Below are positions 1 through 64,000 of a stretch of DNA of 64,000 bases, piece after piece. The number at the start of each line of letters is the position of its first letter. The stretch's first letter is position 1. The stretch covers positions 1 to 64,000 of the forward strand of contig JAKVAX010000015.1 of assembly GCA_022447625.1 (NCBI GenBank). The letters run 5' to 3'. Source of the stretch: Flavobacteriales bacterium (lineage in GTDB: Bacteria; Bacteroidota; Bacteroidia; Flavobacteriales_D; Sanyastnellaceae). A program made the position numbers and the translations under genes. The notes below the pieces were generated by a model, which worked only from the letters and a program-made list of their open reading frames with translations, had not been told where the DNA came from and made no database searches.

Positions 1-38
1 TTGTGAAGACGTTTTCCTGTTTTTATCATGGTGATTTT

Positions 39-52
39 CCGCTTAAAAGCGG
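39..52. other. Small palindrome at window edge
   Basis: CCGCTT-AA-AAGCGG forms a perfect 6-bp stem upstream of the first gene. No T-tract follows on either strand, so it is not a convincing terminator. I see nothing else in bases 1-156 except a weak -7-like TAACTTTC at 124-131. Confidence 0.3.
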
Positions 53-156
53 TCAACCTATTTCAGGGAATGACATGCAGTGGAATACGCATACTTGATA
101 CCAACGCCTGATAAGCGAAGTTGTAACTTTCGAACCACCCCCACCGTCACACCCAC

Positions 157-2679
157 ATGCTACCGAAACCGCTACTCGTTACTTTCCTTTTCTTATTTAT
201 GATGGTTTTACCAGCGGCGGTAGCTGCGCAGGTGGTGGAAGGCACTGTTTTGGATATGGACGGTGCGCCACTCCCATACGCGAGCGTGTACATCGAGAGT
301 ACGACCATTGGGGTATCTACGGATATCAAGGGGCGATTCCGAATGGAGGTGCCTGAAGGAACCGAGCGATTGGTGATGAGTTTCGTTGGGTACAAGCCAC
401 AAACCATAACACTTCCAGCATCTTTTGAGACGCACTATGTCAGTGTGGAATTAGAGGTTTCGAGCAATGAGATTAAGACCGCGGAAATCGTTGGTGACAC
501 TAAAGATCGGGCGAAAACCATCATGGATCAGGTGCGAGCGGCACGGAAGAGCTTCCGCGATTCTCTGAAGACGTATTCGAGTTCCATGTACACCAAGATC
601 AAGCTGGAGAAGGAGTTTCAGCCTGAGATTGATTCGTTACCTCTGGGGGAAGAAGTGGGGTTGGCCAAGGAGGGAATCATCATGATCGAATCTACCGGAC
701 GAGTAGATTTCCAACGGGCTGAGAAGTACTATGAATTCATCGAAGGCTACCGAAATTACGAGGAGAAAGAGGTTTACACTGGTAAGAGCTTGACCCTTCA
801 AGCGAGTATTGGTCCAGAAGACATTGCACCAATACGCAGAGGGGCACCGAACAAGTATGTGCTGTGGAACGGCCTTCCGGATTGTGACTTCGATTTTTAC
901 GAGAACCGCATCGACTTTGACAAAATTTCTTCGAAGCCCATCTTAAGTCCGATTGCAGCGAATTCAGGCTTGACGTACCGTTATGATTATGATGGTATGC
1001 TCTACGAAGGGGAGCAGGTGGTGCATAGAATCAAGGTGTCTCCATTGAACTCATCGGAAGCACTTTTTGAAGGGATTCTATTTATCGAAGACGGCACGTG
1101 GGCCTTGAGAGGAGTAGATTTAGAGTTGAATCCGCGTGGTATTGAGTACTGCGAGCGCTTCCGGATTATCCAGAACTATGAGCGTGCTGAGAATGGAGCT
1201 TACGTTCCCGTTCGTCGTGTAATTGACTACAGTATCCCTGATGGTTGGCAACGCATTATCGGGAAGGTCATCATGCATCAAGATGACTTTGTAGTCAACC
1301 GTGATTTCAGCTTAGGACACTTCTCTGGTGAGGTCAAGAAATTCGAAGAAGACGCCTGGGAACGCAACCCTGAGTTCTGGACAGAGATTCGTCCGATTAC
1401 CCTAGATACTCTCGAGGCGAAGTTCGTCGCTCGTGCCGACAGCATTGAAGAGTATCTCGGAAGTGATGAGTACTTCCACAAGCTCGATAGTGCCTTTAAC
1501 CGAATTACATGGTGGTCACCTTTAGTGGGAGTGGGGCATCGCAATCGGGTCAAAGGCAATGAGTGGTATATCGAAGGATTAGTAGGTCAGATTAATCCAG
1601 TTGGTATTGGAGGATATCGGCACCGATTACCGGGGAATTACCAACACACTTTTGCCAATGATGATATCATTGATGTTGATGGTTTCATTGACTACGGTTT
1701 CCGAAACAAGGACGTCAAAGGACGTGTCGGATTGGGCTACACTTATCGTCCTGACAAAGCCATGCGCACTTACGTTAGAGTGGGCGATTTTTACGAGATC
1801 ATCAATGACCGAGCGAGCATTGAGCAGTACTTCAGTCGGAGTAATTACTCTCGCAAACAGACCTTCTTGATCTCGCAGCGCATGGAGCTGTTTAATGGCT
1901 TCTATGCCGAGGCTCGATTTGATTATGCAGACCAAATCCCATTGAAGGACATAGCCTTTGCTGTTTGGTCAAATGAATTGTTCGGTGAATTGAATCAACC
2001 CTCAGATTTCCAGCGTTATACAAAGTCTGAAGTGCAGTTGGAAGTTAAGTGGAGAATCAACCAAAAGTACGTTTGGAAACGCGGAAGAAAGGAAGTGTTG
2101 GGGACTGACTATCCGACGCTGACTTTCGAGTACCGTAAGGGAATTCCAGGACTGTTTAACAGTGAAGTGAAGTTCGATTTCTTCGAGGTTGGTGCTGATC
2201 ACGAAATGACCTTAGCTCGATTTGGAGACCTCCACTGGCAAGCTTCGATGGGGTCCTTCTTCCAGAAGGAGAGTTTGCGCTTATTGGAGTACAAATACTT
2301 CCGCGGTAGCGACCGCTTCTTCTTCAGTGACCCTTCGGGAACATTCCAGTTATTGGGGCCAACACTTACGACTGCCGATGGATACTTCCAAGTGAATGCC
2401 ATCCACCATTTTAACGGGACGATACTCGGGAAGGTACCTCTGTTGAACCGACTCAAACTAGAGCTCGCTGCAGGGGGAGGAAGCTTAGTTCTAACAGGAG
2501 AAGATTTCCGCCATGCTGAGGTCTTTGCCGGCTTGGAACGTACCTTCCGTATTAAGGGGGAACTCTTCCGTTTGGGTGTCTATGGTGTGACTTCCGACAA
2601 CAACTTCGAACAAGCAGATTACACGTTGAAGGTGGGGATCAACTTCTTCAATACGTTTACGAATGAGTGGGAATACTAG
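157..2679 (+). CDS. DUF5686 / carboxypeptidase-regulatory-like domain outer-membrane protein
   Basis: 840 residues. A signal peptide (about 1-24, ending AAVAAQ) is followed by a CarboxypepD_reg-like beta-sandwich (about 25-108, with the typical G-T-V-x-D-x-x-G-x-P-L-P-Y-A-S-V pattern). The long remainder matches the DUF5686 type, rich in alternating aromatic and charged strands and ending in an aromatic-flanked strand (NEWEY) as in beta-barrels. It lacks the TonB plug, so it is not a classical receptor. The family is common in Bacteroidota and has no assigned substrate; outer-membrane location is inferred. It stands alone on the plus strand and is followed by heptamer repeats. Confidence 0.85.
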   Translation: MLPKPLLVTFLFLFMMVLPAAVAAQVVEGTVLDMDGAPLPYASVYIESTTIGVSTDIKGRFRMEVPEGTERLVMSFVGYKPQTITLPASFETHYVSVELEVSSNEIKTAEIVGDTKDRAKTIMDQVRAARKSFRDSLKTYSSSMYTKIKLEKEFQPEIDSLPLGEEVGLAKEGIIMIESTGRVDFQRAEKYYEFIEGYRNYEEKEVYTGKSLTLQASIGPEDIAPIRRGAPNKYVLWNGLPDCDFDFYENRIDFDKISSKPILSPIAANSGLTYRYDYDGMLYEGEQVVHRIKVSPLNSSEALFEGILFIEDGTWALRGVDLELNPRGIEYCERFRIIQNYERAENGAYVPVRRVIDYSIPDGWQRIIGKVIMHQDDFVVNRDFSLGHFSGEVKKFEEDAWERNPEFWTEIRPITLDTLEAKFVARADSIEEYLGSDEYFHKLDSAFNRITWWSPLVGVGHRNRVKGNEWYIEGLVGQINPVGIGGYRHRLPGNYQHTFANDDIIDVDGFIDYGFRNKDVKGRVGLGYTYRPDKAMRTYVRVGDFYEIINDRASIEQYFSRSNYSRKQTFLISQRMELFNGFYAEARFDYADQIPLKDIAFAVWSNELFGELNQPSDFQRYTKSEVQLEVKWRINQKYVWKRGRKEVLGTDYPTLTFEYRKGIPGLFNSEVKFDFFEVGADHEMTLARFGDLHWQASMGSFFQKESLRLLEYKYFRGSDRFFFSDPSGTFQLLGPTLTTADGYFQVNAIHHFNGTILGKVPLLNRLKLELAAGGGSLVLTGEDFRHAEVFAGLERTFRIKGELFRLGVYGVTSDNNFEQADYTLKVGINFFNTFTNEWEY
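2299..2311 (-). repeat. Dispersed 13-mer, copy 1 (CGCTACCGCGGAA)
   Basis: Lies antisense inside the DUF5686 gene; the sense strand reads F-R-G-S. It is the only coding copy that is not read on the sense strand of its gene. Confidence 0.7.
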
Positions 2680-2699
2680 GACTTCGCTTCGCTTCGTGG

Positions 2700-2727
2700 G
2701 GCTTATGGCTCAAGGCCTAAGGCTTAT
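2700..2727. repeat. Heptamer array H1 (GGCTTAT/GGCCTAA type)
   Basis: Four in-register 7-bp units (GGCTTAT, GGCTCAA, GGCCTAA, GGCTTAT) in the gap between two convergent genes, 20 bp after the DUF5686 stop codon. A short CTTCG-type 5-bp repeat precedes it. Confidence 0.75.
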
Positions 2728-2737
2728 GCCTTTTTCC

Positions 2738-3397
2738 TTAGTTGCACTTTGTGGTGGTGATGGTGGAGAGGACTTGAGTTTCTATGTTCTCGTAATACTC
2801 GCGTTCTTCTTTGTCTAGTAAGTTGATACCCGATTCTATTCTGGATTCGTGGATTCCGATTTCGAGGCACTTTTGGTAGACGGTGTGCAGTCGTTGTTCG
2901 GCTAAAGCGAGGTCAGATTCTTCGAAATAGTTCACTCCGAGGTATAGCTTATTTGAGCTGTCTTCGTTGAGTATGTCGATGTATTCTTCCAGGGTGCTGA
3001 GTGCACTGTCAACAACCATTTTGTTATCTGGGCTGAGGTAAATGATCTCCCAAACCGGCGGACCAAAAAGGATTCTGTTTAAGTACACGTTTTGCTTGAG
3101 GCCAAGTCCAGTCAAGGTATCTAGGTCAACACAATACGTTTGTGCGAAATAACATTCTCGTTCAAAGGTGAAGCATAGTTCACCTTTCTCCTCCTTTGGG
3201 ACGTTCCAAGTATAGATAGGGCCATGGCACAAGGAGTCACTTAGGATTGGAGATTCATCCTTCTCAACAGAAACAATGAAATCCTTCAATGGAAGCTCAG
3301 CTTCATGGTCCAATAAGGTGAACGTGATTGAAGTGGAGTTTTGGGGAAGTGCTGAGATTGTTAGGGAAGCGAGGAGAATGAACAAAGAGAGCTTCAT
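2738..3397 (-). CDS. Secreted protein with OmpA-C-like tail, unknown function
   Basis: 219 residues from the ATG at 3397, chosen because it directly starts a signal peptide (MKLSLFILLASLTISALPQ). An upstream in-frame ATG at 3457 would add 20 unlikely residues and overlap the neighbour. The C-terminal ~75 residues carry a pattern like a diverged OmpA-C fold: a helix of serial positions, then E-x-x-L-A-L-A-E-Q-R-L-x-x-V-x-x-x-C-L-E-x-G-I-x-x-S-R-I, recalling the 'LS..RA..V...L...GI...RI' of OmpA. The peptidoglycan-binding Asp/Arg pair is not clearly kept. I do not recognise a specific family. Confidence 0.7.
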   Translation of the reverse strand: MKLSLFILLASLTISALPQNSTSITFTLLDHEAELPLKDFIVSVEKDESPILSDSLCHGPIYTWNVPKEEKGELCFTFERECYFAQTYCVDLDTLTGLGLKQNVYLNRILFGPPVWEIIYLSPDNKMVVDSALSTLEEYIDILNEDSSNKLYLGVNYFEESDLALAEQRLHTVYQKCLEIGIHESRIESGINLLDKEEREYYENIETQVLSTITTTKCN

Positions 3398-3404
3398 GGG
3401 GTTT

Positions 3405-3425
3405 GGTTCGTGGTTCGTGGTTTTA
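3405..3425. repeat. Heptamer array H2 (GGTTCGT type)
   Basis: Three units (GGTTCGT twice, then GGTTTTA) just upstream of the start codon at 3397, in the expected 5' leader of that gene. Confidence 0.6.
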
Positions 3426-3453
3426 GTTTGAAGCCTCTTTGATCTAAGGATGA

Positions 3454-4083
3454 TCACCTCTCTACTCCTTGGTATCCAACCATCCCATAAACAACGGAGC
3501 CGAGGGCAATTGAGAGGATGGTGGCTATGAACGTGAAAATGACCACGACTATGTTGGCTTTAGATTGTTTAGTGATGCCTTTTATGATGAGATAGTTGAT
3601 GAGGGCTACACCAAACCCAACGAAGACAAAAATGCTTCCAGAGCCGATGAGTTGACCCGCCCAAATCGCCGTACCAATGACAGTTCCAATGGCCCCTCCG
3701 ATGACACCACCGATGATTGTCTTGGGTTTAATTCTCTTATCAGCAATCTCATCATGAATTCCAGAACGGACATCATTCCAGATTTCAGAAACTTCTTGTT
3801 CAGTGTGATATTTAAAAGTCAAGTCCCCTGGCTCGAGCTCTGAATTTAAATCTTCCTTAATTGCTTTAGTAAATTGGGCTCTAAGTAGGCCACGTTCATG
3901 AGCTTTTTCCTTTCGTGTTTTCAGGCGTTCAACAAAAGCATCCATGCCGCCTTTTTCCTCAATGGCATCCGCAAAATCACGTTGAGCCTCCTCAGAATAT
4001 TCATGAATAGCAACATGAATCTCGAATAGTTCGTCGTCTTCTAAGTCCCGATACTTGGCTAGTAGGTCGTCGTAGTCTGTCAT
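3454..4083 (-). CDS. Small membrane protein, unknown function
   Basis: 209 residues. The N-terminal ~115 residues are charged and helical (Asp/Glu-rich, starting MTDYDDLLAKYRDLEDDELFEI). The C-terminal third holds two or three hydrophobic segments (about 122-165 and 173-200), the first Gly-rich (GGVIGGAIGTVIGTA). There is no signal peptide, so it is probably an inner-membrane protein with a cytoplasmic N-terminal domain. It sits 56 bp upstream of the next minus-strand gene and may share its transcript. No known family recognised. Confidence 0.7.
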   Translation of the reverse strand: MTDYDDLLAKYRDLEDDELFEIHVAIHEYSEEAQRDFADAIEEKGGMDAFVERLKTRKEKAHERGLLRAQFTKAIKEDLNSELEPGDLTFKYHTEQEVSEIWNDVRSGIHDEIADKRIKPKTIIGGVIGGAIGTVIGTAIWAGQLIGSGSIFVFVGFGVALINYLIIKGITKQSKANIVVVIFTFIATILSIALGSVVYGMVGYQGVER

Positions 4084-4157
4084 AAGATGAAGCTAGTAAT
4101 TTTCGGTGTGAAGTCAGACGAGTCTTTCATGTGGGAACTGAGCTTCTGGCGGAGTTT

Positions 4158-4199
4158 GGTACGTGGTATGTGGTTCGTGGTGCGTAGTCTGTAGTTATC
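4158..4199. repeat. Heptamer array H3 (GGTNCGT/AGTCTGT type)
   Basis: Six in-register 7-bp units: GGTACGT, GGTATGT, GGTTCGT, GGTGCGT, AGTCTGT, AGTTATC. Positions 2-3 (G-T) are constant while the others drift. Confidence 0.75.
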
Positions 4200-4233
4200 G
4201 ATTACCGATATTCGTTTATAGATTAGTGACCAC

Positions 4234-4324
4234 AGTCTTTGGTCTTTAGTCTCTAGACCCTCGACGCTCGACGCTCGACTCTCGACTCTCGACTCTCGAC
4301 TCTAGTCCCTAAACCCTAGTCCCT
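4234..4324. repeat. Heptamer array H4, 13 units in one register
   Basis: Thirteen consecutive heptamers without phase slip, from AGTCTTT through CGACGCT and CGACTCT (four times) to AGTCCCT. The shared form is roughly [ACG]-G-[TA]-C-N-[CT]-T. Its 3' end merges into the stop codon (CTA on plus, 4328-4330) of the AraC remnant. It is the longest array in the window. Confidence 0.9.
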
Positions 4325-4327
4325 AGT

Positions 4328-4826
4328 CTAATTCAAAGAATTCCTAAACTCACTCGGCGACATATTCGTCTTTGCTTTAAACAGCTTTGAAAATGACTGA
4401 GAATACTCAAAGCCGAGCTCATAGGCCACTTCTGAGACGCTGAGCTCTTTCTTGCCGAGTTTCTCTTTCGCCTTTTCAATCAGCTTGTCGTGAATGTGTT
4501 GCTGTGTGCTTTGTCCTGTGTGGACCTTGAGTAGGTTACTGAGGTAATTCGGGGAGAGATTGAGCGTATTCGCCACATCGTTGACACTCGGAATGCCCTT
4601 GTGGATCAAATCATCGGCTTCAAACTGCTCATTCAATACCTTTTCAAGACGAGTTAGAATCGCGTGTCCTTCAGGTTTGCGGGTGTTGAATTGGCGGTGG
4701 TAGAATCGCTCAGCGTAGGTGAGGAGCACATCAAGGTGAGCGAGGATGATGTCTTGACTGAAGTTGTCAATATTCGATTGATACTCCTGTTCAATTTGGT
4801 GCAAGATGTCAATGATGACCTTCTCC
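4328..4826 (-). pseudogene. AraC-family regulator remnant, 5' part lost at an inverted-repeat element
   Basis: The intact part codes the linker (…EKVIIDILHQIEQEYQ…DIILAHLDVLLTYAERFYHRQF) and the complete two-helix-turn-helix DNA-binding domain, with the AraC signature near the end (VAYELGFEYSQSFSKLFKAKTNMSPSEFRNSLN). Full-length relatives are about 300 residues with an N-terminal cupin; here the frame runs into the inverted repeat at 4827 and the first ~140 residues are absent. An alternative start is the TTG at 4804, giving a 158-residue DNA-binding-only protein that could still be made. The SDR gene upstream in the same direction would be the expected target. Confidence 0.75.
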
Positions 4827-4894
4827 TGACCCGTCCTAAAAAAAGTTGACAGTATTTTAGTACAAACACAGTCAACTTTTTTTAGGACGGGTCA
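4827..4894. mobile_element. 68-bp MITE-like element with perfect 24-bp terminal inverted repeats
   Basis: The left end begins TGACCCGTCCTAAAAAAAGT at 4827-4850 and the right end (4871-4894) is its exact reverse complement over 24 bp. The 20-bp spacer is AT-rich. The outward TGACC…, A-run, GTTGAC layout resembles the terminal repeats of IS3-family elements of Bacteroidota as I remember them (not checked by search). No transposase is present. No clear target-site duplication is visible (left flank CTCC, right flank CCAA), consistent with a deletion at the right junction. It truncates the AraC gene and could also act as a hairpin terminator. Confidence 0.65.
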
Positions 4895-4903
4895 CCAAGA
4901 ACT

Positions 4904-4938
4904 GGCTATCGCCTAAAGCCTATCGCCTAAAGCCTTCT
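4904..4938. repeat. Heptamer array H5 (GCCTAAA/GCCTATC type)
   Basis: Five units alternating GGCTATC, GCCTAAA, GCCTATC, GCCTAAA, GCCTTCT. The array runs into the stop codon of the SDR gene (CTA at 4937-4939 on plus). Confidence 0.8.
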
Positions 4939-5698
4939 AAACAAGCATTCCCCCCGAAGCCTCAATTCGTTGTCCGTTCACCCATTTTGAGGCGTCTGAG
5001 CATAAGAAGGCTACGGCGCCGCCGATGTCATCTGGTTCGCCTACGCGACCGAGGGCTGTAATCGATGAGATGATTCCTCGCTTTTCTTCGTCGTGCTTAT
5101 TGACTCCGCCTCCGAATTCTGTTGCGATAGCTCCAGGAGCTAGGCTGTTAGCGCGGATACCACGTGATCCTAGTTCTTTGGCCGAGTAACGCGTGTATAC
5201 TTCTACACCGCCTTTCATTGATGCGTAGGCTGAGAAACCAGGGAAGGAGAAGCGCGTCAATCCAGAAGAGATGTTCACGATGCTTCCGCCGTCGTTCATG
5301 TGCCCCAAAAGCTGCTGAGTCAGGAAGTAGACTCCTTTGAAGTGGATGTTCATCATTTCATCAAACTGCTCTTCCGCTGTCTGATCTACGGTTCCGAAAG
5401 CTCCGGTTCCAGCGTTGTTGATTAAGTAGTCTAGCTTATCTAAATTGAAACTAGAGGAAAGCGTCTCTTTCAACCCTTTGGCAAATGCTTCTAACGACTT
5501 TACATCACGAGAATCGAGTTGCAATGCCTCTGCATGAGCTCCTGTTTCTTTTACCGCAGCAATCACTTCATTAGCTGCTTCTTGATTTGAGTGGTAAGTA
5601 AATACCACATTCGTCCCTTGTTGCGCAAGGCTCATCACGATTTCACGTCCGATACCTCTGCTACCTCCCGTTACGAGAGCGATTTTTTGATTGTTCAT
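4937..5698 (-). CDS. SDR-family NAD(P)-dependent oxidoreductase
   Basis: 253 residues, normal length for a classical short-chain dehydrogenase. The cofactor motif TGGSRGIG is at 10-17, the structural NNAG near 93, the catalytic Ser in N-I-S-S, and Y-A-S-M-K gives the Tyr-x-x-x-Lys pair. The C-terminus (WVNGQRIEASGGMLV) matches the 3-oxoacyl-ACP reductase-like subgroup. The basic Arg after the Gly-rich motif favours NADP(H). Substrate unknown. It lies directly upstream of, and codirectional with, the truncated AraC gene, a common regulator-target arrangement. It is probably expressed from the -7-like box at 5719-5726. Confidence 0.92.
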   Translation of the reverse strand: MNNQKIALVTGGSRGIGREIVMSLAQQGTNVVFTYHSNQEAANEVIAAVKETGAHAEALQLDSRDVKSLEAFAKGLKETLSSSFNLDKLDYLINNAGTGAFGTVDQTAEEQFDEMMNIHFKGVYFLTQQLLGHMNDGGSIVNISSGLTRFSFPGFSAYASMKGGVEVYTRYSAKELGSRGIRANSLAPGAIATEFGGGVNKHDEEKRGIISSITALGRVGEPDDIGGAVAFLCSDASKWVNGQRIEASGGMLV

Positions 5699-5718
5699 GT
5701 TCTAAGTCTTTGTTGGTA

Positions 5719-5726
5719 CAAAGGTC
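5719..5726 (-). promoter_or_regulatory. Candidate -7 box for the SDR gene
   Basis: On the minus strand this reads GACCTTTG, one mismatch from the Bacteroidota -7 consensus TAnnTTTG, about 20 bp before the start codon at 5698. Confidence 0.4.
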
Positions 5727-5787
5727 AGATGAACCATTCGCTCTAATGTGTCTGAATCTACGCTTCTTGTGTTCGAATCAGCTCATT

Positions 5788-5843
5788 GGTGGACGGTGGA
5801 CGGTGGACGATTGACGGTTGACGGTTGACGGTAGACGGTGGAC
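5788..5843. repeat. Heptamer array H6 (GGTKGAC type), 8 units
   Basis: Eight contiguous units: GGTGGAC three times, GATTGAC, GGTTGAC twice, GGTAGAC, GGTGGAC. It lies between the divergent SDR and FG-GAP genes. Confidence 0.9.
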
Positions 5844-5863
5844 AGATTGTAGCGAACTAACAC

Positions 5864-5891
5864 CTATGGCCTATAGCCTAACGCCTAATAT
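5864..5891. repeat. Heptamer array H7 (CTATAGC/CTAACGC type)
   Basis: Four units (CTATGGC, CTATAGC, CTAACGC, CTAATAT) 32 bp upstream of the ATG at 5924 and 20 bp after H6, with a different unit. Confidence 0.8.
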
Positions 5892-5923
5892 TTCACTACC
5901 TTCCTAATCCCTAAACCTTAATC

Positions 5924-8455
5924 ATGACTCGCTACGCGCTCCTGACAGTGCTGTGCTTGCCGTTGCTGTGTGCTGCTCAGACCTTCCAGAATATGTCTAC
6001 CGAATTGGGTATTCAGGCTATGAATGCTGATAATCTTCATGGCGCCGGTGTGTCTACTGCCGACTTCGATCAAGATGGTGATCACGATATTACTTTTTGC
6101 TTAGATGGAGAGATTAAGGTCTTTCGCAATGACAATGGTAACGCGACGTTAGTGCCGTTTGGCTTCGAAGTGGAAGACAACGCCAAGCATCCGACTTGGG
6201 TTGATTTTGATAACGACGGTGATCTCGACTTCTACTTTTCTCAGATGTTCGGGCGAAACAAACTCTATCGGAATGACAACCTGAACTTTTCCGAGGTTTC
6301 TATACAAGCCGGACTAGGCGAGACTGAAGCTACGAGCTACGGTTGTTCTTGGGGCGACTATGACAATGATGGTGATCTTGATTTGTACCAGTGCACCTAT
6401 CTATACGTCTTGGAAGAGGGTGAAGCTTATGAAGATTGGACCAATCAACTCTACCAAAATAATGGAGACGGAACCTTTACCAACGTTACGGAATATGCTG
6501 GTGTAGGTGATGGAATTCAGCTTTCGTTTCAGTCGATCTGGTGCGACTTTGATCATGATGGTTGGCAAGACTTATATGTCATCAATGACCTTGAACATCC
6601 CAACGGATTCTACCACAATAATGGCGATGGTACCTTCACTGAAATAGGAGAGGAGAACGGATCGGCCATGGGGCCAATGGATGCCATGAGTGCGACTCCA
6701 GGAGACTTTAACCGAGATGGGTACGAAGACATCTTCATCACCAACGTACAAATCATGGAGTGTGCGCTGCTGATCAATCAAGGTGATGGCACCTTTGTAG
6801 ATATGGCTGATGAATCGAATGTGACCTTAAGCATGTTAACTTGGGGGGCCTCGGCCATTGACTATGACAACGATTGTGACCTGGACATCTATGTCTGTGA
6901 AAACAACTACCTCACACCGGAAATGCCGAATCCTTTGCTAAAGAACAACGGGAATCTAGGCTTTGTCAATATTGGAATCAGCACGCTCAACTTTGATTTT
7001 CACGACAGCTATTCTGTAGCTTGTATGGATTGGAATAACGACGGTTCGCTCGATATGGCGGTGAGTAATTTCGCTCCTCAGAATGCTGCAATATGGATTT
7101 CCACCGGGAACGATCATCGTTTTATCGACGTCAAACTTGAAGGCACGATTTCCAATCCTCACGCCGTAGGAGCCCTTGTAAAAGTTTGGAGCAATAGTCA
7201 GTTACAAACGAAACGTGTTTACTGTGGTCAGAACTATTTAGCGCAAGAGCCTTATGACCTACATTTCGGATTGGACGATGCCCAGGTTGTGGATAGCCTA
7301 GAAGTGATCTGGCCTTCAGGATGGAGCGACAAATGGTACGGGCTTTCAGCTAACCAAACCCATGAATTGACGGAGGGAAGCACCTTCCCTTGTTCTATTA
7401 ATTCTTCAGATAATCTTGTGCTTTGTGAGGGTGAATCGATTACTCTCACGGCGGTCGGTGACGGCATTCCCTTGTGGAATAATGAAAGCACCACGATCAG
7501 TATTGAAGTGAATGAACCGGGTGTGTATTCAGTAGAATTAATGAATGATTTTGGCTTAATCGCTAGCGCGGAATTGGCAGTGGATGAAGATGATTTAGAG
7601 TACGAAGTTTCCATCGACTACATTACTTGTTTCAACTGGCAAGACGGCGTAATCGATGTTTCTATGAATCAAGAGAACGCAACCATCGAATGGTCTAACG
7701 AAGAAGAAACCTTTGTCATTGATTCACTAGATATAGGAATCTACAGTGGCACTATCACTTCAGAAGAAGGGTGTACCTATGATTTGGATGTGTTCATGTT
7801 ACAGCCAGATACATTGGAGTTGTTGACTACATTGGAGCACCCTGGTTGCTTTGATTCATTGGATGGTTCAATCAATGTCATTGGGGTTGGGGGTACAGGA
7901 CCCTACACCATTGACACTTTCGGTGCTGATCTCAATGCATTGCCCTCAGGGTCATGGCCCATTTTGCTCACGGATTCGAACGGATGTGAAACCATGACCA
8001 CCATTGTTCTGGAAGCACCACCCTTGCTTGAAGTAGTCGATCTATCAATCCAGTGCAACGATAACGACATGGTAGTCGAACTTCAGGTTACTGGAGGAGA
8101 AGGAGATATTTCATTCGACTGGTCTGATGGCACCTCATATCCGGTGTTTACTGGACCTTTAGGTGATTATGAATTGACCCTGATCGACGAAAATGGCTGT
8201 ACCCTAGAAGTTGAAGGAATCTCTTGTCCTTTCCTTGTGGATGACGAAATACAGCAAATCCTGATTTACCCAAACCCTACGAATACAGGCATTACCATTG
8301 CATCGCAACATAACCCTTTAGCCTTGTATTCATCAGACGGAAGACTAATTCAGTCTTTACAAGTGGGGTATAATGATCTTTCTGGCCTAGCGGCCGGAAT
8401 CTATTATATCCTCTCTGAAGAAGGGATAACGCAACGTATTCAGCTTATGCGCTAA
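5924..8455 (+). CDS. Secreted FG-GAP/VCBS-repeat protein with UnbV domain and T9SS type-A sorting tail
   Basis: 843 residues. A signal peptide (1-19, ending CAAQ) is followed by FG-GAP/VCBS repeats to about residue 400, with repeated calcium-loop-like D-x-D-x-D-G-D-x-D motifs (DFDQDGDHDI, DFDNDGDLDF, DYDNDGDLDL). An ASPIC/UnbV domain follows (about 405-475, HAVGALVKV…LHFGL…VIWPSG), then Ig/SprB-like segments with C-x-G-x-x-D-G-x-I patterns. The C-terminal ~70 residues (I-L-I-Y-P-N-P-T … G-I-Y-Y-I-L) are a type-A T9SS sorting domain. It is probably surface-anchored or released, role unknown. The gene ends 4 bp inside the convergent SulP gene. Confidence 0.9.
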   Translation: MTRYALLTVLCLPLLCAAQTFQNMSTELGIQAMNADNLHGAGVSTADFDQDGDHDITFCLDGEIKVFRNDNGNATLVPFGFEVEDNAKHPTWVDFDNDGDLDFYFSQMFGRNKLYRNDNLNFSEVSIQAGLGETEATSYGCSWGDYDNDGDLDLYQCTYLYVLEEGEAYEDWTNQLYQNNGDGTFTNVTEYAGVGDGIQLSFQSIWCDFDHDGWQDLYVINDLEHPNGFYHNNGDGTFTEIGEENGSAMGPMDAMSATPGDFNRDGYEDIFITNVQIMECALLINQGDGTFVDMADESNVTLSMLTWGASAIDYDNDCDLDIYVCENNYLTPEMPNPLLKNNGNLGFVNIGISTLNFDFHDSYSVACMDWNNDGSLDMAVSNFAPQNAAIWISTGNDHRFIDVKLEGTISNPHAVGALVKVWSNSQLQTKRVYCGQNYLAQEPYDLHFGLDDAQVVDSLEVIWPSGWSDKWYGLSANQTHELTEGSTFPCSINSSDNLVLCEGESITLTAVGDGIPLWNNESTTISIEVNEPGVYSVELMNDFGLIASAELAVDEDDLEYEVSIDYITCFNWQDGVIDVSMNQENATIEWSNEEETFVIDSLDIGIYSGTITSEEGCTYDLDVFMLQPDTLELLTTLEHPGCFDSLDGSINVIGVGGTGPYTIDTFGADLNALPSGSWPILLTDSNGCETMTTIVLEAPPLLEVVDLSIQCNDNDMVVELQVTGGEGDISFDWSDGTSYPVFTGPLGDYELTLIDENGCTLEVEGISCPFLVDDEIQQILIYPNPTNTGITIASQHNPLALYSSDGRLIQSLQVGYNDLSGLAAGIYYILSEEGITQRIQLMR
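7561..7573 (+). repeat. Dispersed 13-mer, copy 2 (CGCTAGCGCGGAA)
   Basis: Exact majority form, in frame as A-S-A-E in the FG-GAP protein gene. Confidence 0.8.
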
Positions 8456-10068
8456 GCTTCTGCGTCCATCAAATCGGTCACCACGTGGTAACGCGGGTCA
8501 TCGATGGATGTCTCAATGATTGATTCGAATTTTTCGTTCGCCTTCAACAAGATGGTTTTGCACTCAGGACTGAGATGCGTCAATTTTACCTCTTTTCCTT
8601 GTTCCAAGTACTTATTGGCAATACCACGAATAGCTTCAATTCCAGAGTGATCACTCACGCGAGATTCGATGAAGTCAATCTCAATCTTGTTCGGATCATT
8701 CTTCACATCAAACTTTGAGTTGAAGGCTGTCACAGAACCGAAGAAGAGTGGTCCCCAGATCTCGTAAACCTTGGTTCCGTCATTCTTAGTGCGCTTGCGG
8801 GCGCGAATCATTGTAGCGTTCTTCCATGCGAAAACGAGTGCGCTGATGATAACTCCAGCAAGCACCGCTACCGCTAGATCTTTCCATACGGTGATGGCAG
8901 AAACTGCAACCAAAACGATGGCGTCGCTCAAAGGGATCTTATGCAGAATGCGGAATGAACTCCAAGCGAAGGTTCCGATAACGACCATGAACATTACCCC
9001 AACAAGTGCTGCAATCGGAATCTGTTCAATGTATTCAGAAGCGAATAGGATGAACACCAAAAGCATCACCGCGGCTGTCACACCTGAGAGTCGACCACGT
9101 CCACCACTATTGACATTGATGATGGATTGACCGATCATGGCACAACCACCCATTCCACCAAAAAAACCATTCACGAAGTTGGCCAATCCTTGGGCCACAC
9201 TTTCACGGTTTCCGCTTCCGCGTGTTTCGGTTAATTCATATACGAGGTTGAGGGTCATCAACGATTCGATCAAACCAATCGCCGCGATCTGACAAGCTAC
9301 TAAGAAGACGAGTCCCCAGTGTCCTGAAATGGTGCCAAGATTATCGAAAATGTGAAGGTTCAAGGTTGGCATGCTCCCTTTCAATCCGTCACCACCTCCG
9401 TCGCGAATGAATGACCCAACCGTAGCTACGTCAATGCCACCAAAGATGGTAATTAATGCCACCACAACGATGGCTGTCAAAGCCGCTGGAATTGCTTTTG
9501 TAAGCTTAGGCAACCCAACCATGATTCCCATAGTCAGAGCCACTAAGCCAATCATGATCCAGAGATCATTTCCACTGAGGTATTGACTTTGACCATCTAC
9601 TGTTTCCTTGAACATCCCGAGCTGGGCTTTACCAATCACAATGGCCAATCCATTCACAAATCCGAGCATTACCGGATATGGGATGAGACGTATGAACTTT
9701 CCAAGTCTAAGGAAACCTGCACTGGCTTGGATAACTCCTACGATTAGAAGAGTAACAAATAACCACTGCACACCTAGGTCGGCGACAGGATTGTCAAGCC
9801 CGAGACCTATTTCATTTCCCTTGAGAATGAGAGGGATCATAACCACAGCTGTAGCTCCGGTAGCTCCAGAAATCATTCCAGGACGTCCACCCAAAAGCGC
9901 TGTGAGAAGTCCCATGATGAAGGCGCCATAGAGTCCCACAAGTGGGTCTAGTCCCGCAACAAAGGCAAAGGCTACCGCTTCAGGCACGAGCGCGAGCGCT
10001 ACTGTGAGTCCTGAAAGGATGTCATTCTTTGGGTTGTGGGTGAAGTTGTGAAACAGTCTTTGCAGCAT
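8452..10068 (-). CDS. SulP-family anion transporter with STAS domain
   Basis: 538 residues from the ATG at 10068. The longer frame uses a TTG at 10095 that falls within the -7 box, so the ATG is preferred. The SulP signature appears early (SGLTVALALVPEAVAFAFVAGLDPLVGLYGAF), followed by about 10-12 membrane segments and a cytoplasmic STAS domain over the last ~110 residues (VYEIWGPLFFGSVTAF…SRVSDHSGIEAI). Family members carry sulfate, bicarbonate or other anions by proton/sodium symport or exchange; the substrate cannot be read from sequence. No carbonic anhydrase or sulfur-assimilation gene is adjacent. The 3' end overlaps the convergent gene by 4 bp. Confidence 0.93.
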   Translation of the reverse strand: MLQRLFHNFTHNPKNDILSGLTVALALVPEAVAFAFVAGLDPLVGLYGAFIMGLLTALLGGRPGMISGATGATAVVMIPLILKGNEIGLGLDNPVADLGVQWLFVTLLIVGVIQASAGFLRLGKFIRLIPYPVMLGFVNGLAIVIGKAQLGMFKETVDGQSQYLSGNDLWIMIGLVALTMGIMVGLPKLTKAIPAALTAIVVVALITIFGGIDVATVGSFIRDGGGDGLKGSMPTLNLHIFDNLGTISGHWGLVFLVACQIAAIGLIESLMTLNLVYELTETRGSGNRESVAQGLANFVNGFFGGMGGCAMIGQSIINVNSGGRGRLSGVTAAVMLLVFILFASEYIEQIPIAALVGVMFMVVIGTFAWSSFRILHKIPLSDAIVLVAVSAITVWKDLAVAVLAGVIISALVFAWKNATMIRARKRTKNDGTKVYEIWGPLFFGSVTAFNSKFDVKNDPNKIEIDFIESRVSDHSGIEAIRGIANKYLEQGKEVKLTHLSPECKTILLKANEKFESIIETSIDDPRYHVVTDLMDAEA

Positions 10069-10092
10069 GGCTGAGTCGTTGGAAAAAAGGGG

Positions 10093-10125
10093 CAAAGATA
10101 CGCTTTACTTCTGGATTGAACCCAA
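10093..10125 (-). promoter_or_regulatory. Promoter of the SulP gene
   Basis: On the minus strand a perfect TAnnTTTG (TATCTTTG, 10093-10100) is preceded by TTG (10123-10125) with 22 bp between, fitting the Flavobacterium-type TTG-N17-23-TAnnTTTG promoter. It places transcription start near 10086 and supports the start codon at 10068. Confidence 0.6.
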
Positions 10126-10177
10126 GAAGTACCACTTCAACGATGCGTCATACGATGCAGTAAGATTCGCACGACAA

Positions 10178-12664
10178 TCAATGACTAATTAGTAGCGAAG
10201 ATGATTCAACGTTTCCAGCCGTCTTCACTTGAATGCTGTACAAACCATTTGGTAAATGGTCTAATAAAACTGAGGCTGATCTGGTATGCACTTCAGTTAG
10301 GCCGAGTACAATCCGGCCCTGGTTATCAATAATGGTGATTGATTCTATCTGATGGGCAGCTGCAATCTGTACGTGGTCATCAGCTGGATTGGGAAATACG
10401 CTGTAATTCTTAAAGTTTTGAGAATTCACTCCATCGGAAACGTCAAAATGAGCTGTGATCTCTGCGTCTTCTGTCAAATCAATTTGAAGCAGCGGATTCG
10501 CCGTATCATCGATTGAAATACCTCCTTGAACGACTTCCCAGTTTACGAACTCGTCCATACCGTCAATAGCCTGAAGTGAAATAGGTGCATCGCAATTGTA
10601 ATCTTCTAGGATGGAAGGACTTTCGTCTACAGTGAAGACCTCCCCATTGACGTCTACAGACCCGTTGCCCTCAATGTTGACGATGAGGTCATATCCCTCG
10701 TTGGAATCTACATCCCAGCATTGTTCAATAAGAGGCAGAATTGCTGCGCAGCGTGCGTTGATAAAGTCACGCAGACCATCAACGCTCTCTTGCCATTCTT
10801 CAAGACTTCCTCCCCAAGTTTCTGTATGCCGTTGCATCTCGGGCTGCATTACCTGTTCCAAGCTATCTAAGCGGAAATTCAAGTGTTCACATGATAGCCC
10901 ACTATTCACGAGTTCAACGTATCTGTAAACGAATACTTCTTCAAATTCAGGATCCTCAAACAGAGCAGAAATCAGAGGAATATGTCCTTGTCCTCCGAGG
11001 TCACTAAATTCAAGGAAATCACACGGCAAGGCCTCCGGTGAGGTGTCTGGAATACCAGAAAAATTGATCGCATCGTAATATTGGTCCATATCCCAGATTG
11101 CGAAGCGCCATTTCTGCCCTTCACCGTCGGGGTCATTTCCTTTCCACCAAGAGATGTCCCAATTCAACCATGCTTGATTCACAAAGAAAGAGTTCAGTAT
11201 GTAGAAATCTATCCATGACTGCATGTCGATGTCTCCTCCGATATCTTCGAAACCAATTCCGTTGCAAGGGTCGAGGTTTGGAATCTCGCCGATCACGTCT
11301 TGCCAATCGTCTATAACGCCATATTCAGCCCATGTTCCTCCCCAGGTTTTGATGTAGTCGACATCTCCTTCTCCTTGGTCGTAATAATGCTTCAAGTAAT
11401 CAATATCATCTACCTTCTCACGCATGCTGTAAACACCCCAATAGGATCCATTCAGATAAACGATACAGCTATTACTGCTTCTGCAGTCTAGATCCATACC
11501 TGAAGTAATGGCGATTTGCTGTGCGTAATCATCTCTCATATGTTGGCCATTCCCAAAAGGGTAGTTGTCAGAGCCTGCAGGCTTAAAGATGAGACGTTGA
11601 AACTCTGTGCGTGAGGTGTTGTGAAAGAACGGATGATTCAGATGATGGTCGTGTCCGAACTGATCTTGTTTTACAAAATCAAACCCTCGTTGATCAAATG
11701 CATTTGCGTCGGCACCATGCTCATTCGTTTCACCGTGTCCCTTTGTCATTAATTCACCTTGTGGACTGAAGTACTCTATGACCGATGGTTTTGCTTCTAG
11801 CCATAGTCCTTCGTCTAAGTTAAAACCGGCTAGACAAGCGACGGGTAGGCTGTGGTCAGGCTCATTGATGAGATACGTATTGGTTTCAATGAAGCTCGGC
11901 AGAATTGTTGCTTCGTTGCTGTATGTAATAGCGCGCAAAGGTGAACTGTCGGTAATTGAAATAGGCGAGCTATATGGCGAAGAAAGGTTCGTTGGAGGCG
12001 AACCATCCAACGTATAATAGATGGTCGAATTCGGCTCAGTAGTAGTTAAAGTGACGGTCACTTCATCAGAATAGAATCCCGGTTGGGCATCAACAGTAGG
12101 TTTTGCTGCATATGCTTGACCTCCAATAGAAGAATTGATTTCCCCTGGCGTAGGATCGGCGCAGATAATCCAATTTTCGGTTCCACCTGGATAGCGACAA
12201 TAGCTGTGGTCTGCTTGATTGGGACTCCAAACGGAGTAGTCATGGTATTCTACTACACTACCCAAGGGGTCAGACAAAACGATTTGTTCTCCTCCGGTTT
12301 GACGGATTTTAAAATCTGCATTTAGGTAACCATAGGCATCAGGATTGTAGTCTCCTGTACCACTGAGTAGTACGATGAGGTGTTCTCCAGCAGCGAGAAT
12401 AGTCCCCGATGGAAAGGCCCACTTTTCTGGATCTTCGAGATCATCACTGAGCCAATAACTGCTTAGGTCATGGTCTTCGTCAGAAGTATTGAGAAATTCA
12501 ACCCAATCTTCAAACTGCTCATTCCATGGGTCACCTTCTGCGGGGAAGTGACTTTGATTAGCCGCACTAAATTCATTGATGACTGTCTGACCAATCGAAG
12601 ATGCGGTAAGTAAGATCGCCATACAAAGTAAGAAGGCGCGATTACACAAGTTAGAATAATTCAC
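10178..12664 (-). CDS. Secreted CotH-kinase-like protein with lamin-tail and HEX-C domains, T9SS cargo
   Basis: 828 residues with a GTG start. Order: signal peptide (1-25); lamin-tail domain (about 27-150, VINEFSAANQ…DWVEFLN … S-Y-W-L-S-D-D); chitobiase/hexosaminidase C-terminal-like domain (about 190-250, TIYYTLDGSPPT); CotH domain (about 330-620, with NGSYWGVYSMREKVD and the acidic I-W-D-M-D-Q expected for the metal/ATP-binding site); beta-rich region; type-A T9SS sorting domain (last ~75, VFPNPADD). CotH proteins are secreted protein-kinase-like enzymes, and this domain set is typical of Bacteroidota. Target unknown. Confidence 0.88.
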   Translation of the reverse strand: MNYSNLCNRAFLLCMAILLTASSIGQTVINEFSAANQSHFPAEGDPWNEQFEDWVEFLNTSDEDHDLSSYWLSDDLEDPEKWAFPSGTILAAGEHLIVLLSGTGDYNPDAYGYLNADFKIRQTGGEQIVLSDPLGSVVEYHDYSVWSPNQADHSYCRYPGGTENWIICADPTPGEINSSIGGQAYAAKPTVDAQPGFYSDEVTVTLTTTEPNSTIYYTLDGSPPTNLSSPYSSPISITDSSPLRAITYSNEATILPSFIETNTYLINEPDHSLPVACLAGFNLDEGLWLEAKPSVIEYFSPQGELMTKGHGETNEHGADANAFDQRGFDFVKQDQFGHDHHLNHPFFHNTSRTEFQRLIFKPAGSDNYPFGNGQHMRDDYAQQIAITSGMDLDCRSSNSCIVYLNGSYWGVYSMREKVDDIDYLKHYYDQGEGDVDYIKTWGGTWAEYGVIDDWQDVIGEIPNLDPCNGIGFEDIGGDIDMQSWIDFYILNSFFVNQAWLNWDISWWKGNDPDGEGQKWRFAIWDMDQYYDAINFSGIPDTSPEALPCDFLEFSDLGGQGHIPLISALFEDPEFEEVFVYRYVELVNSGLSCEHLNFRLDSLEQVMQPEMQRHTETWGGSLEEWQESVDGLRDFINARCAAILPLIEQCWDVDSNEGYDLIVNIEGNGSVDVNGEVFTVDESPSILEDYNCDAPISLQAIDGMDEFVNWEVVQGGISIDDTANPLLQIDLTEDAEITAHFDVSDGVNSQNFKNYSVFPNPADDHVQIAAAHQIESITIIDNQGRIVLGLTEVHTRSASVLLDHLPNGLYSIQVKTAGNVESSSLLISH

Positions 12665-12681
12665 GGTTGCAGGTTTGGATG

Positions 12682-12689
12682 CAAAGTAA
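12682..12689 (-). promoter_or_regulatory. Candidate -7 box for the CotH-like gene
   Basis: Minus strand TTACTTTG, one mismatch to TAnnTTTG, 18 bp before the GTG start. Confidence 0.35.
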
Positions 12690-12901
12690 AACGAAGTCTA
12701 ACTCTCTGGACATGAATAACATGCAATTCTTGATTTCCAAAGGAGTGTAGGCCTATCGGTTCTTGAATGCTTTTGCTCTCCAAATCTGTATTGAAGAGCT
12801 AGCAAAGGCTTCATAGATCGGCCTCGTTTGCATTGGAGGCCAGGTTTATTATAGGTCAAAAATGCGTCATATGGCGTAGTGACACGCGCCAACTTACAAC
12901 T

Positions 12902-12909
12902 GACATTTG
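12902..12909 (+). promoter_or_regulatory. Candidate -7 box for the Asp-box propeller gene
   Basis: GACATTTG, one mismatch to TAnnTTTG, 12 bp before the ATG at 12921. If used, the upstream in-frame ATG at 12879 is not in the transcript. Confidence 0.35.
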
Positions 12910-12920
12910 CATTAAAACCA

Positions 12921-14999
12921 ATGATTATGAAAACACTGGCTACACTTATGCTCTCTTTCATCGCGGTAACGGGCTTCGCTCAATTCACTCCCATGGGCGG
13001 TCCCATCGGTGGAGGAACGTGCGTCGGACTTTATGCAGGTGATGATTTCTTGCTCGCAGGAGTGAACAATTCTCTTTACCGATCTACTGATGACGGACAA
13101 ACATGGGATATCATCGAAACGGTTCCTGATTATGTGAGCCCATATTGCTTTGCCAGCGTGGGCAACGTGATTGTTATGGGTACCAATAACGGTGATCGTG
13201 TTTACCGTTCGACGGATGGTGGTTTGAACTGGGACCCAAGCTTCGAGGGCATGCCGACGATCGCAGGATTTCCTAGCGCTGTTCCATCACATGCAACCAC
13301 GCTTGGTGACGATATTTATATGAGCGGAACCAACTTCATTCGCAAGTCGACAGATCAAGGACAAACATGGGAAATGGTAGGTATCGACGGTATTTGTTAT
13401 GGTCTTGATGCCACTGAAAACCATGTGTGGGCCATTCCAAACGGTCAAATCAATTACACGGCAGATAACGGCGCTACTTGGACCGTGACGAACGATAACC
13501 CGTCAATTGGTTTCGGAACCAGCGTGACTTGCATGGCTCAGCTGGGTGATCGCATTTTCGCCGGCACCAATATGAGTGGAGGTGAAGGACTTTACTACAC
13601 TGATGATATGGGTGAAACATTCGTATCAAACAACAGCCTGAATGTCATCGTCGATCTCTATATCTACGAAGGTTCTGTGTATGCGACAGGACTCGACGGT
13701 CTTTGGAGAAGCGATGACAATGGCGAAAGCTGGAATCTCGTTTGGGAAGGCTTCAGCGGTGGCGGAGGATATGGAAATATCGTTGAGTACAACGGTGTGT
13801 TATGGTTCGCAACAAACGGAGGTCCAGTAGAATACGACCCAGAAACAGGTGATTCTTACGCTCCAGGATTCCCGTTTGCTACGATCACGGAGATCGCTTC
13901 CAACGGTAGTTCGATGATGGCTTTGGGTAATGGTCAACTCTACACAAATTCAGAAGGCGCCAATAACTGGGACAATATTTCTGCGAACGTTGATGACCAG
14001 GCGATGATTCTCGTGAGCTACGGTAATGATGCTTGGTTCGCTAGCGCGGAATTGACGTATGAACTCTATACGAGTACTGACAATGGTGCCAGCTGGACCA
14101 ACCTAGACAACCCATTCGTAGGCCAAGTAAGCGAAATTTACAACGATGACATTCTCCTAATTGGAGGCGTTGACAACTACTACGGATCGATCTACTACTC
14201 AACAGATGGAGGCAATACATTCAATGCATCCACGATCAATGCAGAGCAGGAGTTGATTCAGGTCACCATCGATCACATCGAAAAGATTGGTTCAAATCTA
14301 TACGCTAGCACTAGCAAAGGATATGCTATTTCGAGTGATAACGGGATGACCTGGAATCACACCTGGAACGATTTCGCCGTGCAAATTCAAGGAACAGCTG
14401 ATCGTTTGATTGGTGCATTTACCTTGAGCTGGACAGGTCAAATCGAATACCGTGAATCAACTGATAACGGTGCTACTTGGACAGTCATGATGGACGGAGT
14501 ACCGAATCAATCAATCTATTCTCCGGTCAACATTTGGACATTGGGAAGCAATACCTACTTCCAGACAAGTCCGTTTGATTGGCAATTCCCAGGCATGTTC
14601 TTCAAGATAGGTGCCACCGGTGGTTGGGAGCAAGCAACGGAGATGGGTTCAATCCCAGCAGTCGTGAATGAGCTAATTCAGACGAACAATGGCAATTTTT
14701 ACGCGGGCACCACACAGTCGAGTGTTTGGGTCTACGGCGAAGGCGGAACCATCAATGTAGATGAGTCATTCGCACACGAAATTGCGGTGTATCCAAACCC
14801 TTCAAGCGGTTTGGTTAATATTCGAGGAAATCTCCCGGCAGGTGAGGTGTTAACTATATGGGATCTTTCTGGCAGAGCAGTAGCTTCTTTTACGCTTAGC
14901 TCAACTCAACAAGCACTTGATTTAAGTGCATTACCAACAGGTAGTTATGTACTGCGCATTGCAGAGATCAACTACTCAACCATAGTGATGAAGCGTTAA
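12921..14999 (+). CDS. Secreted Asp-box (BNR-like) beta-propeller protein, T9SS cargo
   Basis: About 692 residues. The start at 12921 gives MIMKTLATLMLSFIAVTGFAQ, a clean signal peptide; 12927 is equally possible. The body is built of repeated Asp-box motifs (S-T-D-x-G-x-T-W, e.g. YRSTDDGQTWD, YRSTDGGLNWD, RKSTDQGQTWE, STDNGATWT), as in sialidase/sortilin/YCF48-type propellers. No catalytic sialidase Arg triad is recognisable, so enzymatic activity is not claimed. The last ~75 residues (IAVYPNPSSGLVNI … GSYVLRI) form a type-A T9SS sorting domain. It is followed by a strong terminator. Confidence 0.88.
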   Translation: MIMKTLATLMLSFIAVTGFAQFTPMGGPIGGGTCVGLYAGDDFLLAGVNNSLYRSTDDGQTWDIIETVPDYVSPYCFASVGNVIVMGTNNGDRVYRSTDGGLNWDPSFEGMPTIAGFPSAVPSHATTLGDDIYMSGTNFIRKSTDQGQTWEMVGIDGICYGLDATENHVWAIPNGQINYTADNGATWTVTNDNPSIGFGTSVTCMAQLGDRIFAGTNMSGGEGLYYTDDMGETFVSNNSLNVIVDLYIYEGSVYATGLDGLWRSDDNGESWNLVWEGFSGGGGYGNIVEYNGVLWFATNGGPVEYDPETGDSYAPGFPFATITEIASNGSSMMALGNGQLYTNSEGANNWDNISANVDDQAMILVSYGNDAWFASAELTYELYTSTDNGASWTNLDNPFVGQVSEIYNDDILLIGGVDNYYGSIYYSTDGGNTFNASTINAEQELIQVTIDHIEKIGSNLYASTSKGYAISSDNGMTWNHTWNDFAVQIQGTADRLIGAFTLSWTGQIEYRESTDNGATWTVMMDGVPNQSIYSPVNIWTLGSNTYFQTSPFDWQFPGMFFKIGATGGWEQATEMGSIPAVVNELIQTNNGNFYAGTTQSSVWVYGEGGTINVDESFAHEIAVYPNPSSGLVNIRGNLPAGEVLTIWDLSGRAVASFTLSSTQQALDLSALPTGSYVLRIAEINYSTIVMKR
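14039..14051 (+). repeat. Dispersed 13-mer, copy 3 (CGCTAGCGCGGAA)
   Basis: Exact form, in frame as A-S-A-E; the flank extends it to TTCGCTAGCGCGGAA, as also at 27727 and 47925. Confidence 0.8.
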
Positions 15000-15021
15000 T
15001 CGCTCAACCAGATAATGAAAG

Positions 15022-15047
15022 AGCCGCTCCCAAAGGAGCGGCTTTTC
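15022..15047 (+). terminator. Rho-independent terminator after the propeller gene
   Basis: AGCCGCTCC / GGAGCGGCT 9-bp stem with CAAA loop followed by TTTT. It lies between convergent genes; the A-run on the left side is short, so it mainly serves the plus strand. Confidence 0.85.
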
Positions 15048-15065
15048 TATGTGGTTACTATACTA

Positions 15066-17897
15066 TTATTCACACGTCTGTCCGTAAATACCTAACATGT
15101 AGAGCATATCTGCGGTATTCACGATATCGTTTCCATCAAGGTCAGCGATGCAGTTTTCTAGGCATCCGTAATTACCAAGTAGAACTAGAAGATCGGATGT
15201 AGTGATGATCCCATCGTTATCGAAGTCTCCCAGACAAGGACTTGGTGCCTCTTCATCTTCTTCAATCACTCCGCTACAATCGTTATCAATTCCTTCCGCG
15301 GAAGCGGGAGCAAAAGGATACATAGCTGGATTATCATCATTACAATCGCTATCGTTCAGTGACCACCCAAGACCGGGGTCATCACAGAAGTCTTGAGAGA
15401 TACTGCTACCAAAACTATCCATGTCATTGTCTAGGTAGTAGGTAATGGCGTAGCTACATGAACCGTCTTCTTGTGTAGCTGAAGCATCGTAATTACAAGC
15501 ACTGCTATCAGTACAACCCAAACACGATAGGTACTCACAGCTACTGTCATCACATTCCGCGCTAGCGTCATAATTACATGCATTGGCATCAGTACAACCG
15601 TAAATCGTCAAACATGAACCGTCATCTTGCGTAGCGGTGGCGTCGTAATTACATGCCGTAGGATCTGTACAACCCAAGCATGACAAGTAATCACATGAAC
15701 CGTTATCACACTGTGCAGAAGCATCATAATTACAAGCCGTTGGATCAGTGCAGCCATCAGGCATGATACAGCTACCATCATCACATTGGGCAAATTCGTC
15801 ATAATTACATGCTGCCGGATCCGTGCAACCGTCAGGGTAGATACAGCTACCATCATCTAGCACGGCGCTTGGGTCATAATTACACGCTGTGGGATCTGTA
15901 CACCCTGGAGTATCAACCGCAACCTCGATGCAGAATTCATGACTCGTGCCATCACCGTAATCCGCAGCTCCCATTTCGAAGAGCAATGCCCCTTCGGTGT
16001 CTGTCATCTGGTAATTACCATTGACAGCACACCCTGAGGCCGTGCCGTTCATTCCATCTCCGAAACTGTCGAATATGTTGAAAGTATAGCAACCGTTGGA
16101 GATACAGATGTCTTCACTGATCGTTGTTTGATCGGGATAGTTGCCATCATTCGCAACGATGTTACCGGTATCATCAGAAACATTCCAACTTACTTCATTA
16201 CCCCAACAGTCAGTGTCAATAGCGAGGTTGATAAACCCAACTGCACATGTTCCGTTGTCGCAAGCAGCATTCGGGTTGTAGTTACATGCATTCACATCAG
16301 TACATCCGGCCAACTCACATGAACCATTATCGATGGTGGCTGTAGCATCGTAATTACAAGCATCTGGGTCAGTACATCCAAACACCGCGTTGATTACTCG
16401 GAACTCTTTGTATCCCGCAGGTGCAGGCATTGGACGTGTTTGCGTCTTTCCGCTGTTTGCAACACCTTCAACATAGTAGTAAACCGTTGTTCCAAAAGGT
16501 TGAGCAGGGATCGCAGCAGACCAGTTGTTATTGCCCTGATCAGTCATCGCTACCGCGGTGTATGGATCATTAAGGTCTGTTTTATAGTAAAGCGTTGCAT
16601 TCGCTATACCCGTTCGATGATTGATGTAAGCTTCGATTGTATAGTCATTCAACTCATCATCAGTATCAGGTAAGCATTCGTAAGAGATCAGGAGAGGGTC
16701 TTCTACACCCACGCTTTGTGTGATACAGTGGATGGCTCCACTTGCAGAAATGATCGCCTGACCATTGTTATCACAATCGATCGGCACAATGTTATAACCT
16801 GGAAGAATCTCTTCGTAGATGCGTAACGCCGTTGTATCGTATTGTTCGTAGTAAGTAGGGACAAGAATGGAGTTGTTCACGAATACAGAGTTCGTGTAGG
16901 TGCAGTACCAACCATTTTGGTCAGGGTAGTTCCCATTGGATTGTTGCGGAGGAGCAGGAATACGAACGATGTTATACGGCGTTCCGTACTTTGTTGTGAA
17001 GTTGTCTTGGATGTATTGGATATTCGCTTCAATCTGTGGTCCATCCGCAACGCCTTCAGGATATTCGCTGACAAGAATAGTCTCCTCATTGATCAGCTTC
17101 ATGTGCATGTCAATGTGGTTGATCCCATCAAATGGAAGCGGCGTCATTTTGATGTAGGTATCAATCCCCATGAATTGGTTCATGATATCGTCAATCTCAG
17201 CTTCCGAATGGTTTGGATAAGTGGTTCCCCATCCGGTGTTACCACCTGCATTTTCATTGAGAACAAGTTCAGAACAGAAGGCCTGACCGAAACCGTCAGA
17301 CATATAGTTTCCTCCAGTGTTCATCAGGTCATTGGGCGCTCCAGTCGTGCTGTAAAGATCGAGTCCTAAGTAGTTTGCAACGGCTTCTGGAGAAACGTCG
17401 TCATCTGGTCTTGGACGATTATAGATCCAGTCAACAAGAAAGAGGTCATCTACTTCATTTCCATACACGGTGTTTGCGCCGTAGTCACGCATCCAGATGC
17501 TGTTAAGGTCTGTATTGATGATGGTAACGTTGGTGAGGTCAACGGGGCCGCCCCAATCGTTATTCAACAAGAAGTTCTGGGTAGAGGTCACGTTTTCAGA
17601 GAGGATGATGACCTCACATTCATTGACCGCCGCATGCACGATTTGCTTTAGAATTCCTGTATAGCTCTGCCACGCGATCGTTAGTGCCTGGATTTCCTCC
17701 CATTCGGCAGCAGTTCGGATATTCGGAAAATCAGGAGGCGTTTCAATTCCGCGATCTGTAGGGAAGGCATATCCCTCAGCATTCGCACGAGCCTTTTCTT
17801 CTCTCGTTAATTCGTGCGGAAGATATTGATCGTTATTCTGTCCAATAACAACTGAGCTCGCTAGCACAAGGAGCATCAACAATAGTGAACGCATCAT
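15066..17897 (-). CDS. Secreted arginine/agmatine-deiminase-like protein with GCTD Cys-rich repeats and dockerin-like tail
   Basis: 943 residues. Signal peptide 1-19. Residues ~40-430 form a PAD_porph/agmatine-deiminase domain with the expected catalytic set: Asp in M-R-D-Y-G, His/Asp in H-I-D-M-H and Cys in S-G-A-I-H-C-I-T. Known members deiminate free or peptidyl arginine, or agmatine. Next come eight Cys-rich repeats (G-C-T-D-x-x-A-C-N-Y-[DN]-x-x-A … D-[DN]-G-[ST]-C), two before and six after a beta-sandwich insert with G-C-Y-T-F-N-I-F-D-S-F-G-D-G. A MopE-like D-C-N-D-D-N-P metal-binding segment and a C-terminal pair of dockerin-like EF-hand repeats (DFDNDGIITTSDLLVLLGNYG, DLDGNDIVNTADML) follow. 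No canonical T9SS tail is seen. Confidence 0.88.
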   Translation of the reverse strand: MMRSLLLMLLVLASSVVIGQNNDQYLPHELTREEKARANAEGYAFPTDRGIETPPDFPNIRTAAEWEEIQALTIAWQSYTGILKQIVHAAVNECEVIILSENVTSTQNFLLNNDWGGPVDLTNVTIINTDLNSIWMRDYGANTVYGNEVDDLFLVDWIYNRPRPDDDVSPEAVANYLGLDLYSTTGAPNDLMNTGGNYMSDGFGQAFCSELVLNENAGGNTGWGTTYPNHSEAEIDDIMNQFMGIDTYIKMTPLPFDGINHIDMHMKLINEETILVSEYPEGVADGPQIEANIQYIQDNFTTKYGTPYNIVRIPAPPQQSNGNYPDQNGWYCTYTNSVFVNNSILVPTYYEQYDTTALRIYEEILPGYNIVPIDCDNNGQAIISASGAIHCITQSVGVEDPLLISYECLPDTDDELNDYTIEAYINHRTGIANATLYYKTDLNDPYTAVAMTDQGNNNWSAAIPAQPFGTTVYYYVEGVANSGKTQTRPMPAPAGYKEFRVINAVFGCTDPDACNYDATATIDNGSCELAGCTDVNACNYNPNAACDNGTCAVGFINLAIDTDCWGNEVSWNVSDDTGNIVANDGNYPDQTTISEDICISNGCYTFNIFDSFGDGMNGTASGCAVNGNYQMTDTEGALLFEMGAADYGDGTSHEFCIEVAVDTPGCTDPTACNYDPSAVLDDGSCIYPDGCTDPAACNYDEFAQCDDGSCIMPDGCTDPTACNYDASAQCDNGSCDYLSCLGCTDPTACNYDATATQDDGSCLTIYGCTDANACNYDASAECDDSSCEYLSCLGCTDSSACNYDASATQEDGSCSYAITYYLDNDMDSFGSSISQDFCDDPGLGWSLNDSDCNDDNPAMYPFAPASAEGIDNDCSGVIEEDEEAPSPCLGDFDNDGIITTSDLLVLLGNYGCLENCIADLDGNDIVNTADMLYMLGIYGQTCE
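15294..15306 (-). repeat. Dispersed 13-mer, copy 4 (CGCTTCCGCGGAA)
   Basis: Variant with T at position 5, in frame as A-S-A-E in the deiminase-like gene. Confidence 0.6.
15460..15905 (-). repeat. Coding tandem repeat: six GCTD…ACNYD…GSC units
   Basis: Six successive copies of a 24-27-residue Cys-rich unit, easily seen in DNA as the recurring plus-strand word CATAATTACA / CGTAATTACA. Two further copies lie at about 16240-16385. Copies differ by a few residues, so the array is not freshly expanded. Confidence 0.8.
15555..15567 (-). repeat. Dispersed 13-mer, copy 5 (CGCTAGCGCGGAA)
   Basis: Exact form, in frame as A-S-A-E. It sits inside one of the GCTD repeat units, while the other units at the same place use different bases. 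Confidence 0.8.
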
Positions 17898-18049
17898 AGC
17901 ATCTTGGTTAAGTTTCCTGAAAAATACGGAATTCTGACCATAACAAGAGCATACGACGCCATTCGCTAAAGTCTGTTAGTCACTTGGAGGTATGGCAGAC
18001 CTAGTGCACATTCGTTCATGGAGAATGCCCTCCAAAAATGCTCTAACAC

Positions 18050-18691
18050 ATGAAAAAAGGAGGAACAGTAGGCTCAGGCATCGTAGGGAAAACCATAGCA
18101 TCTGGAGGGCGTTTCACTTGGATATGAAGCGATGTTCGCTTCGCGAGCTACGTCTATGCTCGAAGAATGGCATCAGGAGAACTCAAGTGTGCAATTGGGA
18201 TCCGTTGATGATGCCGCAAAATTTGGAGACATCTCGATATTCGCGGTGAAGGAAACGGTAGCTAGCTAGGCTGTTAAAGGTATGGAAAGTACCTAATTCA
18301 AGGGGAAAACAGTCATTGATGCTACCAACCCAATCGATACCTCTGCACCTGATAATGGAGTCTTGCGATTCTTTAGCTCCATCAACCGTTCGTTGATGGA
18401 GGAACGATAGGAAACGAAGCCTGAGGCGAACTTCGTCAAAGCATTGAACAGTTTCGGGAGTGCATTTATGGTTGCCCCTCAATTCAAGTTGGAAAGCCAA
18501 CGATGTTCATTACGGGGAATGGCAACGAAGCCAAAGAAGAAGTACGAGAGATGCTCTTGAAGTTCGGCCATGATATTGAAGACATGGGCGCAGTAGAAGG
18601 GGCACGTGCCATTGAGCCCTTGTGTATCCTCTGGTGTATTCAAGGATTCAGAGAGAATCGATGGAGTCACGCATTTAAACTGTTGAAATGA
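18050..18691 (+). pseudogene. Frameshifted NAD(P)-binding F420-dependent-oxidoreductase-like gene
   Basis: Pieces in different frames line up in order with the NADPH/F420 oxidoreductase family: near the start a Rossmann motif (T-V-G-S-G-I-V-G-K-T-I-A-S-G, ~18063-18105); S-V-D-D-A-A-K-F-G-D (~18200); T-V-I-D-A-T-N-P-I-D-T-S-A-P-D-N-G-V-L-R-F-F (~18310); F-V-K-A-L-N-S-F-G-S-A-F-M-V (~18430); and an intact last part (MFITGNGNEAKEEV … GARAIEPLCILWCIQGF … HAFKLLK, 18503-18691). Several indels and stops separate them, so no full protein can be made. The region upstream (17898-18049) shows no gene. Confidence 0.8.
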
Positions 18692-18692
18692 A

Positions 18693-18716
18693 AAAGGGCC
18701 GCTGATGCGGCCCTTT
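18693..18716. terminator. Bidirectional terminator
   Basis: AAAGGGCCGC / GCGGCCCTTT 10-bp stem with TGAT loop; T-runs follow on both strands. It separates the pseudogene from the convergent FKBP gene. Confidence 0.85.
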
Positions 18717-18735
18717 TCAATGTTATCATCGGAGA

Positions 18736-19161
18736 TTATACAATCTCTACGAGGGTAATCTCAAAGTTGAGGTCTTCTCCAGCTAGTGGGTGGTTTGCAT
18801 CGATTTTGATCGAAGCATCTGTTACTTCCACAACTTTCACTGGAATCTGCTGACCGTTTGGCAATTGAGAAGAAAGCATCATACCAACTTCTGGCTGCAT
18901 ATCTTCTGGCAATTGATCGCGACCTACTTCCTGAACTAGACGCTCATCAGCTTGTCCGTAAGCATCATCACAAGGGATTAGGAAAGACTTCGCTTCTCCT
19001 ACTTCCATATCGATCACAGCTGAGTCAAACCCAGGGATCACTTGTCCTGAACCTACAGTAAATTCAAGTGGTTCACGGCCTTCGCTAGAGTCAAAAAGGT
19101 CTCCATTAGTGAGTGTCCCTTTGTAGTGTACACGAATCGTGTCGTTGTTTTTTACTTTCAT
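18736..19161 (-). CDS. FKBP-type peptidyl-prolyl isomerase (SlyD-like)
   Basis: 141 residues, cytoplasmic (no signal peptide). The FKBP fold is clear: VHYKGTLTNGDLFDSSEGREPLEFTVGSGQVIPGFDSAVIDMEVGE, followed by the IF (insert-in-flap) chaperone region (DAYGQADERLVQEVGRDQLPED) and a return to the FKBP strand (NHPLAGEDLNFEITLVEI), as in SlyD. The His/Cys-rich nickel-binding tail of E. coli SlyD is missing, as in many Bacteroidota members. It catalyses cis-trans isomerisation of X-Pro bonds and aids folding. Single gene with its own promoter. Confidence 0.93.
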   Translation of the reverse strand: MKVKNNDTIRVHYKGTLTNGDLFDSSEGREPLEFTVGSGQVIPGFDSAVIDMEVGEAKSFLIPCDDAYGQADERLVQEVGRDQLPEDMQPEVGMMLSSQLPNGQQIPVKVVEVTDASIKIDANHPLAGEDLNFEITLVEIV

Positions 19162-19193
19162 TATGGATCTTTATCTGAATACCAAATTCGCCG

Positions 19194-19221
19194 CAAAGGT
19201 AGTCATTGCATTTAGACTCAA
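19194..19221 (-). promoter_or_regulatory. Promoter of the FKBP gene
   Basis: Minus strand: TTG (19219-19221), 17 bp, then perfect TAnnTTTG (TACCTTTG, 19194-19201), ~32 bp before the start codon. Confidence 0.65.
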
Positions 19222-19832
19222 CTGTATACCTGCAAGATCTTGACGAATGCGTAGATCACACCAGGTAACCAACCCAAAATGAACAACACGAGCGACAGCC
19301 AGAATTCGACCTCTAGTCCGTATAGAATGTAAATTGGAATAGGAGGGAGGAAGAAGGCAATGATCAGGTAGATCGCCAGTTCCGCATTGTCATTTGAAAC
19401 ACTTGCTTTCTGAATCTGAGGAGCAATAGCGTTGTCCCAGTTTTTGGCGTCGAATAGTGGTTTGCCGGCTCTTGGTTCTACCGCAGATTCTTCTTGAACA
19501 GCAAGCTCTTCTGTGGTTGACGGTTGACGGTCGACAGTTGACGGTTTTTGGTTGACGGTTGATGAATTACTCTGAGGGGGATCCCATGACGCTGTACCTT
19601 GAAGTTGTGGTTCCTTGCGTTCAGAGGCAATTTCAACCACACCTTCTGTGCATTGAACTAGAGCCTTAACTGTTTCAGCTTTGTCAGCTTTACTCTTCTG
19701 GTGGTTCGCTATGAAGTATCCTTTACGGTACTTTCTTTTCTGGATAAATCGGTTGCTTACCACGTCATTTGAGGTGCTACATGAAGCAAAAATAATCGCG
19801 ATGAGAGCAAAGATCGCACGGTTTAAATTCAT
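19218..19832 (-). CDS. Lipoprotein with YqaE/Pmp3-like membrane tail
   Basis: 204 residues from the ATG at 19832, chosen because it starts a lipoprotein signal (MNLNRAIFALIAIIFASC); the frame extends further upstream but that part is Cys-rich and implausible. A basic segment, a Pro/Ser/Thr linker and a C-terminal pair of hydrophobic helices follow. The tail (LAIYLIIAFFLPPIPIYILYGLEVEFWLSLVLFILGWLPGVIYAFVKI) is the YqaE/Pmp3 proteolipid pattern. The combination is recurrent in Bacteroidota; function unknown. The linker (STVNQKPSTVDRQPSTTEE) is coded by heptamer array H8. Confidence 0.8.
   Translation of the reverse strand: MNLNRAIFALIAIIFASCSTSNDVVSNRFIQKRKYRKGYFIANHQKSKADKAETVKALVQCTEGVVEIASERKEPQLQGTASWDPPQSNSSTVNQKPSTVDRQPSTTEELAVQEESAVEPRAGKPLFDAKNWDNAIAPQIQKASVSNDNAELAIYLIIAFFLPPIPIYILYGLEVEFWLSLVLFILGWLPGVIYAFVKILQVYS
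19515..19563. repeat. Heptamer array H8 inside a coding region
   Basis: Seven units on plus (GGTTGAC, GGTTGAC, GGTCGAC, AGTTGAC, GGTTTTT, GGTTGAC, GGTTGAT) within the YqaE-type lipoprotein gene. Read on minus it gives a Ser-Thr-Val-x-Gln/Asp-Pro-like linker. The unit equals that of intergenic array H6. Confidence 0.85.
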
Positions 19833-19942
19833 CTGGATGCAGGCGTTATATTTATAGCCACAAGATTCAGCGACAAAGTTGCATCGAAAGTCTGAATCGT
19901 GGGAAAATTCGGTAAACATGTGTTTTTTAGCGAGAAAAGCCC

Positions 19943-20032
19943 TATATTCGTCGACGAATTACAGAAAAAGACCTTACTACCTTAACCAAAATTGGAATAT
20001 AAGCGTGCTACTACAGCGCGCTTTTCCTTTTT
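19943..20032 (+). ncRNA. Candidate small RNA (promoter plus terminator, no ORF)
   Basis: A -7-like TATATTCG (19943-19950) is followed about 50 bp later by the hairpin AGCGTGCT / AGCGCGCT (20002-20022, one G·T pair) and a T-rich tail (CTTTTCCTTTTTAT). This is terminator polarity for the plus strand, yet both flanking genes (YqaE-type and glycerophosphodiesterase) lie on the minus strand. A transcript of about 75 nt starting near 19957 would contain no plausible ORF. I match it to no known RNA family. Confidence 0.3.
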
Positions 20033-20978
20033 ATAGACTTTCTGTTTCGGTTCTTTTCTCTCCCACAACAACGGCAAGCTCTTTCGGAAAGTCTGTGATG
20101 ATTCCATCACCTCCCAATTCTATCAATGAAATCATGTCTGCCTGATCATTCACTGTCCATGGAATGACCTTGGTACCATTGGCGTGACAATAGTCGATAT
20201 CATCAGCTGAAAGTGAACTATAATCCGGACTAAATACCGTCGGAACAAAGCTCAGACGTGCCAATTGCTCTTCCGCGCTAGCGTCATCTTCAACCAACCA
20301 GGAGGTAGACAACTTCGGATCTAGAGCATGCAAAGCTTCCAAAACCTCAGCAGAGAATGACTGTACGGTCGTGCGATCGTAAATCCCGAGTTCAAGTAAT
20401 TCTCCGATAACTAGCGAAGCAAATTGCTCAGCAGTTGGGTGGTAAATGCCTTCACCACCTTCTTCAAATTTGATTTCAATGTTGTAGCGAACCTTGGCTG
20501 AATCGCCCTTTGTGCGAATCATTTCAGCTACTTGAACGACTTCCCATAGCGCCGGACGAGATACTGAACGCTTTACCTGCGTGGGAAATCTCGGGTTACC
20601 CAAACTCCCGCAATCGCATCCTCGGATGGTCTCCATATCCATGCTGAAGAGTTTCCAGTCGTCTTCATTCTCAATTGGATTTCCTTGAGGATCAAGGCAA
20701 ATCTTCTTGTTCAACCAAGGCTCATGATTCACCACCAGTTGGGAATCGCGATAAACGCAAAGATCAAACTCTAGCACTTCTGCACCTTGCTCCAAAGCCA
20801 AAACAAAACCAGGGATGCTATTCTCAGGAAGATAACCTCTCGCGCCTCGATGACCTTGGATTTCGAACGTATCTGAAATAGTCATGTGCGAAGCGTCTTC
20901 GGTAGGAGCAGATGTAGTGCAGCTGATGAGGTGAAGGAACACCACTGCAAGCCAGAAGGTGAAGGGGGTGGATTTCAT
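20031..20978 (-). CDS. Glycerophosphodiester phosphodiesterase lipoprotein
   Basis: 315 residues with a lipoprotein signal (…FLHLISC, Cys about residue 20). The GDPD TIM-barrel motifs are complete: H-R-G-A-R-G-x-x-P-E-N-S (catalytic His and metal Glu), E-F-D-L-C (metal Glu/Asp), V-V-N-H-E-P-W (second catalytic His), IEIKFEEGG and a C-terminal V-I-P-W-T-V-N. It hydrolyses glycerophosphodiesters to glycerol-3-phosphate and an alcohol, here in the periplasm. Such enzymes scavenge phosphate, but I see no TAAC repeat upstream. Confidence 0.93.
   Translation of the reverse strand: MKSTPFTFWLAVVFLHLISCTTSAPTEDASHMTISDTFEIQGHRGARGYLPENSIPGFVLALEQGAEVLEFDLCVYRDSQLVVNHEPWLNKKICLDPQGNPIENEDDWKLFSMDMETIRGCDCGSLGNPRFPTQVKRSVSRPALWEVVQVAEMIRTKGDSAKVRYNIEIKFEEGGEGIYHPTAEQFASLVIGELLELGIYDRTTVQSFSAEVLEALHALDPKLSTSWLVEDDASAEEQLARLSFVPTVFSPDYSSLSADDIDYCHANGTKVIPWTVNDQADMISLIELGGDGIITDFPKELAVVVGEKRTETESL
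20271..20283 (-). repeat. Dispersed 13-mer, copy 6 (CGCTAGCGCGGAA)
   Basis: Exact form, in frame as A-S-A-E in the glycerophosphodiesterase gene. Confidence 0.8.
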
Positions 20979-21136
20979 CGTATGGTGTTTCCACGAAGGT
21001 CGTAAGCTCAGTTTGATTTTGGAAGTCCTCTATCGTAAAATAATGCAAGAAGAATCTCATAAACACTGAAGATCAGGACCACATGACTTTCAGAATGTAA
21101 CCTACAGCAAGAAAGCACGTAAGCCTAAGTGTCGAA

Positions 21137-24100
21137 ATGACAAGGACTAACTATCAGATCATGACAACCACCCTCAAAGGATTGATCCTGCTGCTTTTGT
21201 CTGTAGCATCTTATGCGGTGCACGGACAAATGTTGCAATGGACTTTCGCAGCACAAGGTGAAGGTGAGCAGACATTCGTCGACATAGCGTATGATGCGGA
21301 TGCCTCTATTTTGTATGCTGTGGGTTACTATGTGGGTTCAACGGGTGATGTGGTCTCAACCAACATCACCGATATTGCATTTGACATCAACCCTGTTGCT
21401 GGTGGAAGTGATACTGATGCTATGGTAGTTGCTATCAACGACCAAGGAGAACTCCTTTGGATGTTGGATATCTCCTCACCAGGAGAAGATAAGATGCTTT
21501 CAGTAGACTTAGCATCTGACGGAGGAATCTTAGTGGGAGGTTATACGGGTGGTAATGCCGTGGTCACAGGAACGTCGATCGATGTAGCGATTGATGATGA
21601 TTACAACATTGGAAATGCCGGAGCCACGCTTCTAAGAGTATCTGAGGAAGGACAAGTCATCTGGAACCAACATGTTTCAGATTTTCAGGATACGGCAGTT
21701 TTAGACATTACCCAAGGAGATGACGGATGGTATGTATTATACAGTTCTGAAGGATTCGGATTGGCAGTTGACGATTACTTTTTTGGAAACAATGCTCAAT
21801 TCCTTCTCCGTAAAATTGATCCAGAAGGAAATTCGATTTGGCAAAGTATCTTCGGTGATTGGTGGAATGCATTCGAGATCTCACAGATCGAAGATCGACA
21901 TCCGAAATTGGCTTATTTCGAAGGCAAACTTAGTGTCGTAGGGAATTTCAATTCTTACAACTTTGCAGTAATTGATGGTCAGAGTGCATATTCCATGTTC
22001 TACTGGTCAATTGACACCTTGAATGACCTCTTCTTATTGACCTTCTCTTCTGAAGGACAATTGCTTTGGGCGAATCGATTCCTTCATAATCTCAATGAAC
22101 TACGCGGCTTTGGCCTTGATGTCAATTGTGAGGGAGTGTATGTCACAGGCTCCATCTATGCTGAGTTCTTTAACCCGAGCGATTTCGGTGGTGCCTATAT
22201 AGATTGGGGAAGTAACGACGATATCTTCTTAGCCAAGATGAACTTGAGCACAGGTGCACCTGAATGGGTGAACCTTCTCGTGGATTATGGTGGACCTCAA
22301 TCTAACCATCTGTATGATGTAGAATGCGACAATCACGGTAATCCAGTCATCAGTGGAAGCTATAGCTCAAATATTTATGTGAACGGCCATATGTTAGAAA
22401 GCGGGGCTGACACGGAAGGATTGACAATGTCTTTCGATTCTGACGGATCACTGATGTGGTCTCAAGCCGTAAGTGGTTCTGGTGATGATCGCCTCTGCTC
22501 AATTGCTCATGTCAATGATTCACTAAGTTTCTTTGGTGGAACCGGAGGAGCTGGTTTTGGAAGTTTCACGGAGGCTGAAGTCTCTGAACTTCACAACGCC
22601 GTCATCGCACTTATCGATCATCCTGTGAATGGAAGTCTATTGTGCTGTTCACCACCTGAAGCTGGAGTTCTAACGGGAGAAGAGACTGCAATTTGTCCGG
22701 GAGAAACACTACACTTGAGCTACTCTGCAGAGAATACAGGACGCGTCTTGCAGTTCAGTACAAATGACATTATCTGGAACACGCTTTTTGCCTTAGATGG
22801 AACTTCCATTGGAGTACCGAATGCTCAACCCGGGAAATACCGCGTGGTGACTGATGACCCTGCTTGTGGGTTATTTGTTTCAAACAACGTAGTCGTAACA
22901 CACAAAGAAAATGCAGGTATCAATCCAGGTGCAGGGTCATGTCGGCTCGAACTTTGGGTGGAAGCAGATAGCACTACCTTCGGCGTGGATGAAACACAAT
23001 TAGAAGGGGAATCAGCAGAAATCTTTAAGCTCGTGGAGTTGGCAAAAGGTGAATTACTCACACCGGCCGACCAGATGAATATGGAATCAGATGCTGTAGC
23101 TCCGATCTACATGCCAAATCTGATTAATGCACATGCAGGTATACTTTTCAATGGAGATCAAAACCTGGTGCTTTCTGAAACTCCCATAACGGGAAACCGA
23201 AACGGACTACACATTCTAGCAGTGTTATGGCCAGACTCTCTCGAGGCTGCAGCTGGACCACTGTTCTCTATGGGAAGTCAAAATGAAGGCTATGACCTTC
23301 GCATTGATGAGACTACGGTTCAGATGAATAGTCCTTCGAATGCTGCTAGCGACCCAACAGCACATAACGATGATGTTGGTCCACTGCTCGTGGAGTGGGT
23401 TTATGATATACAAAACCAATTTGAGGCGGTCATTATCAACGCGAAAGACACGCTTTGGTCAAATACTGTAGGTCTTGACAAACTTGATGCCGCTGATTTG
23501 GGCTACTCCATTTTCATGAATGCAGATGCCATTGATGGAGGTCCCTTCACCCTCGGGATGTTGGCTGAGGCGTATAGTGCTGGAGAAGGATTTGAAGGAG
23601 TTCTATTCGAATTGGTGGCTTATGAAGGAGTGCTTGAGGGAGATGATCTCTTAGCTGTTCGTTCAAGTCTAGCCATGAACTATGGTATCACCTTAGACGC
23701 AGAAGTTGCTGATGGTTACCTCGCCTCTGATGGCACGAAGGTGCTTGATTTTTCCTCTGATGAATATGTCCATGGATCAGCTGTGATCGGTCGTGATGAC
23801 GAACGTCGTTTCAAACAATGGAAAGCACGTTCATGGGAGCATGACAATTTCTTGAATATCGAAATGGTTGATCCATACAACCTTGATAACATGGATTACT
23901 TGGGTATTGCGCATGATGGTCAAAATGGTCACGCTATCGCGGAATGGATAGGTATGCCAGGCGCAAGAATGGGGCGAGTTTGGAAAACACAGAATCAAGG
24001 AATCGAATCAACGATTCGAATTGAAATTCCTGACGTACCCGCAAACCCTTACACGACGCTTATCGTGCATGCAAGCGACCCTTCATTTGCGACATTGGAT

Positions 24101-27100
24101 CGAGCATACTGCCTCCAAACGAATGGTTCGAAACGCTTTGCCGAAATCGTCTTGAATGATGGTGACTACTTCTCATTCTGTGTAGATACTCCAGATCTTA
24201 ATATCGAGACCATGCATGTCTCGTGCAATGGTGCTTCTGACGGAGAAATCGTTGTTAACGTCAACGGCAATGCAGACCTCTACCTGTTCTCATGGGATGA
24301 GTTAGGAGTTGACGGCGACGCAGCATTGAATCTAGCTGATTTGTCAGCAGGTGAATACACTTTGACGGTAACCACTTCTTCATCGTGCATTTCAGAATAC
24401 AATGTTACGGTTACGGAACCAGAAGCGCTGGTTGTTGCATTACAATCGCTCACTTCACCGAGTTGTGCATCTTCTGATGGGAGCGCTACTTTCCAGATTA
24501 CTGGTGGTACAGGGCCTTACAACTATTCATTCACACAAATCACAGTTGCTGATGGCTTCAATCTCCCAATAGCCTTTTTAGCTGTGGCGCCGAACTCGGG
24601 ATTGATCACCTTTAACAACCTCAGCGCGGGTGAATACCAATTGAATATCACCGATGCGAATGGATGTTCTACCTCTACTGGAATCGAACTCCTTGCCACT
24701 GATACCGCAGCTCCACTTGTAGCCTGCTTAGTTCAAATCGATAAATCAACGAACGGAGCTTGCACATACACAATGGAAGACCTGACATCGTTGCCTTCCG
24801 TTACCGATGATTGCAGTTTCGCAGTAACACAATCTATTCCTGTTGGAACAGAATTGACTCCTGGTAACTATGCCATCACGTTCACCGCAACAGATGACGC
24901 AGGGAATAGCGATAGCTGTACTTCTAGTTTGGTAGTGTCTGATAACCAAGCGCCGGTATTTGTATGTCCGAACGATCAGTTCCATTTCGCCAATGCAGAC
25001 TGTGAATTCGTCTTGCCAGATTATACCCTTGGACTGTCTTCCTCTTCAGGATGTGATGATGGTTCATATTCCCAGTCACCCGGACCTGGAACAGTCCTGA
25101 ACTATGGATTGCACCAGATTACCATCACAGGAATTGACCCGTATGGCAACGAGAGTGAATGTACATTCCAAGTTGCAGTCGATGATATTGTAGCGCCTGT
25201 AATGACCTGTCCAAGCGACCTGACGGTGGATGCTTCAGCGGCATGTGCCTATGAACTTCCAGATTTTACTGTGAATGCGGTTATTTATGAACCTTGTGGT
25301 TCGTACTCGATTACTCAAACTCCGGCACCGGGAACCGATCTTGGAATTGGAACGCACACCATTACATTGGAGGCAACTGACCTTCTCGGAAATAGCGCCG
25401 ATTGCTCCTTCGAGATCACCGTGAATGACACAACAGCCCCTAATGTTATTTGTCATGCAGATGTAGTGCGTAGTCTTTCCAATGATTGTACCTACTTCGT
25501 TGAAGATTTCAGCGCCTCGTTGATCTACATCGAAACATGTGGAAATGTCACAATTCAACAGATACCGGCCATTGGTGTAGAATTGACTGCCGGAATTCAT
25601 TCCATCGAGCTCACCATCACAGATGAGTCGAATAATCAATCCCTATGCAATTTTGATGTAACGGTTCAAGACAATCAAGCACCTACAGTCGTATATAACG
25701 GAGACTTCTTTTTCGAAGTGAACGAAGAATGTGAATTCGAAGTGCCTGACTTTACCCTTGATACCGTGTTTGATGATAACTGTGGGGTTACTCTAGTGGA
25801 ACAGACTCCTATTCAAGGCTCGATACTTGATATCGGAGATCATACGTGCACCATATACGTGGAAGACGCAGCAGGAAATTCAGATGAGATTGAATGGACT
25901 ATTATTGTTCAAGACACAACAGCACCGGTGGTGAATTGCCCGGGCGATGCCCAACGATCAATTGCGGCTGACTGTGCCTATGTATTAGAAGATTTTACCG
26001 CCTTGGTAAATACTGAAGATCCTTGCGGTATTCAGTCGATTACACAAGATCCTTCACCAGGGTTACTGCTCGATGTTGATGTGTACTCGATCGAATTCAC
26101 GGTATTGGACATCCATGGAAATCAAAGCACATGCAGCTTTGCTCTGGATGTTCACGATGACACAGCACCTCAAATCACTTGCGTGGAACCCTTCACGGAA
26201 AACATCTCTGTATGCGCCTATGAGCTACCCGATTTGACGGGCACAGTAGACGTGAGCGATTGTCATCCTCTGACGGTAACGCAATCTCCAGTTGCAGGAA
26301 CGCTTCTAGGAATGGGATCGCACACGATCGAATTTACTGTGACTGATAGCTATGGCAATCAATCCATGTGTACCACAGAAATCACGGTGGTCACTTCAGT
26401 GGATCCAGAGATTGAGTGCAGTGCCTTAAATCCCGTGAGTGTTGATGCGTGCTTCTATGTGATGCCAGATTACACAGGGAATGTTTCTATTCTTGCTGCG
26501 TGCGGTGATGCTGTTTCTATTTCACAGGAACCTGCTGCTGGAACGCAAGTGACCAATGAATTGATTGATGTGACATTCACGGTGGAAGACCTCTACGTAA
26601 CCTCACAATGTGTCCAAGAACTTGAAATTACTTACGAAGTTGAATTGACGCTAGAATGCCAGGAGTCGGTGATCATCGAAGCGGTGGATCCGCTTTCATG
26701 CGGCGCTGAATTAGATTACACTTTACCAACCGCTGAATTCCCTTGTGCAGAACCTGTCCTTTCTCAAGTTTCAGGACCAGAAATAGGAGACTTTTTAGCT
26801 CCAGGAATCTACGAAGTGGTTTGGAGCGCTCAAGTCGCTGAACAGGAGTTACAGTGTACAACAACCATTGAAATTAAAGACATGGTTCTCCCTGAGGTCA
26901 CTTGCCCTTCTGATATTTCAAGCTGTAACCCTGTGGTTACCTTCACAGCTCCTGAGACATCAGATAACTGTGGAGTGGCGCAAGTGGAGCGTATTGATGA
27001 ATTGTCGCTCGAATCAGGTGATTCGTTCCCTGTCGGTACTTCTGTTCTCCAATACAAGGTGACTGACGTTCACGGAAATTCACAAGTTTGCGGGTTTGAA

Positions 27101-28087
27101 ATCAAGATTCTTGATGCGGTTGAGGCGTCTTTCAGTACTGCTGAAATTGATGTTTGCGCTAACGCGGAATCGGTCGATCTGAATGAGCTGTTGCAGACGA
27201 ATGCAGACCAACTGACCTGGTCGTTAAATGCACCTTCTGGAATCTATGATCCAGCAATCGCAGGAAGTGATGAGGTCACGATTGAAGTTACTCTCGGTGA
27301 ATGCGGAGGAAATACCTCCATTACCGTCAATGTGCACGCGTTGCCTGAAGTACATGCGGGAGATGACCTCGTGGTTTGTGGGATGAACACCACACTTGAA
27401 GCCATCACAGAAGGCGCTGTCATGGAGTGGGATATGCCGAATGAAATCATGACCCTTGACGGTGAAGGAACAAGCTCACCTGACATTGAAACAGATACTT
27501 ACGGTGAATTCGAACTGAATTTGACCGTGACCTCCACAATGGGGTGTGTAAATCAAGATGCAGTGCTAGTAACATTTGTGGAAGCTCCGCTGCCTGTGGA
27601 TTTGGGAGAAGATATGTTCCTCGATTCTCCACGCTCTTTTGAAGTGCCTTATGATTACAATGGGGTTGGAGAAATGGAGTGGGAGTTTATCGATCTGAAT
27701 GCTTCGTTTGACGGTGATACTTTCTTCGCTAGCGCGGAAACACAAGGAGAATACATGCTCGTTGTGTCCGTTTCGAACGAACCATGCCCAACCTTAAGCG
27801 ACTCTTTACGTGTCATAGTGAAAGACTTCCTAGTACCGAACGGTTTTTCTCCCGATCAAGATGGAATCAACGATGAATTCGTCATCCGAGGATTGGATGA
27901 GTTAGGGGTAGTTACCCTGAACGTCTTCGACAAAAACGGAAACCTCGTTTACGCTAATGATGACTACGATAATAGCTGGGATGGAACAGACCGCAGAGGA
28001 AACAAACTACTTGCGGACACCTACTATGCAGTGATGGAAATGCAAGGCCAGGTTCACACCCAATTTTTGATCATAAAGTACGAATGA
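21137..28087 (+). CDS. Giant T9SS type-B surface protein with SprB and HYR repeats
   Basis: 2316 residues; the ATG at 21161 is an equally good start and begins the signal peptide (MTTTLKGLILLLLSVASYAVHGQ). Residues ~30-500 form a propeller-like region (SBBP-type strand repeats). Further on are an Ig-like segment (~500-590), a lectin-like part with a DUF8202-like region (~600-980, YLASDGTKVLDFSSDEYVHG), two SprB-type repeats (~1020-1190), and about ten HYR-like domains (~1190-1990, each ending D-x-x-A-P). The last ~85 residues are the gliding-motility C-terminal type-B sorting domain (VPNGFSPDQDGINDEFVI … NSWDGTDRRGNKLLADTYYAVM). It is likely an adhesin needing the SprF-like protein encoded next, with which it overlaps by 4 bp (ATGA). 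Confidence 0.92.
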   Translation: MTRTNYQIMTTTLKGLILLLLSVASYAVHGQMLQWTFAAQGEGEQTFVDIAYDADASILYAVGYYVGSTGDVVSTNITDIAFDINPVAGGSDTDAMVVAINDQGELLWMLDISSPGEDKMLSVDLASDGGILVGGYTGGNAVVTGTSIDVAIDDDYNIGNAGATLLRVSEEGQVIWNQHVSDFQDTAVLDITQGDDGWYVLYSSEGFGLAVDDYFFGNNAQFLLRKIDPEGNSIWQSIFGDWWNAFEISQIEDRHPKLAYFEGKLSVVGNFNSYNFAVIDGQSAYSMFYWSIDTLNDLFLLTFSSEGQLLWANRFLHNLNELRGFGLDVNCEGVYVTGSIYAEFFNPSDFGGAYIDWGSNDDIFLAKMNLSTGAPEWVNLLVDYGGPQSNHLYDVECDNHGNPVISGSYSSNIYVNGHMLESGADTEGLTMSFDSDGSLMWSQAVSGSGDDRLCSIAHVNDSLSFFGGTGGAGFGSFTEAEVSELHNAVIALIDHPVNGSLLCCSPPEAGVLTGEETAICPGETLHLSYSAENTGRVLQFSTNDIIWNTLFALDGTSIGVPNAQPGKYRVVTDDPACGLFVSNNVVVTHKENAGINPGAGSCRLELWVEADSTTFGVDETQLEGESAEIFKLVELAKGELLTPADQMNMESDAVAPIYMPNLINAHAGILFNGDQNLVLSETPITGNRNGLHILAVLWPDSLEAAAGPLFSMGSQNEGYDLRIDETTVQMNSPSNAASDPTAHNDDVGPLLVEWVYDIQNQFEAVIINAKDTLWSNTVGLDKLDAADLGYSIFMNADAIDGGPFTLGMLAEAYSAGEGFEGVLFELVAYEGVLEGDDLLAVRSSLAMNYGITLDAEVADGYLASDGTKVLDFSSDEYVHGSAVIGRDDERRFKQWKARSWEHDNFLNIEMVDPYNLDNMDYLGIAHDGQNGHAIAEWIGMPGARMGRVWKTQNQGIESTIRIEIPDVPANPYTTLIVHASDPSFATLDRAYCLQTNGSKRFAEIVLNDGDYFSFCVDTPDLNIETMHVSCNGASDGEIVVNVNGNADLYLFSWDELGVDGDAALNLADLSAGEYTLTVTTSSSCISEYNVTVTEPEALVVALQSLTSPSCASSDGSATFQITGGTGPYNYSFTQITVADGFNLPIAFLAVAPNSGLITFNNLSAGEYQLNITDANGCSTSTGIELLATDTAAPLVACLVQIDKSTNGACTYTMEDLTSLPSVTDDCSFAVTQSIPVGTELTPGNYAITFTATDDAGNSDSCTSSLVVSDNQAPVFVCPNDQFHFANADCEFVLPDYTLGLSSSSGCDDGSYSQSPGPGTVLNYGLHQITITGIDPYGNESECTFQVAVDDIVAPVMTCPSDLTVDASAACAYELPDFTVNAVIYEPCGSYSITQTPAPGTDLGIGTHTITLEATDLLGNSADCSFEITVNDTTAPNVICHADVVRSLSNDCTYFVEDFSASLIYIETCGNVTIQQIPAIGVELTAGIHSIELTITDESNNQSLCNFDVTVQDNQAPTVVYNGDFFFEVNEECEFEVPDFTLDTVFDDNCGVTLVEQTPIQGSILDIGDHTCTIYVEDAAGNSDEIEWTIIVQDTTAPVVNCPGDAQRSIAADCAYVLEDFTALVNTEDPCGIQSITQDPSPGLLLDVDVYSIEFTVLDIHGNQSTCSFALDVHDDTAPQITCVEPFTENISVCAYELPDLTGTVDVSDCHPLTVTQSPVAGTLLGMGSHTIEFTVTDSYGNQSMCTTEITVVTSVDPEIECSALNPVSVDACFYVMPDYTGNVSILAACGDAVSISQEPAAGTQVTNELIDVTFTVEDLYVTSQCVQELEITYEVELTLECQESVIIEAVDPLSCGAELDYTLPTAEFPCAEPVLSQVSGPEIGDFLAPGIYEVVWSAQVAEQELQCTTTIEIKDMVLPEVTCPSDISSCNPVVTFTAPETSDNCGVAQVERIDELSLESGDSFPVGTSVLQYKVTDVHGNSQVCGFEIKILDAVEASFSTAEIDVCANAESVDLNELLQTNADQLTWSLNAPSGIYDPAIAGSDEVTIEVTLGECGGNTSITVNVHALPEVHAGDDLVVCGMNTTLEAITEGAVMEWDMPNEIMTLDGEGTSSPDIETDTYGEFELNLTVTSTMGCVNQDAVLVTFVEAPLPVDLGEDMFLDSPRSFEVPYDYNGVGEMEWEFIDLNASFDGDTFFASAETQGEYMLVVSVSNEPCPTLSDSLRVIVKDFLVPNGFSPDQDGINDEFVIRGLDELGVVTLNVFDKNGNLVYANDDYDNSWDGTDRRGNKLLADTYYAVMEMQGQVHTQFLIIKYE
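23932..23944 (+). repeat. Dispersed 13-mer, copy 7 (CGCTATCGCGGAA)
   Basis: In frame as A-I-A-E in the giant surface protein. Confidence 0.65.
24700..27115 (+). repeat. Coding repeat: about ten HYR-like domains
   Basis: Units of about 80 residues with conserved C-P-x-D, C-x-Y-x-x-P-D, Q-x-P-x-x-G-T, F-T-V-x-D-x-x-G-N-x-x-x-C and a closing D-x-x-A-P. They are well diverged in DNA, so they are old duplications. The last two or three lack part of the Cys pattern. Confidence 0.8.
27157..27169 (+). repeat. Dispersed 13-mer, copy 8 (CGCTAACGCGGAA)
   Basis: In frame as A-N-A-E in the giant surface protein. Confidence 0.7.
27727..27739 (+). repeat. Dispersed 13-mer, copy 9 (CGCTAGCGCGGAA)
   Basis: Exact form, in frame as A-S-A-E, third copy in the same gene. 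Confidence 0.8.
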
Positions 28088-28995
28088 GAGGATTAATCGT
28101 CATAGCGTTTTTGCTCCTGATGAATGGGGTAGTTGGTCAGCAATCACCTGTGCTTTCTCAATACATGCATCATGCGTTGCCGCTGAATCCGGCATTCGCA
28201 GGGTCTGCTGAATCAACTACCTTCGCCTTGGGATACCGCAAGCAATGGGTAGGCTTTAGCGATGCACCAAGAACGCATCTACTTTCAGCCCACACTCCCG
28301 CTCAGAATGGCAAACTCGGAATTGGATTGACCGCTTGGAACGATCAGTTTGGAGTTTCTAAATCTACCCAAATCGGTGGTGCCTTTGCGTACAGAATGCC
28401 GACACGCAATGCCAACTTGAGTTTAGGACTAGCCATTCACTGGGTATTTGGTACTGACCAATGGAGTGAAGTCATTACAACCGAAGAAAATGATCCTCAA
28501 TTCGTAGGAGGAAACCAGACTTTTGGACTTCCCGATGCAGGTTTTGGATTGTACTACGAAAGGCAATCCGCCTACTTAAGTTTCTCGGTGCCTTCGTTGC
28601 TGAAAAGAAGCTACAGATCAGGAGAAGGCTATGTAGCTGAATTCGAGATGGAATCTGTACCTACCTACTTCAATATGGGAGGGGAGCTTAAGCTAACACC
28701 CATGCTTGCCCTGCGTCCGTCTGCCATGCTCATCGCCTCTACACAAGGAATTCAACAAACTGACTTCAACGTCATTTTCAGATATGATAATCGATTTGAT
28801 ATCGGTGCTTCGTATCGAACGCAGCGCGCCGTAGTGGGGTTGATTCGTTACCACATTAACGGTCAGTTGAGTCTGGCTTATGCCTACGATCATTGGATAT
28901 CGGCCATTGCTTCCTACCAATCAGGAACCCATGAATTGACCTTGCGTTATGACTTGGTCTTTGAATGTGCAGCCCGCAACCCACGCTTCTTCTAA
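28084..28995 (+). CDS. PorP/SprF-family T9SS outer-membrane protein
   Basis: 303 residues. Signal peptide (1-19, ending VVGQ), then the family hallmark near the mature N-terminus: PVLSQYMHHALPLNPAFAGS, followed by G-Y-R-K-Q-W-V-G-F and repeated beta strands of a 14-strand-type barrel. SprF-like proteins are encoded directly after type-B cargo and are needed for attachment or secretion of that cargo to the surface. The 4-bp ATGA overlap with the giant gene and 1-bp overlap with the next gene indicate tight translational coupling. Confidence 0.94.
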   Translation: MRGLIVIAFLLLMNGVVGQQSPVLSQYMHHALPLNPAFAGSAESTTFALGYRKQWVGFSDAPRTHLLSAHTPAQNGKLGIGLTAWNDQFGVSKSTQIGGAFAYRMPTRNANLSLGLAIHWVFGTDQWSEVITTEENDPQFVGGNQTFGLPDAGFGLYYERQSAYLSFSVPSLLKRSYRSGEGYVAEFEMESVPTYFNMGGELKLTPMLALRPSAMLIASTQGIQQTDFNVIFRYDNRFDIGASYRTQRAVVGLIRYHINGQLSLAYAYDHWISAIASYQSGTHELTLRYDLVFECAARNPRFF

Positions 28996-31100
28996 TGACT
29001 AAGATTTGGATACATATCGTCTTGCTGTTGTCTGGCCTATCTGGCTTGGCACAAGACTTCAGTATTCAAAAAGCTGAGGTAAATACCCCTGCCAATGACT
29101 TTGCCATTCAAGAAATTGATGGACAACGTTACTTCTGTAGCGATCGTCGAACCCAAAGCTTAATCACGGTTCAAGATGAATCAGGACAGCTACCGGTACA
29201 TTGGTTTGATGAAAAAGGAGAGGTAGCTATTCCTGACGGGTATGCGTCACCTGCTTCCCATCACTTAGGGCCATTCGACGTAGATCATCTGCGCAATGAA
29301 ATTGCATGCACCGTAAACATTTCGGCCGAAGGCCAGAAAACAGAAGTGCTCGGTATTCAATTCATTGGGAAAGGGCAAAAGCAAAGCCAACACCAATATT
29401 TCCCGTGGAATAGCACCAATGCTGGGTACAATACAGCGCACCCAACTTTCAGTCTGTCAGGAGATACGCTTGTCTTCTGTTCGGATAAAGCAGGAGGAAA
29501 AGGTGGTGCAGATCTCTACTATTCAGTCCGTATGAATGGAGAATGGTCACAACCTGAATTGATCGACCGTTTGAATACACCAGGGAATGAATACTTCCCC
29601 GTTTTCGCACCGAATGGATGGTTGTACTTCTCTTCAGACAGCCTGCCAGGAGCAGAAATGCTAGATATTTACTTCTCTTACCCAGAGCAAGGCGAATGGT
29701 CTAAACCGCAACGACTGAAGGCCCCAATCAACTCGAAAGGAAACGATTACCACATGGTATATGGCCAAGATGAGATTCACGGATTCTTCAGCACAGATCG
29801 CAAGGGAGGAGACAGCGATATTTGGGAGTTTACCCTAGAGCTACCAACTTTTGAAAACTGTAAGCCTTCGTCCCCAGAGCCAACGTGTTACTTGATTGAG
29901 GAGACGGAAATTACTCACAATGATACGCTGCCGGTGTATTACGAATGGGACTTTGGAGATGGAACAACCGCGCGTGGATTGAGTAATGAGCACTGTTTCC
30001 CTGGAGTGGGAACCTATGACGTTGCCCTGAATATTTTTGACACCATTACGGGAGCTCAATTCGGACGAGTATCTGAGCTTCGCGTTCAAATTGAGATGGC
30101 GCGTATTCCATTCATTACAGGTATTGATTCGATTAAAGTAAACGAGCCTGTTGCCTTCGGTGCAGACCTTTCTGAACTGGGAAGAATGGAGCTAGAAGAC
30201 CTTTACTGGAATTCAGGAGATGGAAGAAAACACAAAGGAACAGAGTGGGAGTTGAGCTACGCCGCCCCTGGAGTCTATGACCTTTCATTGGGAGCAATGG
30301 CCATGCCAAGGAATGGTCAAACTTACCACCAATGTGCTACGCGAAAGATTGTGGTTTATGATCCACTTTCACCAGAACTCTTAACAGAGAAGGTGGCATT
30401 TGAAGCTGTTATTCCAGAGGCCAAACGTGAAAATGAGACGACAGAAAATCAAGATGAACGTATCTACTTCGTAGAGTTCCATCAGAGTCCAATTCAGATG
30501 ACTTTGAATGACCCTTACTTCGAGCATGTACCTTTCGAAATCACAGAGCGTTTCCGACGTATGGATAGCCTCTATCACTATAGTGTTGGGGAAGGAGAAG
30601 AGCTGCTAGATCTATATCAAGTACGAGAAACCATGATTGAAAGTGGTTATCATGATGTGCTGGTCAAAGATGAACTACCGACCAATTTTGAAGAATCAAC
30701 GATCAAGAGAGGCAAGTACTATTCTGATGAAGAGAAAATCGAGATGAATCGATATGTAGGTACACTCGCCGACATTCAATTTGCGGTGAATAGCGCTGAA
30801 ATTCACGATACTTCCTTGGAGAATCTCGAGTTCGTGGCTCAACTTCTGAAGGAGGATGAAGGCCTGCACTTGCAAGTGGATGCCCACACTGATAACTCTG
30901 GTTCAGAAGAGTACAACTTGAAATTATCAATACAGCGTGCTGCTGCGGTGGTGACTTACCTGATGGAACAAGGTATAGCTGAAAGTCGAATCTTCTCTTC
31001 GGGATACGGGAACAAACGTCCGGTAGCTTCAAATTCCACCGAACGTGGTCGTCAACAGAACCGACGTGTTGAGTTCAGATTAATCTTCCAAGAGGAGTGA
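28995..31100 (+). CDS. OmpA-family protein with PD40 and PKD domains
   Basis: 701 residues from the ATG at 28995, which shares its A with the previous stop codon (TAATG) and starts a signal peptide (MTKIWIHIVLLLSGLSGLAQ); an upstream in-frame ATG at 28965 is inside the SprF-like gene. PD40/WD40-like propeller strands (~130-290, HPTFSLSGDTLVFCSDKAGGKGGADLYY) are followed by two PKD-like domains (~300-470) and a C-terminal OmpA domain (~590-701, DIQFAVNSAEI … VDAHTDNSGSEEYNLKLSIQRAAAV … NRRVEFRL) with the Asp and Arg that bind diaminopimelate. It probably links the SprF/adhesin unit to peptidoglycan. Confidence 0.92.
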   Translation: MTKIWIHIVLLLSGLSGLAQDFSIQKAEVNTPANDFAIQEIDGQRYFCSDRRTQSLITVQDESGQLPVHWFDEKGEVAIPDGYASPASHHLGPFDVDHLRNEIACTVNISAEGQKTEVLGIQFIGKGQKQSQHQYFPWNSTNAGYNTAHPTFSLSGDTLVFCSDKAGGKGGADLYYSVRMNGEWSQPELIDRLNTPGNEYFPVFAPNGWLYFSSDSLPGAEMLDIYFSYPEQGEWSKPQRLKAPINSKGNDYHMVYGQDEIHGFFSTDRKGGDSDIWEFTLELPTFENCKPSSPEPTCYLIEETEITHNDTLPVYYEWDFGDGTTARGLSNEHCFPGVGTYDVALNIFDTITGAQFGRVSELRVQIEMARIPFITGIDSIKVNEPVAFGADLSELGRMELEDLYWNSGDGRKHKGTEWELSYAAPGVYDLSLGAMAMPRNGQTYHQCATRKIVVYDPLSPELLTEKVAFEAVIPEAKRENETTENQDERIYFVEFHQSPIQMTLNDPYFEHVPFEITERFRRMDSLYHYSVGEGEELLDLYQVRETMIESGYHDVLVKDELPTNFEESTIKRGKYYSDEEKIEMNRYVGTLADIQFAVNSAEIHDTSLENLEFVAQLLKEDEGLHLQVDAHTDNSGSEEYNLKLSIQRAAAVVTYLMEQGIAESRIFSSGYGNKRPVASNSTERGRQQNRRVEFRLIFQEE

Positions 31101-31171
31101 TGTAACCAAAATCTTACACTTCCCGTAAGTAATGGCTGACAGTAGGTTCCTACAAATGAACTGACTAGGAG

Positions 31172-32143
31172 ATGAAAACAGCCATACTATTTTGTTTCTG
31201 CAGCCTCTTGGCCCTTGGCCTTTTAGCACAATCTGTTCCCGCTGAGGAAGAGAACATTCCATACTTGGTCACTTTTGGTAAAAATGCCGACCCCTCTTGG
31301 GGAGACGATGATTATTGCCAGACCTTTTTCTTTTCCATCCCTTCAGACCAAAAGACGCCTTTCTACATCCGCGTCTATGATCCTGATTGTGGGGGTGAGA
31401 TTGATGAAATGAAAGAGACTTTCAACACCATGACACGTTTCTCAGTTTTTGGTGGAAAGAGCTGTATCACCGACGATGATGCCCGTTTAGTTGATCCTAT
31501 TGGGAACTACAAAAGCGGAACCTTGTTGGCTTCGAAGACCTTCGGTGGTCAAGCCGAATACGATGAGAAGTGGTACACCTTCGGACCATTTAACCCGGTC
31601 GAAGGAGAGCTTTCAGAAAAGTACGGCGGCTACATTTTCAAAATGATTTGTGAAGGAGTCCGTGGAGACGACGGTAATCTCTACAAGTATTACCTATCAA
31701 ACTCACCTGACGCTAATGAAAGCGTAGAAGGAGGGAATGCATTCACTTTCGAATATACTTTCCGTCTGCATGCTGATTCTTGGCAGACTTCGCACGTGTA
31801 TCCATACATCGATGATGCGGTGGTCTATCTCGCGCAGTCAAACTTTGACTGGGATGATGACGGCTACATTCGCATCTACAGCGTAGTGTCTTTTGCTGAG
31901 GAGCTCGAAACTTCAGGAGATAACAATTGGGCTCGCAACCAGTACACGATTAAAGACGAAGAACGGGGCAAGTCGCTCGACATTCAATTCACAAAAGACG
32001 AATCGCTGCAGATCAATAATAATAACGTGGTGTTCTATGTGACTAATCAGTACGGCGAGTTGCTACCATTCTACACAGTACCGATCGGTGGCGTTCCTCG
32101 TTACCAAGGAAAAGCAGTCGCTAAACCTATTCAGCGTAGATGA
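31172..32143 (+). CDS. Secreted protein of unknown function
   Basis: 323 residues with a signal peptide (1-20, MKTAILFCFCSLLALGLLAQ). The mature part is acidic, beta-rich and rich in aromatic residues, with a repeated D-x-D-D pattern (W-G-D-D-D-Y, F-D-W-D-D-D-G-Y). Only two close Cys pairs stand out. No domain recognised. The gene starts 71 bp after the OmpA-family gene and overlaps the next gene by 4 bp (ATGA), so it is translationally coupled to the propeller-phosphatase and may act as its periplasmic partner (inference from position only). Confidence 0.8.
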   Translation: MKTAILFCFCSLLALGLLAQSVPAEEENIPYLVTFGKNADPSWGDDDYCQTFFFSIPSDQKTPFYIRVYDPDCGGEIDEMKETFNTMTRFSVFGGKSCITDDDARLVDPIGNYKSGTLLASKTFGGQAEYDEKWYTFGPFNPVEGELSEKYGGYIFKMICEGVRGDDGNLYKYYLSNSPDANESVEGGNAFTFEYTFRLHADSWQTSHVYPYIDDAVVYLAQSNFDWDDDGYIRIYSVVSFAEELETSGDNNWARNQYTIKDEERGKSLDIQFTKDESLQINNNNVVFYVTNQYGELLPFYTVPIGGVPRYQGKAVAKPIQRR

Positions 32144-35100
32144 GAAAGATTGCCATTGTCATATTGACCTTGTGCATCTCGTCTGGTGTTTATAGCCAGA
32201 ACTTTGATCAACGCACATTTAAAGAGTCCGACGGGCTCTTTGAGCGTTTTATCTACTCGCTAGAACAGGCGCCCAACGGTTACTTGCTCGCTGGTACCGC
32301 CAATGGACTTTACCGATTTGATGGCAACTCATTCAGTGTTGCTGATACATCTGACGGACTTCCGAATAGCTTCATCACTGCTTCAGAAAGGGTAGGAGAT
32401 CATGTCTATTTCGGACATTTCGATGGGGCGATCAGTAAGACAGATGGAACCCAGTATCATTTGGTATACCCGGGTGGTGCGAACAATGAACGTGTGGTAG
32501 CCTCAGCGCATAACGCAGAGCATATTATTTTCCTACGTCAGAATGGAACACTGGTGAACATCAATATCGAAGGTGTGACCGAGATCATCGAAGTTTCCTT
32601 GGATGGCGCTTTGCCAAAGGATTGCTTGTTAGGTCTAAATAACGACGTTTTTATTGCCACAGATCTGGGTTTGGCTAGGTATGATTTTTCTTCTTCACGT
32701 CTTTCTTGGGAAAGTGCCTTAGACGGCAAAGACATTACTAAGCTGCATTCGACAAATCAAGGAGTCTTGGCAGTGGCTATGGCTGGTTTCGGACTAGTTA
32801 GCTATGATCCCTCCTTGAGCGAGTTTACCCCGCTTTATTTGAATTCGACGACCACTTCTTGGGAGGTCACCGATATGTGCTATCGTCATAATGCTTTGTG
32901 GGTATCAACAAATAAGCAAGGTCTTTTCCGCCTTGATGAGCAGTTCAAAGGAGAGTATCAACGAGCTATTGAAGTCAATAAAGGCTTAAAGAACCCCGTG
33001 AATAGTACGGGTGTGCTATTCCTCGATAGAGAAGAAAACCTTTGGATTGGTAGCAATGGTGAAGGGTTAATGATGCTGTCAGATGACGTATTTAGATTGG
33101 AAAGTCTTGGTGGAAATTACCAGATCAATGACATTCTTGCACAGCAAAATTCTTGTTGGTTGGCCAGTGATAAAGGTCTTTTGCATTGGAACACCGAGAT
33201 GACAGAAACCACAGCAATGGTGGCCTTGCCAGATTCTGCTTCCGTTAGTCAACTTTCCCTTGATGATGCCTATCATTTATGGCTTGGTACTGAAGACCAT
33301 GGCCTTTATTGTTATGATCACAGAGAAGGAAAATTCGAGAAAGTTCGACTTTCTGATGACCGCTTAAATCAGCGGATTAATGATATTCTTAATGTTGGTG
33401 CCATTACTTACGTAGCTACAGATTTTGGTGTCTATCAGATTCGAGATAATCGTGTGATATCGCACTTGACTATGCAGTCTGGCCTTCCGCATAACGTTGT
33501 CAAAGCCCTGTTTCAATCTACCGATGGAACGATATGGATTGGAACGCGCAACAACGGTTTGGTCAAGATTGAAAGTGGCGTCATGCAAGCTATTGATCTC
33601 AAACAAGAACAGCTCATTGATGTCTCGTGTATTGATGAGGATCAAGTAGGGGATGTTTGGATTGGAACGAGCGGTGGCGGTGTCTTGAAAATTGATGAGT
33701 TGGGAGTCCACACCTTTGATCGTAGTTCAGGCCTGTTCTCAGATTACTGTTATGCTATTCACGCTAGCGCGGAAGGGTTTGTTTGGACTGGGCACAAAGG
33801 AGGTGTATCTCGTATTGGAATTGAGGGGGGGCAAATTCGAACCTTCACAACGAACGAACTTGGATTGGAGTCATTCATACCGAATTCAGTAGGCGGTGAT
33901 CGCTACGGACGAATTCTCTTCGCATCTGATCAAGGACTACTTTCCTATAACCCGGTAGAAGATTTGACGGATCAGGTAGCACCTCTGATCAACCTTACGA
34001 TGGTCAGCATCAGTGATAGCCTTTATCCATTGAATTCAGCGATTGAATTGCCTTCTGGCTCTTACCGATTTGATATCGGATTCGTTGGAATTAGCTTTTT
34101 GAATTCTGACCAGGTACGCTACGAATACTTCCTTGATGGACATGATCTCAGTTGGTCAGATCCGGTAGAGGAGTCGCATGTTCGCTATCCCCGATTGGAT
34201 CATGGTAGCTATACATTTAGGGTTCGCGCACTTGATGAAAGCGGACAAACGAACGGGGAAGAGGCTCAGTTGAAAATTTACATTGCCAAACCATTCTGGA
34301 AGGAATGGTGGTTCTTCTTCTTGGTGATTTTTGTGGTTTTCGTAACGACCCGTATCATTGTGAAGCGTCGGGAATTCGTAATGGTTCAAAATCAAGAACG
34401 ACTGCAAAAAGTGTTAGACATTCGAACACGAGAAGTGGTTCAACAGAAAGAACTGCTAGAAATTACCAACAAAGACATTACCGATAGTATTCGCTACGCT
34501 AAGAACATTCAGAAGGCTATTCTTCCTGAACCAGACTCTTTGCAAAGCCACTTTAGAGATTCCTTTGTTTTCTATAAACCACGCGACATTGTTAGTGGTG
34601 ATTTCTATTGGGTAGAGAAGTTTGGAAGCAAAGTGCTCATCGCATGTGCTGATTGTACTGGACACGGAGTACCAGGGGCTTTCATGTCGATGATTGGAAC
34701 GGTACTTCTGAAAGATGTAAGTAAGAAGCATAACGTTTGGTCACCTGACGAACTACTTTACAATCTTGACAAGGAACTGACTGAGATGTTGTACAACGAG
34801 AATAGTCCTTTCACCGTTCGTGACGGTATGGATATTTCCATTGTAGAATATGATCATGATACCAGCATGCTCCGATTCAGTTCAGCAAAACGTCCGGTAG
34901 TGGTATATCACGATGGTGTACGTTCTGAAATTAAGGGGGATCGTCACTCTGTTGGTGGCACCGGACTCGCCATGGGTAAACGATTCACCTTGCATCAAAT
35001 GAAGCTTTCACCTGGAGATATCTTCTATCAATTCAGCGATGGAATATCAGATCAATTCGGAGGAGCAAATGGTAAAAAGCTCAAGAAAAGTGGACTTATG

Positions 35101-35229
35101 CAGATTTTTGATTCCATTCATAATCTCAGCCTTGATGTTCAGCGAAATATGCTCCATCAGCGCTACTTTGAATGGAAAGGGCACCACCCGCAAATTGATG
35201 ATATTATTGTATTAGGCATACGTGTCTAA
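32140..35229 (+). CDS. Two-component-type propeller sensor with SpoIIE/PP2C phosphatase output
   Basis: 1029 residues. Signal peptide 1-19. The periplasmic part is a double seven-bladed Reg_prop propeller (~20-620; motifs such as E-N-L-W-I-G-S-N-G-E-G-L, G-T-I-W-I-G-T-R-N-N-G-L). A Y_Y_Y domain follows (~630-705, YRFDIGFVGISFLNSDQVRYEYFLDG), then one membrane helix (~715-740, WWFFFLVIFVVFVTTRIIV) and a short coiled coil. The cytoplasmic SpoIIE-type phosphatase (~790-1029) keeps its metal Asp motifs (SGDFYW, CADCTGHGVPGAFMS, and a late D-D-I-I-V-L). The architecture suggests signal-controlled dephosphorylation of an anti-sigma-antagonist-like protein; no such partner is in the window. Confidence 0.92.
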   Translation: MRKIAIVILTLCISSGVYSQNFDQRTFKESDGLFERFIYSLEQAPNGYLLAGTANGLYRFDGNSFSVADTSDGLPNSFITASERVGDHVYFGHFDGAISKTDGTQYHLVYPGGANNERVVASAHNAEHIIFLRQNGTLVNINIEGVTEIIEVSLDGALPKDCLLGLNNDVFIATDLGLARYDFSSSRLSWESALDGKDITKLHSTNQGVLAVAMAGFGLVSYDPSLSEFTPLYLNSTTTSWEVTDMCYRHNALWVSTNKQGLFRLDEQFKGEYQRAIEVNKGLKNPVNSTGVLFLDREENLWIGSNGEGLMMLSDDVFRLESLGGNYQINDILAQQNSCWLASDKGLLHWNTEMTETTAMVALPDSASVSQLSLDDAYHLWLGTEDHGLYCYDHREGKFEKVRLSDDRLNQRINDILNVGAITYVATDFGVYQIRDNRVISHLTMQSGLPHNVVKALFQSTDGTIWIGTRNNGLVKIESGVMQAIDLKQEQLIDVSCIDEDQVGDVWIGTSGGGVLKIDELGVHTFDRSSGLFSDYCYAIHASAEGFVWTGHKGGVSRIGIEGGQIRTFTTNELGLESFIPNSVGGDRYGRILFASDQGLLSYNPVEDLTDQVAPLINLTMVSISDSLYPLNSAIELPSGSYRFDIGFVGISFLNSDQVRYEYFLDGHDLSWSDPVEESHVRYPRLDHGSYTFRVRALDESGQTNGEEAQLKIYIAKPFWKEWWFFFLVIFVVFVTTRIIVKRREFVMVQNQERLQKVLDIRTREVVQQKELLEITNKDITDSIRYAKNIQKAILPEPDSLQSHFRDSFVFYKPRDIVSGDFYWVEKFGSKVLIACADCTGHGVPGAFMSMIGTVLLKDVSKKHNVWSPDELLYNLDKELTEMLYNENSPFTVRDGMDISIVEYDHDTSMLRFSSAKRPVVVYHDGVRSEIKGDRHSVGGTGLAMGKRFTLHQMKLSPGDIFYQFSDGISDQFGGANGKKLKKSGLMQIFDSIHNLSLDVQRNMLHQRYFEWKGHHPQIDDIIVLGIRV
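33762..33774 (+). repeat. Dispersed 13-mer, copy 10 (CGCTAGCGCGGAA)
   Basis: Exact form, in frame as A-S-A-E in the propeller-phosphatase gene. Confidence 0.8.
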
Positions 35230-36980
35230 CCTTCTGAAAATTCACGTTGAAGATTCTCAATGGTCTCCGCAGGAAGATTATGAATGTCTAACAACATCAA
35301 ACCATCCAACGCATTATTGAACTGTGGATCGAGATTGAAACCTAAGATTCTAGCATTCTGGTGTAAGTACTTCTTGAGCAGAACAGGAATGGTATAGGAA
35401 CTTGGTTCAATCTCACTAATCAGTCGATCTAGTTTTTTGAGGTCGTTTTCCGTTGCGTTTAATAAGGCGTCCTGATCTACTCTCTTTGACTTGACCGAAT
35501 AGGGCGTTCTTGGCTTAATGTGAAGGCTGAGGTTGTCATCAAAATAGTTTCTCTTCACGAACTCCATAATGAGCTCTTTTGATACCTCTTGATACGTTCC
35601 ACTAATAGTCACAGGACCCAGGATGTAGCGATGTTTAGACTCTTTGATTAGCACCACAAGAATTCCTTTCCAAAGAAGAAACAATGGCATGCGTTGTCGT
35701 TGATACTCTTGGGTGATGAAGCTTCTACCCAATTCTATGGATTCGTTGAGAATTGGTTTCATTTCAGAGCTCATTTTGAAAAGCGAATTGGTATAGAAAC
35801 CTTTTTTACCATAACGAGACATGATCTCTTCGCCTTTCCCTACTCGATATGCCCCAACGATGTCGTTCTTTTCTTTATCCCAGAGAACGAGGTGGTAATA
35901 GTAGAAGTCATATTCATCAATATCAATGGCTTTGTTTGTGCCTTCTCCTACACCTCGGAAGGTTATTTCTCTCAACCGACCAATCTCCCTTAAAACATGT
36001 GGGTTGGAAGAGGCATTCAGCAAATAACACTCGAAGTTTTGATAGTCGAAGAGTTTGTCATTTGCACTGCGACGAATGTCTTCGATCAAGAGTTTCTTGT
36101 CTACGGCAGGAATAACCTCCTTCGGTTTCTTCGGGAATTTGAGTCCTTTGAAATGTTCTCGTTTCACATCCAGCGGAGTACCTAGTGCGTAGGTTTTCGA
36201 TCGCAAGTAACGTCCAAGTTGAGCGGTGTTTTCGAAGCCTTGAAGATCTTTGGCTTTGATGGGTTTCCCGATTCTCAGTTTGAGCGTTTTTCCTCTTTTA
36301 TTACTGAACTCGGCAGGCAATCGTAAAGTGCGAAGGGATGGATGTATCACTCCGAGTAAGTGGAATAATCGACTATTTCGCCCATCGAAATAAATAGGGA
36401 TCACAGGAACATTCGAATGCTTGATCAACTTGACTACCTGAGGGCTCCATTGGCCGTCAGCGATGGTTCTTTCTTCCGGGTTAAAGGAACTTACTTCACC
36501 CGCAGGAAATATACCCAGTGGGTGTCCGTCTCGAATGTGTTGAATCGCCTCCTTTGTTCCGGCGAGATTTGATTTGGAAGATTGGTGGTCGTTAAACGGG
36601 TTCACGCCAATCAACCGGCCTTTAATCTGATCGATGTTTTGAAGAAGGAAATTGACCAATACCTTAAAATCAGGACGAACATTTCCTAAAACATGCATTA
36701 ACGCGATACCATCTATCGCACCATAAGGATGATTTGAAACGGTGATAAAGGCTCCGTCTTCTGGGATGTGTTTCAGTTCTTCACGGTCTACCTCAACTTG
36801 AAGACCGATATGCTCGAGGCTTTTGGCTACGAATTCAAGGTCTTTTAGATGAGAGATACGCTCATAGAAATCATTGACTTTCTCCATACCGCTTAAGCGA
36901 TATAGAATGCCAACTAAGGGGTTGGAGCTTTTCAGTTTGGCAGCTTGGGCTACCTGCTCTTTTGATACTAGTTTTTCCAC
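35226..36980 (-). CDS. olsF: Bifunctional acyltransferase (PlsC-like + GNAT), OlsF-like
   Basis: 584 residues. The N-terminal half (~60-270) is a glycerolipid-type O-acyltransferase with N-H-P-Y-G-A-I-D-G (the NHx4D site) and F-P-A-G-E-V-S (glycerol-binding motif). The C-terminal half (~310-480) is a hemolysin/OlsB-type N-acyltransferase (LREITFRGVGEGTNKAIDIDEYD…GAYRVGKG … ELGRSFITQEYQ). This fusion matches OlsF, shown in Flavobacterium johnsoniae and Serratia to make ornithine lipid from ornithine. A related amino-acid lipid (glycine or other) cannot be excluded, so the symbol is tentative. It is convergent with the phosphatase gene with a 4-bp overlap. Confidence 0.82.
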   Translation of the reverse strand: MEKLVSKEQVAQAAKLKSSNPLVGILYRLSGMEKVNDFYERISHLKDLEFVAKSLEHIGLQVEVDREELKHIPEDGAFITVSNHPYGAIDGIALMHVLGNVRPDFKVLVNFLLQNIDQIKGRLIGVNPFNDHQSSKSNLAGTKEAIQHIRDGHPLGIFPAGEVSSFNPEERTIADGQWSPQVVKLIKHSNVPVIPIYFDGRNSRLFHLLGVIHPSLRTLRLPAEFSNKRGKTLKLRIGKPIKAKDLQGFENTAQLGRYLRSKTYALGTPLDVKREHFKGLKFPKKPKEVIPAVDKKLLIEDIRRSANDKLFDYQNFECYLLNASSNPHVLREIGRLREITFRGVGEGTNKAIDIDEYDFYYYHLVLWDKEKNDIVGAYRVGKGEEIMSRYGKKGFYTNSLFKMSSEMKPILNESIELGRSFITQEYQRQRMPLFLLWKGILVVLIKESKHRYILGPVTISGTYQEVSKELIMEFVKRNYFDDNLSLHIKPRTPYSVKSKRVDQDALLNATENDLKKLDRLISEIEPSSYTIPVLLKKYLHQNARILGFNLDPQFNNALDGLMLLDIHNLPAETIENLQREFSEG

Positions 36981-37047
36981 GTAGTTGAGTAAGCTTCAAT
37001 GAAAGTTACTCAAAGGAACACCCTGTATCTTCCGTTTTTGTAAAAAT

Positions 37048-37059
37048 TGGGTTAACCCA
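37048..37059. promoter_or_regulatory. 12-bp palindrome upstream of the OlsF-like gene
   Basis: TGGGTTAACCCA is a perfect palindrome 68 bp before the start at 36980; possible operator of unknown protein. Confidence 0.25.
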
Positions 37060-37073
37060 TTGTAATGGAACAA

Positions 37074-37099
37074 AAAAGGGGAGCTGTTGCTCCCCTTTT
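37074..37099 (-). terminator. Terminator of the TonB receptor gene
   Basis: 11-bp stem AAAAGGGGAGC / GCTCCCCTTTT with a 4-base loop; the minus strand continues with T's. It lies 20 bp after the receptor stop codon. Confidence 0.88.
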
Positions 37100-37118
37100 G
37101 AACGATATAGAACGGAAG

Positions 37119-40100
37119 TTAAATATCGTAGCTAAATCCAAAGCTGAATGTTCGTCCCCATTGCATGCTCTGGAATACGTATTCCTCACCTTTGAACTCG
37201 TAAGTTGAACGGTATTCAGGGTTGAGTAGATTTCTTGCTTTAAAGCGGATCGAGAAACGATCTCCTAGTGACTTCGAAACTGAGAAGTCGAGGTTTGGAG
37301 TTGGCTGAGCGTAGATGTCAGGTGTTCCTCCAGTAGTTACCAAGACTAGCTTAGGACCTTGAACGTTGTAAGTCAACGCCATGTTCAATCCGATTGAGTC
37401 ATTGTCGTAAGTAAGGATACCGTTGATGATGTACGGGCTCTGACCGAACATCGGGCGCGTATCTTCGTGGTCGAGGTCAGTTGCGCGGATTACTTCTAGC
37501 TCTGCTTCGTCAATCGACGTTTCAGACTGAACGAGTGTCACGTTCGCTCCAACTCCGAATGGTGCGAAACGCTCACCAAGGAAGGCAAGTGACTTGCGTA
37601 CTTCGAACTCAGCTCCAAATAGAACTGCTTGGTCAACGTTCTTCCAAGTAATCTCTGTGTTTGCTGCAGTAGCAATGATTACCTGCTCGATTGGATCGTC
37701 GAACTGCTTGTAGAACAAGCTAACAGAGTATGACTCTCCTGGCATTGGGAAATGCTCCAAGCGAAGGGCGAAGTTGTTGATCAACGTACGTCCTAGCTCA
37801 GGGTTTCCTGTTTGCTGCTCCTGTACTTCGAAGTCGAAAACAGAGTAAGGCGCTTTTTCACGGAACATTGGACGAGCAACCGACTGGCTAGCAGAAATAC
37901 GAAGGTTCGTTACTGCTAGATCGTATTGACGAAGTAGGTAGGTCATGTTGAATGACGGAAGAATGTCTACCAAGTCAAGCTGCCCACGGAAGTTGAATTG
38001 TAGGCTGTCTTGAATCTGCTCTGCTTGTAGAATGCGTGATTCTAGAAGCATATCCGTTGTCTCTAGACGTGCACCAGCGTTAATACGTAGACGTGAAGTA
38101 ATGTTCCAGTCAACCATACCGTAAGCACCAAGTACATCCATGCTAGCATCGTAGCTGTTCTGGATGTCAGTGTCATCACGTAGGAAGAGGTATCCGTCTT
38201 GTCCTCCAGGAACTACTGTGTAGTTGTCCTGAGAGAAGTAGTCGTTAGGGTTCCCGTTGTAGTCAAGTCCTGTGCTGATGAAGCTGTAGCGCTGCTCAGT
38301 GTAATCACGCGTCTTGCTTACGTATGAACCTCCAAGACGAACACGGTTCTTCAATCCAGTTGCGTTGGTGAAAGGAATTTCCACGTTGAGTTTAAGATCA
38401 AGCGTATTATCAACCATTTCACGGTAGTAGCGTGTTGGAGAAGGGTAGAGGTTGTCAAGGATGTCGTAGTTCAAAGTTGTTCCCTCTTGTTGTTCTACTG
38501 TAAACCCTGGGTAGTATTCCTCTAGATTCTCTCCGTCGCCAAGAAGGGCAAGTGCATCTTCTGTAATGTCATTCCCTTCTGCATCGAAGTAGAAAGTTCC
38601 ACCTGGTACTTCATTATAGCTATTGATGAATACACGAAGGTCTGGTGTACGTTGTACTCCACGAGTGAAGCTTCCTAGCCAGTCGATTTTGATGTTCCCT
38701 TTGTCTTTTAGAACGTGTTCTCCTCGCAGCTGGTAGATATTCATTTGACGTTCTAGGTAACGCTGCGAACGCTGCTCTTGACCGAGACCAATCTCATCAC
38801 TAGGGTTGATACCATCTTGGTAGCGTGCTGTATTCACTCCACTAACGTTTGGCATGAAAGTCAAACCAATCTTGTTGTTGGGAGATAGTTTGTAGCTCAA
38901 GTTTAGAAGTGCCGAAATGTATGTTGATTGACGACCAAGATCATCTGATAGTAGACGCTCAGTATTTAGGTTGTTGACCTCATTCTCGTCACCTGTTAGG
39001 GTATATCTTCCTGTTTGACCTGCCTCATACCCGCGGTTCTGCTGCTTGTATTGGATACCGAATACATATCCTAGTGGTCTACCAAACAGCTTACCCTGGT
39101 TACCAAAGCTCAACGACTGAGTAATGTCGAGGAATGGAGCTTGTTTCTTAGGATCCCATGTGTTTTCAAACGCACGCCCCATATCAGAAAGCTCTTTGTT
39201 CTTCACCTCACGAACTTGAGGAAGGAGCGTGTTGTTCACGTAGCTCACAGACTCAATTTCCTCAATAGCGTTAACGATATCACCTATTGATGTTTGGTCA
39301 GCACCATTTCCAATGTCTTCTGATGACGTAATTCCAAGTGCAGTAAGGTCATTCTCGTATCCTGCTTCTACAAGTGCCTCGTAGTAATTCGAGAAATTCT
39401 GCTGTGGAATCTCACTAGCATCAGTAACGATAGAAGGAGCGTCACGGAACCCGTTGTCAAATCCGATCCAATCGGTATCAGATCCTGTGCTCGTCAGGAA
39501 ATCATCATTGAACGTGGAATTGGTGTTGTATCCGAAAGAACCAGAGTAACGGAATTGAAACTGATCCGGGAAGTCTTTCGTGATGACGTTGATGTAGGCA
39601 CCAGAGTAGTCAGCTGGAAGATCTGCTTGAAGTGTCTTTACCACCACCAAGTTGTCAATCAAGTTGGTAGGGAAGATATCCATCTGAACAGCGTTGCGCT
39701 TTGGATCCAGAGAAGGTACTTCTGCACCGTTCAGGGTTGTTTTCAAGTAACGATCAGAAAGACCACGAACGAAAACGTAATTACCTACTGTACTAACTCC
39801 CGTTACACGTTTCAATGCACCAGCGGCATCAGAGTCACCTGTTTTCTTGATTTGCTGAGAAGAGATGTAATCCATCATCGATGGGTTCTTCTTCTTGATA
39901 TTCTCCATGTAGGTGTCACGAGAACGGTCAGCTTTTGTCACGACTTCAGCTGCATCTTCGATAACGAATGTAGCTGGCATCAAAGTGAAGTTGACGATGG
40001 TCACTTCACCATCTGTTACAACGACATCACTCTTCTTTACCGTCTCGTAAGAGATGAAACTACAGCTCAAGGTGTAGGTTCCAGGATCAAGATCTTCGAG

Positions 40101-40274
40101 GGAAAAATTTCCATCTAGATCTGCCATTACACCTTTAGAAGTGCCCTCAATCACCACGTTGGCGAAGAGTACATCTCCGGAGACTCCGTCGGTAACCTTA
40201 CCGCGGATAGTTCCCTGTGCCAGAGCGCTTAAGGCTCCTAGTGCTAGGGTAAGTGTTAGAATTACATTTTTCAT
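37119..40274 (-). CDS. TonB-dependent receptor with carboxypeptidase-regulatory-like domain
   Basis: 1051 residues from the ATG at 40274, which starts a signal peptide (MKNVILTLTLALGALSALAQ). A CarboxypepD_reg-like domain (~22-105) is followed by a plug domain (~125-255, with D-A-A-G-A-L-K-R-V-T-G-V, V-F-V-R-G-L-S-D-R-Y, L-N-G-A-E-V-P-S). The remainder is a 22-strand-type barrel ending in the aromatic strand W-G-R-T-F-S-F-G-F-S-Y-D-I. It is not SusC: no SusD partner follows. It imports a substrate across the outer membrane with TonB energy; the Pho-box-like repeats upstream suggest a phosphorus compound (inference). Confidence 0.93.
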   Translation of the reverse strand: MKNVILTLTLALGALSALAQGTIRGKVTDGVSGDVLFANVVIEGTSKGVMADLDGNFSLEDLDPGTYTLSCSFISYETVKKSDVVVTDGEVTIVNFTLMPATFVIEDAAEVVTKADRSRDTYMENIKKKNPSMMDYISSQQIKKTGDSDAAGALKRVTGVSTVGNYVFVRGLSDRYLKTTLNGAEVPSLDPKRNAVQMDIFPTNLIDNLVVVKTLQADLPADYSGAYINVITKDFPDQFQFRYSGSFGYNTNSTFNDDFLTSTGSDTDWIGFDNGFRDAPSIVTDASEIPQQNFSNYYEALVEAGYENDLTALGITSSEDIGNGADQTSIGDIVNAIEEIESVSYVNNTLLPQVREVKNKELSDMGRAFENTWDPKKQAPFLDITQSLSFGNQGKLFGRPLGYVFGIQYKQQNRGYEAGQTGRYTLTGDENEVNNLNTERLLSDDLGRQSTYISALLNLSYKLSPNNKIGLTFMPNVSGVNTARYQDGINPSDEIGLGQEQRSQRYLERQMNIYQLRGEHVLKDKGNIKIDWLGSFTRGVQRTPDLRVFINSYNEVPGGTFYFDAEGNDITEDALALLGDGENLEEYYPGFTVEQQEGTTLNYDILDNLYPSPTRYYREMVDNTLDLKLNVEIPFTNATGLKNRVRLGGSYVSKTRDYTEQRYSFISTGLDYNGNPNDYFSQDNYTVVPGGQDGYLFLRDDTDIQNSYDASMDVLGAYGMVDWNITSRLRINAGARLETTDMLLESRILQAEQIQDSLQFNFRGQLDLVDILPSFNMTYLLRQYDLAVTNLRISASQSVARPMFREKAPYSVFDFEVQEQQTGNPELGRTLINNFALRLEHFPMPGESYSVSLFYKQFDDPIEQVIIATAANTEITWKNVDQAVLFGAEFEVRKSLAFLGERFAPFGVGANVTLVQSETSIDEAELEVIRATDLDHEDTRPMFGQSPYIINGILTYDNDSIGLNMALTYNVQGPKLVLVTTGGTPDIYAQPTPNLDFSVSKSLGDRFSIRFKARNLLNPEYRSTYEFKGEEYVFQSMQWGRTFSFGFSYDI

Positions 40275-40294
40275 TTGGACGAACATTCTGAGTG

Positions 40295-40302
40295 CAAAGG
40301 TC
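40295..40302 (-). promoter_or_regulatory. -7 box of the TonB receptor gene
   Basis: Minus strand GACCTTTG, one mismatch to TAnnTTTG, 20 bp before the start and exactly 10 bp after the last TAAC repeat. Confidence 0.45.
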
Positions 40303-40312
40303 AGGTGATATT

Positions 40313-40339
40313 GTTATGGGAATGTTACGGGAACGCTAT
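40313..40339 (-). promoter_or_regulatory. Pho-box-like 11-bp direct repeats before the TonB receptor
   Basis: On the minus strand ATAGC, GTAAC and ATAAC occur with 11-bp spacing (plus strand 40335, 40324, 40313). Direct repeats at one helical turn are the hallmark of PhoB-type binding sites; binding itself is inferred. Confidence 0.5.
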
Positions 40340-40348
40340 GGAAAATGT

Positions 40349-40380
40349 AAGAGGGCGTCCCATCGCTGGAACGCCCTCTT
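40349..40380 (-). terminator. Hairpin after the duplicated beta-helix protein gene
   Basis: AAGAGGGCGT / ACGCCCTCTT 10-bp stem with a 12-base loop between the two minus-strand genes; T-run is short on both strands. It suggests the TonB receptor has its own promoter. Confidence 0.6.
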
Positions 40381-40401
40381 TCTACTTGCTTGATTATGTT
40401 G

Positions 40402-43400
40402 TTAGCGTACGATTACGCGCGCTGTTTTCACCATTCCGTTCTGCTCGAACTGCACGAGGTAAAGTCCAGATCCGAATTGATCTAGGTTTACTTCGACTTG
40501 AGCTCCGGCAGGTAGGTTTTGCAATGGAAGTGCAGCAACAGTGCGTCCTGTCATGTCCATTACAGAAAGTGTTGCGATATCAACGTTGTTGTTGAAACGT
40601 ACATTGAAGATACCAGTGTTCGGGTTAGGGAATACTGACAGCGCTTCCGCGGTAGCGAATACTGTTTCTTCTTCAATAGAAGTTACACAACCTAGGAACA
40701 TACGCTCATCAAGGAATGACCAACCGTGTAGCCAAGTACATTCCTCAGATGGATCAAATGCACCTTTGTAAGCTGCAGCTGTGTACCAATCTCCTTCTAC
40801 AGGATCAGCATCAACGTTCCCTTCCGGCTTCACCATCAACATTTCTGAACCTTCTTCAATTTCATAGTTCAATTGTGGATCTGCCACTTCGTTACCATTC
40901 GAAGCGAATGATGCTTGGAAGGCAGCTGTGGAGGCATTCAGTGCTTCTGTCGAGTCTGATTCAGAAGCCCATCCAGATCCCATAGAAATCTTGAAGATAT
41001 CTTCCGCGGTAGCGTCAGCAGAAACAACATCATAGAAACAGCTATTCGCAATAACCAATTCACCGTCTTGGAATCGCTGGTAGCTATCCTGTCCTGAAGG
41101 AAGGTTTTCGATATCAACACCACGTCCCCAGTTGTAGAAGATAGAGTTGTGGTACTGACCTCCTGCGTTGTCACGGAATGTCAATGCACGCTTTCCAGCA
41201 TCCATACCACGCCCCATGTAAGTTGCATTGTAAATCATTGGAGTAGCGTAAGGAGCACCGTCTTCTGGGTTCGTACCACCATCGTGCTCACCACCTCGGT
41301 CACCTTCACCGTCAGTATCATCATGAACAGTGAACCAGAACTGTCCTTGTCCACGCCATCCTTCGTCGTAATCGAAAGAATCATCGCCACAGAAGGCAAC
41401 AGCAGCGTGTTTCACACGAGCAGTTCCCCCGAAGAATTCAATACCGTCATCTGCATTTGAAACAACTTCTACGTAATCGATGGTTGTTGCAGATCCAACA
41501 CCACCTAGCGTGATACCGTTGATTTCGTTACCAGCACCAATGTCTGATCCACCGTGACGCACAGAGATGTAACGAATAACTCCAGAGTTATCTTCATTGT
41601 CTGTACCACCGTAAAGTCCACGCTCTTCAGTTTCAGGAATACCTTCAATCTGTGTCTCTCCTGGCTCAGAGTTCAATTCTGCATTTCCAAGAACGATCAA
41701 ACCACCCCATTGACCACGCGTGTCGTAAGGAACTGAACCGTCTAGTGGATCTGCTTCGAAAGTGAAGATTACAGGGTTGTTTGGAGTACCTTCAGCGAAG
41801 ATCTTTCCACCACGAGCAACTACTAGCGCGGATGCATCAGCACCTGTTCCGGCCATACCTTTGATAACAGTTCCAGGTTCGATTGTCAAACACTGACCGT
41901 CATTCACGAATACGAAACCGTCAAGAATGTATGTGTTACATGCTTTCCATGTAGTAGTTCCTGTTCCAGAACCGTCATCTGATACTACGATTGTTTGATC
42001 GCAATCATCATTATCAGCGCTGCTCAAGAAACCGTATTGATCGAGCATAGTCCAGCCAAATAGCCAGTTCTCTTGATCTGGGTTAAATGCTCCTTTGAAA
42101 GAAACAGCATCGAACCAATCCAAAGTCGCAGGAGTACCACCACCAAAGTTAGTTACAGGTACTGGATTCAATCCTTCGGAGTTAGGGATCACTTCATATT
42201 CTAGCCCTAGGTCAGCCACCTGGTTGTTGTTTCCTTGGAATGATGCTACGAAAGCTTCAGTAGACGCATTCAGTGCATTTGTAGAATCTGATTCTGAAGC
42301 CCATCCTGATCCCATTGAAATCTTGAATAGGTCAGATGCAGTTGCATCTTGTCCAGAACAAAGGTCGCCATCCATAACAACGTCTTGGAATACGTTACCT
42401 GCAAAGGCTAAAGAACCATCAAGGAAACGCTCGTAGCTATCTTCTCCAGATGCTAGGTTCTCAATGTCAATTCCGCGACCCCAGTTTGCGAATACTGAGT
42501 TGTGGTATTGACCACCGGCATTATCACGCATAGTGATTGCACGTTTTCCAGCGTCGATTCCGCGACCAATGTACGTAGCGTTGTATAATACTGGAGTTCC
42601 GAAAGGCATACCGTCTTCAGGGTTGGTACCTCCGTCGTGTTCTCCACCACGGTCACCTTCACCACCTTCAACGTCGTGTACACAGAACCAGTACTGTCCG
42701 TATCCTCGCCATCCTTCATCGTAGTCGAAAGAGTCATCTCCACAGAAGGCAACAGATGCCCACTTGATGTTGGCTGTTCCTCCGAAGAATTCAATACCGT
42801 CATCCGCATTTGAAATAACTTCAACGTGCTCTATAACAGTACCAGAACCAACACCACCGAGTGTCAGTCCGTTAATCTCATTTCCAGCACCAATATCAGT
42901 ACCTCCGTGACGGATCGAAATGTATTGGATCACGCCAGAGTTGTCAGTATTGTTGCTTCCTCCGTAAAGTCCACGCTCTTCCGTCTCAGGAATACCTTCA
43001 ATTTGTGTTTCTCCAGGCTCAGAGTTTAATTCTGCCGCTCCAAGAACGATAACCCCACCCCATTGACCTCGTGTGTCGAATGGAATAGAACCATCAAGAG
43101 GATCTTCTTCGAATGTGAACACAATCGGAGCGTCTGCCGTTCCGTTTGCGAAGATTTGTCCACCGCGTGCTACAACCAACGCAGATGCATCTGCTCCAGT
43201 TCCAGCGATACCTTTAATTACTGTTCCCGCTTCAATAGTCAGAACTTGTCCGCTATTTACGAATACGAATCCGTCAAGGAAGTAAGTGTTGTCGTTGGTC
43301 CAGGTTGTTGTACCTGTACCAGAACCATCGTCTGTTACGATGATGTCAGCAGCGCTAATTGATCCTGCGAAGAGGATTGCTAGTAGCATCATGCTTGAGC

Positions 43401-43416
43401 GTAAAAGTGTAGTCAT
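40402..43416 (-). CDS. Secreted protein with tandemly duplicated beta-helix-like domain, T9SS type-A cargo
   Basis: 1004 residues. A signal peptide (1-22) is followed by two copies of one ~430-residue domain (about 24-450 and 468-885). Both begin V-[TS]-D-D-G-S-G-T-G-T-T-T-W and share LTIE(A/P)GTVIKG, GADASALVVARGG, DTRGQWGG, ETQIEGIPETEERGLYGG, DDGIEFFGGTA, FCGDDSFDYDEGWRG and GDRGGEHDGGTNPEDG. The pattern suggests a right-handed beta-helix with acidic, possibly Ca-binding loops. The last ~75 residues (LSVFPNPNTGIFNVRF … SGLYLVQF) are a T9SS sorting domain. It is paired with the TonB receptor, so probably an extracellular binding or hydrolytic partner; no catalytic motif recognised. Confidence 0.88.
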   Translation of the reverse strand: MTTLLRSSMMLLAILFAGSISAADIIVTDDGSGTGTTTWTNDNTYFLDGFVFVNSGQVLTIEAGTVIKGIAGTGADASALVVARGGQIFANGTADAPIVFTFEEDPLDGSIPFDTRGQWGGVIVLGAAELNSEPGETQIEGIPETEERGLYGGSNNTDNSGVIQYISIRHGGTDIGAGNEINGLTLGGVGSGTVIEHVEVISNADDGIEFFGGTANIKWASVAFCGDDSFDYDEGWRGYGQYWFCVHDVEGGEGDRGGEHDGGTNPEDGMPFGTPVLYNATYIGRGIDAGKRAITMRDNAGGQYHNSVFANWGRGIDIENLASGEDSYERFLDGSLAFAGNVFQDVVMDGDLCSGQDATASDLFKISMGSGWASESDSTNALNASTEAFVASFQGNNNQVADLGLEYEVIPNSEGLNPVPVTNFGGGTPATLDWFDAVSFKGAFNPDQENWLFGWTMLDQYGFLSSADNDDCDQTIVVSDDGSGTGTTTWKACNTYILDGFVFVNDGQCLTIEPGTVIKGMAGTGADASALVVARGGKIFAEGTPNNPVIFTFEADPLDGSVPYDTRGQWGGLIVLGNAELNSEPGETQIEGIPETEERGLYGGTDNEDNSGVIRYISVRHGGSDIGAGNEINGITLGGVGSATTIDYVEVVSNADDGIEFFGGTARVKHAAVAFCGDDSFDYDEGWRGQGQFWFTVHDDTDGEGDRGGEHDGGTNPEDGAPYATPMIYNATYMGRGMDAGKRALTFRDNAGGQYHNSIFYNWGRGVDIENLPSGQDSYQRFQDGELVIANSCFYDVVSADATAEDIFKISMGSGWASESDSTEALNASTAAFQASFASNGNEVADPQLNYEIEEGSEMLMVKPEGNVDADPVEGDWYTAAAYKGAFDPSEECTWLHGWSFLDERMFLGCVTSIEEETVFATAEALSVFPNPNTGIFNVRFNNNVDIATLSVMDMTGRTVAALPLQNLPAGAQVEVNLDQFGSGLYLVQFEQNGMVKTARVIVR
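40645..40657 (-). repeat. Dispersed 13-mer, copy 11 (CGCTACCGCGGAA)
   Basis: In frame as A-T-A-E, at the start of the sorting domain. Confidence 0.7.
41002..41014 (-). repeat. Dispersed 13-mer, copy 12 (CGCTACCGCGGAA)
   Basis: In frame as A-T-A-E in the second domain copy of the beta-helix-like protein. Confidence 0.7.
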
Positions 43417-43450
43417 TGCTAAATTGATTAATGGAAGAAACTTAACGCTG

Positions 43451-43458
43451 CAAAATTT
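43451..43458 (-). promoter_or_regulatory. -7 box of the beta-helix-like protein gene
   Basis: Minus strand AAATTTTG, one mismatch to TAnnTTTG, again exactly 10 bp after the last TAAC repeat. Confidence 0.45.
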
Positions 43459-43468
43459 GCTCAGGGAT

Positions 43469-43507
43469 GCTACTGTATGGTTACTTCAGTGTTACGTGTA
43501 AGTTAAC
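43469..43507 (-). promoter_or_regulatory. Pho-box-like 11-bp direct repeats, four units
   Basis: Plus-strand GCTAC (43469), GTTAC (43480), GTTAC (43491) and GTTAA (43502) are spaced by exactly 11 bp; on minus they read as TTAAC/GTAAC/GTAGC toward the gene. This is the clearest of the three sites. Confidence 0.55.
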
Positions 43508-43694
43508 TTCGAAACCAGACCGTAATATTGCCGGTATTTGATGGTGAAGTGTTGATAATCAGAAGGTAGTGGGGGCAATGCATCACGACTTAGTCACTGC
43601 GATTTTCATGAACAATCCCTTCGAGTCTCTGCAAACTCCTAGTTCGTACCGCATTGCCGTTGGAATTCGGAAATAGTCATGAGGCCACTTCATG

Positions 43695-43721
43695 TTAGGC
43701 TTTTGTTAACACGACCCTAAC
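43695..43721 (+). promoter_or_regulatory. Pho-box-like 11-bp direct repeats before the IMPase-like gene
   Basis: TTAGG (43695), TTAAC (43706) and CTAAC (43717) at 11-bp spacing, same orientation relative to the gene as the other two sites. A TTCTTTTG at 43738-43745 is a weak -7 candidate, but the spacing differs. Confidence 0.4.
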
Positions 43722-43757
43722 AATCTCACAAGATGGATTCTTTTGCTTTGCTCATCT

Positions 43758-44549
43758 ATGAACCAAGGTTTCATCAAGAGAATTTCACGCAAAGCCGTGA
43801 TCACGGCTGGTAAATATATGATTGATCGCTTTCAACGAGATCCGTTGAACACAGGGGGAATGAAGGAAGTGTCAACTCAGATTTCCCTCTCAAGTAGAGA
43901 TCACATGATTACGGTGATCGATGAGTACCTTCAAATCCAAGAGACTTCAGGGAATGACCACTTCACCCGATTGAAAGTATCCTCAGGAGAACTTCATTTG
44001 GTTCACCTCGACGGTAGAGAGTGTTTCATATACGGTCAACCAAACTTCAGTTTGGCTATATCCTTCGTTGTAGAAGGAATTACTAAGATGTCTGGCGTTT
44101 TTAATCCTTACTACAAAGAGCTCTTCTTTGCCGAGGATTTGACACAAGTGAAGAGGAACAATATTGTTACTCAGGTCAATGACGTATACTCAATTGAAGA
44201 GAGCTTTTTAGGTTTTAGCTACCGCGGAGAATACGACTCCAATGGGATGAAGCGGTTGAATACGCTATTCAATATCATGCGTCAACCGGTTCGTACAATG
44301 ATCCCTGGAAGTGATCTTTATGGTCTCACTTTGGTAGCAAATGGTAATTTGGGCGGAATGATTTTAGCCACCCCGAATCTTGATCTGATTGGACCAGGTA
44401 TATTCTTGGTAGAGGCAGGAGGGGGGAAGGTGACCGATCTTCAAGGTGCTCCTGTTTCTCGAAATTCTGAGTTCATTGTGGCCACCAATCGCAAGCTTCA
44501 CTCAGCACTTATCAACCAAGAAGCATTCATCAATTTGAGTGATCAATAG
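43758..44549 (+). CDS. Inositol-monophosphatase-like protein with altered metal site
   Basis: 263 residues from the ATG at 43758 (an ATG at 43743 is also in frame). The C-terminal half follows the IMPase fold: G-Q-P-N-F-S-L-A-I-S-F-V-V-E-G … G-V-F-N-P-Y-Y-K-E-L-F-F-A-E, then G-S-D-L-Y-G-L-T-L-V-A-N-G and L-V-E-A-G-G-G-K-V-T-D-L-Q-G. But the DPLDGT metal motif is reduced to H-L-D-G-R-E, and the W-D of the third motif is L-D. It may be a non-catalytic or altered-specificity member, e.g. in the CysQ/SuhB/histidinol-phosphatase branch. It ends 6 bp before the convergent LpxH-like gene. Confidence 0.7.
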   Translation: MNQGFIKRISRKAVITAGKYMIDRFQRDPLNTGGMKEVSTQISLSSRDHMITVIDEYLQIQETSGNDHFTRLKVSSGELHLVHLDGRECFIYGQPNFSLAISFVVEGITKMSGVFNPYYKELFFAEDLTQVKRNNIVTQVNDVYSIEESFLGFSYRGEYDSNGMKRLNTLFNIMRQPVRTMIPGSDLYGLTLVANGNLGGMILATPNLDLIGPGIFLVEAGGGKVTDLQGAPVSRNSEFIVATNRKLHSALINQEAFINLSDQ

Positions 44550-44555
44550 CTCTTG

Positions 44556-45353
44556 CTATGCAGGAACTCGCTTCAATAGCGACGACCAACGATCAATAAT
44601 CTCTTGCTCGGCAAACTCTTCCGACTCGTAAGCATAGAGGTTCCATTCCCCATTGACGAATTCTAGCGCGCTGAGGTTTTCTATCCAATCTCCTGAGTTC
44701 ATGTAGTTGACCGTTTTCCCATCGAGTTCAATGGTTCGGCGTTGCGGTTGATGAATGTGACCACAAACAACGTAGTCGAAATCATTTTCAATGGCAATCT
44801 CAGCCGCAGTAGTCTCAAAATCGCTGATGTATTTGACCGCTTTCTTCACACTGTTCTTAATACGTTTAGAAAACGACATTCTCGGACGACCGAATAGCTG
44901 AAGCACTGCGTTGACTATGTTGTTTGTCGCAATCAAGAGGTCATAACCCCAACCACCCAGTTTAGCCAGCCACTTTGCATACTGCATGGAAGCGTCGAAA
45001 ATATCTCCATGAAAGAACCAGTATTTCTTGCCTTCGATACGTAATTCAAGTTGATTCACCAGGTGGAGATTCCCAATCGAAAATTCGGCATATCTGCGTA
45101 ATGCCTCATCGTGGTTTCCTGTGATGTAATAGACTGGAACTTTTTCTGAAAATCGGATGATCTGCTTCACGATCCGCATATGGGTCTCTGGGAAATAGCG
45201 CTTCTTGAAATTCCACATGTCGAAGATGTCTCCGTTGAGGATCACCATTTCAGGTTCAACAGAACTGAGATAGCGATTGAGCTCACGAGCTTTGCATCCG
45301 AATGTTCCAAGGTGTAGGTCACTCAAGACCAAGATGTCCACGTTACGCTTCAT
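44556..45353 (-). CDS. UDP-2,3-diacylglucosamine diphosphatase-like metallophosphoesterase
   Basis: 265 residues, cytoplasmic. The calcineurin-type metal motifs are complete: D-L-H-L-G near residue 12, G-D-I-F-D-M-W, G-N-H-D-E-A-L, F-H-G-D-I-F-D and G-H-I-H-Q-P. This motif set and length fit the LpxH-like family, which hydrolyses UDP-2,3-diacylglucosamine to lipid X in lipid A synthesis. Assignment to LpxH proper rather than a paralogue is not certain because no other lpx gene is near. Confidence 0.87.
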   Translation of the reverse strand: MKRNVDILVLSDLHLGTFGCKARELNRYLSSVEPEMVILNGDIFDMWNFKKRYFPETHMRIVKQIIRFSEKVPVYYITGNHDEALRRYAEFSIGNLHLVNQLELRIEGKKYWFFHGDIFDASMQYAKWLAKLGGWGYDLLIATNNIVNAVLQLFGRPRMSFSKRIKNSVKKAVKYISDFETTAAEIAIENDFDYVVCGHIHQPQRRTIELDGKTVNYMNSGDWIENLSALEFVNGEWNLYAYESEEFAEQEIIDRWSSLLKRVPA

Positions 45354-45483
45354 GTCCGAAGGTTTACTTCAAAATAAGCGTGTCAAATTGTGTTGGGGTT
45401 TACCCTTGAATTATGTGAGTTTTAAATGATTTGAGCCGTAATGAGTAGAATGTTAAGTACCTATGAATCAGGTGTTAACTGCA

Positions 45484-46458
45484 CTAGAGCCATAGCGGCA
45501 TCAACGCCCCAATGATCAATCCACCGGCCATTAGAATCTTTGACCACTTACTCGCAACACCATAGTGAGCCTTCTTACGTGCAATCCATGTAAAACGCAG
45601 ACTTACGAGGGCAGGAATAAAGATGGCGGCAACAACCATGGCCGCAAAAATGAAGAAGCTTGTTTCGTTCGGAACATAATCTCGAATGGCCCAGAGTGTA
45701 ATGGCAATAGCTACAAATAGCACCGTAAATAGTCCGATGATGTATCGCTTAGCGCCTTTTTCGCCCCAGGCGATAGGGATTGTTGTAAATCCACCGGCTT
45801 TATCTCCTTCCGTATCCTCAATGTCTTTTTGAGCTTCTCTGATCATAGTGGTCCAGAAAGCGAAACCAGCATATCCTAGTAACCACTGCCATGAGTCAAA
45901 TGAGAAGGCATTGCCGTTCCCACCCGTGAGAGTGAAAGCATGCGCTAACTTCGGAACTTCAATGAACCCAGCCCAAACAGGAACTACAGCTACCAAGAGC
46001 GAGACTACAAAATTGCCGATCCAAATCTGCTTTTTGAAGAGGAGGGAATAGAACCATAACAGGGCCGACATAGTCACTGGAAAAAGAATCAAACGCCAGT
46101 CGTTTTGGTCCCAAGCCAACCAAACAGTAATCAACGTGGCTATTACGTTGAAAGCATGATGACCGGCCATCACCACACGACGCTTCACCACGCGACCTAC
46201 AATGACCTTCTCTGGTTTGTTGACGCGATCAACTTTCAAATCGAAATAGTCATTGATCATATTTCCTGCAGCCGCGAGCAGCACCATCACGAATACCATC
46301 AGGCCAAATTTCCATTCTTCGAGAAGGAAGCCTTGGACCAATCCATGGTGTTCAGCAATCGCGTGAAGTACGCCCCAGCGCATTGCATACATCGTGAAAA
46401 CGATGATGAGCAAATTGACTGGACGAAGGAGCTTTATGAAACCCAGGGTGGAATTCAT
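45484..46458 (-). CDS. UbiA-family prenyltransferase (geranylgeranylglycerol-phosphate geranylgeranyltransferase-like)
   Basis: 324 residues with eight or nine membrane helices. The two Asp-rich prenyl-diphosphate motifs are present: N-D-Y-F-D-L-K-V-D (about 89-97) and a second at E-A-Q-K-D-I-E-D-T-E-G-D (about 207-218). Bacteroidota members of this subgroup are usually annotated as GGGP synthase-like UbiA proteins; quinone or other lipid prenylation is also possible. The -7 box ends only 4 bp upstream of the ATG, so the mRNA may be leaderless. Confidence 0.87.
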   Translation of the reverse strand: MNSTLGFIKLLRPVNLLIIVFTMYAMRWGVLHAIAEHHGLVQGFLLEEWKFGLMVFVMVLLAAAGNMINDYFDLKVDRVNKPEKVIVGRVVKRRVVMAGHHAFNVIATLITVWLAWDQNDWRLILFPVTMSALLWFYSLLFKKQIWIGNFVVSLLVAVVPVWAGFIEVPKLAHAFTLTGGNGNAFSFDSWQWLLGYAGFAFWTTMIREAQKDIEDTEGDKAGGFTTIPIAWGEKGAKRYIIGLFTVLFVAIAITLWAIRDYVPNETSFFIFAAMVVAAIFIPALVSLRFTWIARKKAHYGVASKWSKILMAGGLIIGALMPLWL

Positions 46459-46462
46459 ACCG

Positions 46463-46496
46463 CAAACCTACCAAATGCTTCCTTGAAAAAGATCAA
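46463..46496 (-). promoter_or_regulatory. Promoter of the UbiA-type gene, likely leaderless
   Basis: Minus strand: TTG (46494-46496), 23 bp, then perfect TAnnTTTG (TAGGTTTG, 46463-46470). The ATG at 46458 falls at the expected transcription start. Confidence 0.55.
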
Positions 46497-46608
46497 TTCC
46501 GCATAATCGTTGAAAGATTTGTCTGTTAATAATGTGTGGAATTGTTCTTGTCGAAGGAGGTGAAAGTGCTCAACTTTTGGTCTTAGATTAGAGCGACAAG
46601 TGGAGACT

Positions 46609-46932
46609 ATGAGCGAAAATCAAACATCTGAACTAACGAAAAGGGTCATGATCGTAGGGAAGCATGACTACATTATCGAGAAACTCGAAGGCATTCTTAA
46701 ACTGGCCAAATTCGGGACACTCGGTTCTTCTGATCCGGAAAGGATCATGCGGATGCTACGCGAAGAAGATTTTGATCTGCTACTGATTGGCGGTGGTATT
46801 GAACCCCACAGTCGTCTAGCGTACATCGAATACATTCAATCACACAAGCCTGATGTAAGAGTTGTAGAGCACTACGGCGGGCCAGCAACCATCTTAAGCG
46901 AGGTACACGGAGCCCTCGGGTTTACAGCATAG
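46609..46932 (+). CDS. Receiver-like protein without the phospho-acceptor Asp
   Basis: 107 residues from the ATG at 46609 (a GTG nine bases upstream is in frame); GGAG lies 5 bp before the ATG, rare here. The strand-helix rhythm (K-R-V-M-I-V-G-K … I-L-K-L-A … L-R-E-E-D-F-D-L-L-L-I-G-G-G-I-E … I-Q-S-H-K-P-D-V-R-V-V-E-H-Y-G-G) follows a response-regulator receiver, but the acceptor Asp after D-L-L-L is Gly. It may be a pseudo-receiver or small signalling partner. Its 3' end overlaps the convergent asparaginase gene by 11 bp. Confidence 0.65.
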   Translation: MSENQTSELTKRVMIVGKHDYIIEKLEGILKLAKFGTLGSSDPERIMRMLREEDFDLLLIGGGIEPHSRLAYIEYIQSHKPDVRVVEHYGGPATILSEVHGALGFTA

Positions 46933-47893
46933 ATTTCGCATCGATCATCTCGTTGTGTCCATCACGATGCAGCGCGTAGTTGAAACCAGGGTGTATCGCG
47001 TATGCTCCCACTTCACCTGCTTTATTCACTGCCAAATATCCAACTTGCATATCTTTCACATTGTTGCGTTCAGCGATGCGACGAACACCTTCTTCACATG
47101 CTTCTTGAGGAGAAGCACCTTGACGCATTAATTCAACAATCAAGAATGAACCCAAGGTGCGAAGTACCAATTCGCCGAGTCCTGTGGCAGTGGCTCCACC
47201 TACTTCATTGTCAACGAACAGTCCAGCTCCAATGATAGGACTATCACCAACGCGTCCATGCATTTTATAGGCCAAACCACTTGTGGTACATGCTCCCGCA
47301 ATGTCTCCAGCTTTATCCATCGAAAGAAGACCGATGGTATCGTGATTCTCAATATTAATGATGGGCTTATATTCTTTCTCCTTCAGCCATTCCTTCCAGG
47401 CTTTTTCAGATTCAGGAGTGAGAAGCTTGGTCTTTTCAAAGCCATTATCCAGCGCGAATCGACGTGCACCTTCGCCGGCTAACATGACGTGTGGCGTATC
47501 ATCCATCACTTTTCGCGCGACAGATACAGGGTGTAGAATATCTTGAAGGAAGCATACCGAACCAGCATTGCCTTTAGAGTCCATGATGCACGCGTCCAGA
47601 GTGACATTTCCATCGCGATCAGGCAATCCACCAACTCCTACACTTTGTCCGGTGGCATCAGCTTCGGTAATGCGCACGCCCATTTCCGCTGCATCTACTG
47701 CAGTTCCACCGTTGGCGATGATCTTGTGCGCCTCGTCATTCGCAGCTAACCCATGCCACCAGGTGCTGATAACCAGTCCTTTTTTATAAGGAATAGGGTC
47801 TTTCTTAACGGGTTGAGCTTTGACAAGAGGGGCGAGGCTTAGGCCGGCCAATGCTGCGCCTGAACGTTTCAGGAATGATCTTCTATTCGACAT
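46922..47893 (-). CDS. Glycosylasparaginase (N4-(beta-N-acetylglucosaminyl)-L-asparaginase) family
   Basis: 323 residues. Twin-arginine export signal at the N-terminus (SNRRSFLKRSGAALAGLSLAPLVKA). Ntn-hydrolase motifs are present: A-N-G-G-T-A-V-D-A-A-E, the autocleavage/nucleophile site H-D-T-I-G-L-L (Thr becomes the new N-terminus), and G-R-V-G-D-S-P-I-I-G-A-G-L-F-V-D-N … G-A-T-A-T-G-L-G-E. It cleaves the GlcNAc-Asn bond of glycoasparagine, or acts on Asn/isoAsp substrates; a periplasmic catabolic role is inferred from the Tat signal. Confidence 0.92.
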   Translation of the reverse strand: MSNRRSFLKRSGAALAGLSLAPLVKAQPVKKDPIPYKKGLVISTWWHGLAANDEAHKIIANGGTAVDAAEMGVRITEADATGQSVGVGGLPDRDGNVTLDACIMDSKGNAGSVCFLQDILHPVSVARKVMDDTPHVMLAGEGARRFALDNGFEKTKLLTPESEKAWKEWLKEKEYKPIINIENHDTIGLLSMDKAGDIAGACTTSGLAYKMHGRVGDSPIIGAGLFVDNEVGGATATGLGELVLRTLGSFLIVELMRQGASPQEACEEGVRRIAERNNVKDMQVGYLAVNKAGEVGAYAIHPGFNYALHRDGHNEMIDAKSML

Positions 47894-47924
47894 GCTAGAA
47901 ATGTAAGCATTCCTTTGTTTTTTT

Positions 47925-47937
47925 CGCTAGCGCGGAA
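47925..47937 (+). repeat. Dispersed 13-mer, copy 13, intergenic (CGCTAGCGCGGAA)
   Basis: Exact form in the 56-bp gap between two minus-strand genes, so its conservation is not due to a protein. The flank extends to TTTTCGCTAGCGCGGAAT. Confidence 0.85.
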
Positions 47938-47949
47938 TAGGATGGGATG

Positions 47950-48444
47950 TTAATCGTCTTCTTCGAGAATCTTCTTCTTCTCCTTTTCGAACTCTTCTTG
48001 AGTCAGGATTCCTTGGTCTAGAAGTGCTTTCAACTCGATGAGTCGCTCCACCTTCGATTTCGGACGATTGGCTTGCTGTAGTTCCCATTCAGGATGGTCA
48101 GGACTTACCGGCTGAAGCTGGTAGTGGTAGTTACTATCGTATTCGAGTGCCCAGATCCAAGGGATAAGAAAGAAGAAACCTCCAATCACAGCTCCTACAT
48201 GTACATCATCGTCTTTGACAATTTCGGCGTTTAAGGTCTCATATCCCAGCATTTCCATTCGGATCAATGTGTTGCTAAAGGAAGCTTTGGCATCTCGGTG
48301 TTTGTAGGGCGTCTTGCCTACCATATTTCCATCAAGGTAGAGCTTCGCCCCACTCGGAGAAGAAGTGATCATTGTCTTGCTAGAACATGATATCAAAGTA
48401 AAGGAAATCAGCAGGATAGATAGGAGTCGAGCCGTTCTTTGCAT
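47950..48444 (-). CDS. PEGA-domain lipoprotein with SHOCT-like tail
   Basis: 164 residues from the ATG at 48444, which starts a lipoprotein signal (MQRTARLLSILLISFTLISC); the longer frame upstream runs through heptamer array H9 and is rejected. The PEGA pattern is clear (I-T-S-S-P-S-G-A-K-L-Y-L-D-G-N-M-V-G-K-T-P-Y). A hydrophobic segment (VGAVIGGFFFLIPWIWALEY) follows and the end is a SHOCT-type helix pair (IELKALLDQGILTQEEFEKEKKKIL). Envelope protein of unknown role. Confidence 0.82.
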   Translation of the reverse strand: MQRTARLLSILLISFTLISCSSKTMITSSPSGAKLYLDGNMVGKTPYKHRDAKASFSNTLIRMEMLGYETLNAEIVKDDDVHVGAVIGGFFFLIPWIWALEYDSNYHYQLQPVSPDHPEWELQQANRPKSKVERLIELKALLDQGILTQEEFEKEKKKILEEDD

Positions 48445-48485
48445 GACAAAGTGTTTGGATAAAATTAAGCAATTCTTGTACCAAA

Positions 48486-48520
48486 GTGGAAAGCGGATTG
48501 CGGAATGTGGAATGCTGTGC
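48486..48520. repeat. Heptamer array H9 (GCGGATT/GTGGAAT type)
   Basis: Five units (GTGGAAA, GCGGATT, GCGGAAT, GTGGAAT, GCTGTGC) in the leader region of the PEGA lipoprotein gene. Confidence 0.7.
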
Positions 48521-48558
48521 ATCCCTAAATAGCGTTGACCTGTTGGTTCAACATTCTA

Positions 48559-49090
48559 CTATTTATTTAATGGGCAAAGGAAGGCTCCTGTTCTTTCTTC
48601 TTGTTCGGTCATAATGAATGAGACCGCACGGTTGGTTCGATCTTGGAGAATGAAATCGCTTCCTTCGGCGATGCGCATATCGAAGAGTGTGAGTGCTTCT
48701 CGATAGGCGTCTAGTGCCGGTTCTGTGGTACGTACTTTGTGTTGAAGAGCGCCAAGTTGTAGGTGAACTTCGGCCTGGGAGTCATTCCATCTCCATGACT
48801 TATACCATTCCGCGTTAGCGCGATCATATTCATACTTAGTTACATAAACCAAGGCTCTTGAATTATAAGCCAGATAGCAAGTTTCGTCCATCTGAATGGC
48901 CTTGTCGAGCACAGCCATCGCACTATCAGGCTTTCGATGATACACCTTTTGTGGCCTCTATTTGAAGCGACATGGCATCAGGGTGGTACGATGGTTTGTC
49001 ATTAGAATTGGTTCCACCGCAGGCGAAAAATAGAGCCGCTAAGACAAGAAGAAAGATGTTTCTTATGTTGCGAAGATCGCAATTGAGCAT
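48559..49090 (-). pseudogene. TPR lipoprotein gene split by a frameshift
   Basis: From the ATG at 49090 a lipoprotein signal reads MLNCDLRNIRNIFLLVLAALFFAC…, continuing about 50 codons before a stop. In another frame, from about 48950, a TPR-containing protein continues (YHRKPDSAMAVLDKAIQMDETCYLAYNSRALVY…) to 48559. Deleting one G from the GG in AAAGGTGTATCAT (about 48950) would join the two parts. A shorter GTG-started TPR protein (48945) is possible but would lack a signal. Either a recent frameshift or a sequencing error. Confidence 0.65.
48808..48820 (-). repeat. Dispersed 13-mer, copy 14 (CGCTAACGCGGAA)
   Basis: In frame as A-N-A-E in the frameshifted TPR lipoprotein. Confidence 0.7.
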
Positions 49091-49104
49091 CAATCAACAA
49101 CTGA

Positions 49105-49395
49105 CTAATGCGAGTCTAAATTGATGACAGATTCATTGAAACAACTCACGTCAACGTTGTAGTAGTGTTCGCTTCCGAACAATCCTGATTCCTCAGCACG
49201 AATGTGATGTGTGCCGGTCGTGATGTAATACGAGTCAGATTCGAAAGCGTCTATAGAGCCTATGAGGTCATCACCGGAATAAATGTAGAATATACAATCG
49301 GTATGATTTTCAACGACAAGATCTCCGTAGGCGCACATAAAATCACATGAGGTAAAGAGAAAAGAAAGACAGATGATAAATAGGGAACTTCGCAT
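49105..49395 (-). CDS. Small lipoprotein, unknown function
   Basis: 96 residues. The signal MRSSLFIICLSFLFTSC ends in a lipobox Cys (17). The mature part is acidic and beta-rich, with several Cys and Tyr pairs, e.g. VVENHTDCIFYIYSGDDLIG and YITTGTHHIRAEE, giving a small Ig- or PEGA-like beta domain pattern. Not assigned to a family. Confidence 0.7.
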   Translation of the reverse strand: MRSSLFIICLSFLFTSCDFMCAYGDLVVENHTDCIFYIYSGDDLIGSIDAFESDSYYITTGTHHIRAEESGLFGSEHYYNVDVSCFNESVINLDSH

Positions 49396-49426
49396 ACCCG
49401 ATTTAAAACAACTATCGTACCGTAAA

Positions 49427-50035
49427 CTACTTCAGCACAATCTCCATCATCATTCCTTCTTTCACATCTCCAGTATCGTAAGTGATCGTGTGGTCTGATA
49501 CTTTTGCTACATCGAGGTTGCAGCTCTTAACTTTATGCTTGAAATGTAGTGTATTGATCTCACGAAGCAGTTCTTCTTCACCTGCTTCCCCTTGACGAAC
49601 CCACATGCGTATAGTCTTGCCGTCTTTCGAAACAAATGATTCAGGCATACTGCCTTCTTCCGGGTCATAACTGTTGGCCATGATGGTATTCAACGACTCT
49701 AGATCGTCAAAAGTGATCTTCATATTTAATTTCAAATTCAGCGTGTCTACGGTGAACGTGAAGTTGTCTTTACCTACTTCTTTCTCGATTTCACTGAAGA
49801 GCTCATCGCTATCCTCCATGAATTCGATCATGAACTTGCGCACTGCTTGGTCTTTATCAGCTTGAGTTGTGTAAACAGTATCACCCTCTAACTCTGCCAT
49901 AGCAGTGAAAAGCGCAGATAAATCAAGTTTCGTTTCTGAATAGCCAGAGAAGTCTTTGTCGAAGTAGATATCGTTCTCGACAACACAAGAAGCCAGCAAT
50001 AGAACAGCGGCAAAAAAGCTAAAAATCTTTTTCAT
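49427..50035 (-). CDS. Lipoprotein, unknown function
   Basis: 202 residues from the ATG at 50035, which starts the lipoprotein signal (MKKIFSFFAAVLLLASC); the upstream frame extension lacks such a start. The mature part is charged with amphipathic strands and helices (D-F-S-G-Y-S-E-T-K-L-D-L … F-T-F-T-V-D-T-L-N-L-K-L-N-M-K-I-T-F-D-D). No domain recognised. Confidence 0.75.
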   Translation of the reverse strand: MKKIFSFFAAVLLLASCVVENDIYFDKDFSGYSETKLDLSALFTAMAELEGDTVYTTQADKDQAVRKFMIEFMEDSDELFSEIEKEVGKDNFTFTVDTLNLKLNMKITFDDLESLNTIMANSYDPEEGSMPESFVSKDGKTIRMWVRQGEAGEEELLREINTLHFKHKVKSCNLDVAKVSDHTITYDTGDVKEGMMMEIVLK

Positions 50036-50119
50036 GATGGTTGGTTTCAAGGGTGACGTATAACCAGTATTGAAAGTTATGTCTTTATATGATTTTAACA
50101 CCTCTCCATCAACAAATAC

Positions 50120-50656
50120 CTAGCCATGATTTTTCTCAGTCTTCCGTTTACGCTTTTCGCGATAGAATGATTTATCAGCTACGTAAATCAACTTATTTAC
50201 TTCACAGAAAACGGTGTCACCTTGGTGATTGGTTAACGCTGTAAGTTTATGAATCTCAATTTCTTGATGCGCAGCCACTTGGCGCTTGATATCTACTACT
50301 TCTTCTTCAGTGTAAGTGAATTGCGCATAGAGATGTTCCTTGGCCGGTCGTTTAAATCTGACTTCTGCAGACTTATCCCAAACCACATAATCGGGCCCGA
50401 GGATATGAATGAGTTGAATCATCGGAATTGGGTCAACTGCCGAGAACATGCTACCACCGAATATGGAATTCACATAGTTGCGGTTCTTCCAGCTAATTTT
50501 CAATTTAACACGCACTTCATGTAGATCATCAGAAACGTCGATCACACGAGCTGTAGATCTTCGATACATGGGAGAGAGGTTAAACCCATGTTTAAATATC
50601 TTCTTTTGAGGTATGATCTTCGCACTAATCTTTGCAAGGCGCTGGTAAATCGACAT
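50120..50656 (-). CDS. DUF4442 hotdog-fold (thioesterase-like) protein
   Basis: 178 residues, cytoplasmic. Matches the DUF4442 pattern: basic N-terminus, L-S-P-M-Y-R-R-S-T-A-R-V, then W-K-N-R-N-Y-V-N-S-I-F-G-G-S-M-F-S-A-V-D-P-I-P-M (the hotdog central helix) and K-S-A-E-V-R-F-K-R-P-A. Probably an acyl-CoA thioesterase-like or acyl-binding protein; substrate unknown. Confidence 0.85.
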   Translation of the reverse strand: MSIYQRLAKISAKIIPQKKIFKHGFNLSPMYRRSTARVIDVSDDLHEVRVKLKISWKNRNYVNSIFGGSMFSAVDPIPMIQLIHILGPDYVVWDKSAEVRFKRPAKEHLYAQFTYTEEEVVDIKRQVAAHQEIEIHKLTALTNHQGDTVFCEVNKLIYVADKSFYREKRKRKTEKNHG

Positions 50657-50700
50657 AGGCGTTCAAATGATATGTATGCCTAATATACGGTTTAGAATTT

Positions 50701-50713
50701 CGCTTGCGCGGAA
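50701..50713 (+). repeat. Dispersed 13-mer, copy 15, intergenic (CGCTTGCGCGGAA)
   Basis: One-base variant in the 61-bp gap between the DUF4442 gene and the next minus-strand gene; flank TTTCGCTTGCGCGGAATGG resembles copy 13. Confidence 0.65.
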
Positions 50714-50717
50714 TGGT

Positions 50718-51506
50718 TTACTCGATATATACTTTCTTTTCAGCAGAGCCGTCAGAGTACAGGTAGATGAGAATTTGGTTGGGTTGAGGTTCGACCTCTT
50801 GCCCTTGGAGATTGACGATTTTGAGGAGTTCTTTCTTAGAATAATTAATGGCAAAGTCATGCACGGATAGGCTCAAATCGCAGTTGGAGGTGAAGTGATG
50901 GCTTTCTCCCTCCTCACGGTAGCAAATCATTTCGAACCAGCAATCACCTTGAACTGGTTGGACTGAATTGAATAACCCAGAAGATGCGCCTATGCCTTCC
51001 ACGAGGTAGGTGTTTCCTGTCAGCTGATACCGTTGTCTTGAAGTTCCATTCACCTCTATTTCATCGATAGACTCAATCACACGCCATTGCTCTAACCCCG
51101 CAATTCCTGCAGGCGATGGAACTGTATCTCCAATGTTGAGATTGAAATCGTAGACTATATATTCTTCCTCGAATGTACGCTTAAGATAAATGCGCTTGTC
51201 TTCTTCTCTAATCCCTCCGTAATAGTAGTAGTAGCTGCTCGTATCAATTGTGCACCATTCGCTGCTCACCGCTCCTTGAATCGTAACTGAAAGCGACATC
51301 AACTTGGCATAGGTTACGCCATTCAAAACGGTATCACCATCAATGGTATAACCATGAGTATAAGTAGTGAAACATTGAAAGTCACTGCAACTATTGACTT
51401 CTGTCCAGCTATCGCTGGAATCGGCAGTTGAAATGAAAGGGACGTATTCTTGAGCAGTCGCTGAAATTGTCAAAGACAGCACGAGGAGAGATAAGAAGAG
51501 TCGCAT
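50718..51506 (-). CDS. Secreted protein with short T9SS-type tail
   Basis: 262 residues. Signal peptide MRLFLSLLVLSLTISATAQ. The mature part is beta-rich (W-T-E-V … C-F-T-T-Y-T-H-G-Y-T-I-D-G-D-T-V-L-N-G-V-T-Y-A-K-L). This recurrent Bacteroidota pattern has T-x-x-L-N-G-x-x-Y-x-K-L near the start, a propeller-free fold and a short C-terminal sorting-like end (KIVNLQGQEVEPQPNQILIYLYSDGSAEKKVYI). No catalytic motif seen. Confidence 0.78.
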   Translation of the reverse strand: MRLFLSLLVLSLTISATAQEYVPFISTADSSDSWTEVNSCSDFQCFTTYTHGYTIDGDTVLNGVTYAKLMSLSVTIQGAVSSEWCTIDTSSYYYYYGGIREEDKRIYLKRTFEEEYIVYDFNLNIGDTVPSPAGIAGLEQWRVIESIDEIEVNGTSRQRYQLTGNTYLVEGIGASSGLFNSVQPVQGDCWFEMICYREEGESHHFTSNCDLSLSVHDFAINYSKKELLKIVNLQGQEVEPQPNQILIYLYSDGSAEKKVYIE

Positions 51507-51555
51507 GTTGTTTAGGTGTTGTTATGCATTACATACAATGTTGGCCAGGGCTGCC

Positions 51556-52638
51556 CTAATCGATTTGCCAAGGACCTTCAACGGTAACGTTGCGCACAAT
51601 ACCGTTGTCCATTCTGTACAAGCCGCCTGAGCAACCGAACCAGTAGGTGCCGCGGCTATCGTGAAGAATGTTTTGAACGGCCACGGGTTTCCCGTAGTCA
51701 TCATTGACTTCGACCAAATCGAAGGTGATTCCATTGTATTTGTACAAGCCAATCCCTAAGGCACTAATCCAGTAATTACCATCTCGGTCTTCATAGAGCG
51801 AATAGAAGTCATTGTTCTGCAACCCAGGTAGCGTGAACCCGTTCATTCGTTGACCGTCGTATACTTGCAATCCACCTTTCCCATGGCGTTCGCTAGGATC
51901 TGGATGATCCATTTCTGCCCGACGGGTACCGAACCAGAATTGACCTTTGTAGTCTTGGTGGATTACTTGAATGTTGTTTGAGTAGAGTCCGTCGTCTTCT
52001 GTAATGAAACTGAAGTTTTCGCCGTCCCACTTGCACGCACCGTAACCGTCTCTTCCAAACCAGATATTGCCTTCTAGGTCTTCACTGATTTCAGTGACCC
52101 AATTCACGGTAGCTTGGTATGGCAGCAGTTCCACATCAGGGATCGGTAAAGGGAATTCAGTGCATGTTTCGCCGTCAAACAAACATACGCCTTGCCAGGT
52201 TCCGATCCAGATTCTGTCTTTTGAATCAATGAAGAACTGAGAAACGCTGCTGGTATTGAGTCCATCTTTCTCATTGAAGTTCCTAAACTCCTTGCCATCA
52301 AAGATGGATATACCCGATTGCGTAATGAACCAAAGCGTACCATCAGATTCTTCGTGGATGGCGATCACTGCATTTCCGATGAGTCCGTCATCTGTGGTGA
52401 TGTACTTTAAGGATTCGCCATCATACTTCGCAGCTCCTTTGCTTAAGGTTCCAAACCACAGATTCCCTTTTGAGTCTTCAAATGATTCAACCACATACCC
52501 ATCGATCTGCTCGGCAACCGATTCGATCGTCTCTACTGTTTCCTGAACAGGCTCCGTATTGGTAGTTTCGGCAGGAGGCGAACAAGAGAGGAAGAATAAG
52601 AGTGAGAATGAGAATAAGAGTGAGAGTGATTTGATCAC
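51556..52638 (-). CDS. Two-component-regulator propeller lipoprotein
   Basis: 360 residues with lipoprotein signal (…LLFFLSC, Cys about 19). Reg_prop propeller repeats fill the rest (D-S-K-G-N-L-W-F-G-T-L-S-K-G-A-A-K-Y-D-G; E-D-L-E-G-N-I-W-F-G-R; D-S-R-G-T-Y-W-F-G-C-S-G-G-L-Y-R). Unlike the 32140 gene, no membrane helix or output domain follows, so it is a sensor-like propeller without output. The signal peptide is coded by a simple 6-bp repeat (AGAATA/GAGTGA), a coding effect. Confidence 0.85.
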   Translation of the reverse strand: MIKSLSLLFSFSLLFFLSCSPPAETTNTEPVQETVETIESVAEQIDGYVVESFEDSKGNLWFGTLSKGAAKYDGESLKYITTDDGLIGNAVIAIHEESDGTLWFITQSGISIFDGKEFRNFNEKDGLNTSSVSQFFIDSKDRIWIGTWQGVCLFDGETCTEFPLPIPDVELLPYQATVNWVTEISEDLEGNIWFGRDGYGACKWDGENFSFITEDDGLYSNNIQVIHQDYKGQFWFGTRRAEMDHPDPSERHGKGGLQVYDGQRMNGFTLPGLQNNDFYSLYEDRDGNYWISALGIGLYKYNGITFDLVEVNDDYGKPVAVQNILHDSRGTYWFGCSGGLYRMDNGIVRNVTVEGPWQID

Positions 52639-52720
52639 GGTGTTTAGTGTTGGTGATCAAAGATTGGAAAAATCAGAGGAAGACCTTCGCTTTCAACTCA
52701 CAAGGAAAGTAAAAAGCCCT

Positions 52721-52742
52721 CGTGTGGAGGGCCATTTATTCA
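52721..52742 (-). terminator. Terminator of the ammonium transporter gene
   Basis: Minus strand GCCCTC / GAGGGC 6-bp stem with a 5-base loop, followed by TTTTTACTTT. Confidence 0.7.
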
Positions 52743-52782
52743 TCTTTCTAATTCCAAAAGTATAGGTCATCGGTGTGGGCGC

Positions 52783-54060
52783 TTAGTTCACTTGCTCACC
52801 ATGTTGACTCAAATCAAGGCCTCTTTCTTCTTGGTCTTCTCGTACCCGCATGGTTAATGAGAGATCAACGACTTTGAAGAGAACCCAGCTTCCACCGAAG
52901 GTGAAAATGGCTGTAATGACCAAAGCAATCATATGGTAGACGAAGGTTTCAGTCTCTCCGTAGACAAGTCCGACATCTTTGGCAAGTACTCCTGTAAGAA
53001 TCATACCCACGATGCCTCCCACGCCGTGGCTTGGGAAGACATCAAGGGTATCATCGATTGCAGAACGGTTTTTGAGATAGATCATCCAGTTCGAGATGAG
53101 GGCCGCAATGAATCCAATGAACATCGATTGACTAATATTCACGAATCCAGCTGCTGGTGTGATGGCAACCAAACCTACCACCGCACCAATGCAAGCACCA
53201 ACCGTTGACATTTTTCGTCCGAGCATGCGCTCATAGAACAACCAAGTAATCATGGCTGTAGCAGAAGCAATATTTGTATTCGCAAAGGCAATCACGGCAT
53301 CACCATTTGCGCCTAGAGCAGATCCAGCGTTGAATCCGAACCATCCAAACCATAAAAGTCCGGTACCCAACAAGACATAAGGGATATTTGCATGTTCTTC
53401 AATCACCTCTTTGCGTTTCCCGAGGTAGATAGCTCCTGCTAGTGCTGCGAATCCAGCGGACATGTGTACGACTGTTCCACCAGCGAAGTCAAGCACGCCC
53501 CAATTGCGGAAAAGTCCTTCAGGGTGCCAGGTCATATGGGCCAACGGCGCATAAATGAAGATGGAGAAAAGGACCATGAAGAAGATGTAACTCCTGAATC
53601 TGACACGTCCAGCGAAGCTCCCGGTAATCAAGGCCGGGGTGATAATGGCAAATTTGAGTTGGAAGAGCGCATATAGTAAGAAAGGAATCGTCTCCGAGTA
53701 GTCAGGATTTGGCTCGAGTCCGACGTCTTTGAAATTCAAATAGGTCAAAGGATTTCCGATAATACCTCCAATGCTATCGCCGAAGGCCAGACTGAATCCA
53801 ACAACAACCCATAGTACAGAGATGACCCCAAGAGCAACAAAGCTTTGGAGCATCGTAGAGAGTACATTTTTCTTGTTGACCATTCCTCCGTAGAAGAATG
53901 AAAGTCCGGGAGTCATTAGAAGCACAAAGGCGCTTGAAACGAGCATCCAAGACGTGTCTCCTTTGTCAATGCTAGATGTCAGTTTAGGATAGTTTGCGCC
54001 AAAGGTGATGCTAATGACAACAAGGATCGCGAGTGCAATGAAGTTGATCTTCTTACCCAT
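52783..54060 (-). CDS. amt: Ammonium transporter (Amt family)
   Basis: 425 residues from the ATG at 54060; the longer open frame upstream (to 54423) is Arg/Pro-rich and not credible. About eleven membrane helices follow an N-terminal signal-like helix. Hallmarks: S-S-A-F-V-L-L-M-T-P-G-L-S-F-F-Y-G-G-M-V, L-A-H-M-T-W-H-P-E-G, D-F-A-G-G-T-V-V-H-M-S-A-G (first pore His) and F-P-S-H-G-V-G-G-I-V-G (second pore His). Moves ammonium/ammonia inward. No glnK/glnB gene is next to it. Regulation probably lies in the long upstream region. Confidence 0.95.
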   Translation of the reverse strand: MGKKINFIALAILVVISITFGANYPKLTSSIDKGDTSWMLVSSAFVLLMTPGLSFFYGGMVNKKNVLSTMLQSFVALGVISVLWVVVGFSLAFGDSIGGIIGNPLTYLNFKDVGLEPNPDYSETIPFLLYALFQLKFAIITPALITGSFAGRVRFRSYIFFMVLFSIFIYAPLAHMTWHPEGLFRNWGVLDFAGGTVVHMSAGFAALAGAIYLGKRKEVIEEHANIPYVLLGTGLLWFGWFGFNAGSALGANGDAVIAFANTNIASATAMITWLFYERMLGRKMSTVGACIGAVVGLVAITPAAGFVNISQSMFIGFIAALISNWMIYLKNRSAIDDTLDVFPSHGVGGIVGMILTGVLAKDVGLVYGETETFVYHMIALVITAIFTFGGSWVLFKVVDLSLTMRVREDQEERGLDLSQHGEQVN

Positions 54061-54408
54061 AGTAAGTTTATTTAATATGTGATCAGGGATGCATTGGCCC
54101 TGGAGGAAAACTGTGTTCCGAAAGGGTTTCATTCTTCCGGAGGTTGTGGTATTTACAGGTTGACAGAAAGGACTGTCAGGTGTAATTCCAGCACAGTTGG
54201 TCATTGAACTGATGCAGAGGCAAACACGAGGAAGACATTGCTCGCATGTGAGTCGTTTGCCTGGAATTTGTGCTAAAAACACTCTAGCAGCCCTAAGGTA
54301 GTGAAAAACACGGGGGTATTTGCGTGAATAAGTGTAAAACCACCAATGACACCCCTTTTTAGGAGGGGGTGTTCGTGAAAAAGGTATTTTGAGGTATGGG
54401 TGTGATAA

Positions 54409-54434
54409 AAAAAAGACCCGCAATCGCGAGCCTT
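54409..54434 (-). terminator. Terminator of the serC-serA operon
   Basis: Minus strand GGCTCGC-GATT-GCGGGTC stem (two G·T pairs) followed by eight T's. It lies beyond heptamer array H11, so that array is transcribed. Confidence 0.7.
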
Positions 54435-54439
54435 CTCCG

Positions 54440-54509
54440 TATGCTGTGTGCTGTAGGCTGTGTGCTGTAAGCAGTATGCGGTAAGCTGCTTACAGCCTAC
54501 TGCCTACTG
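54440..54509. repeat. Heptamer array H11, ten units with an internal flip
   Basis: Ten units without phase slip: TATGCTG, TGTGCTG, TAGGCTG, TGTGCTG, TAAGCAG, TATGCGG, TAAGCTG, then CTTACAG, CCTACTG, CCTACTG. The middle GTAAGCTGCTTAC is a palindrome where the unit reverses orientation. It ends just before the serA stop codon (54518). Confidence 0.88.
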
Positions 54510-54517
54510 CTGAAGCG

Positions 54518-55486
54518 CTAGCTGTTCGCTACCGCTGTGATTGAGATAATCTTATCAGCAAGCTCCAAACCGATGCGATCTTGAGCTTCTAGCGTAGCCG
54601 CGCCTATGTGAGGTGTTAATGAGAGCTTTGGGTGCTTCATCAAATCTTCGCGTGGCGTAGGTTCGTTTTCAAATACGTCGAGGGCAGCGCAGGCCACTTT
54701 ACCTGAATCTAGGGCGGCAATCAGCGCGTCTTCATCGATAGATCCACCACGAGCGGTGTTCACCATCATGACCCCATCTTTACATTTAGCAAGTTCATCA
54801 GCACCTAGAACGGCAGTTCCACCGTCTTGCTTTGGTACGTGAAGTGTGATGAAGTCTGATTGCGCCAGCAACTCATCCATGCTTACCATATTTGGTTTAA
54901 TAGCAACGGTTCCGTGTCCTTCAATATGCCATTCGATGGGTGCGTCAGAAGGGTAGAGGTCATACGCCACTACTTTCATTCCAGCTCCCAAGGCGTAGCT
55001 TGCTACGGCACGACCGATTCGACCAAATCCGATGACACCAAGGGTCTTACCTCTTAGCTCAGATCCCTTTCCGTATTTCTTCTTCAAGGCTTTGAATTCA
55101 GAAACACCATAATCAGGCATTTGACGGTTGCTGTCGTACACCGAGCGAGCAAGCGTGAAGAGCTGTGTCATGACCATCTCAGCTACAGAAAGCGAAGAAG
55201 ATGCTGGCGTATTGAAGACTTCGCGTCCTTGACTGCGAGCGTAGTCAACGTCGATGTTATCCATTCCAACACCACCACGTCCGATCATTTTAAGATTCGG
55301 ACAAGCATCGATCAATGGCTGTCGAACTTTTGTTGCACTGCGGACAAGCAGTCCGATGTAGCCTTCGTTGTTGATAGCTGCTTCGAGCTCATCTTGAGCT
55401 ACGGTATCAGTCACTACAGTGAATCCTGCAGCTTCTAGTTTTGCTTTTCCAGACGGTGAAATTCCGTCGTTCGCAAGAATTTTCAT
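54518..55486 (-). CDS. serA: D-3-phosphoglycerate dehydrogenase
   Basis: 322 residues, short type without ACT or ASB domains. NAD-binding motif G-F-G-R-I-G-R (about 154-160), catalytic Arg in N-T-A-R-G-G, Glu in F-E-N-E-P-T-P and His in P-H-I-G-A-A-T. R-S-A-T-K-V-R near residue 50 is the substrate-binding loop. Converts 3-phosphoglycerate to 3-phosphohydroxypyruvate. Encoded 11 bp after serC, so they form one operon covering the first two steps of serine synthesis; serB is not in the window. Without an ACT domain, direct serine inhibition is unlikely. Confidence 0.92.
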   Translation of the reverse strand: MKILANDGISPSGKAKLEAAGFTVVTDTVAQDELEAAINNEGYIGLLVRSATKVRQPLIDACPNLKMIGRGGVGMDNIDVDYARSQGREVFNTPASSSLSVAEMVMTQLFTLARSVYDSNRQMPDYGVSEFKALKKKYGKGSELRGKTLGVIGFGRIGRAVASYALGAGMKVVAYDLYPSDAPIEWHIEGHGTVAIKPNMVSMDELLAQSDFITLHVPKQDGGTAVLGADELAKCKDGVMMVNTARGGSIDEDALIAALDSGKVACAALDVFENEPTPREDLMKHPKLSLTPHIGAATLEAQDRIGLELADKIISITAVANS

Positions 55487-55497
55487 GATGCTATTTG

Positions 55498-56568
55498 TTA
55501 TGCTTTAACGCGTGCAAATTCGTCCATTACTTCTGTCAACACCTTCACACTTTCAATAGGAAGAGCGTTGTACATAGAAGCCCGGTAACCGCCTACTGAA
55601 CGGTGACCTTTCAATCCGTTGATTCCAGCATCCTGCCATAGCTTGTTGAAGTCGTCAGCAAGTGAGTCATCCGTCAAACGGAACGTCACATTCATTTTCG
55701 AACGGCTGTCTTCTTGTGCGTGACCTGTGAACAATGGATTTTCATCAATGGCTTTGTAGATCAATTCAGCCTTCGCATCGTTACGTGCTTGAATGGCTGA
55801 AATACCGCCCATTTCTTTCATCCAACGGAGTGTCAACATGCTCACATACACAGAGAATACAGGAGGTGTATTGAACATGCTATCCTTCGCAAGGTGAACT
55901 CCAAGGTCAAGGTATGATGGAATGTCTCTTCCAGTCTTGCCCAATTTGTCTTTGTCAAAGATGTAGAGCACTGTACCTGCAGGTCCCATGTTCTTCTGCG
56001 CTCCGGCGTAGATCATGGTAAACTTGCTCGCGTCGAATTCACGTGAGAAAATATCTGATGACATGTCACAGATGAGGTTCTCATGGCTAGGGAAGTCTTG
56101 GAACTGTGTTCCGAAGATCGTGTTGTTCGAAGTGAAGTGCAGGTAGTCTGCATCAGAAGGCACCTTGTAACCAGTTGGGATATGATTGTAGTTGCTCTCT
56201 TTTGAAGACGCGATCACGTCAACTGAACCGCAGTGTTTTGCTTCTTTAATTGCTTTTGATGACCAAGTACCGGTATCAATGTAGGCACCTTTCCCACCTT
56301 CAGGAAGGTAGTTGTATGCGGTCGTTAGGAAGGCTAGACTTGCTCCACCTTGAAGGAACAATACTTCGTAGTTCGAAGGGAGGTTCAACAACTCCTTAAC
56401 CAAGCTACGTGCTTCCTCCATCACCGCTACAAAATCTTTGCTTCGGTGAGAGATCTCAAGAATCGAAAGATCGATCCCGTTAAAGTTCAAAACAGCTTCT
56501 GAAGCTTCTTGAAAAACGTTGTCCGGTAGAATACACGGACCCGCAGAATAGTTGTGTTTTTTAGCCAT
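55498..56568 (-). CDS. serC: Phosphoserine aminotransferase
   Basis: 356 residues from the ATG at 56568 (MAKKHNYSAGPCILP); the promoter -7 box just upstream excludes the longer frame. N-Y-S-A-G-P at the start, E-I-S-H-R-S-K-D-F and the PLP lysine in M-I-Y-A-G-A-Q-K-N-M-G-P-A-G identify SerC. The C-terminus G-H-R-S-V-G-G-Y-R-A-S-M-Y-N-A-L binds substrate. Transfers the amino group of glutamate to 3-phosphohydroxypyruvate; can also serve PLP synthesis. Confidence 0.96.
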   Translation of the reverse strand: MAKKHNYSAGPCILPDNVFQEASEAVLNFNGIDLSILEISHRSKDFVAVMEEARSLVKELLNLPSNYEVLFLQGGASLAFLTTAYNYLPEGGKGAYIDTGTWSSKAIKEAKHCGSVDVIASSKESNYNHIPTGYKVPSDADYLHFTSNNTIFGTQFQDFPSHENLICDMSSDIFSREFDASKFTMIYAGAQKNMGPAGTVLYIFDKDKLGKTGRDIPSYLDLGVHLAKDSMFNTPPVFSVYVSMLTLRWMKEMGGISAIQARNDAKAELIYKAIDENPLFTGHAQEDSRSKMNVTFRLTDDSLADDFNKLWQDAGINGLKGHRSVGGYRASMYNALPIESVKVLTEVMDEFARVKA

Positions 56569-56586
56569 TCCTAGACAATGTTTGGA

Positions 56587-56594
56587 CAAAGGTA
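56587..56594 (-). promoter_or_regulatory. -7 box of serC-serA
   Basis: Minus strand TACCTTTG, a perfect TAnnTTTG, 19 bp before the serC start. No clear TTG is seen at -33. Confidence 0.55.
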
Positions 56595-56648
56595 AGTCAC
56601 CGATTCGAGGGAAGTGTGAAGTGTGGATGAAATGTTTGTATTTGGAGG

Positions 56649-56690
56649 GCGGATCGCGGATCGCGGTGGGGTGAAACTACCGCGATCCGC
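56649..56690. repeat. Heptamer array H10 with a 12-bp inverted partner
   Basis: Three units (GCGGATC twice, GCGGTGG) at 56649-56669. GCGGATCGCGGT (56656-56667) is repeated exactly inverted at 56679-56690, giving a strong hairpin between the amidohydrolase stop and serC. No T-run follows on either strand. Confidence 0.7.
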
Positions 56691-56699
56691 GTTCCTCTC

Positions 56700-58646
56700 T
56701 CATCTCACCACGATCACTTTTTCTTTAGTGATAACGTTGCCGTTCTCCGAATAAAGGACCACGGTGTACATTCCTTCGGCCCAGCTTGTTACATCTATTT
56801 GCTGGTTCAATGAATTGACCTTTATCGATTCAACTTGAGCACCTGAAGAATTCAGTACGGTAGCTGAGACTAGTCCGTTGACATGGGCTGGTATTTGAAT
56901 AGTCACGTAGTCGCGCGTGATACTTGGATTGATCCAGCGCTTCGTTCTTACCACGGTGATTTCATCGATTCCGACTGGGAAACTTCCATCATTAAATACC
57001 ACTTCACCTCCGAGCATGGTCATCGTCACATTGGTTTGTGCAATCTGATTGACAGGGATATCGAAGATGTCTTGATCCACGCAAATGATATCTGCGTATT
57101 TGCCGACTTCAATACTTCCGGTGACATCTTCATGTCGCATCACGAATGCGGAATGAATCGTGCGTGCATCCACCGCTTCTTCAACCGTTGGGAGGTTCTC
57201 TGGTGCACGCGTTACAGCGTTCTGAATGGAACGGAACGGGTTCATCGTTGAGACATCCCAATCGCTACTGAGGGTGACTCTTCCATTGGCGTCGTATATA
57301 GAACCAATCGGGATGAAGGTCTCAGCGATCTCATCACCTACGAAGTCTGCATTCCATTGCCACTGATTTGGCTGAGTCCAGTTAGCTGATACTTGGGCGT
57401 CAGCAATGACATCCAATTCAGCGAATCGCGAATATTCCTCCTCGTTCATGAATTCAATGTGGGTCAGGCGATGGCGTGCTCCAATGTCTCCATTGGTATT
57501 TCGTGCAGCTTCAATGGCATCTAAGGATTCAGCCGATCCTCTGTTGCCAATACTGTGGATGAAGAAATCGTAACCAACCAATTCAAGTTGGGTGATGTAG
57601 TCAGCTAAGCGATCTGGATCGATGTAATTCGTTCCATTGGTGAATGGCCAACCGAAGTTGTAGACATAGTCTTGATCAAGTGCAGCCGTCCCGTTCAAGC
57701 TTATTCCGTCTATGTAGCACTTGATTTGCGTGACGCGAAGCATGTCATCCCCTTCATTATACATATTAGGCAGGAGCGGGATTTGCTCTTCATCAGCATC
57801 TTCAGCATAAATCCAAGGGGCTAGGACGACTCTCGCAGTGAGTTCTCCGTCGGCTTTTACTTGTTGCCATACATCGATGTAGTTTCTTTTCCAATAGGTT
57901 CTGCCTTCGACGATGCTTGTAATTCCTTGTTCGGCTAGCGCCGGAAGTCCGAAGTACACGAGTCCGTCATAATTTTGCCCGTCAACCAAATCATTGGAGG
58001 CAAGCGCGGCACCGAAGGCTAAATCACCCGCGGCGTCAAGTAGAATCCCATTCGGGATGCCATCTTCTTTTACGATCAGGCCGCCTTCAGGGTCGGGAGT
58101 ATTTTCATCAATACTCAAAGCTTCAAATGCTGCGCTGTTGACCCAAGCAGAATGCGAAGTCTCTTCCATCGCGACTACCGGAGTGGAAGGGAAGAACGAG
58201 TCCAACACCTCACGTGGATTCTCATCTGATTCCAACAACGTGAGAATGGAGAATCCGTAAGCAAAAATCCATCCATTCGAATTGGCCTGAGGATCACAAT
58301 CTGAAAGTTGTTGACCTAGTTGAGTCGTCGATAAAGCAAAAGAGCTCAATGTACAATTCGACCCCGCACCAGAGCTTCCCTCAAGCAAGTGATTATGCAC
58401 ATCATGCATCCCAGGGAGAATGAGTTTTCCCTCAAGATCAACTGATAAGGTATTGTCTCCAATGAAAGACTGCACGCCATCATTGTCGCCAACATACACA
58501 AGAATTCCGTCATCAATAGCCAGGGCTTCCTCAAACTCTTGTTCAGCATTCGAAGTATAAATCTTCCCGTTGTAAAGAACATAGTCAGCCACTTGGCCGA
58601 ATAGCGCGGAGGGAAGTAAGCATAAGATTGTTAGGAGGTTACGCAT
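56700..58646 (-). CDS. Secreted amidohydrolase (YtcJ-like) with T9SS sorting tail
   Basis: 648 residues from the ATG at 58646, which begins a signal peptide (MRNLLTILCLLPSALFGQ). Amidohydrolase-3 type: an N-terminal beta-domain (DYVLYNGKIYTSNAEQEFEEALAIDDG), then the metal motif H-D-V-H-N-H after P-G-M. Further metal His occur in H-S-I-G-N-R-G and H-R-L-T-H-I-E, an Asp in L-S-S-D-W-D-V, and a closing R-H-E-D-V-T-G-S-I-E-V-G-K-Y-A-D. The last ~75 residues (S-I-T-R-D-Y-V-T-I-Q-I … G-M-Y-T-V-V-L) are a T9SS type-A tail, unusual for this normally cytosolic/periplasmic family. Substrate unknown. Confidence 0.9.
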   Translation of the reverse strand: MRNLLTILCLLPSALFGQVADYVLYNGKIYTSNAEQEFEEALAIDDGILVYVGDNDGVQSFIGDNTLSVDLEGKLILPGMHDVHNHLLEGSSGAGSNCTLSSFALSTTQLGQQLSDCDPQANSNGWIFAYGFSILTLLESDENPREVLDSFFPSTPVVAMEETSHSAWVNSAAFEALSIDENTPDPEGGLIVKEDGIPNGILLDAAGDLAFGAALASNDLVDGQNYDGLVYFGLPALAEQGITSIVEGRTYWKRNYIDVWQQVKADGELTARVVLAPWIYAEDADEEQIPLLPNMYNEGDDMLRVTQIKCYIDGISLNGTAALDQDYVYNFGWPFTNGTNYIDPDRLADYITQLELVGYDFFIHSIGNRGSAESLDAIEAARNTNGDIGARHRLTHIEFMNEEEYSRFAELDVIADAQVSANWTQPNQWQWNADFVGDEIAETFIPIGSIYDANGRVTLSSDWDVSTMNPFRSIQNAVTRAPENLPTVEEAVDARTIHSAFVMRHEDVTGSIEVGKYADIICVDQDIFDIPVNQIAQTNVTMTMLGGEVVFNDGSFPVGIDEITVVRTKRWINPSITRDYVTIQIPAHVNGLVSATVLNSSGAQVESIKVNSLNQQIDVTSWAEGMYTVVLYSENGNVITKEKVIVVR

Positions 58647-58876
58647 GGGGGAATATAAGGCTTTAGGCCATAGTAGATGATCATTGCTGACGAAGGCCAT
58701 AGTATTCAGTGAATACAGTCATTGGTTAACATGCTTAAATGGAACCGAGCAAATTCTTCGAACACTCACATATCTCATTTAATTCTACAATGTTCGTTGC
58801 GATGATTTTCGACGACTCAGATGCAAGAAATACTATCAACGCGCCCAATACTTAAGACTCCGTTTTGTGAAATCTA

Positions 58877-59539
58877 TTAGTTGCAATAATGCGTGTGACC
58901 GTAAAACCAGTTTGGGTGTTTCTTGGCTTTTTCGCACCAGTCAAAGTTGTTGAACGAAGGTTCAGCAAGAATTATTTCGATTGCTTTACGGGCGATTTCG
59001 CTCTTTTCATGGTTTTCCGTTGAGTCGAAGTATGTGACTTTATCTCGTTCTTTGATTAGTACAATTCCGATATCGTCTACAAAATACTCCTGACCAATGA
59101 TTCCCTCGCTTTTAGGTGCATATAAAGGTAAAATAGTAATTGGGGTGCTTCTCCCATTGATATTGAACACTCTTGTTTCAGAAGGACCATACTCACTTTC
59201 ATGATGATAGAGGATCGAATCTGCTTCAACGTGCCACGTCAAGTACTTTTCAGAGACCCACGAATCCGAATTGGCTGAGTTGCTATAATCCCAGAAATTA
59301 TAGAACTCCAGGGTTCTGTCTGGTGTCTCCTTTTTGTACACATTAACCTTCTGTATTTCATTTACCCATTGTTGCCGTTCATAGTAGTAGCCACTGGTTG
59401 AGTCGCGATGTTCAACGCAGTACCTCACTTTTGTAAATGTTCTTGATTGACAGAAATGTAGAAGTGCTTGTTTCTCTGTTTCAGAACCACAACTAGCGCA
59501 GACTAAAACCATAAGGATGAACTTAAGCGTTCTGGCCAT
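58877..59539 (-). CDS. Lipoprotein, unknown function
   Basis: 220 residues. Signal MARTLKFILMVLVCASC with lipobox Cys at 17. The mature part is polar with many Tyr/Trp and a C-terminal F-Y-G-H-T-H-Y-C. No domain recognised. Flanked by 230 bp (upstream of the amidohydrolase) and 103 bp without other genes. Confidence 0.72.
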   Translation of the reverse strand: MARTLKFILMVLVCASCGSETEKQALLHFCQSRTFTKVRYCVEHRDSTSGYYYERQQWVNEIQKVNVYKKETPDRTLEFYNFWDYSNSANSDSWVSEKYLTWHVEADSILYHHESEYGPSETRVFNINGRSTPITILPLYAPKSEGIIGQEYFVDDIGIVLIKERDKVTYFDSTENHEKSEIARKAIEIILAEPSFNNFDWCEKAKKHPNWFYGHTHYCN

Positions 59540-59618
59540 GCTTCAAGAACGCTGAGAATAGGCAGAATATTACCTATGAAGAATAAAGACTTTCTAAGTA
59601 GAATATCTCACTAAATAA

Positions 59619-59646
59619 AGCCTAACGCCTAACGTCTCTAGCCTAG
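59619..59646. repeat. Heptamer array H12 (CGCCTAA/AGCCTAG type)
   Basis: Four units (AGCCTAA, CGCCTAA, CGTCTCT, AGCCTAG). The last unit contains the stop codon of the VOC gene (CTA at 59643-59645 on plus). Confidence 0.8.
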
Positions 59647-59978
59647 TCTTCCGTCCAAACAGCAAGAAGATTCCCCACGGGATCAAAAAACTCAAATCGT
59701 CGTCCACCAGGAAAGGAGAAGATTTCTTTGGAAATCGTTCCGCCGTTGGCGAGAACAACTTTATAAATCTCCTCGAGATTATTGTGGTGCAAGACTACGA
59801 GCGCACCGTTTACTACTTCTCCGTCAATTTTCTCGAAACCACCTTCAACACCGCTCTTCGAGAAGGCAGTATAGCCAAGACCATAATCAGTAAACTTCCA
59901 CCCAAAACATGTGGAGTAAAAGGTTTTGACCTTCTCAAGGTCAGGAGAATAAAGTTCGATGTAGTGAATCGGTGTCAT
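59643..59978 (-). CDS. VOC-superfamily protein
   Basis: 111 residues, one beta-alpha-beta-beta-beta pair module of the glyoxalase/bleomycin-resistance fold: I-H-Y-I-E-L-Y-S-P-D-L-E-K-V-K-T-F-Y at the start (metal His), F-G-W-K-F-x-D-Y-G at ~27, and R-F-E-F-F-D-P-V-G-N-L-L-A-V-W at the end. Substrate unknown. Its stop codon lies in a heptamer array. Confidence 0.9.
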   Translation of the reverse strand: MTPIHYIELYSPDLEKVKTFYSTCFGWKFTDYGLGYTAFSKSGVEGGFEKIDGEVVNGALVVLHHNNLEEIYKVVLANGGTISKEIFSFPGGRRFEFFDPVGNLLAVWTED

Positions 59979-59984
59979 GGTGCA

Positions 59985-60005
59985 TGTTGAATGTGGAACG
60001 TTGAA
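59985..60005. repeat. Heptamer array H13a (TGTTGAA type)
   Basis: Three units (TGTTGAA, TGTGGAA, CGTTGAA) directly upstream of the VOC start codon. Confidence 0.55.
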
Positions 60006-60021
60006 GTATTGTGCAAAGCAC

Positions 60022-60049
60022 AGCCTTACGCCATAAGCCCTACGCCTTA
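60022..60049. repeat. Heptamer array H13b (AGCCTTA/CGCCATA type)
   Basis: Four units (AGCCTTA, CGCCATA, AGCCCTA, CGCCTTA) between the VOC gene and the 3' end of the PaaE-like gene. Confidence 0.75.
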
Positions 60050-60064
60050 AAAAGCTGCGCTTTT

Positions 60065-61147
60065 TTACTGCTGATCAAAATCAACCACCACCTTTTCCGT
60101 TCTCGGATGTGCTTGGCAGGTGAGAATGAACCCACGTTCTACTTCGTCTGGCTCGAGGCTGTAGTTTACTTCCATATCTACTTCTCCTTCGACAAGAAGA
60201 GCGCGGCAGGTGCAGCACACACCACCTTTGCAAGAGAACGGCAAATCCGCTCCTTTGCCCAGGGCAGCGTCGAGAATGTTCTCGCCTTCATATGGTAGGT
60301 TGAAAGCAAGGGTGTTTCCGTCGAGAACTACTTCTACACTGGCTGTCTTGCCGTCAAATTCTGGTTTCTTTTCAGTAGCCTTTTTCTCTTTCAAGGCACC
60401 GGCCACAGGAGAGGTGAAAAGCTCAAAGTGGATATTCTCCTTCGGAGTTCCAAGCTCTTCCATTTTACTACTTACGGCTTTGATCATCGGTTCCGGACCA
60501 CAAATGAAGACTGCATCAATCGCTGGTGCATCTACAAGAACGTTGCAGAATTGCTCACATTTATCGGCATCGATTCTACCTGAGAACATAGGAATGTCCG
60601 TAGGTTCTTGTGTCAACACATGGAAGATGCGCAGACGTGAAAGGTAGCGGTCCTTAAGCTCCTCCAACTCGTCGCGGAAGATGATCGTTGAGCTTGAACG
60701 GTTCGCATAAAACAAGGTAAATGTGCTGTTCGGTTCTTTCTGAAGCGTCGTCTTTATGATCGACATCATTGGCGTAATCCCTGATCCAGCTGCAAAAGCT
60801 AGGTAGTCTTTATCGTTCGATTCATCGAGCGGAACGTAAAAGTTCCCCATCGGTGTCATCACTGAAAGTTCATCACCAGCCTTCAATTCGTTATTGGCGT
60901 ATGTACTGAATTTACCATCCTCCACTTGCTTAATCGCTACTCGCAATTCTCTGTCATCCGTTCCACTGCAAATTGAGTAAGAACGACGAACATCTTCGCC
61001 ATTGATATCAGCACGTAAAGTCAAGTACTGACCTTGAATGAACACGTAATCATCTTTTAACGATGGCGGTACATCGAACGCGATAGAAACAGTGTCTTCC
61101 GTCTCTTTGCGGACTTCAGAAATAGACAGGGTATGAAATTGCGGCAT
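60065..61147 (-). CDS. PaaE-like ferredoxin reductase (FAD/NAD + 2Fe-2S)
   Basis: 360 residues from the ATG at 61147, supported by AAGGAG 7 bp upstream and the -7 box at 61169; the longer frame to 61294 runs through repeats H14 and is not credible. FAD domain (R-R-S-Y-S-I-C-S), NAD domain (A-A-G-S-G-I-T-P-M-M-S-I, C-G-P-E-P-M-I) and a C-terminal plant-type ferredoxin domain (P-F-S-C-K-G-G-V-C-C-T-C-R … L-T-C-Q). This order matches PaaE/PaaK, reductase of phenylacetyl-CoA epoxidase; no paaABCD genes are near, so another oxygenase partner is possible. Confidence 0.9.
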   Translation of the reverse strand: MPQFHTLSISEVRKETEDTVSIAFDVPPSLKDDYVFIQGQYLTLRADINGEDVRRSYSICSGTDDRELRVAIKQVEDGKFSTYANNELKAGDELSVMTPMGNFYVPLDESNDKDYLAFAAGSGITPMMSIIKTTLQKEPNSTFTLFYANRSSSTIIFRDELEELKDRYLSRLRIFHVLTQEPTDIPMFSGRIDADKCEQFCNVLVDAPAIDAVFICGPEPMIKAVSSKMEELGTPKENIHFELFTSPVAGALKEKKATEKKPEFDGKTASVEVVLDGNTLAFNLPYEGENILDAALGKGADLPFSCKGGVCCTCRALLVEGEVDMEVNYSLEPDEVERGFILTCQAHPRTEKVVVDFDQQ

Positions 61148-61168
61148 TGATTCTCCTTTTGCAGATTT

Positions 61169-61176
61169 CAAATATA
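61169..61176 (-). promoter_or_regulatory. -7 box of the PaaE-like gene
   Basis: Minus strand TATATTTG, a perfect TAnnTTTG, 21 bp before the start codon. Confidence 0.55.
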
Positions 61177-61200
61177 GGAAGACTAGGGCGTCCTTTGGAA

Positions 61201-61258
61201 GTGGACGGTAAGCGGTAGGCTGTATTTTTTCGTGGACTGTGGACCGTGGACAGCGGAA
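61201..61258. repeat. Heptamer array H14 (GTGGACG and CGTGGAC units)
   Basis: Two short runs (61201-61221: GTGGACG, GTAAGCG, GTAGGCT; 61231-61258: CGTGGAC, TGTGGAC, CGTGGAC, AGCGGAA), slightly out of phase with each other. The second run is almost the reverse complement of H15. Confidence 0.8.
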
Positions 61259-61308
61259 TAATAAGTGAAGATTAATGAATTTTAAATTTTCCATTTATCG
61301 AAATATTC

Positions 61309-61357
<49 letters not shown>

Positions 61358-61361
61358 TCCG

Positions 61362-61369
61362 TACTTTCG
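61362..61369 (+). promoter_or_regulatory. Candidate -7 box of the ABC-F gene
   Basis: TACTTTCG, one mismatch to TAnnTTTG, ends 4 bp before the GTG at 61374, again suggesting a leaderless mRNA. Confidence 0.4.
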
Positions 61370-61373
61370 CCCT

Positions 61374-63275
61374 GTGGAAGGAATCATCAACTACCTGTCA
61401 GTAGAAGGCGTGTCGCGACGCTTTGGAGAAAGACTCATTTTTGAAGACATCACCTTTGGTGTCAATAAGGGACAGAAAGTCGCGTTGGTTGCTCGCAACG
61501 GGACTGGGAAGACCACGCTGTTGAAAATTCTAACTGGGGAGGATACTCCTGATACCGGAAGCGTTACCTACAACAACGATGTCAAGCTAGCCTACCTCGC
61601 TCAAGAGCACGGACTCAAAGAAGAGCTATCTATCCTAGGGAATCTTTTTGATGCAGATAACGAGATGGTGAAAGCCATTCGAGTCTATGAAGAACTCTTG
61701 CTCAATGAAGCAGAGGCTGACCAAGATGCATTGCAAAAGGCGATCAATCGGATGGATCAGATGAATGCGTGGAACTACGAGGCCAACGCGAAGCAGATTC
61801 TTGGGAAGTTGAACATCCACGACCTGAACATGCAGGTGAGTACTATGAGTGGTGGGGAGAAGCGTAGGGTAGCGCTAGCCAAGGCGCTCATTGCTCAGCC
61901 CGACATGTTGTTGCTTGATGAGCCAACCAACCACCTTGATCTCGATATGATTGAGTGGTTGGAAGATTACCTCGCCCGCACCAATATGACCCTCTTGATG
62001 GTGACGCACGATCGCTACTTTCTTGAAGTAGTCTGCGATGAGATTCTGGAGATCGACGATATGAAGATCTACCGCTACAAGGGGAACTTCTCGTATTTCT
62101 TGGAAAAAAAGGCGGAACGAGAAGAGTTAGAGTTCGTCAACAGAGAAAAGGCGAGAAACTTGATGCGTCGGGAGTTGCAATGGGTTCGTACACAGCCGAA
62201 GGCTCGTACTACTAAATCGAAGGCACGTCTTGGTGCATTTAAAGATTTGAAGAAGGCCGCCCATGTTCGTCTAGAAGAAGATGAATTGAAACTTCAACTG
62301 AACCCGCACCGATTAGGAGGTAAGATCGTTGAGCTTCATCGCTTGAAGAAACAATTCGGGGAGAAGAAACTGATTGATGGCTACGATTACATGTTCCGAA
62401 AAGGCGAGAAGATGGGAATCGTTGGTCCGAACGGATCAGGGAAAAGTACCTTCCTCAACATGCTCACGGGGTCAGAAGAAGTGGATGGGGGTAAGGTGGT
62501 CATCGGTGAAACGGTGGTTTTCGGTTACTACACGCAGAAGGGAATCAAATTCAAAGAAGGACAGCGTGTTGTTGAAGCCATCAAGGAAATAGCAGAGGTC
62601 ATTCCATTGAAAGGAGGAGCAAAGATCAGTGCAGCACAAATGCTTGAGCGTTTCTTGTTCCCGCGTTCAATGCACCATCAATACATCAGCAAATTGAGTG
62701 GGGGTGAGCGCAAACGACTTTACTTGCTCACCATTCTCATGGCGAATCCGAATTTCTTGATTCTCGATGAACCTACGAACGACCTAGATATCTTCACCCT
62801 GTCTGTGCTGGAGGATTACTTGCAAGATTTTCCGGGTTGCTTGGTTATTGTGAGCCACGACCGTTACTTCATGGACAAGCTCGTGGAGCACGTGTTGCTC
62901 TTCGGAAATGAAGGGAAGATCAGAGATATACCAGGGAACTATTCCGCGTATCGCGCTAAGATTTCTGAAGAAGAACGCCAAGCTAAAGCGCTGAACAAAG
63001 AGATTAAGGCGGCTCAGCCGAAGGTGGTCAAGAAGGAAACAACCGATTCCGGCGATAAGCCAAAGAAACTCTCATACAAAGAGAAGTATGAGCTCGAACA
63101 GATTACTAAGCGACTAGAGGAACTTGAAGTGTTGAAGGCAGGATTGGAGGAAAAGCTCAATGACCCTTCGCTCGATCATGAGAAGCTTTCAGCCGTTTCA
63201 GCGGAGCTCGGAGAAGTGATGTCTGAGCTTGATGAGAAGGAAATGCGTTGGTTGGAGTTGAGTGAGATTGCGTAG
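61374..63275 (+). CDS. ABC-F family ATP-binding protein
   Basis: 633 residues from the GTG at 61374; relatives start at the equivalent of IINYLSVEGVSRRFG, and the extra upstream frame (ATG 61275) consists of heptamer repeats. Two ABC domains without membrane part: Walker A A-R-N-G-T-G-K-T-T-L-L and G-P-N-G-S-G-K-S-T-F-L; signatures M-S-G-G-E-K-R-R and L-S-G-G-E-R-K-R; Walker B L-L-L-D-E-P-T-N-H and L-I-L-D-E-P-T-N-D. The linker is charged (K-A-R-N-L-M-R-R-E-L-Q-W-V-R), and the C-terminus is a coiled coil as in Uup. Acts on ribosomes (translation factor); antibiotic protection cannot be inferred. Confidence 0.92.
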   Translation: MEGIINYLSVEGVSRRFGERLIFEDITFGVNKGQKVALVARNGTGKTTLLKILTGEDTPDTGSVTYNNDVKLAYLAQEHGLKEELSILGNLFDADNEMVKAIRVYEELLLNEAEADQDALQKAINRMDQMNAWNYEANAKQILGKLNIHDLNMQVSTMSGGEKRRVALAKALIAQPDMLLLDEPTNHLDLDMIEWLEDYLARTNMTLLMVTHDRYFLEVVCDEILEIDDMKIYRYKGNFSYFLEKKAEREELEFVNREKARNLMRRELQWVRTQPKARTTKSKARLGAFKDLKKAAHVRLEEDELKLQLNPHRLGGKIVELHRLKKQFGEKKLIDGYDYMFRKGEKMGIVGPNGSGKSTFLNMLTGSEEVDGGKVVIGETVVFGYYTQKGIKFKEGQRVVEAIKEIAEVIPLKGGAKISAAQMLERFLFPRSMHHQYISKLSGGERKRLYLLTILMANPNFLILDEPTNDLDIFTLSVLEDYLQDFPGCLVIVSHDRYFMDKLVEHVLLFGNEGKIRDIPGNYSAYRAKISEEERQAKALNKEIKAAQPKVVKKETTDSGDKPKKLSYKEKYELEQITKRLEELEVLKAGLEEKLNDPSLDHEKLSAVSAELGEVMSELDEKEMRWLELSEIA

Positions 63276-63284
63276 CTTGTCTGC

Positions 63285-63731
63285 GTGAAGTGGATCTCAA
63301 AACATTGGAACGACCTTTCGAAAGAAGAACTCTACGACTTTACCGTGCTGCGTATTGGAATCTTCGTGGTTGAACAAGATTGTCCTTATCCAGAATTTGA
63401 TGGTAAAGATCAGCGATCAACACACTTGTGGTGCCTTGACAGCCAAGACGCTGTTGTAGCCTACTTACGCATTGTAGAACCAGGCGTGAGCTATGAAGAA
63501 GTATCTATTGGACGTGTTGCTGTTCATGAACGCTATCGCGGAAGCGGCATTGGACGTGAATTGATGGAGCAAGGTATGGCAGAAGTCGAGCGTTTATTCG
63601 GTAAAGTACCCATCAGATTGAGCGCACAGGAGTATTTAAGAAGCTTCTACAAAAGCTTAGGCTACATCCCAGTTGGCGAAGGCTACCTAGAAGACGGGAT
63701 TCCGCATGTTGAAATGCTATACACCCCATGA
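63285..63731 (+). CDS. elaA: GNAT acetyltransferase (ElaA-like)
   Basis: 148 residues with a GTG start, 9 bp after the ABC-F stop. ElaA-type N-terminus (L-R-I-G-I-F-V-V-E-Q-D-C-P-Y-P-E-F-D-G-K-D) and the acetyl-CoA loop R-V-A-V-H-E-R-Y-R-G-S-G-I-G. Acceptor unknown. Followed without gap by the next gene (4-bp ATGA overlap). Confidence 0.92.
   Translation: MKWISKHWNDLSKEELYDFTVLRIGIFVVEQDCPYPEFDGKDQRSTHLWCLDSQDAVVAYLRIVEPGVSYEEVSIGRVAVHERYRGSGIGRELMEQGMAEVERLFGKVPIRLSAQEYLRSFYKSLGYIPVGEGYLEDGIPHVEMLYTP
63531..63543 (+). repeat. Dispersed 13-mer, copy 16 (CGCTATCGCGGAA)
   Basis: In the GNAT R-Y-R-G-S motif, a different frame from the others; could be chance given that conserved motif. Confidence 0.45.
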
Positions 63732-64000
63732 AAGAACAGATCAAACAACGTTGGATCGGAATGGAGAAGCAAAAGGAGATTTTTCTATCCACGATCGAGA
63801 ATTGGACTGATAAACAGCTATACTGGTCTCCTGTAGGCGAATGGAATGCAATTCAAATTGCCGATCATTTGATCACCAGTGAGTACGGGACCGTGAGTTA
63901 CATGCAGAAAAAGACACAAGCTCCCTCATCAGAAATTCCTGTAGCCGGAACTGAATCTAAGAAAGAGTCAGAAGTCTTGAATGATGCACTTATTTCAGAC
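63728..64000 (+). CDS. DinB-like protein, cut by window end
   Basis: Ninety-one codons are visible: MKEQIKQRWIGMEKQKEIF… W-T-D-K-Q-L-Y-W-S-P-V-G-E-W-N-A-I-Q-I-A-D-H-L-I-T-S-E. The W-S-x-x-E-W and I-A-D-H-L pattern (metal His) is typical of the DinB/YfiT four-helix superfamily. The start overlaps the elaA stop (ATGA). Incomplete at the 3' side; function not specified. Confidence 0.75.
   Translation, partial: MKEQIKQRWIGMEKQKEIFLSTIENWTDKQLYWSPVGEWNAIQIADHLITSEYGTVSYMQKKTQAPSSEIPVAGTESKKESEVLNDALISD

Follow-up and report, generated by a model that had tools for sequence, protein, structure and literature searches.

As given in the accessible portions of the reports cited here, the PhoB boxes of E. 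coli are 11-nt tandem direct repeats placed 10 bp upstream of the -10 element (PMC1906773, PMC4415409), and the cyanobacterial SphR box (CTTAACCT) consists of three tandem repeats, whose 11-bp step was read from the sites printed in PMC1906773. Within the Bacteroidota, PhoB of Bacteroides fragilis binds the pst promoter, and pst, polyphosphate kinase and a phosphate permease are under its control (PMC3547664). The accessible literature yielded no Bacteroidota Pho box sequence, though computed Pho boxes are reported for the plcP clusters of marine heterotrophs in a study that included one flavobacterium (PMC4796936). In Flavobacterium johnsoniae, for which 95 phosphate-induced transcripts are given, the surface lipoproteins FI, FII and FIII and TonB-dependent receptors (PUSIII, PUSIV) are strongly induced by phosphate depletion and respond to it, not to N or Fe depletion; FII belongs to IPR011050, a TonB receptor is encoded nearby and one cluster includes phoBR (PMC8115612). 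The Caulobacter surface protein ElpS (CC_0170) is produced under phosphate starvation and is encoded next to the TonB receptor CC_0171, which itself is reported to be constitutive; ElpS is a lipoprotein released with T2SS help (PMC2996285).

The window analysed here, a 64,000-nt stretch of a Flavobacteriales contig, contains three promoters with comparable repeats. On the minus strand, the promoter of a TonB-dependent receptor gene (40295..40349) carries TAGC at 40338 and TAAC at 40327 and 40316, with a poor fourth unit at 40349; 10 bp after the last repeat follows the -7 box GACCTTTG (40302-40295), and the transcription start is predicted at about 40290. The promoter of a beta-helix T9SS gene (43451..43505, minus strand) has TAAC at 43505, 43494 and 43483 and TAGC at 43472, with the -7 box AAATTTTG (43458-43451) 10 bp further on. 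On the plus strand, the promoter of an inositol-monophosphatase-like (IMPase-like) gene (43696..43750) has TAGG at 43696, TAAC at 43707 and 43718 and a degenerate CAAG at 43729, and the 10-bp distance to the -7 box TTGCTTTG (43743-43750) holds only when this fourth unit is counted. The latter box lies only 7 bp from the ATG, so that the transcript would be nearly leaderless. The original prediction of TAAC-like repeats at exact 11-bp steps before all three genes, with the box 10 bp past them in the first two, thus holds, and the spacing extends to the IMPase-like gene with its fourth unit.

Like the E. coli Pho box, these sites combine 11-bp direct repeats with a 10-bp distance to the core box, but the unit is (T/G)TAAC instead of CTGTCAT and the core box is the Bacteroidota sigma-A element TAnnTTTG at -7. 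They share with the SphR box the TTAAC core and three or more tandem units, a likeness across phyla that covers the repeats and not the core promoter. The B. fragilis PhoB regulon is similar by phylum and by the genes controlled. The plcP clusters concern other genes and are similar in having computed Pho boxes.

Triple TAAC at 11-bp steps, allowing one mismatch in total, has three occurrences in the window (three registers belonging to two sites), compared with a mean of 0.15 and a maximum of 2 in 100 first-order Markov sequences; with up to two mismatches there are 10 occurrences against a Markov mean of 3.37, a number reached in 2 of the 100 sequences. Among step lengths of 7-15, step 11 alone stands out. 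Two repeats plus box, taken alone within the window, are weak evidence (2 against a Markov mean of 0.45 and maximum of 3 at up to two mismatches; 7 against a mean of 5.25 at up to three), and significance comes from the repeats together with conservation and the ranking across the genome.

The pattern TAAC-N7-TAAC-N10-TAnnTTTG was scanned in the 3.9-Mb genome, in 114 genomes of the family and in the order. Its sole perfect match in the genome lies before the gene of a PhoB-like regulator, as its promoter, and its sole one-mismatch match is the receptor promoter of the window. All 11 exact matches in the family genomes precede either the PhoB-like regulator (nine genomes, including the present one) or the TonB receptor (two). 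A longer pattern with at most two mismatches gave 16 matches in eight relatives, 15 of them before the phoB-like gene (7), the receptor gene (6) or the beta-helix gene (2), and one inside a reading frame. Among 18 receptor orthologues (at least 44% identity), the site is kept at a score of 14 or more in eight (G020, G039, G098, G009, G197, G062, G074, G089); the other ten lack the full site, which is mostly absent under about 60% identity. The site of the T9SS gene recurs in weaker form (2-3 mismatches) in G039, G009, G074 and G062. Outside the family, 32 exact matches were found in the order, and of the 29 inspected (all except G179:C23, G021 and G010) just three stand before phosphate genes (polyphosphate kinase in two cases, PiT in one), eight lie inside reading frames and two have no gene within reach.

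A reversed-pattern control, compared by number and not by gene context, mostly exceeded the raw matches: 584 against 254 in the genome, 15 against 8 in a further count, 119 against 51 in the eight relatives and 63 against 43 for the exact pattern in the order, with only the family showing the opposite (11 matches, 7 in the control); the order and family counts were summed by hand from tables. The case is carried by ranking, gene context and spacing. A matrix was trained on 12 sites from relatives, none of them from the present genome (G000) or G020, and the T9SS and IMPase-like genes were absent from the training set. Over 284 kb of the genome, its best scores were 25.8 (receptor), 22.9 (phoB-like gene), 18.3, 15.7 (IMPase-like gene), 15.3 (T9SS gene) and then 9.2. 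The match scoring 18.3 (C14:30344, two mismatches) has no correctly placed gene and is taken as a chance occurrence. In a survey of 80 Bacteroidota loci with beta-helix homologues, 31 of 79 beta-helix promoters exceeded a score of 12, a threshold chosen with an earlier result already in view, compared with 9 of the 771 remaining reading frames (Fisher p 3e-27); when the box alone was displaced by 1 bp, 2-3 of the 79 remained, and when the last repeat and the box were displaced together, 0-2. That the repeats stand in these promoters by chance is extremely improbable: mismatched 11-bp TAAC repeats are indeed common in the genome, and TTAAC triplets with three mismatches are useless as sole evidence, being rarer than in the reversed control (86 vs 180), but the genome ranking, the phylogenetic conservation and the 1-bp shift control speak against it, and for the receptor and the pair the conservation in relatives and the 80-locus survey already do so.

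The PhoB-like regulator has PhoB models as its best matches, under their cut-offs (TIGR02154, 227.8 of 296.2 bits; NF053854, 216.1 of 270 bits), and the same holds for seven of eight such proteins of relatives, the eighth being without a match under the 1e-60 limit. In 6 of 10 authentic pst operons of the order, the best matrix site of the locus immediately precedes pstS or pstC, and four have no site by the matrix, one of these being untestable. PF12849 matches of the family, used as a pst control at 30 loci, reached 13.2 (simple score) in G186 and at most 10.4 elsewhere; several of the other loci are presumably a lipoprotein outside a pst operon. Within the 80 loci, just 3 of 22 phoB-like promoters score above 12. 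The check proposed with the original prediction, matrix matches before pstS or phoBR, was positive, and its reading of the repeats as PhoB-type sites gains support from the best genome match at the phoB-like promoter and from the six pst operons. The sites show 11-bp direct repeats, the 10-bp distance to the box and a presence before both phoB-like genes and pst operons. OmpR-family regulators commonly bind tandem repeats, and two RprY-type systems of the genome also have TTAAC clusters nearby, which would suit another OmpR/PhoB-family regulator, e.g., of the RprY type, that responds to other stress and merely cross-controls the phoB-like gene. We regard this as improbable, since the RprY stretches (L043, L045) have no matrix site above 8 and the site with its -7 spacing precedes the phoB-like gene in nine family genomes as well as pst operons. 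We consider it highly probable that a Bacteroidota PhoB has its Pho boxes in these repeats and that the receptor and the beta-helix protein form a Pho-controlled scavenging pair. Because the shared site also precedes the phoB-like regulator and the phosphate uptake pump of relatives, phosphate exhaustion very probably activates the receptor, beta-helix and IMPase-like genes.

Other candidates for the regulon were examined with the matrix. The NptA promoter has in-phase 11-bp TAAC pairs, which are suggestive despite a score of just 5.4; the adjoining nuclease gene, with an 11-bp pair far upstream, was not counted. The proposed link to the OlsF-like gene gained no support (6.7 here, negative in G020, G039 and G009), and no conserved site was found for UbiA (negative in the same three relatives) or for an LpxH/PlcP-like metallophosphoesterase (at most 5.7 in five relatives).

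The IMPase-like gene (43758..44549, plus strand) encodes a protein of the inositol-monophosphatase fold and has a counterpart in G039 (52% identical) with a matching site layout, again 7 bp ahead. Active inositol monophosphatases have a DPxDGT metal-binding motif and a WD motif; by eye, the proteins of both species have VHLDG(R/Q) and an altered WD motif. The protein thus looks catalytically degenerate, and the gene joins the group by its site, not by an intact active-site motif.

The receptor (37119..40286, minus strand; 1055 aa) has TIGR01782 as its best NCBIfam model, under its cut-off, and may start at the second ATG (40274). The secreted beta-helix protein (40402..43416, minus strand; 1004 aa) consists of two units 72% identical and a T9SS C-terminal sorting domain (PF18962, 43.8 bits vs cut-off 27), and may be ElpS/FI-FIII-like. 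Foldseek found nothing in the PDB at E<=0.001 and a profile search of PDB sequences none at 0.01; the beta-helix model aligns with the alginate epimerase/lyase 8jaz (Z 21.7, 280 aligned, 3.8 A), a phage protein (7chu, Z 22.7) and NosD (Z 21.6). The beta-helix gene adjoins a TonB receptor gene in 77 of 78 surveyed loci, and within the flanking sequence analysed phosphate genes occur at 27 of 80 loci and a phoB-like gene at 22. In G186 the gene order is beta-helix, receptor, pstS, C, A, B, phoU, with no strong site upstream of the beta-helix gene. On an Alteromonas plasmid the pair adjoins phoB-phoR, and in two Alphaproteobacteria (Sphingomonas, Indioceanicola) it adjoins T2SS genes in the Caulobacter elpS/cc0171 arrangement, homologues in the elpS-type T2SS locus having 34-36% identity over about 270 residues.

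Glycans and siderophores, too, are substrates of such TonB receptors, and the model aligns with polysaccharide-active proteins such as 8jaz, so that the pair might import a compound without phosphorus (a polysaccharide or metal complex) and be tied to phosphate limitation secondarily, which is compatible with a Pho box. This appears rather unlikely: the pair is repeatedly linked to pst, phoB, PiT and NptA genes, and the F. johnsoniae counterparts, as far as that report describes them, answer phosphate and not N or Fe depletion (PMC8115612). The proposed receptor/secreted-protein pair for phosphorus uptake resembles the induced pairs described in the accessible text for Caulobacter (PMC2996285) and Flavobacterium (PMC8115612). 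Both are likened by description, not by sequence, in that a surface protein goes with a TonB receptor, adjoining it in Caulobacter; unlike the F. johnsoniae lipoproteins, the present protein is a T9SS cargo with a duplicated unit.

In the mechanism that we propose, tandem TTAAC-like units at 11-bp steps, the last of which ends 10 bp before the sigma-A -7 box, would be the PhoB target. Phosphorylated PhoB would bind them head to tail, replacing the -33 element, and recruit RNA polymerase in the manner of the E. coli protein. Under phosphate starvation the cell would then display a beta-helix protein on its surface, with T9SS as the export route here. This protein would capture or process a molecule that contains phosphorus, and the TonB receptor would import the product. 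Only tentatively do we extend this to a starvation module common to Bacteroidota and Proteobacteria, a surface beta-helix protein with a dedicated TonB receptor, which would be wired to the local PhoB and capture a phosphorylated polymer at the cell surface for import; its export would depend on the host (as a lipoprotein, in connection with T2SS or, as here, by T9SS with a duplicated unit), and the Bacteroidota box would retain the 11-bp/10-bp geometry known from E. coli.

Neither PstS nor PstC reaches the family cut-offs in the genome, which encodes a Na/Pi symporter with a fused PhoU domain; outer-membrane scavenging may therefore matter more in this organism. Bacteroidota rank among the main degraders in marine, soil and gut habitats, and their phosphate regulons have so far been known from expression data; the site provides a concrete, searchable Pho box from which the phosphate response of uncultured members could be predicted, and it flags an unexplained surface-protein/receptor pair as a probable phosphorus scavenger. 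It also points to a PhoB promoter geometry that persists between phyla whose core promoters differ; on the tentative reading given above, the manner in which PhoB recruits the sigma factor would, if this is true, predate the split of the phyla.

Read directly, the three promoters carry the repeats that the original prediction had described, namely TAAC-like units at 11-bp steps. The TonB receptor gene (37119..40286, minus strand) is preceded by TAGC, TAAC and TAAC, followed after 10 bp by GACCTTTG; the gene for the secreted beta-helix T9SS protein (40402..43416, minus strand) by TAAC, TAAC, TAAC and TAGC, 10 bp and AAATTTTG; and the IMPase-like gene (43758..44549, plus strand) by TAGG, TAAC, TAAC and, as a less well matched fourth unit, CAAG, then 10 bp and TTGCTTTG. 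Within the window, contig 7 of a 76-contig draft genome of 3.9 Mb, step 11 stands out among repeat steps of 7-15, and a TAAC triplet with no more than one mismatch is found at three places, which are three registers belonging to two sites; 100 Markov sequences averaged 0.15 such triplets and never held more than 2. The sigma-A box TAnnTTTG spans -12 to -5 in Flavobacterium (PMC9723704, in part), thus the last repeat ends 10 bp before it, the distance at which E. coli Pho boxes also precede the core box (PMC1906773, in part). Tandem PhoB dimers would activate from the place of the missing upstream element. Transcription is predicted to start at about 40290, 43446 and 43755, the last 3 nt before the IMPase-like ATG, so that this mRNA would be nearly leaderless.

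The whole genome was scanned with TAAC-N7-TAAC-N10-TAnnTTTG, allowing up to three mismatches. The sole perfect match, at position 109241 of contig C75, sits 23 bp 5' of the likely ATG (2 bp 5' of the longest reading frame) of a response-regulator gene, and the sole one-mismatch match is the window's receptor promoter. The best models for this regulator are PhoB (227.8 bits, cut-off 296.2) and Bacteroidota PhoB (216.1, cut-off 270), and the next gene encodes a kinase whose best models, PnpS and PhoR, score below their cut-offs. The phoB-like promoter had been seen among several loose matches before the pattern was written, hence it was not discovered blind; the blind result is how perfectly it fits the box and spacing described in the original prediction. 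Under a longer pattern, the receptor, T9SS, phoB-like and IMPase-like promoters show 0, 1, 2 and 3 mismatches, respectively. Genome-wide match counts lie below those of the reversed pattern (254 versus 584 for the short pattern, 8 versus 15 for the longer one), therefore the evidence is in rank and place, not number.

A matrix was trained on 12 sites of relatives (seven phoB-like and five receptor promoters, excluding this genome and its near twin G020) and applied to both strands of 284 kb of the window genome, in which the stretches outside the window were nearly all chosen for loose matches, making the background, if anything, harsh. The top scores were the receptor (25.8), the phoB-like gene (22.9), a stray site (18.3), the IMPase-like gene (15.7) and the T9SS gene (15.3), followed by 9.2. 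The receptor and phoB-like sites are orthologues of training genes, while those of the IMPase-like and T9SS genes are independent of training. In the 250 bp before window reading frames of at least 120 codons, nothing besides the receptor, T9SS and IMPase-like promoters exceeded 6.7.

The exact short pattern was run on 399 genomes of the order, 114 of them from the window's family. The order yielded 43 matches in 41 genomes versus 63 in the reversed control, and the family 11 in 10 genomes versus 7. Nine of the 11 family matches precede the phoB-like gene and the other two, in G062 and G098, the orthologous receptor; the 11 come from seven genera (with G000 and G020 mutually close, likewise G009 and G197). 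Outside the family, 29 of 32 matches were inspected: two precede polyphosphate kinase genes, one a PHO4/PiT transporter, and eight fall within reading frames. With the longer pattern at up to two mismatches in eight relatives, 15 of 16 matches precede phoB-like (7), receptor (6) or beta-helix (2) genes; at up to three mismatches the total was 51, fewer than the control's 119. Repeats and box are retained, with variable intervening bases, in the receptor promoters of 8 of 18 orthologues, and the site is missing from most orthologues below about 60% identity. The receptor has its own site in several genomes of the family.

Known phosphate genes served as a positive control. PstC exceeds its cut-off in 10 of 299 genomes of the order, and when these loci were scanned whole (3.7-3.9 kb, both strands) the top-scoring site lay directly before pstS (before pstC in one) in six, with scores of 11.0-23.3; it is missing in three, and in a further one the pstS start falls at the locus edge. 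The expectation that pst and pho genes would be found held for the phoB-like gene in the pattern scan and for six of the ten pst loci with the relatives-trained matrix. Neither PstS nor PstC exceeds its cut-off in the window genome, and PhoU does so only where it forms the tail of a Na/Pi symporter, whose promoter has TAAC at 0, 11 and 33 bp, then TCACTTTG 10 bp on; it scores low (5.4) and is a possible Pho-box site. In L038:7778-14096 (contig C67 of G000) this symporter has close by it a secreted protein of 1318 residues that partially matches ExeM/NucH nucleases, and 11-bp TTAAC pairs stand upstream of both genes. In G039, of the window's genus, L202:4964-9736 has a 3-mismatch site ahead of a short gene and the genes for a TonB receptor and a type I phosphodiesterase with a T9SS tail, likely an organic-phosphate operon.

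A search of named genomes for the beta-helix family, with a lipoprotein form as first query, confirmed at least 576 loci; the best 80, all named as Bacteroidota, were analysed. Of the 78 loci that extend to a next gene, 77 have a same-strand TonB receptor there; in 27 of the 80 the flank includes a gene for phosphate uptake or regulation, with a phoB-like gene in 22 of them. Matrix scores above 12, a threshold chosen with an earlier result in view, were reached by 31 of 79 beta-helix promoters and 9 of 771 other mechanical reading frames (p 3e-27). None of the 77 following receptors did so, as expected if the pair is one operon. When the box was moved by 1 bp, 2-3 of the 79 promoters remained above 12; 0-2 remained when the last repeat moved with it, and 11-12 when everything after the first repeat was moved. 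G186, a member of the window's family, has the genes for the beta-helix protein and the receptor followed by pstS, pstC, pstA, pstB and phoU; a site precedes pstS, and the beta-helix gene lacks one of that strength.

Of the other frames with high scores, four encode small proteins carrying the receptor's N-terminal domain. Such secreted proteins of about 115-130 residues, each a lone CarbopepD_reg_2 domain (by Pfam for two, by blastp for those listed), have strong predicted Pho boxes in other Bacteroidota; examples are L272:8513-8887, L258:12992-13336, L315:14948-15301, L284:14395-14781, L268:5079-5435, L256:8354-8704 and L267:4153-4509. Of the ten assigned to this group, four exceed 12; L268, L256, L267 and L287, classed as other, also belong to it.

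PhoB regulons of Bacteroidota are known through expression and a gel shift (PMC3547664, in part). No paper on a Bacteroidota box sequence appeared among those listed in the searched, largely open-access literature. Pho boxes were computed in plcP clusters of marine bacteria, in a study including a flavobacterium (PMC4796936, in part). Judged by sequence, the window sites would be a variant of the known Pho-box type.

Among 19 loci of relatives, only those of the window's genus have an IMPase-like orthologue adjoining the pair (G020, 95% identity; G039, 52%); two further loci have IMPase family members of 23-24% identity at another place in the locus. The G039 gene retains the site, likewise 7 bp before its ATG. 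The IMPase motif DPxDGT is replaced by VHLDG(R/Q) in the window and G039 proteins, thus the protein (43758-44549), which is conserved between species of the genus and has degenerate catalytic motifs, may be a non-catalytic relative with the IMPase fold. A metallophosphoesterase at 44556-45353, LpxH-like by model but below cut-off, adjoins the pair in five relatives; no conserved Pho box was found there in these five. We take it to resemble the PlcP phospholipases of phosphate-starvation lipid remodelling.

The window's beta-helix protein has a C-terminal T9SS sorting domain and two units of 72% identity; the relatives have one unit in eight aligned proteins (549-581 aa), two in G027 (1006 aa) and three in G039. 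Of the 79 matched proteins from the best 80 of at least 576 loci, 68 have a lipobox and none a T9SS tail by a simple motif. The predicted model of the first unit is a parallel beta-helix (mean pLDDT 81), with a phage protein, tailspikes, alginate epimerases/lyases and NosD as top structural alignments (Z 18-23, best 50 of 448), which for this model shows the fold, not the function. For the receptor, TIGR01782 is the best model, at 235.1 bits against a cut-off of 310.

Beyond Bacteroidota, three pairs were inspected among 20 plasmid matches listed: those of Sphingomonas and Indioceanicola adjoin type II secretion genes, and that on an Alteromonas plasmid adjoins phoB, phoR and a phosphate-binding protein gene. 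In the latter locus (L364, Alteromonas macleodii plasmid pBGP9) a beta-helix gene of three units and the gene for its TonB receptor lie together with phoB, phoR and a PstS-like gene, and the plasmid location suggests that the module may move between strains. By gene order these pairs match Caulobacter elpS/cc0171. There, cells starved of phosphate produce ElpS, which is associated with secreted phosphatase activity, while cc0171 was reported to be constitutive (PMC2996285, in part). The F. johnsoniae FI-FIII lipoproteins and neighbouring receptors, with FII in the phoBR cluster, are among the products most induced by phosphate depletion (PMC8115612, in part), and by description we take them as related to the window pair. 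From gene arrangement and description, the window pair is probably a T9SS-exported form of the ElpS-type module.
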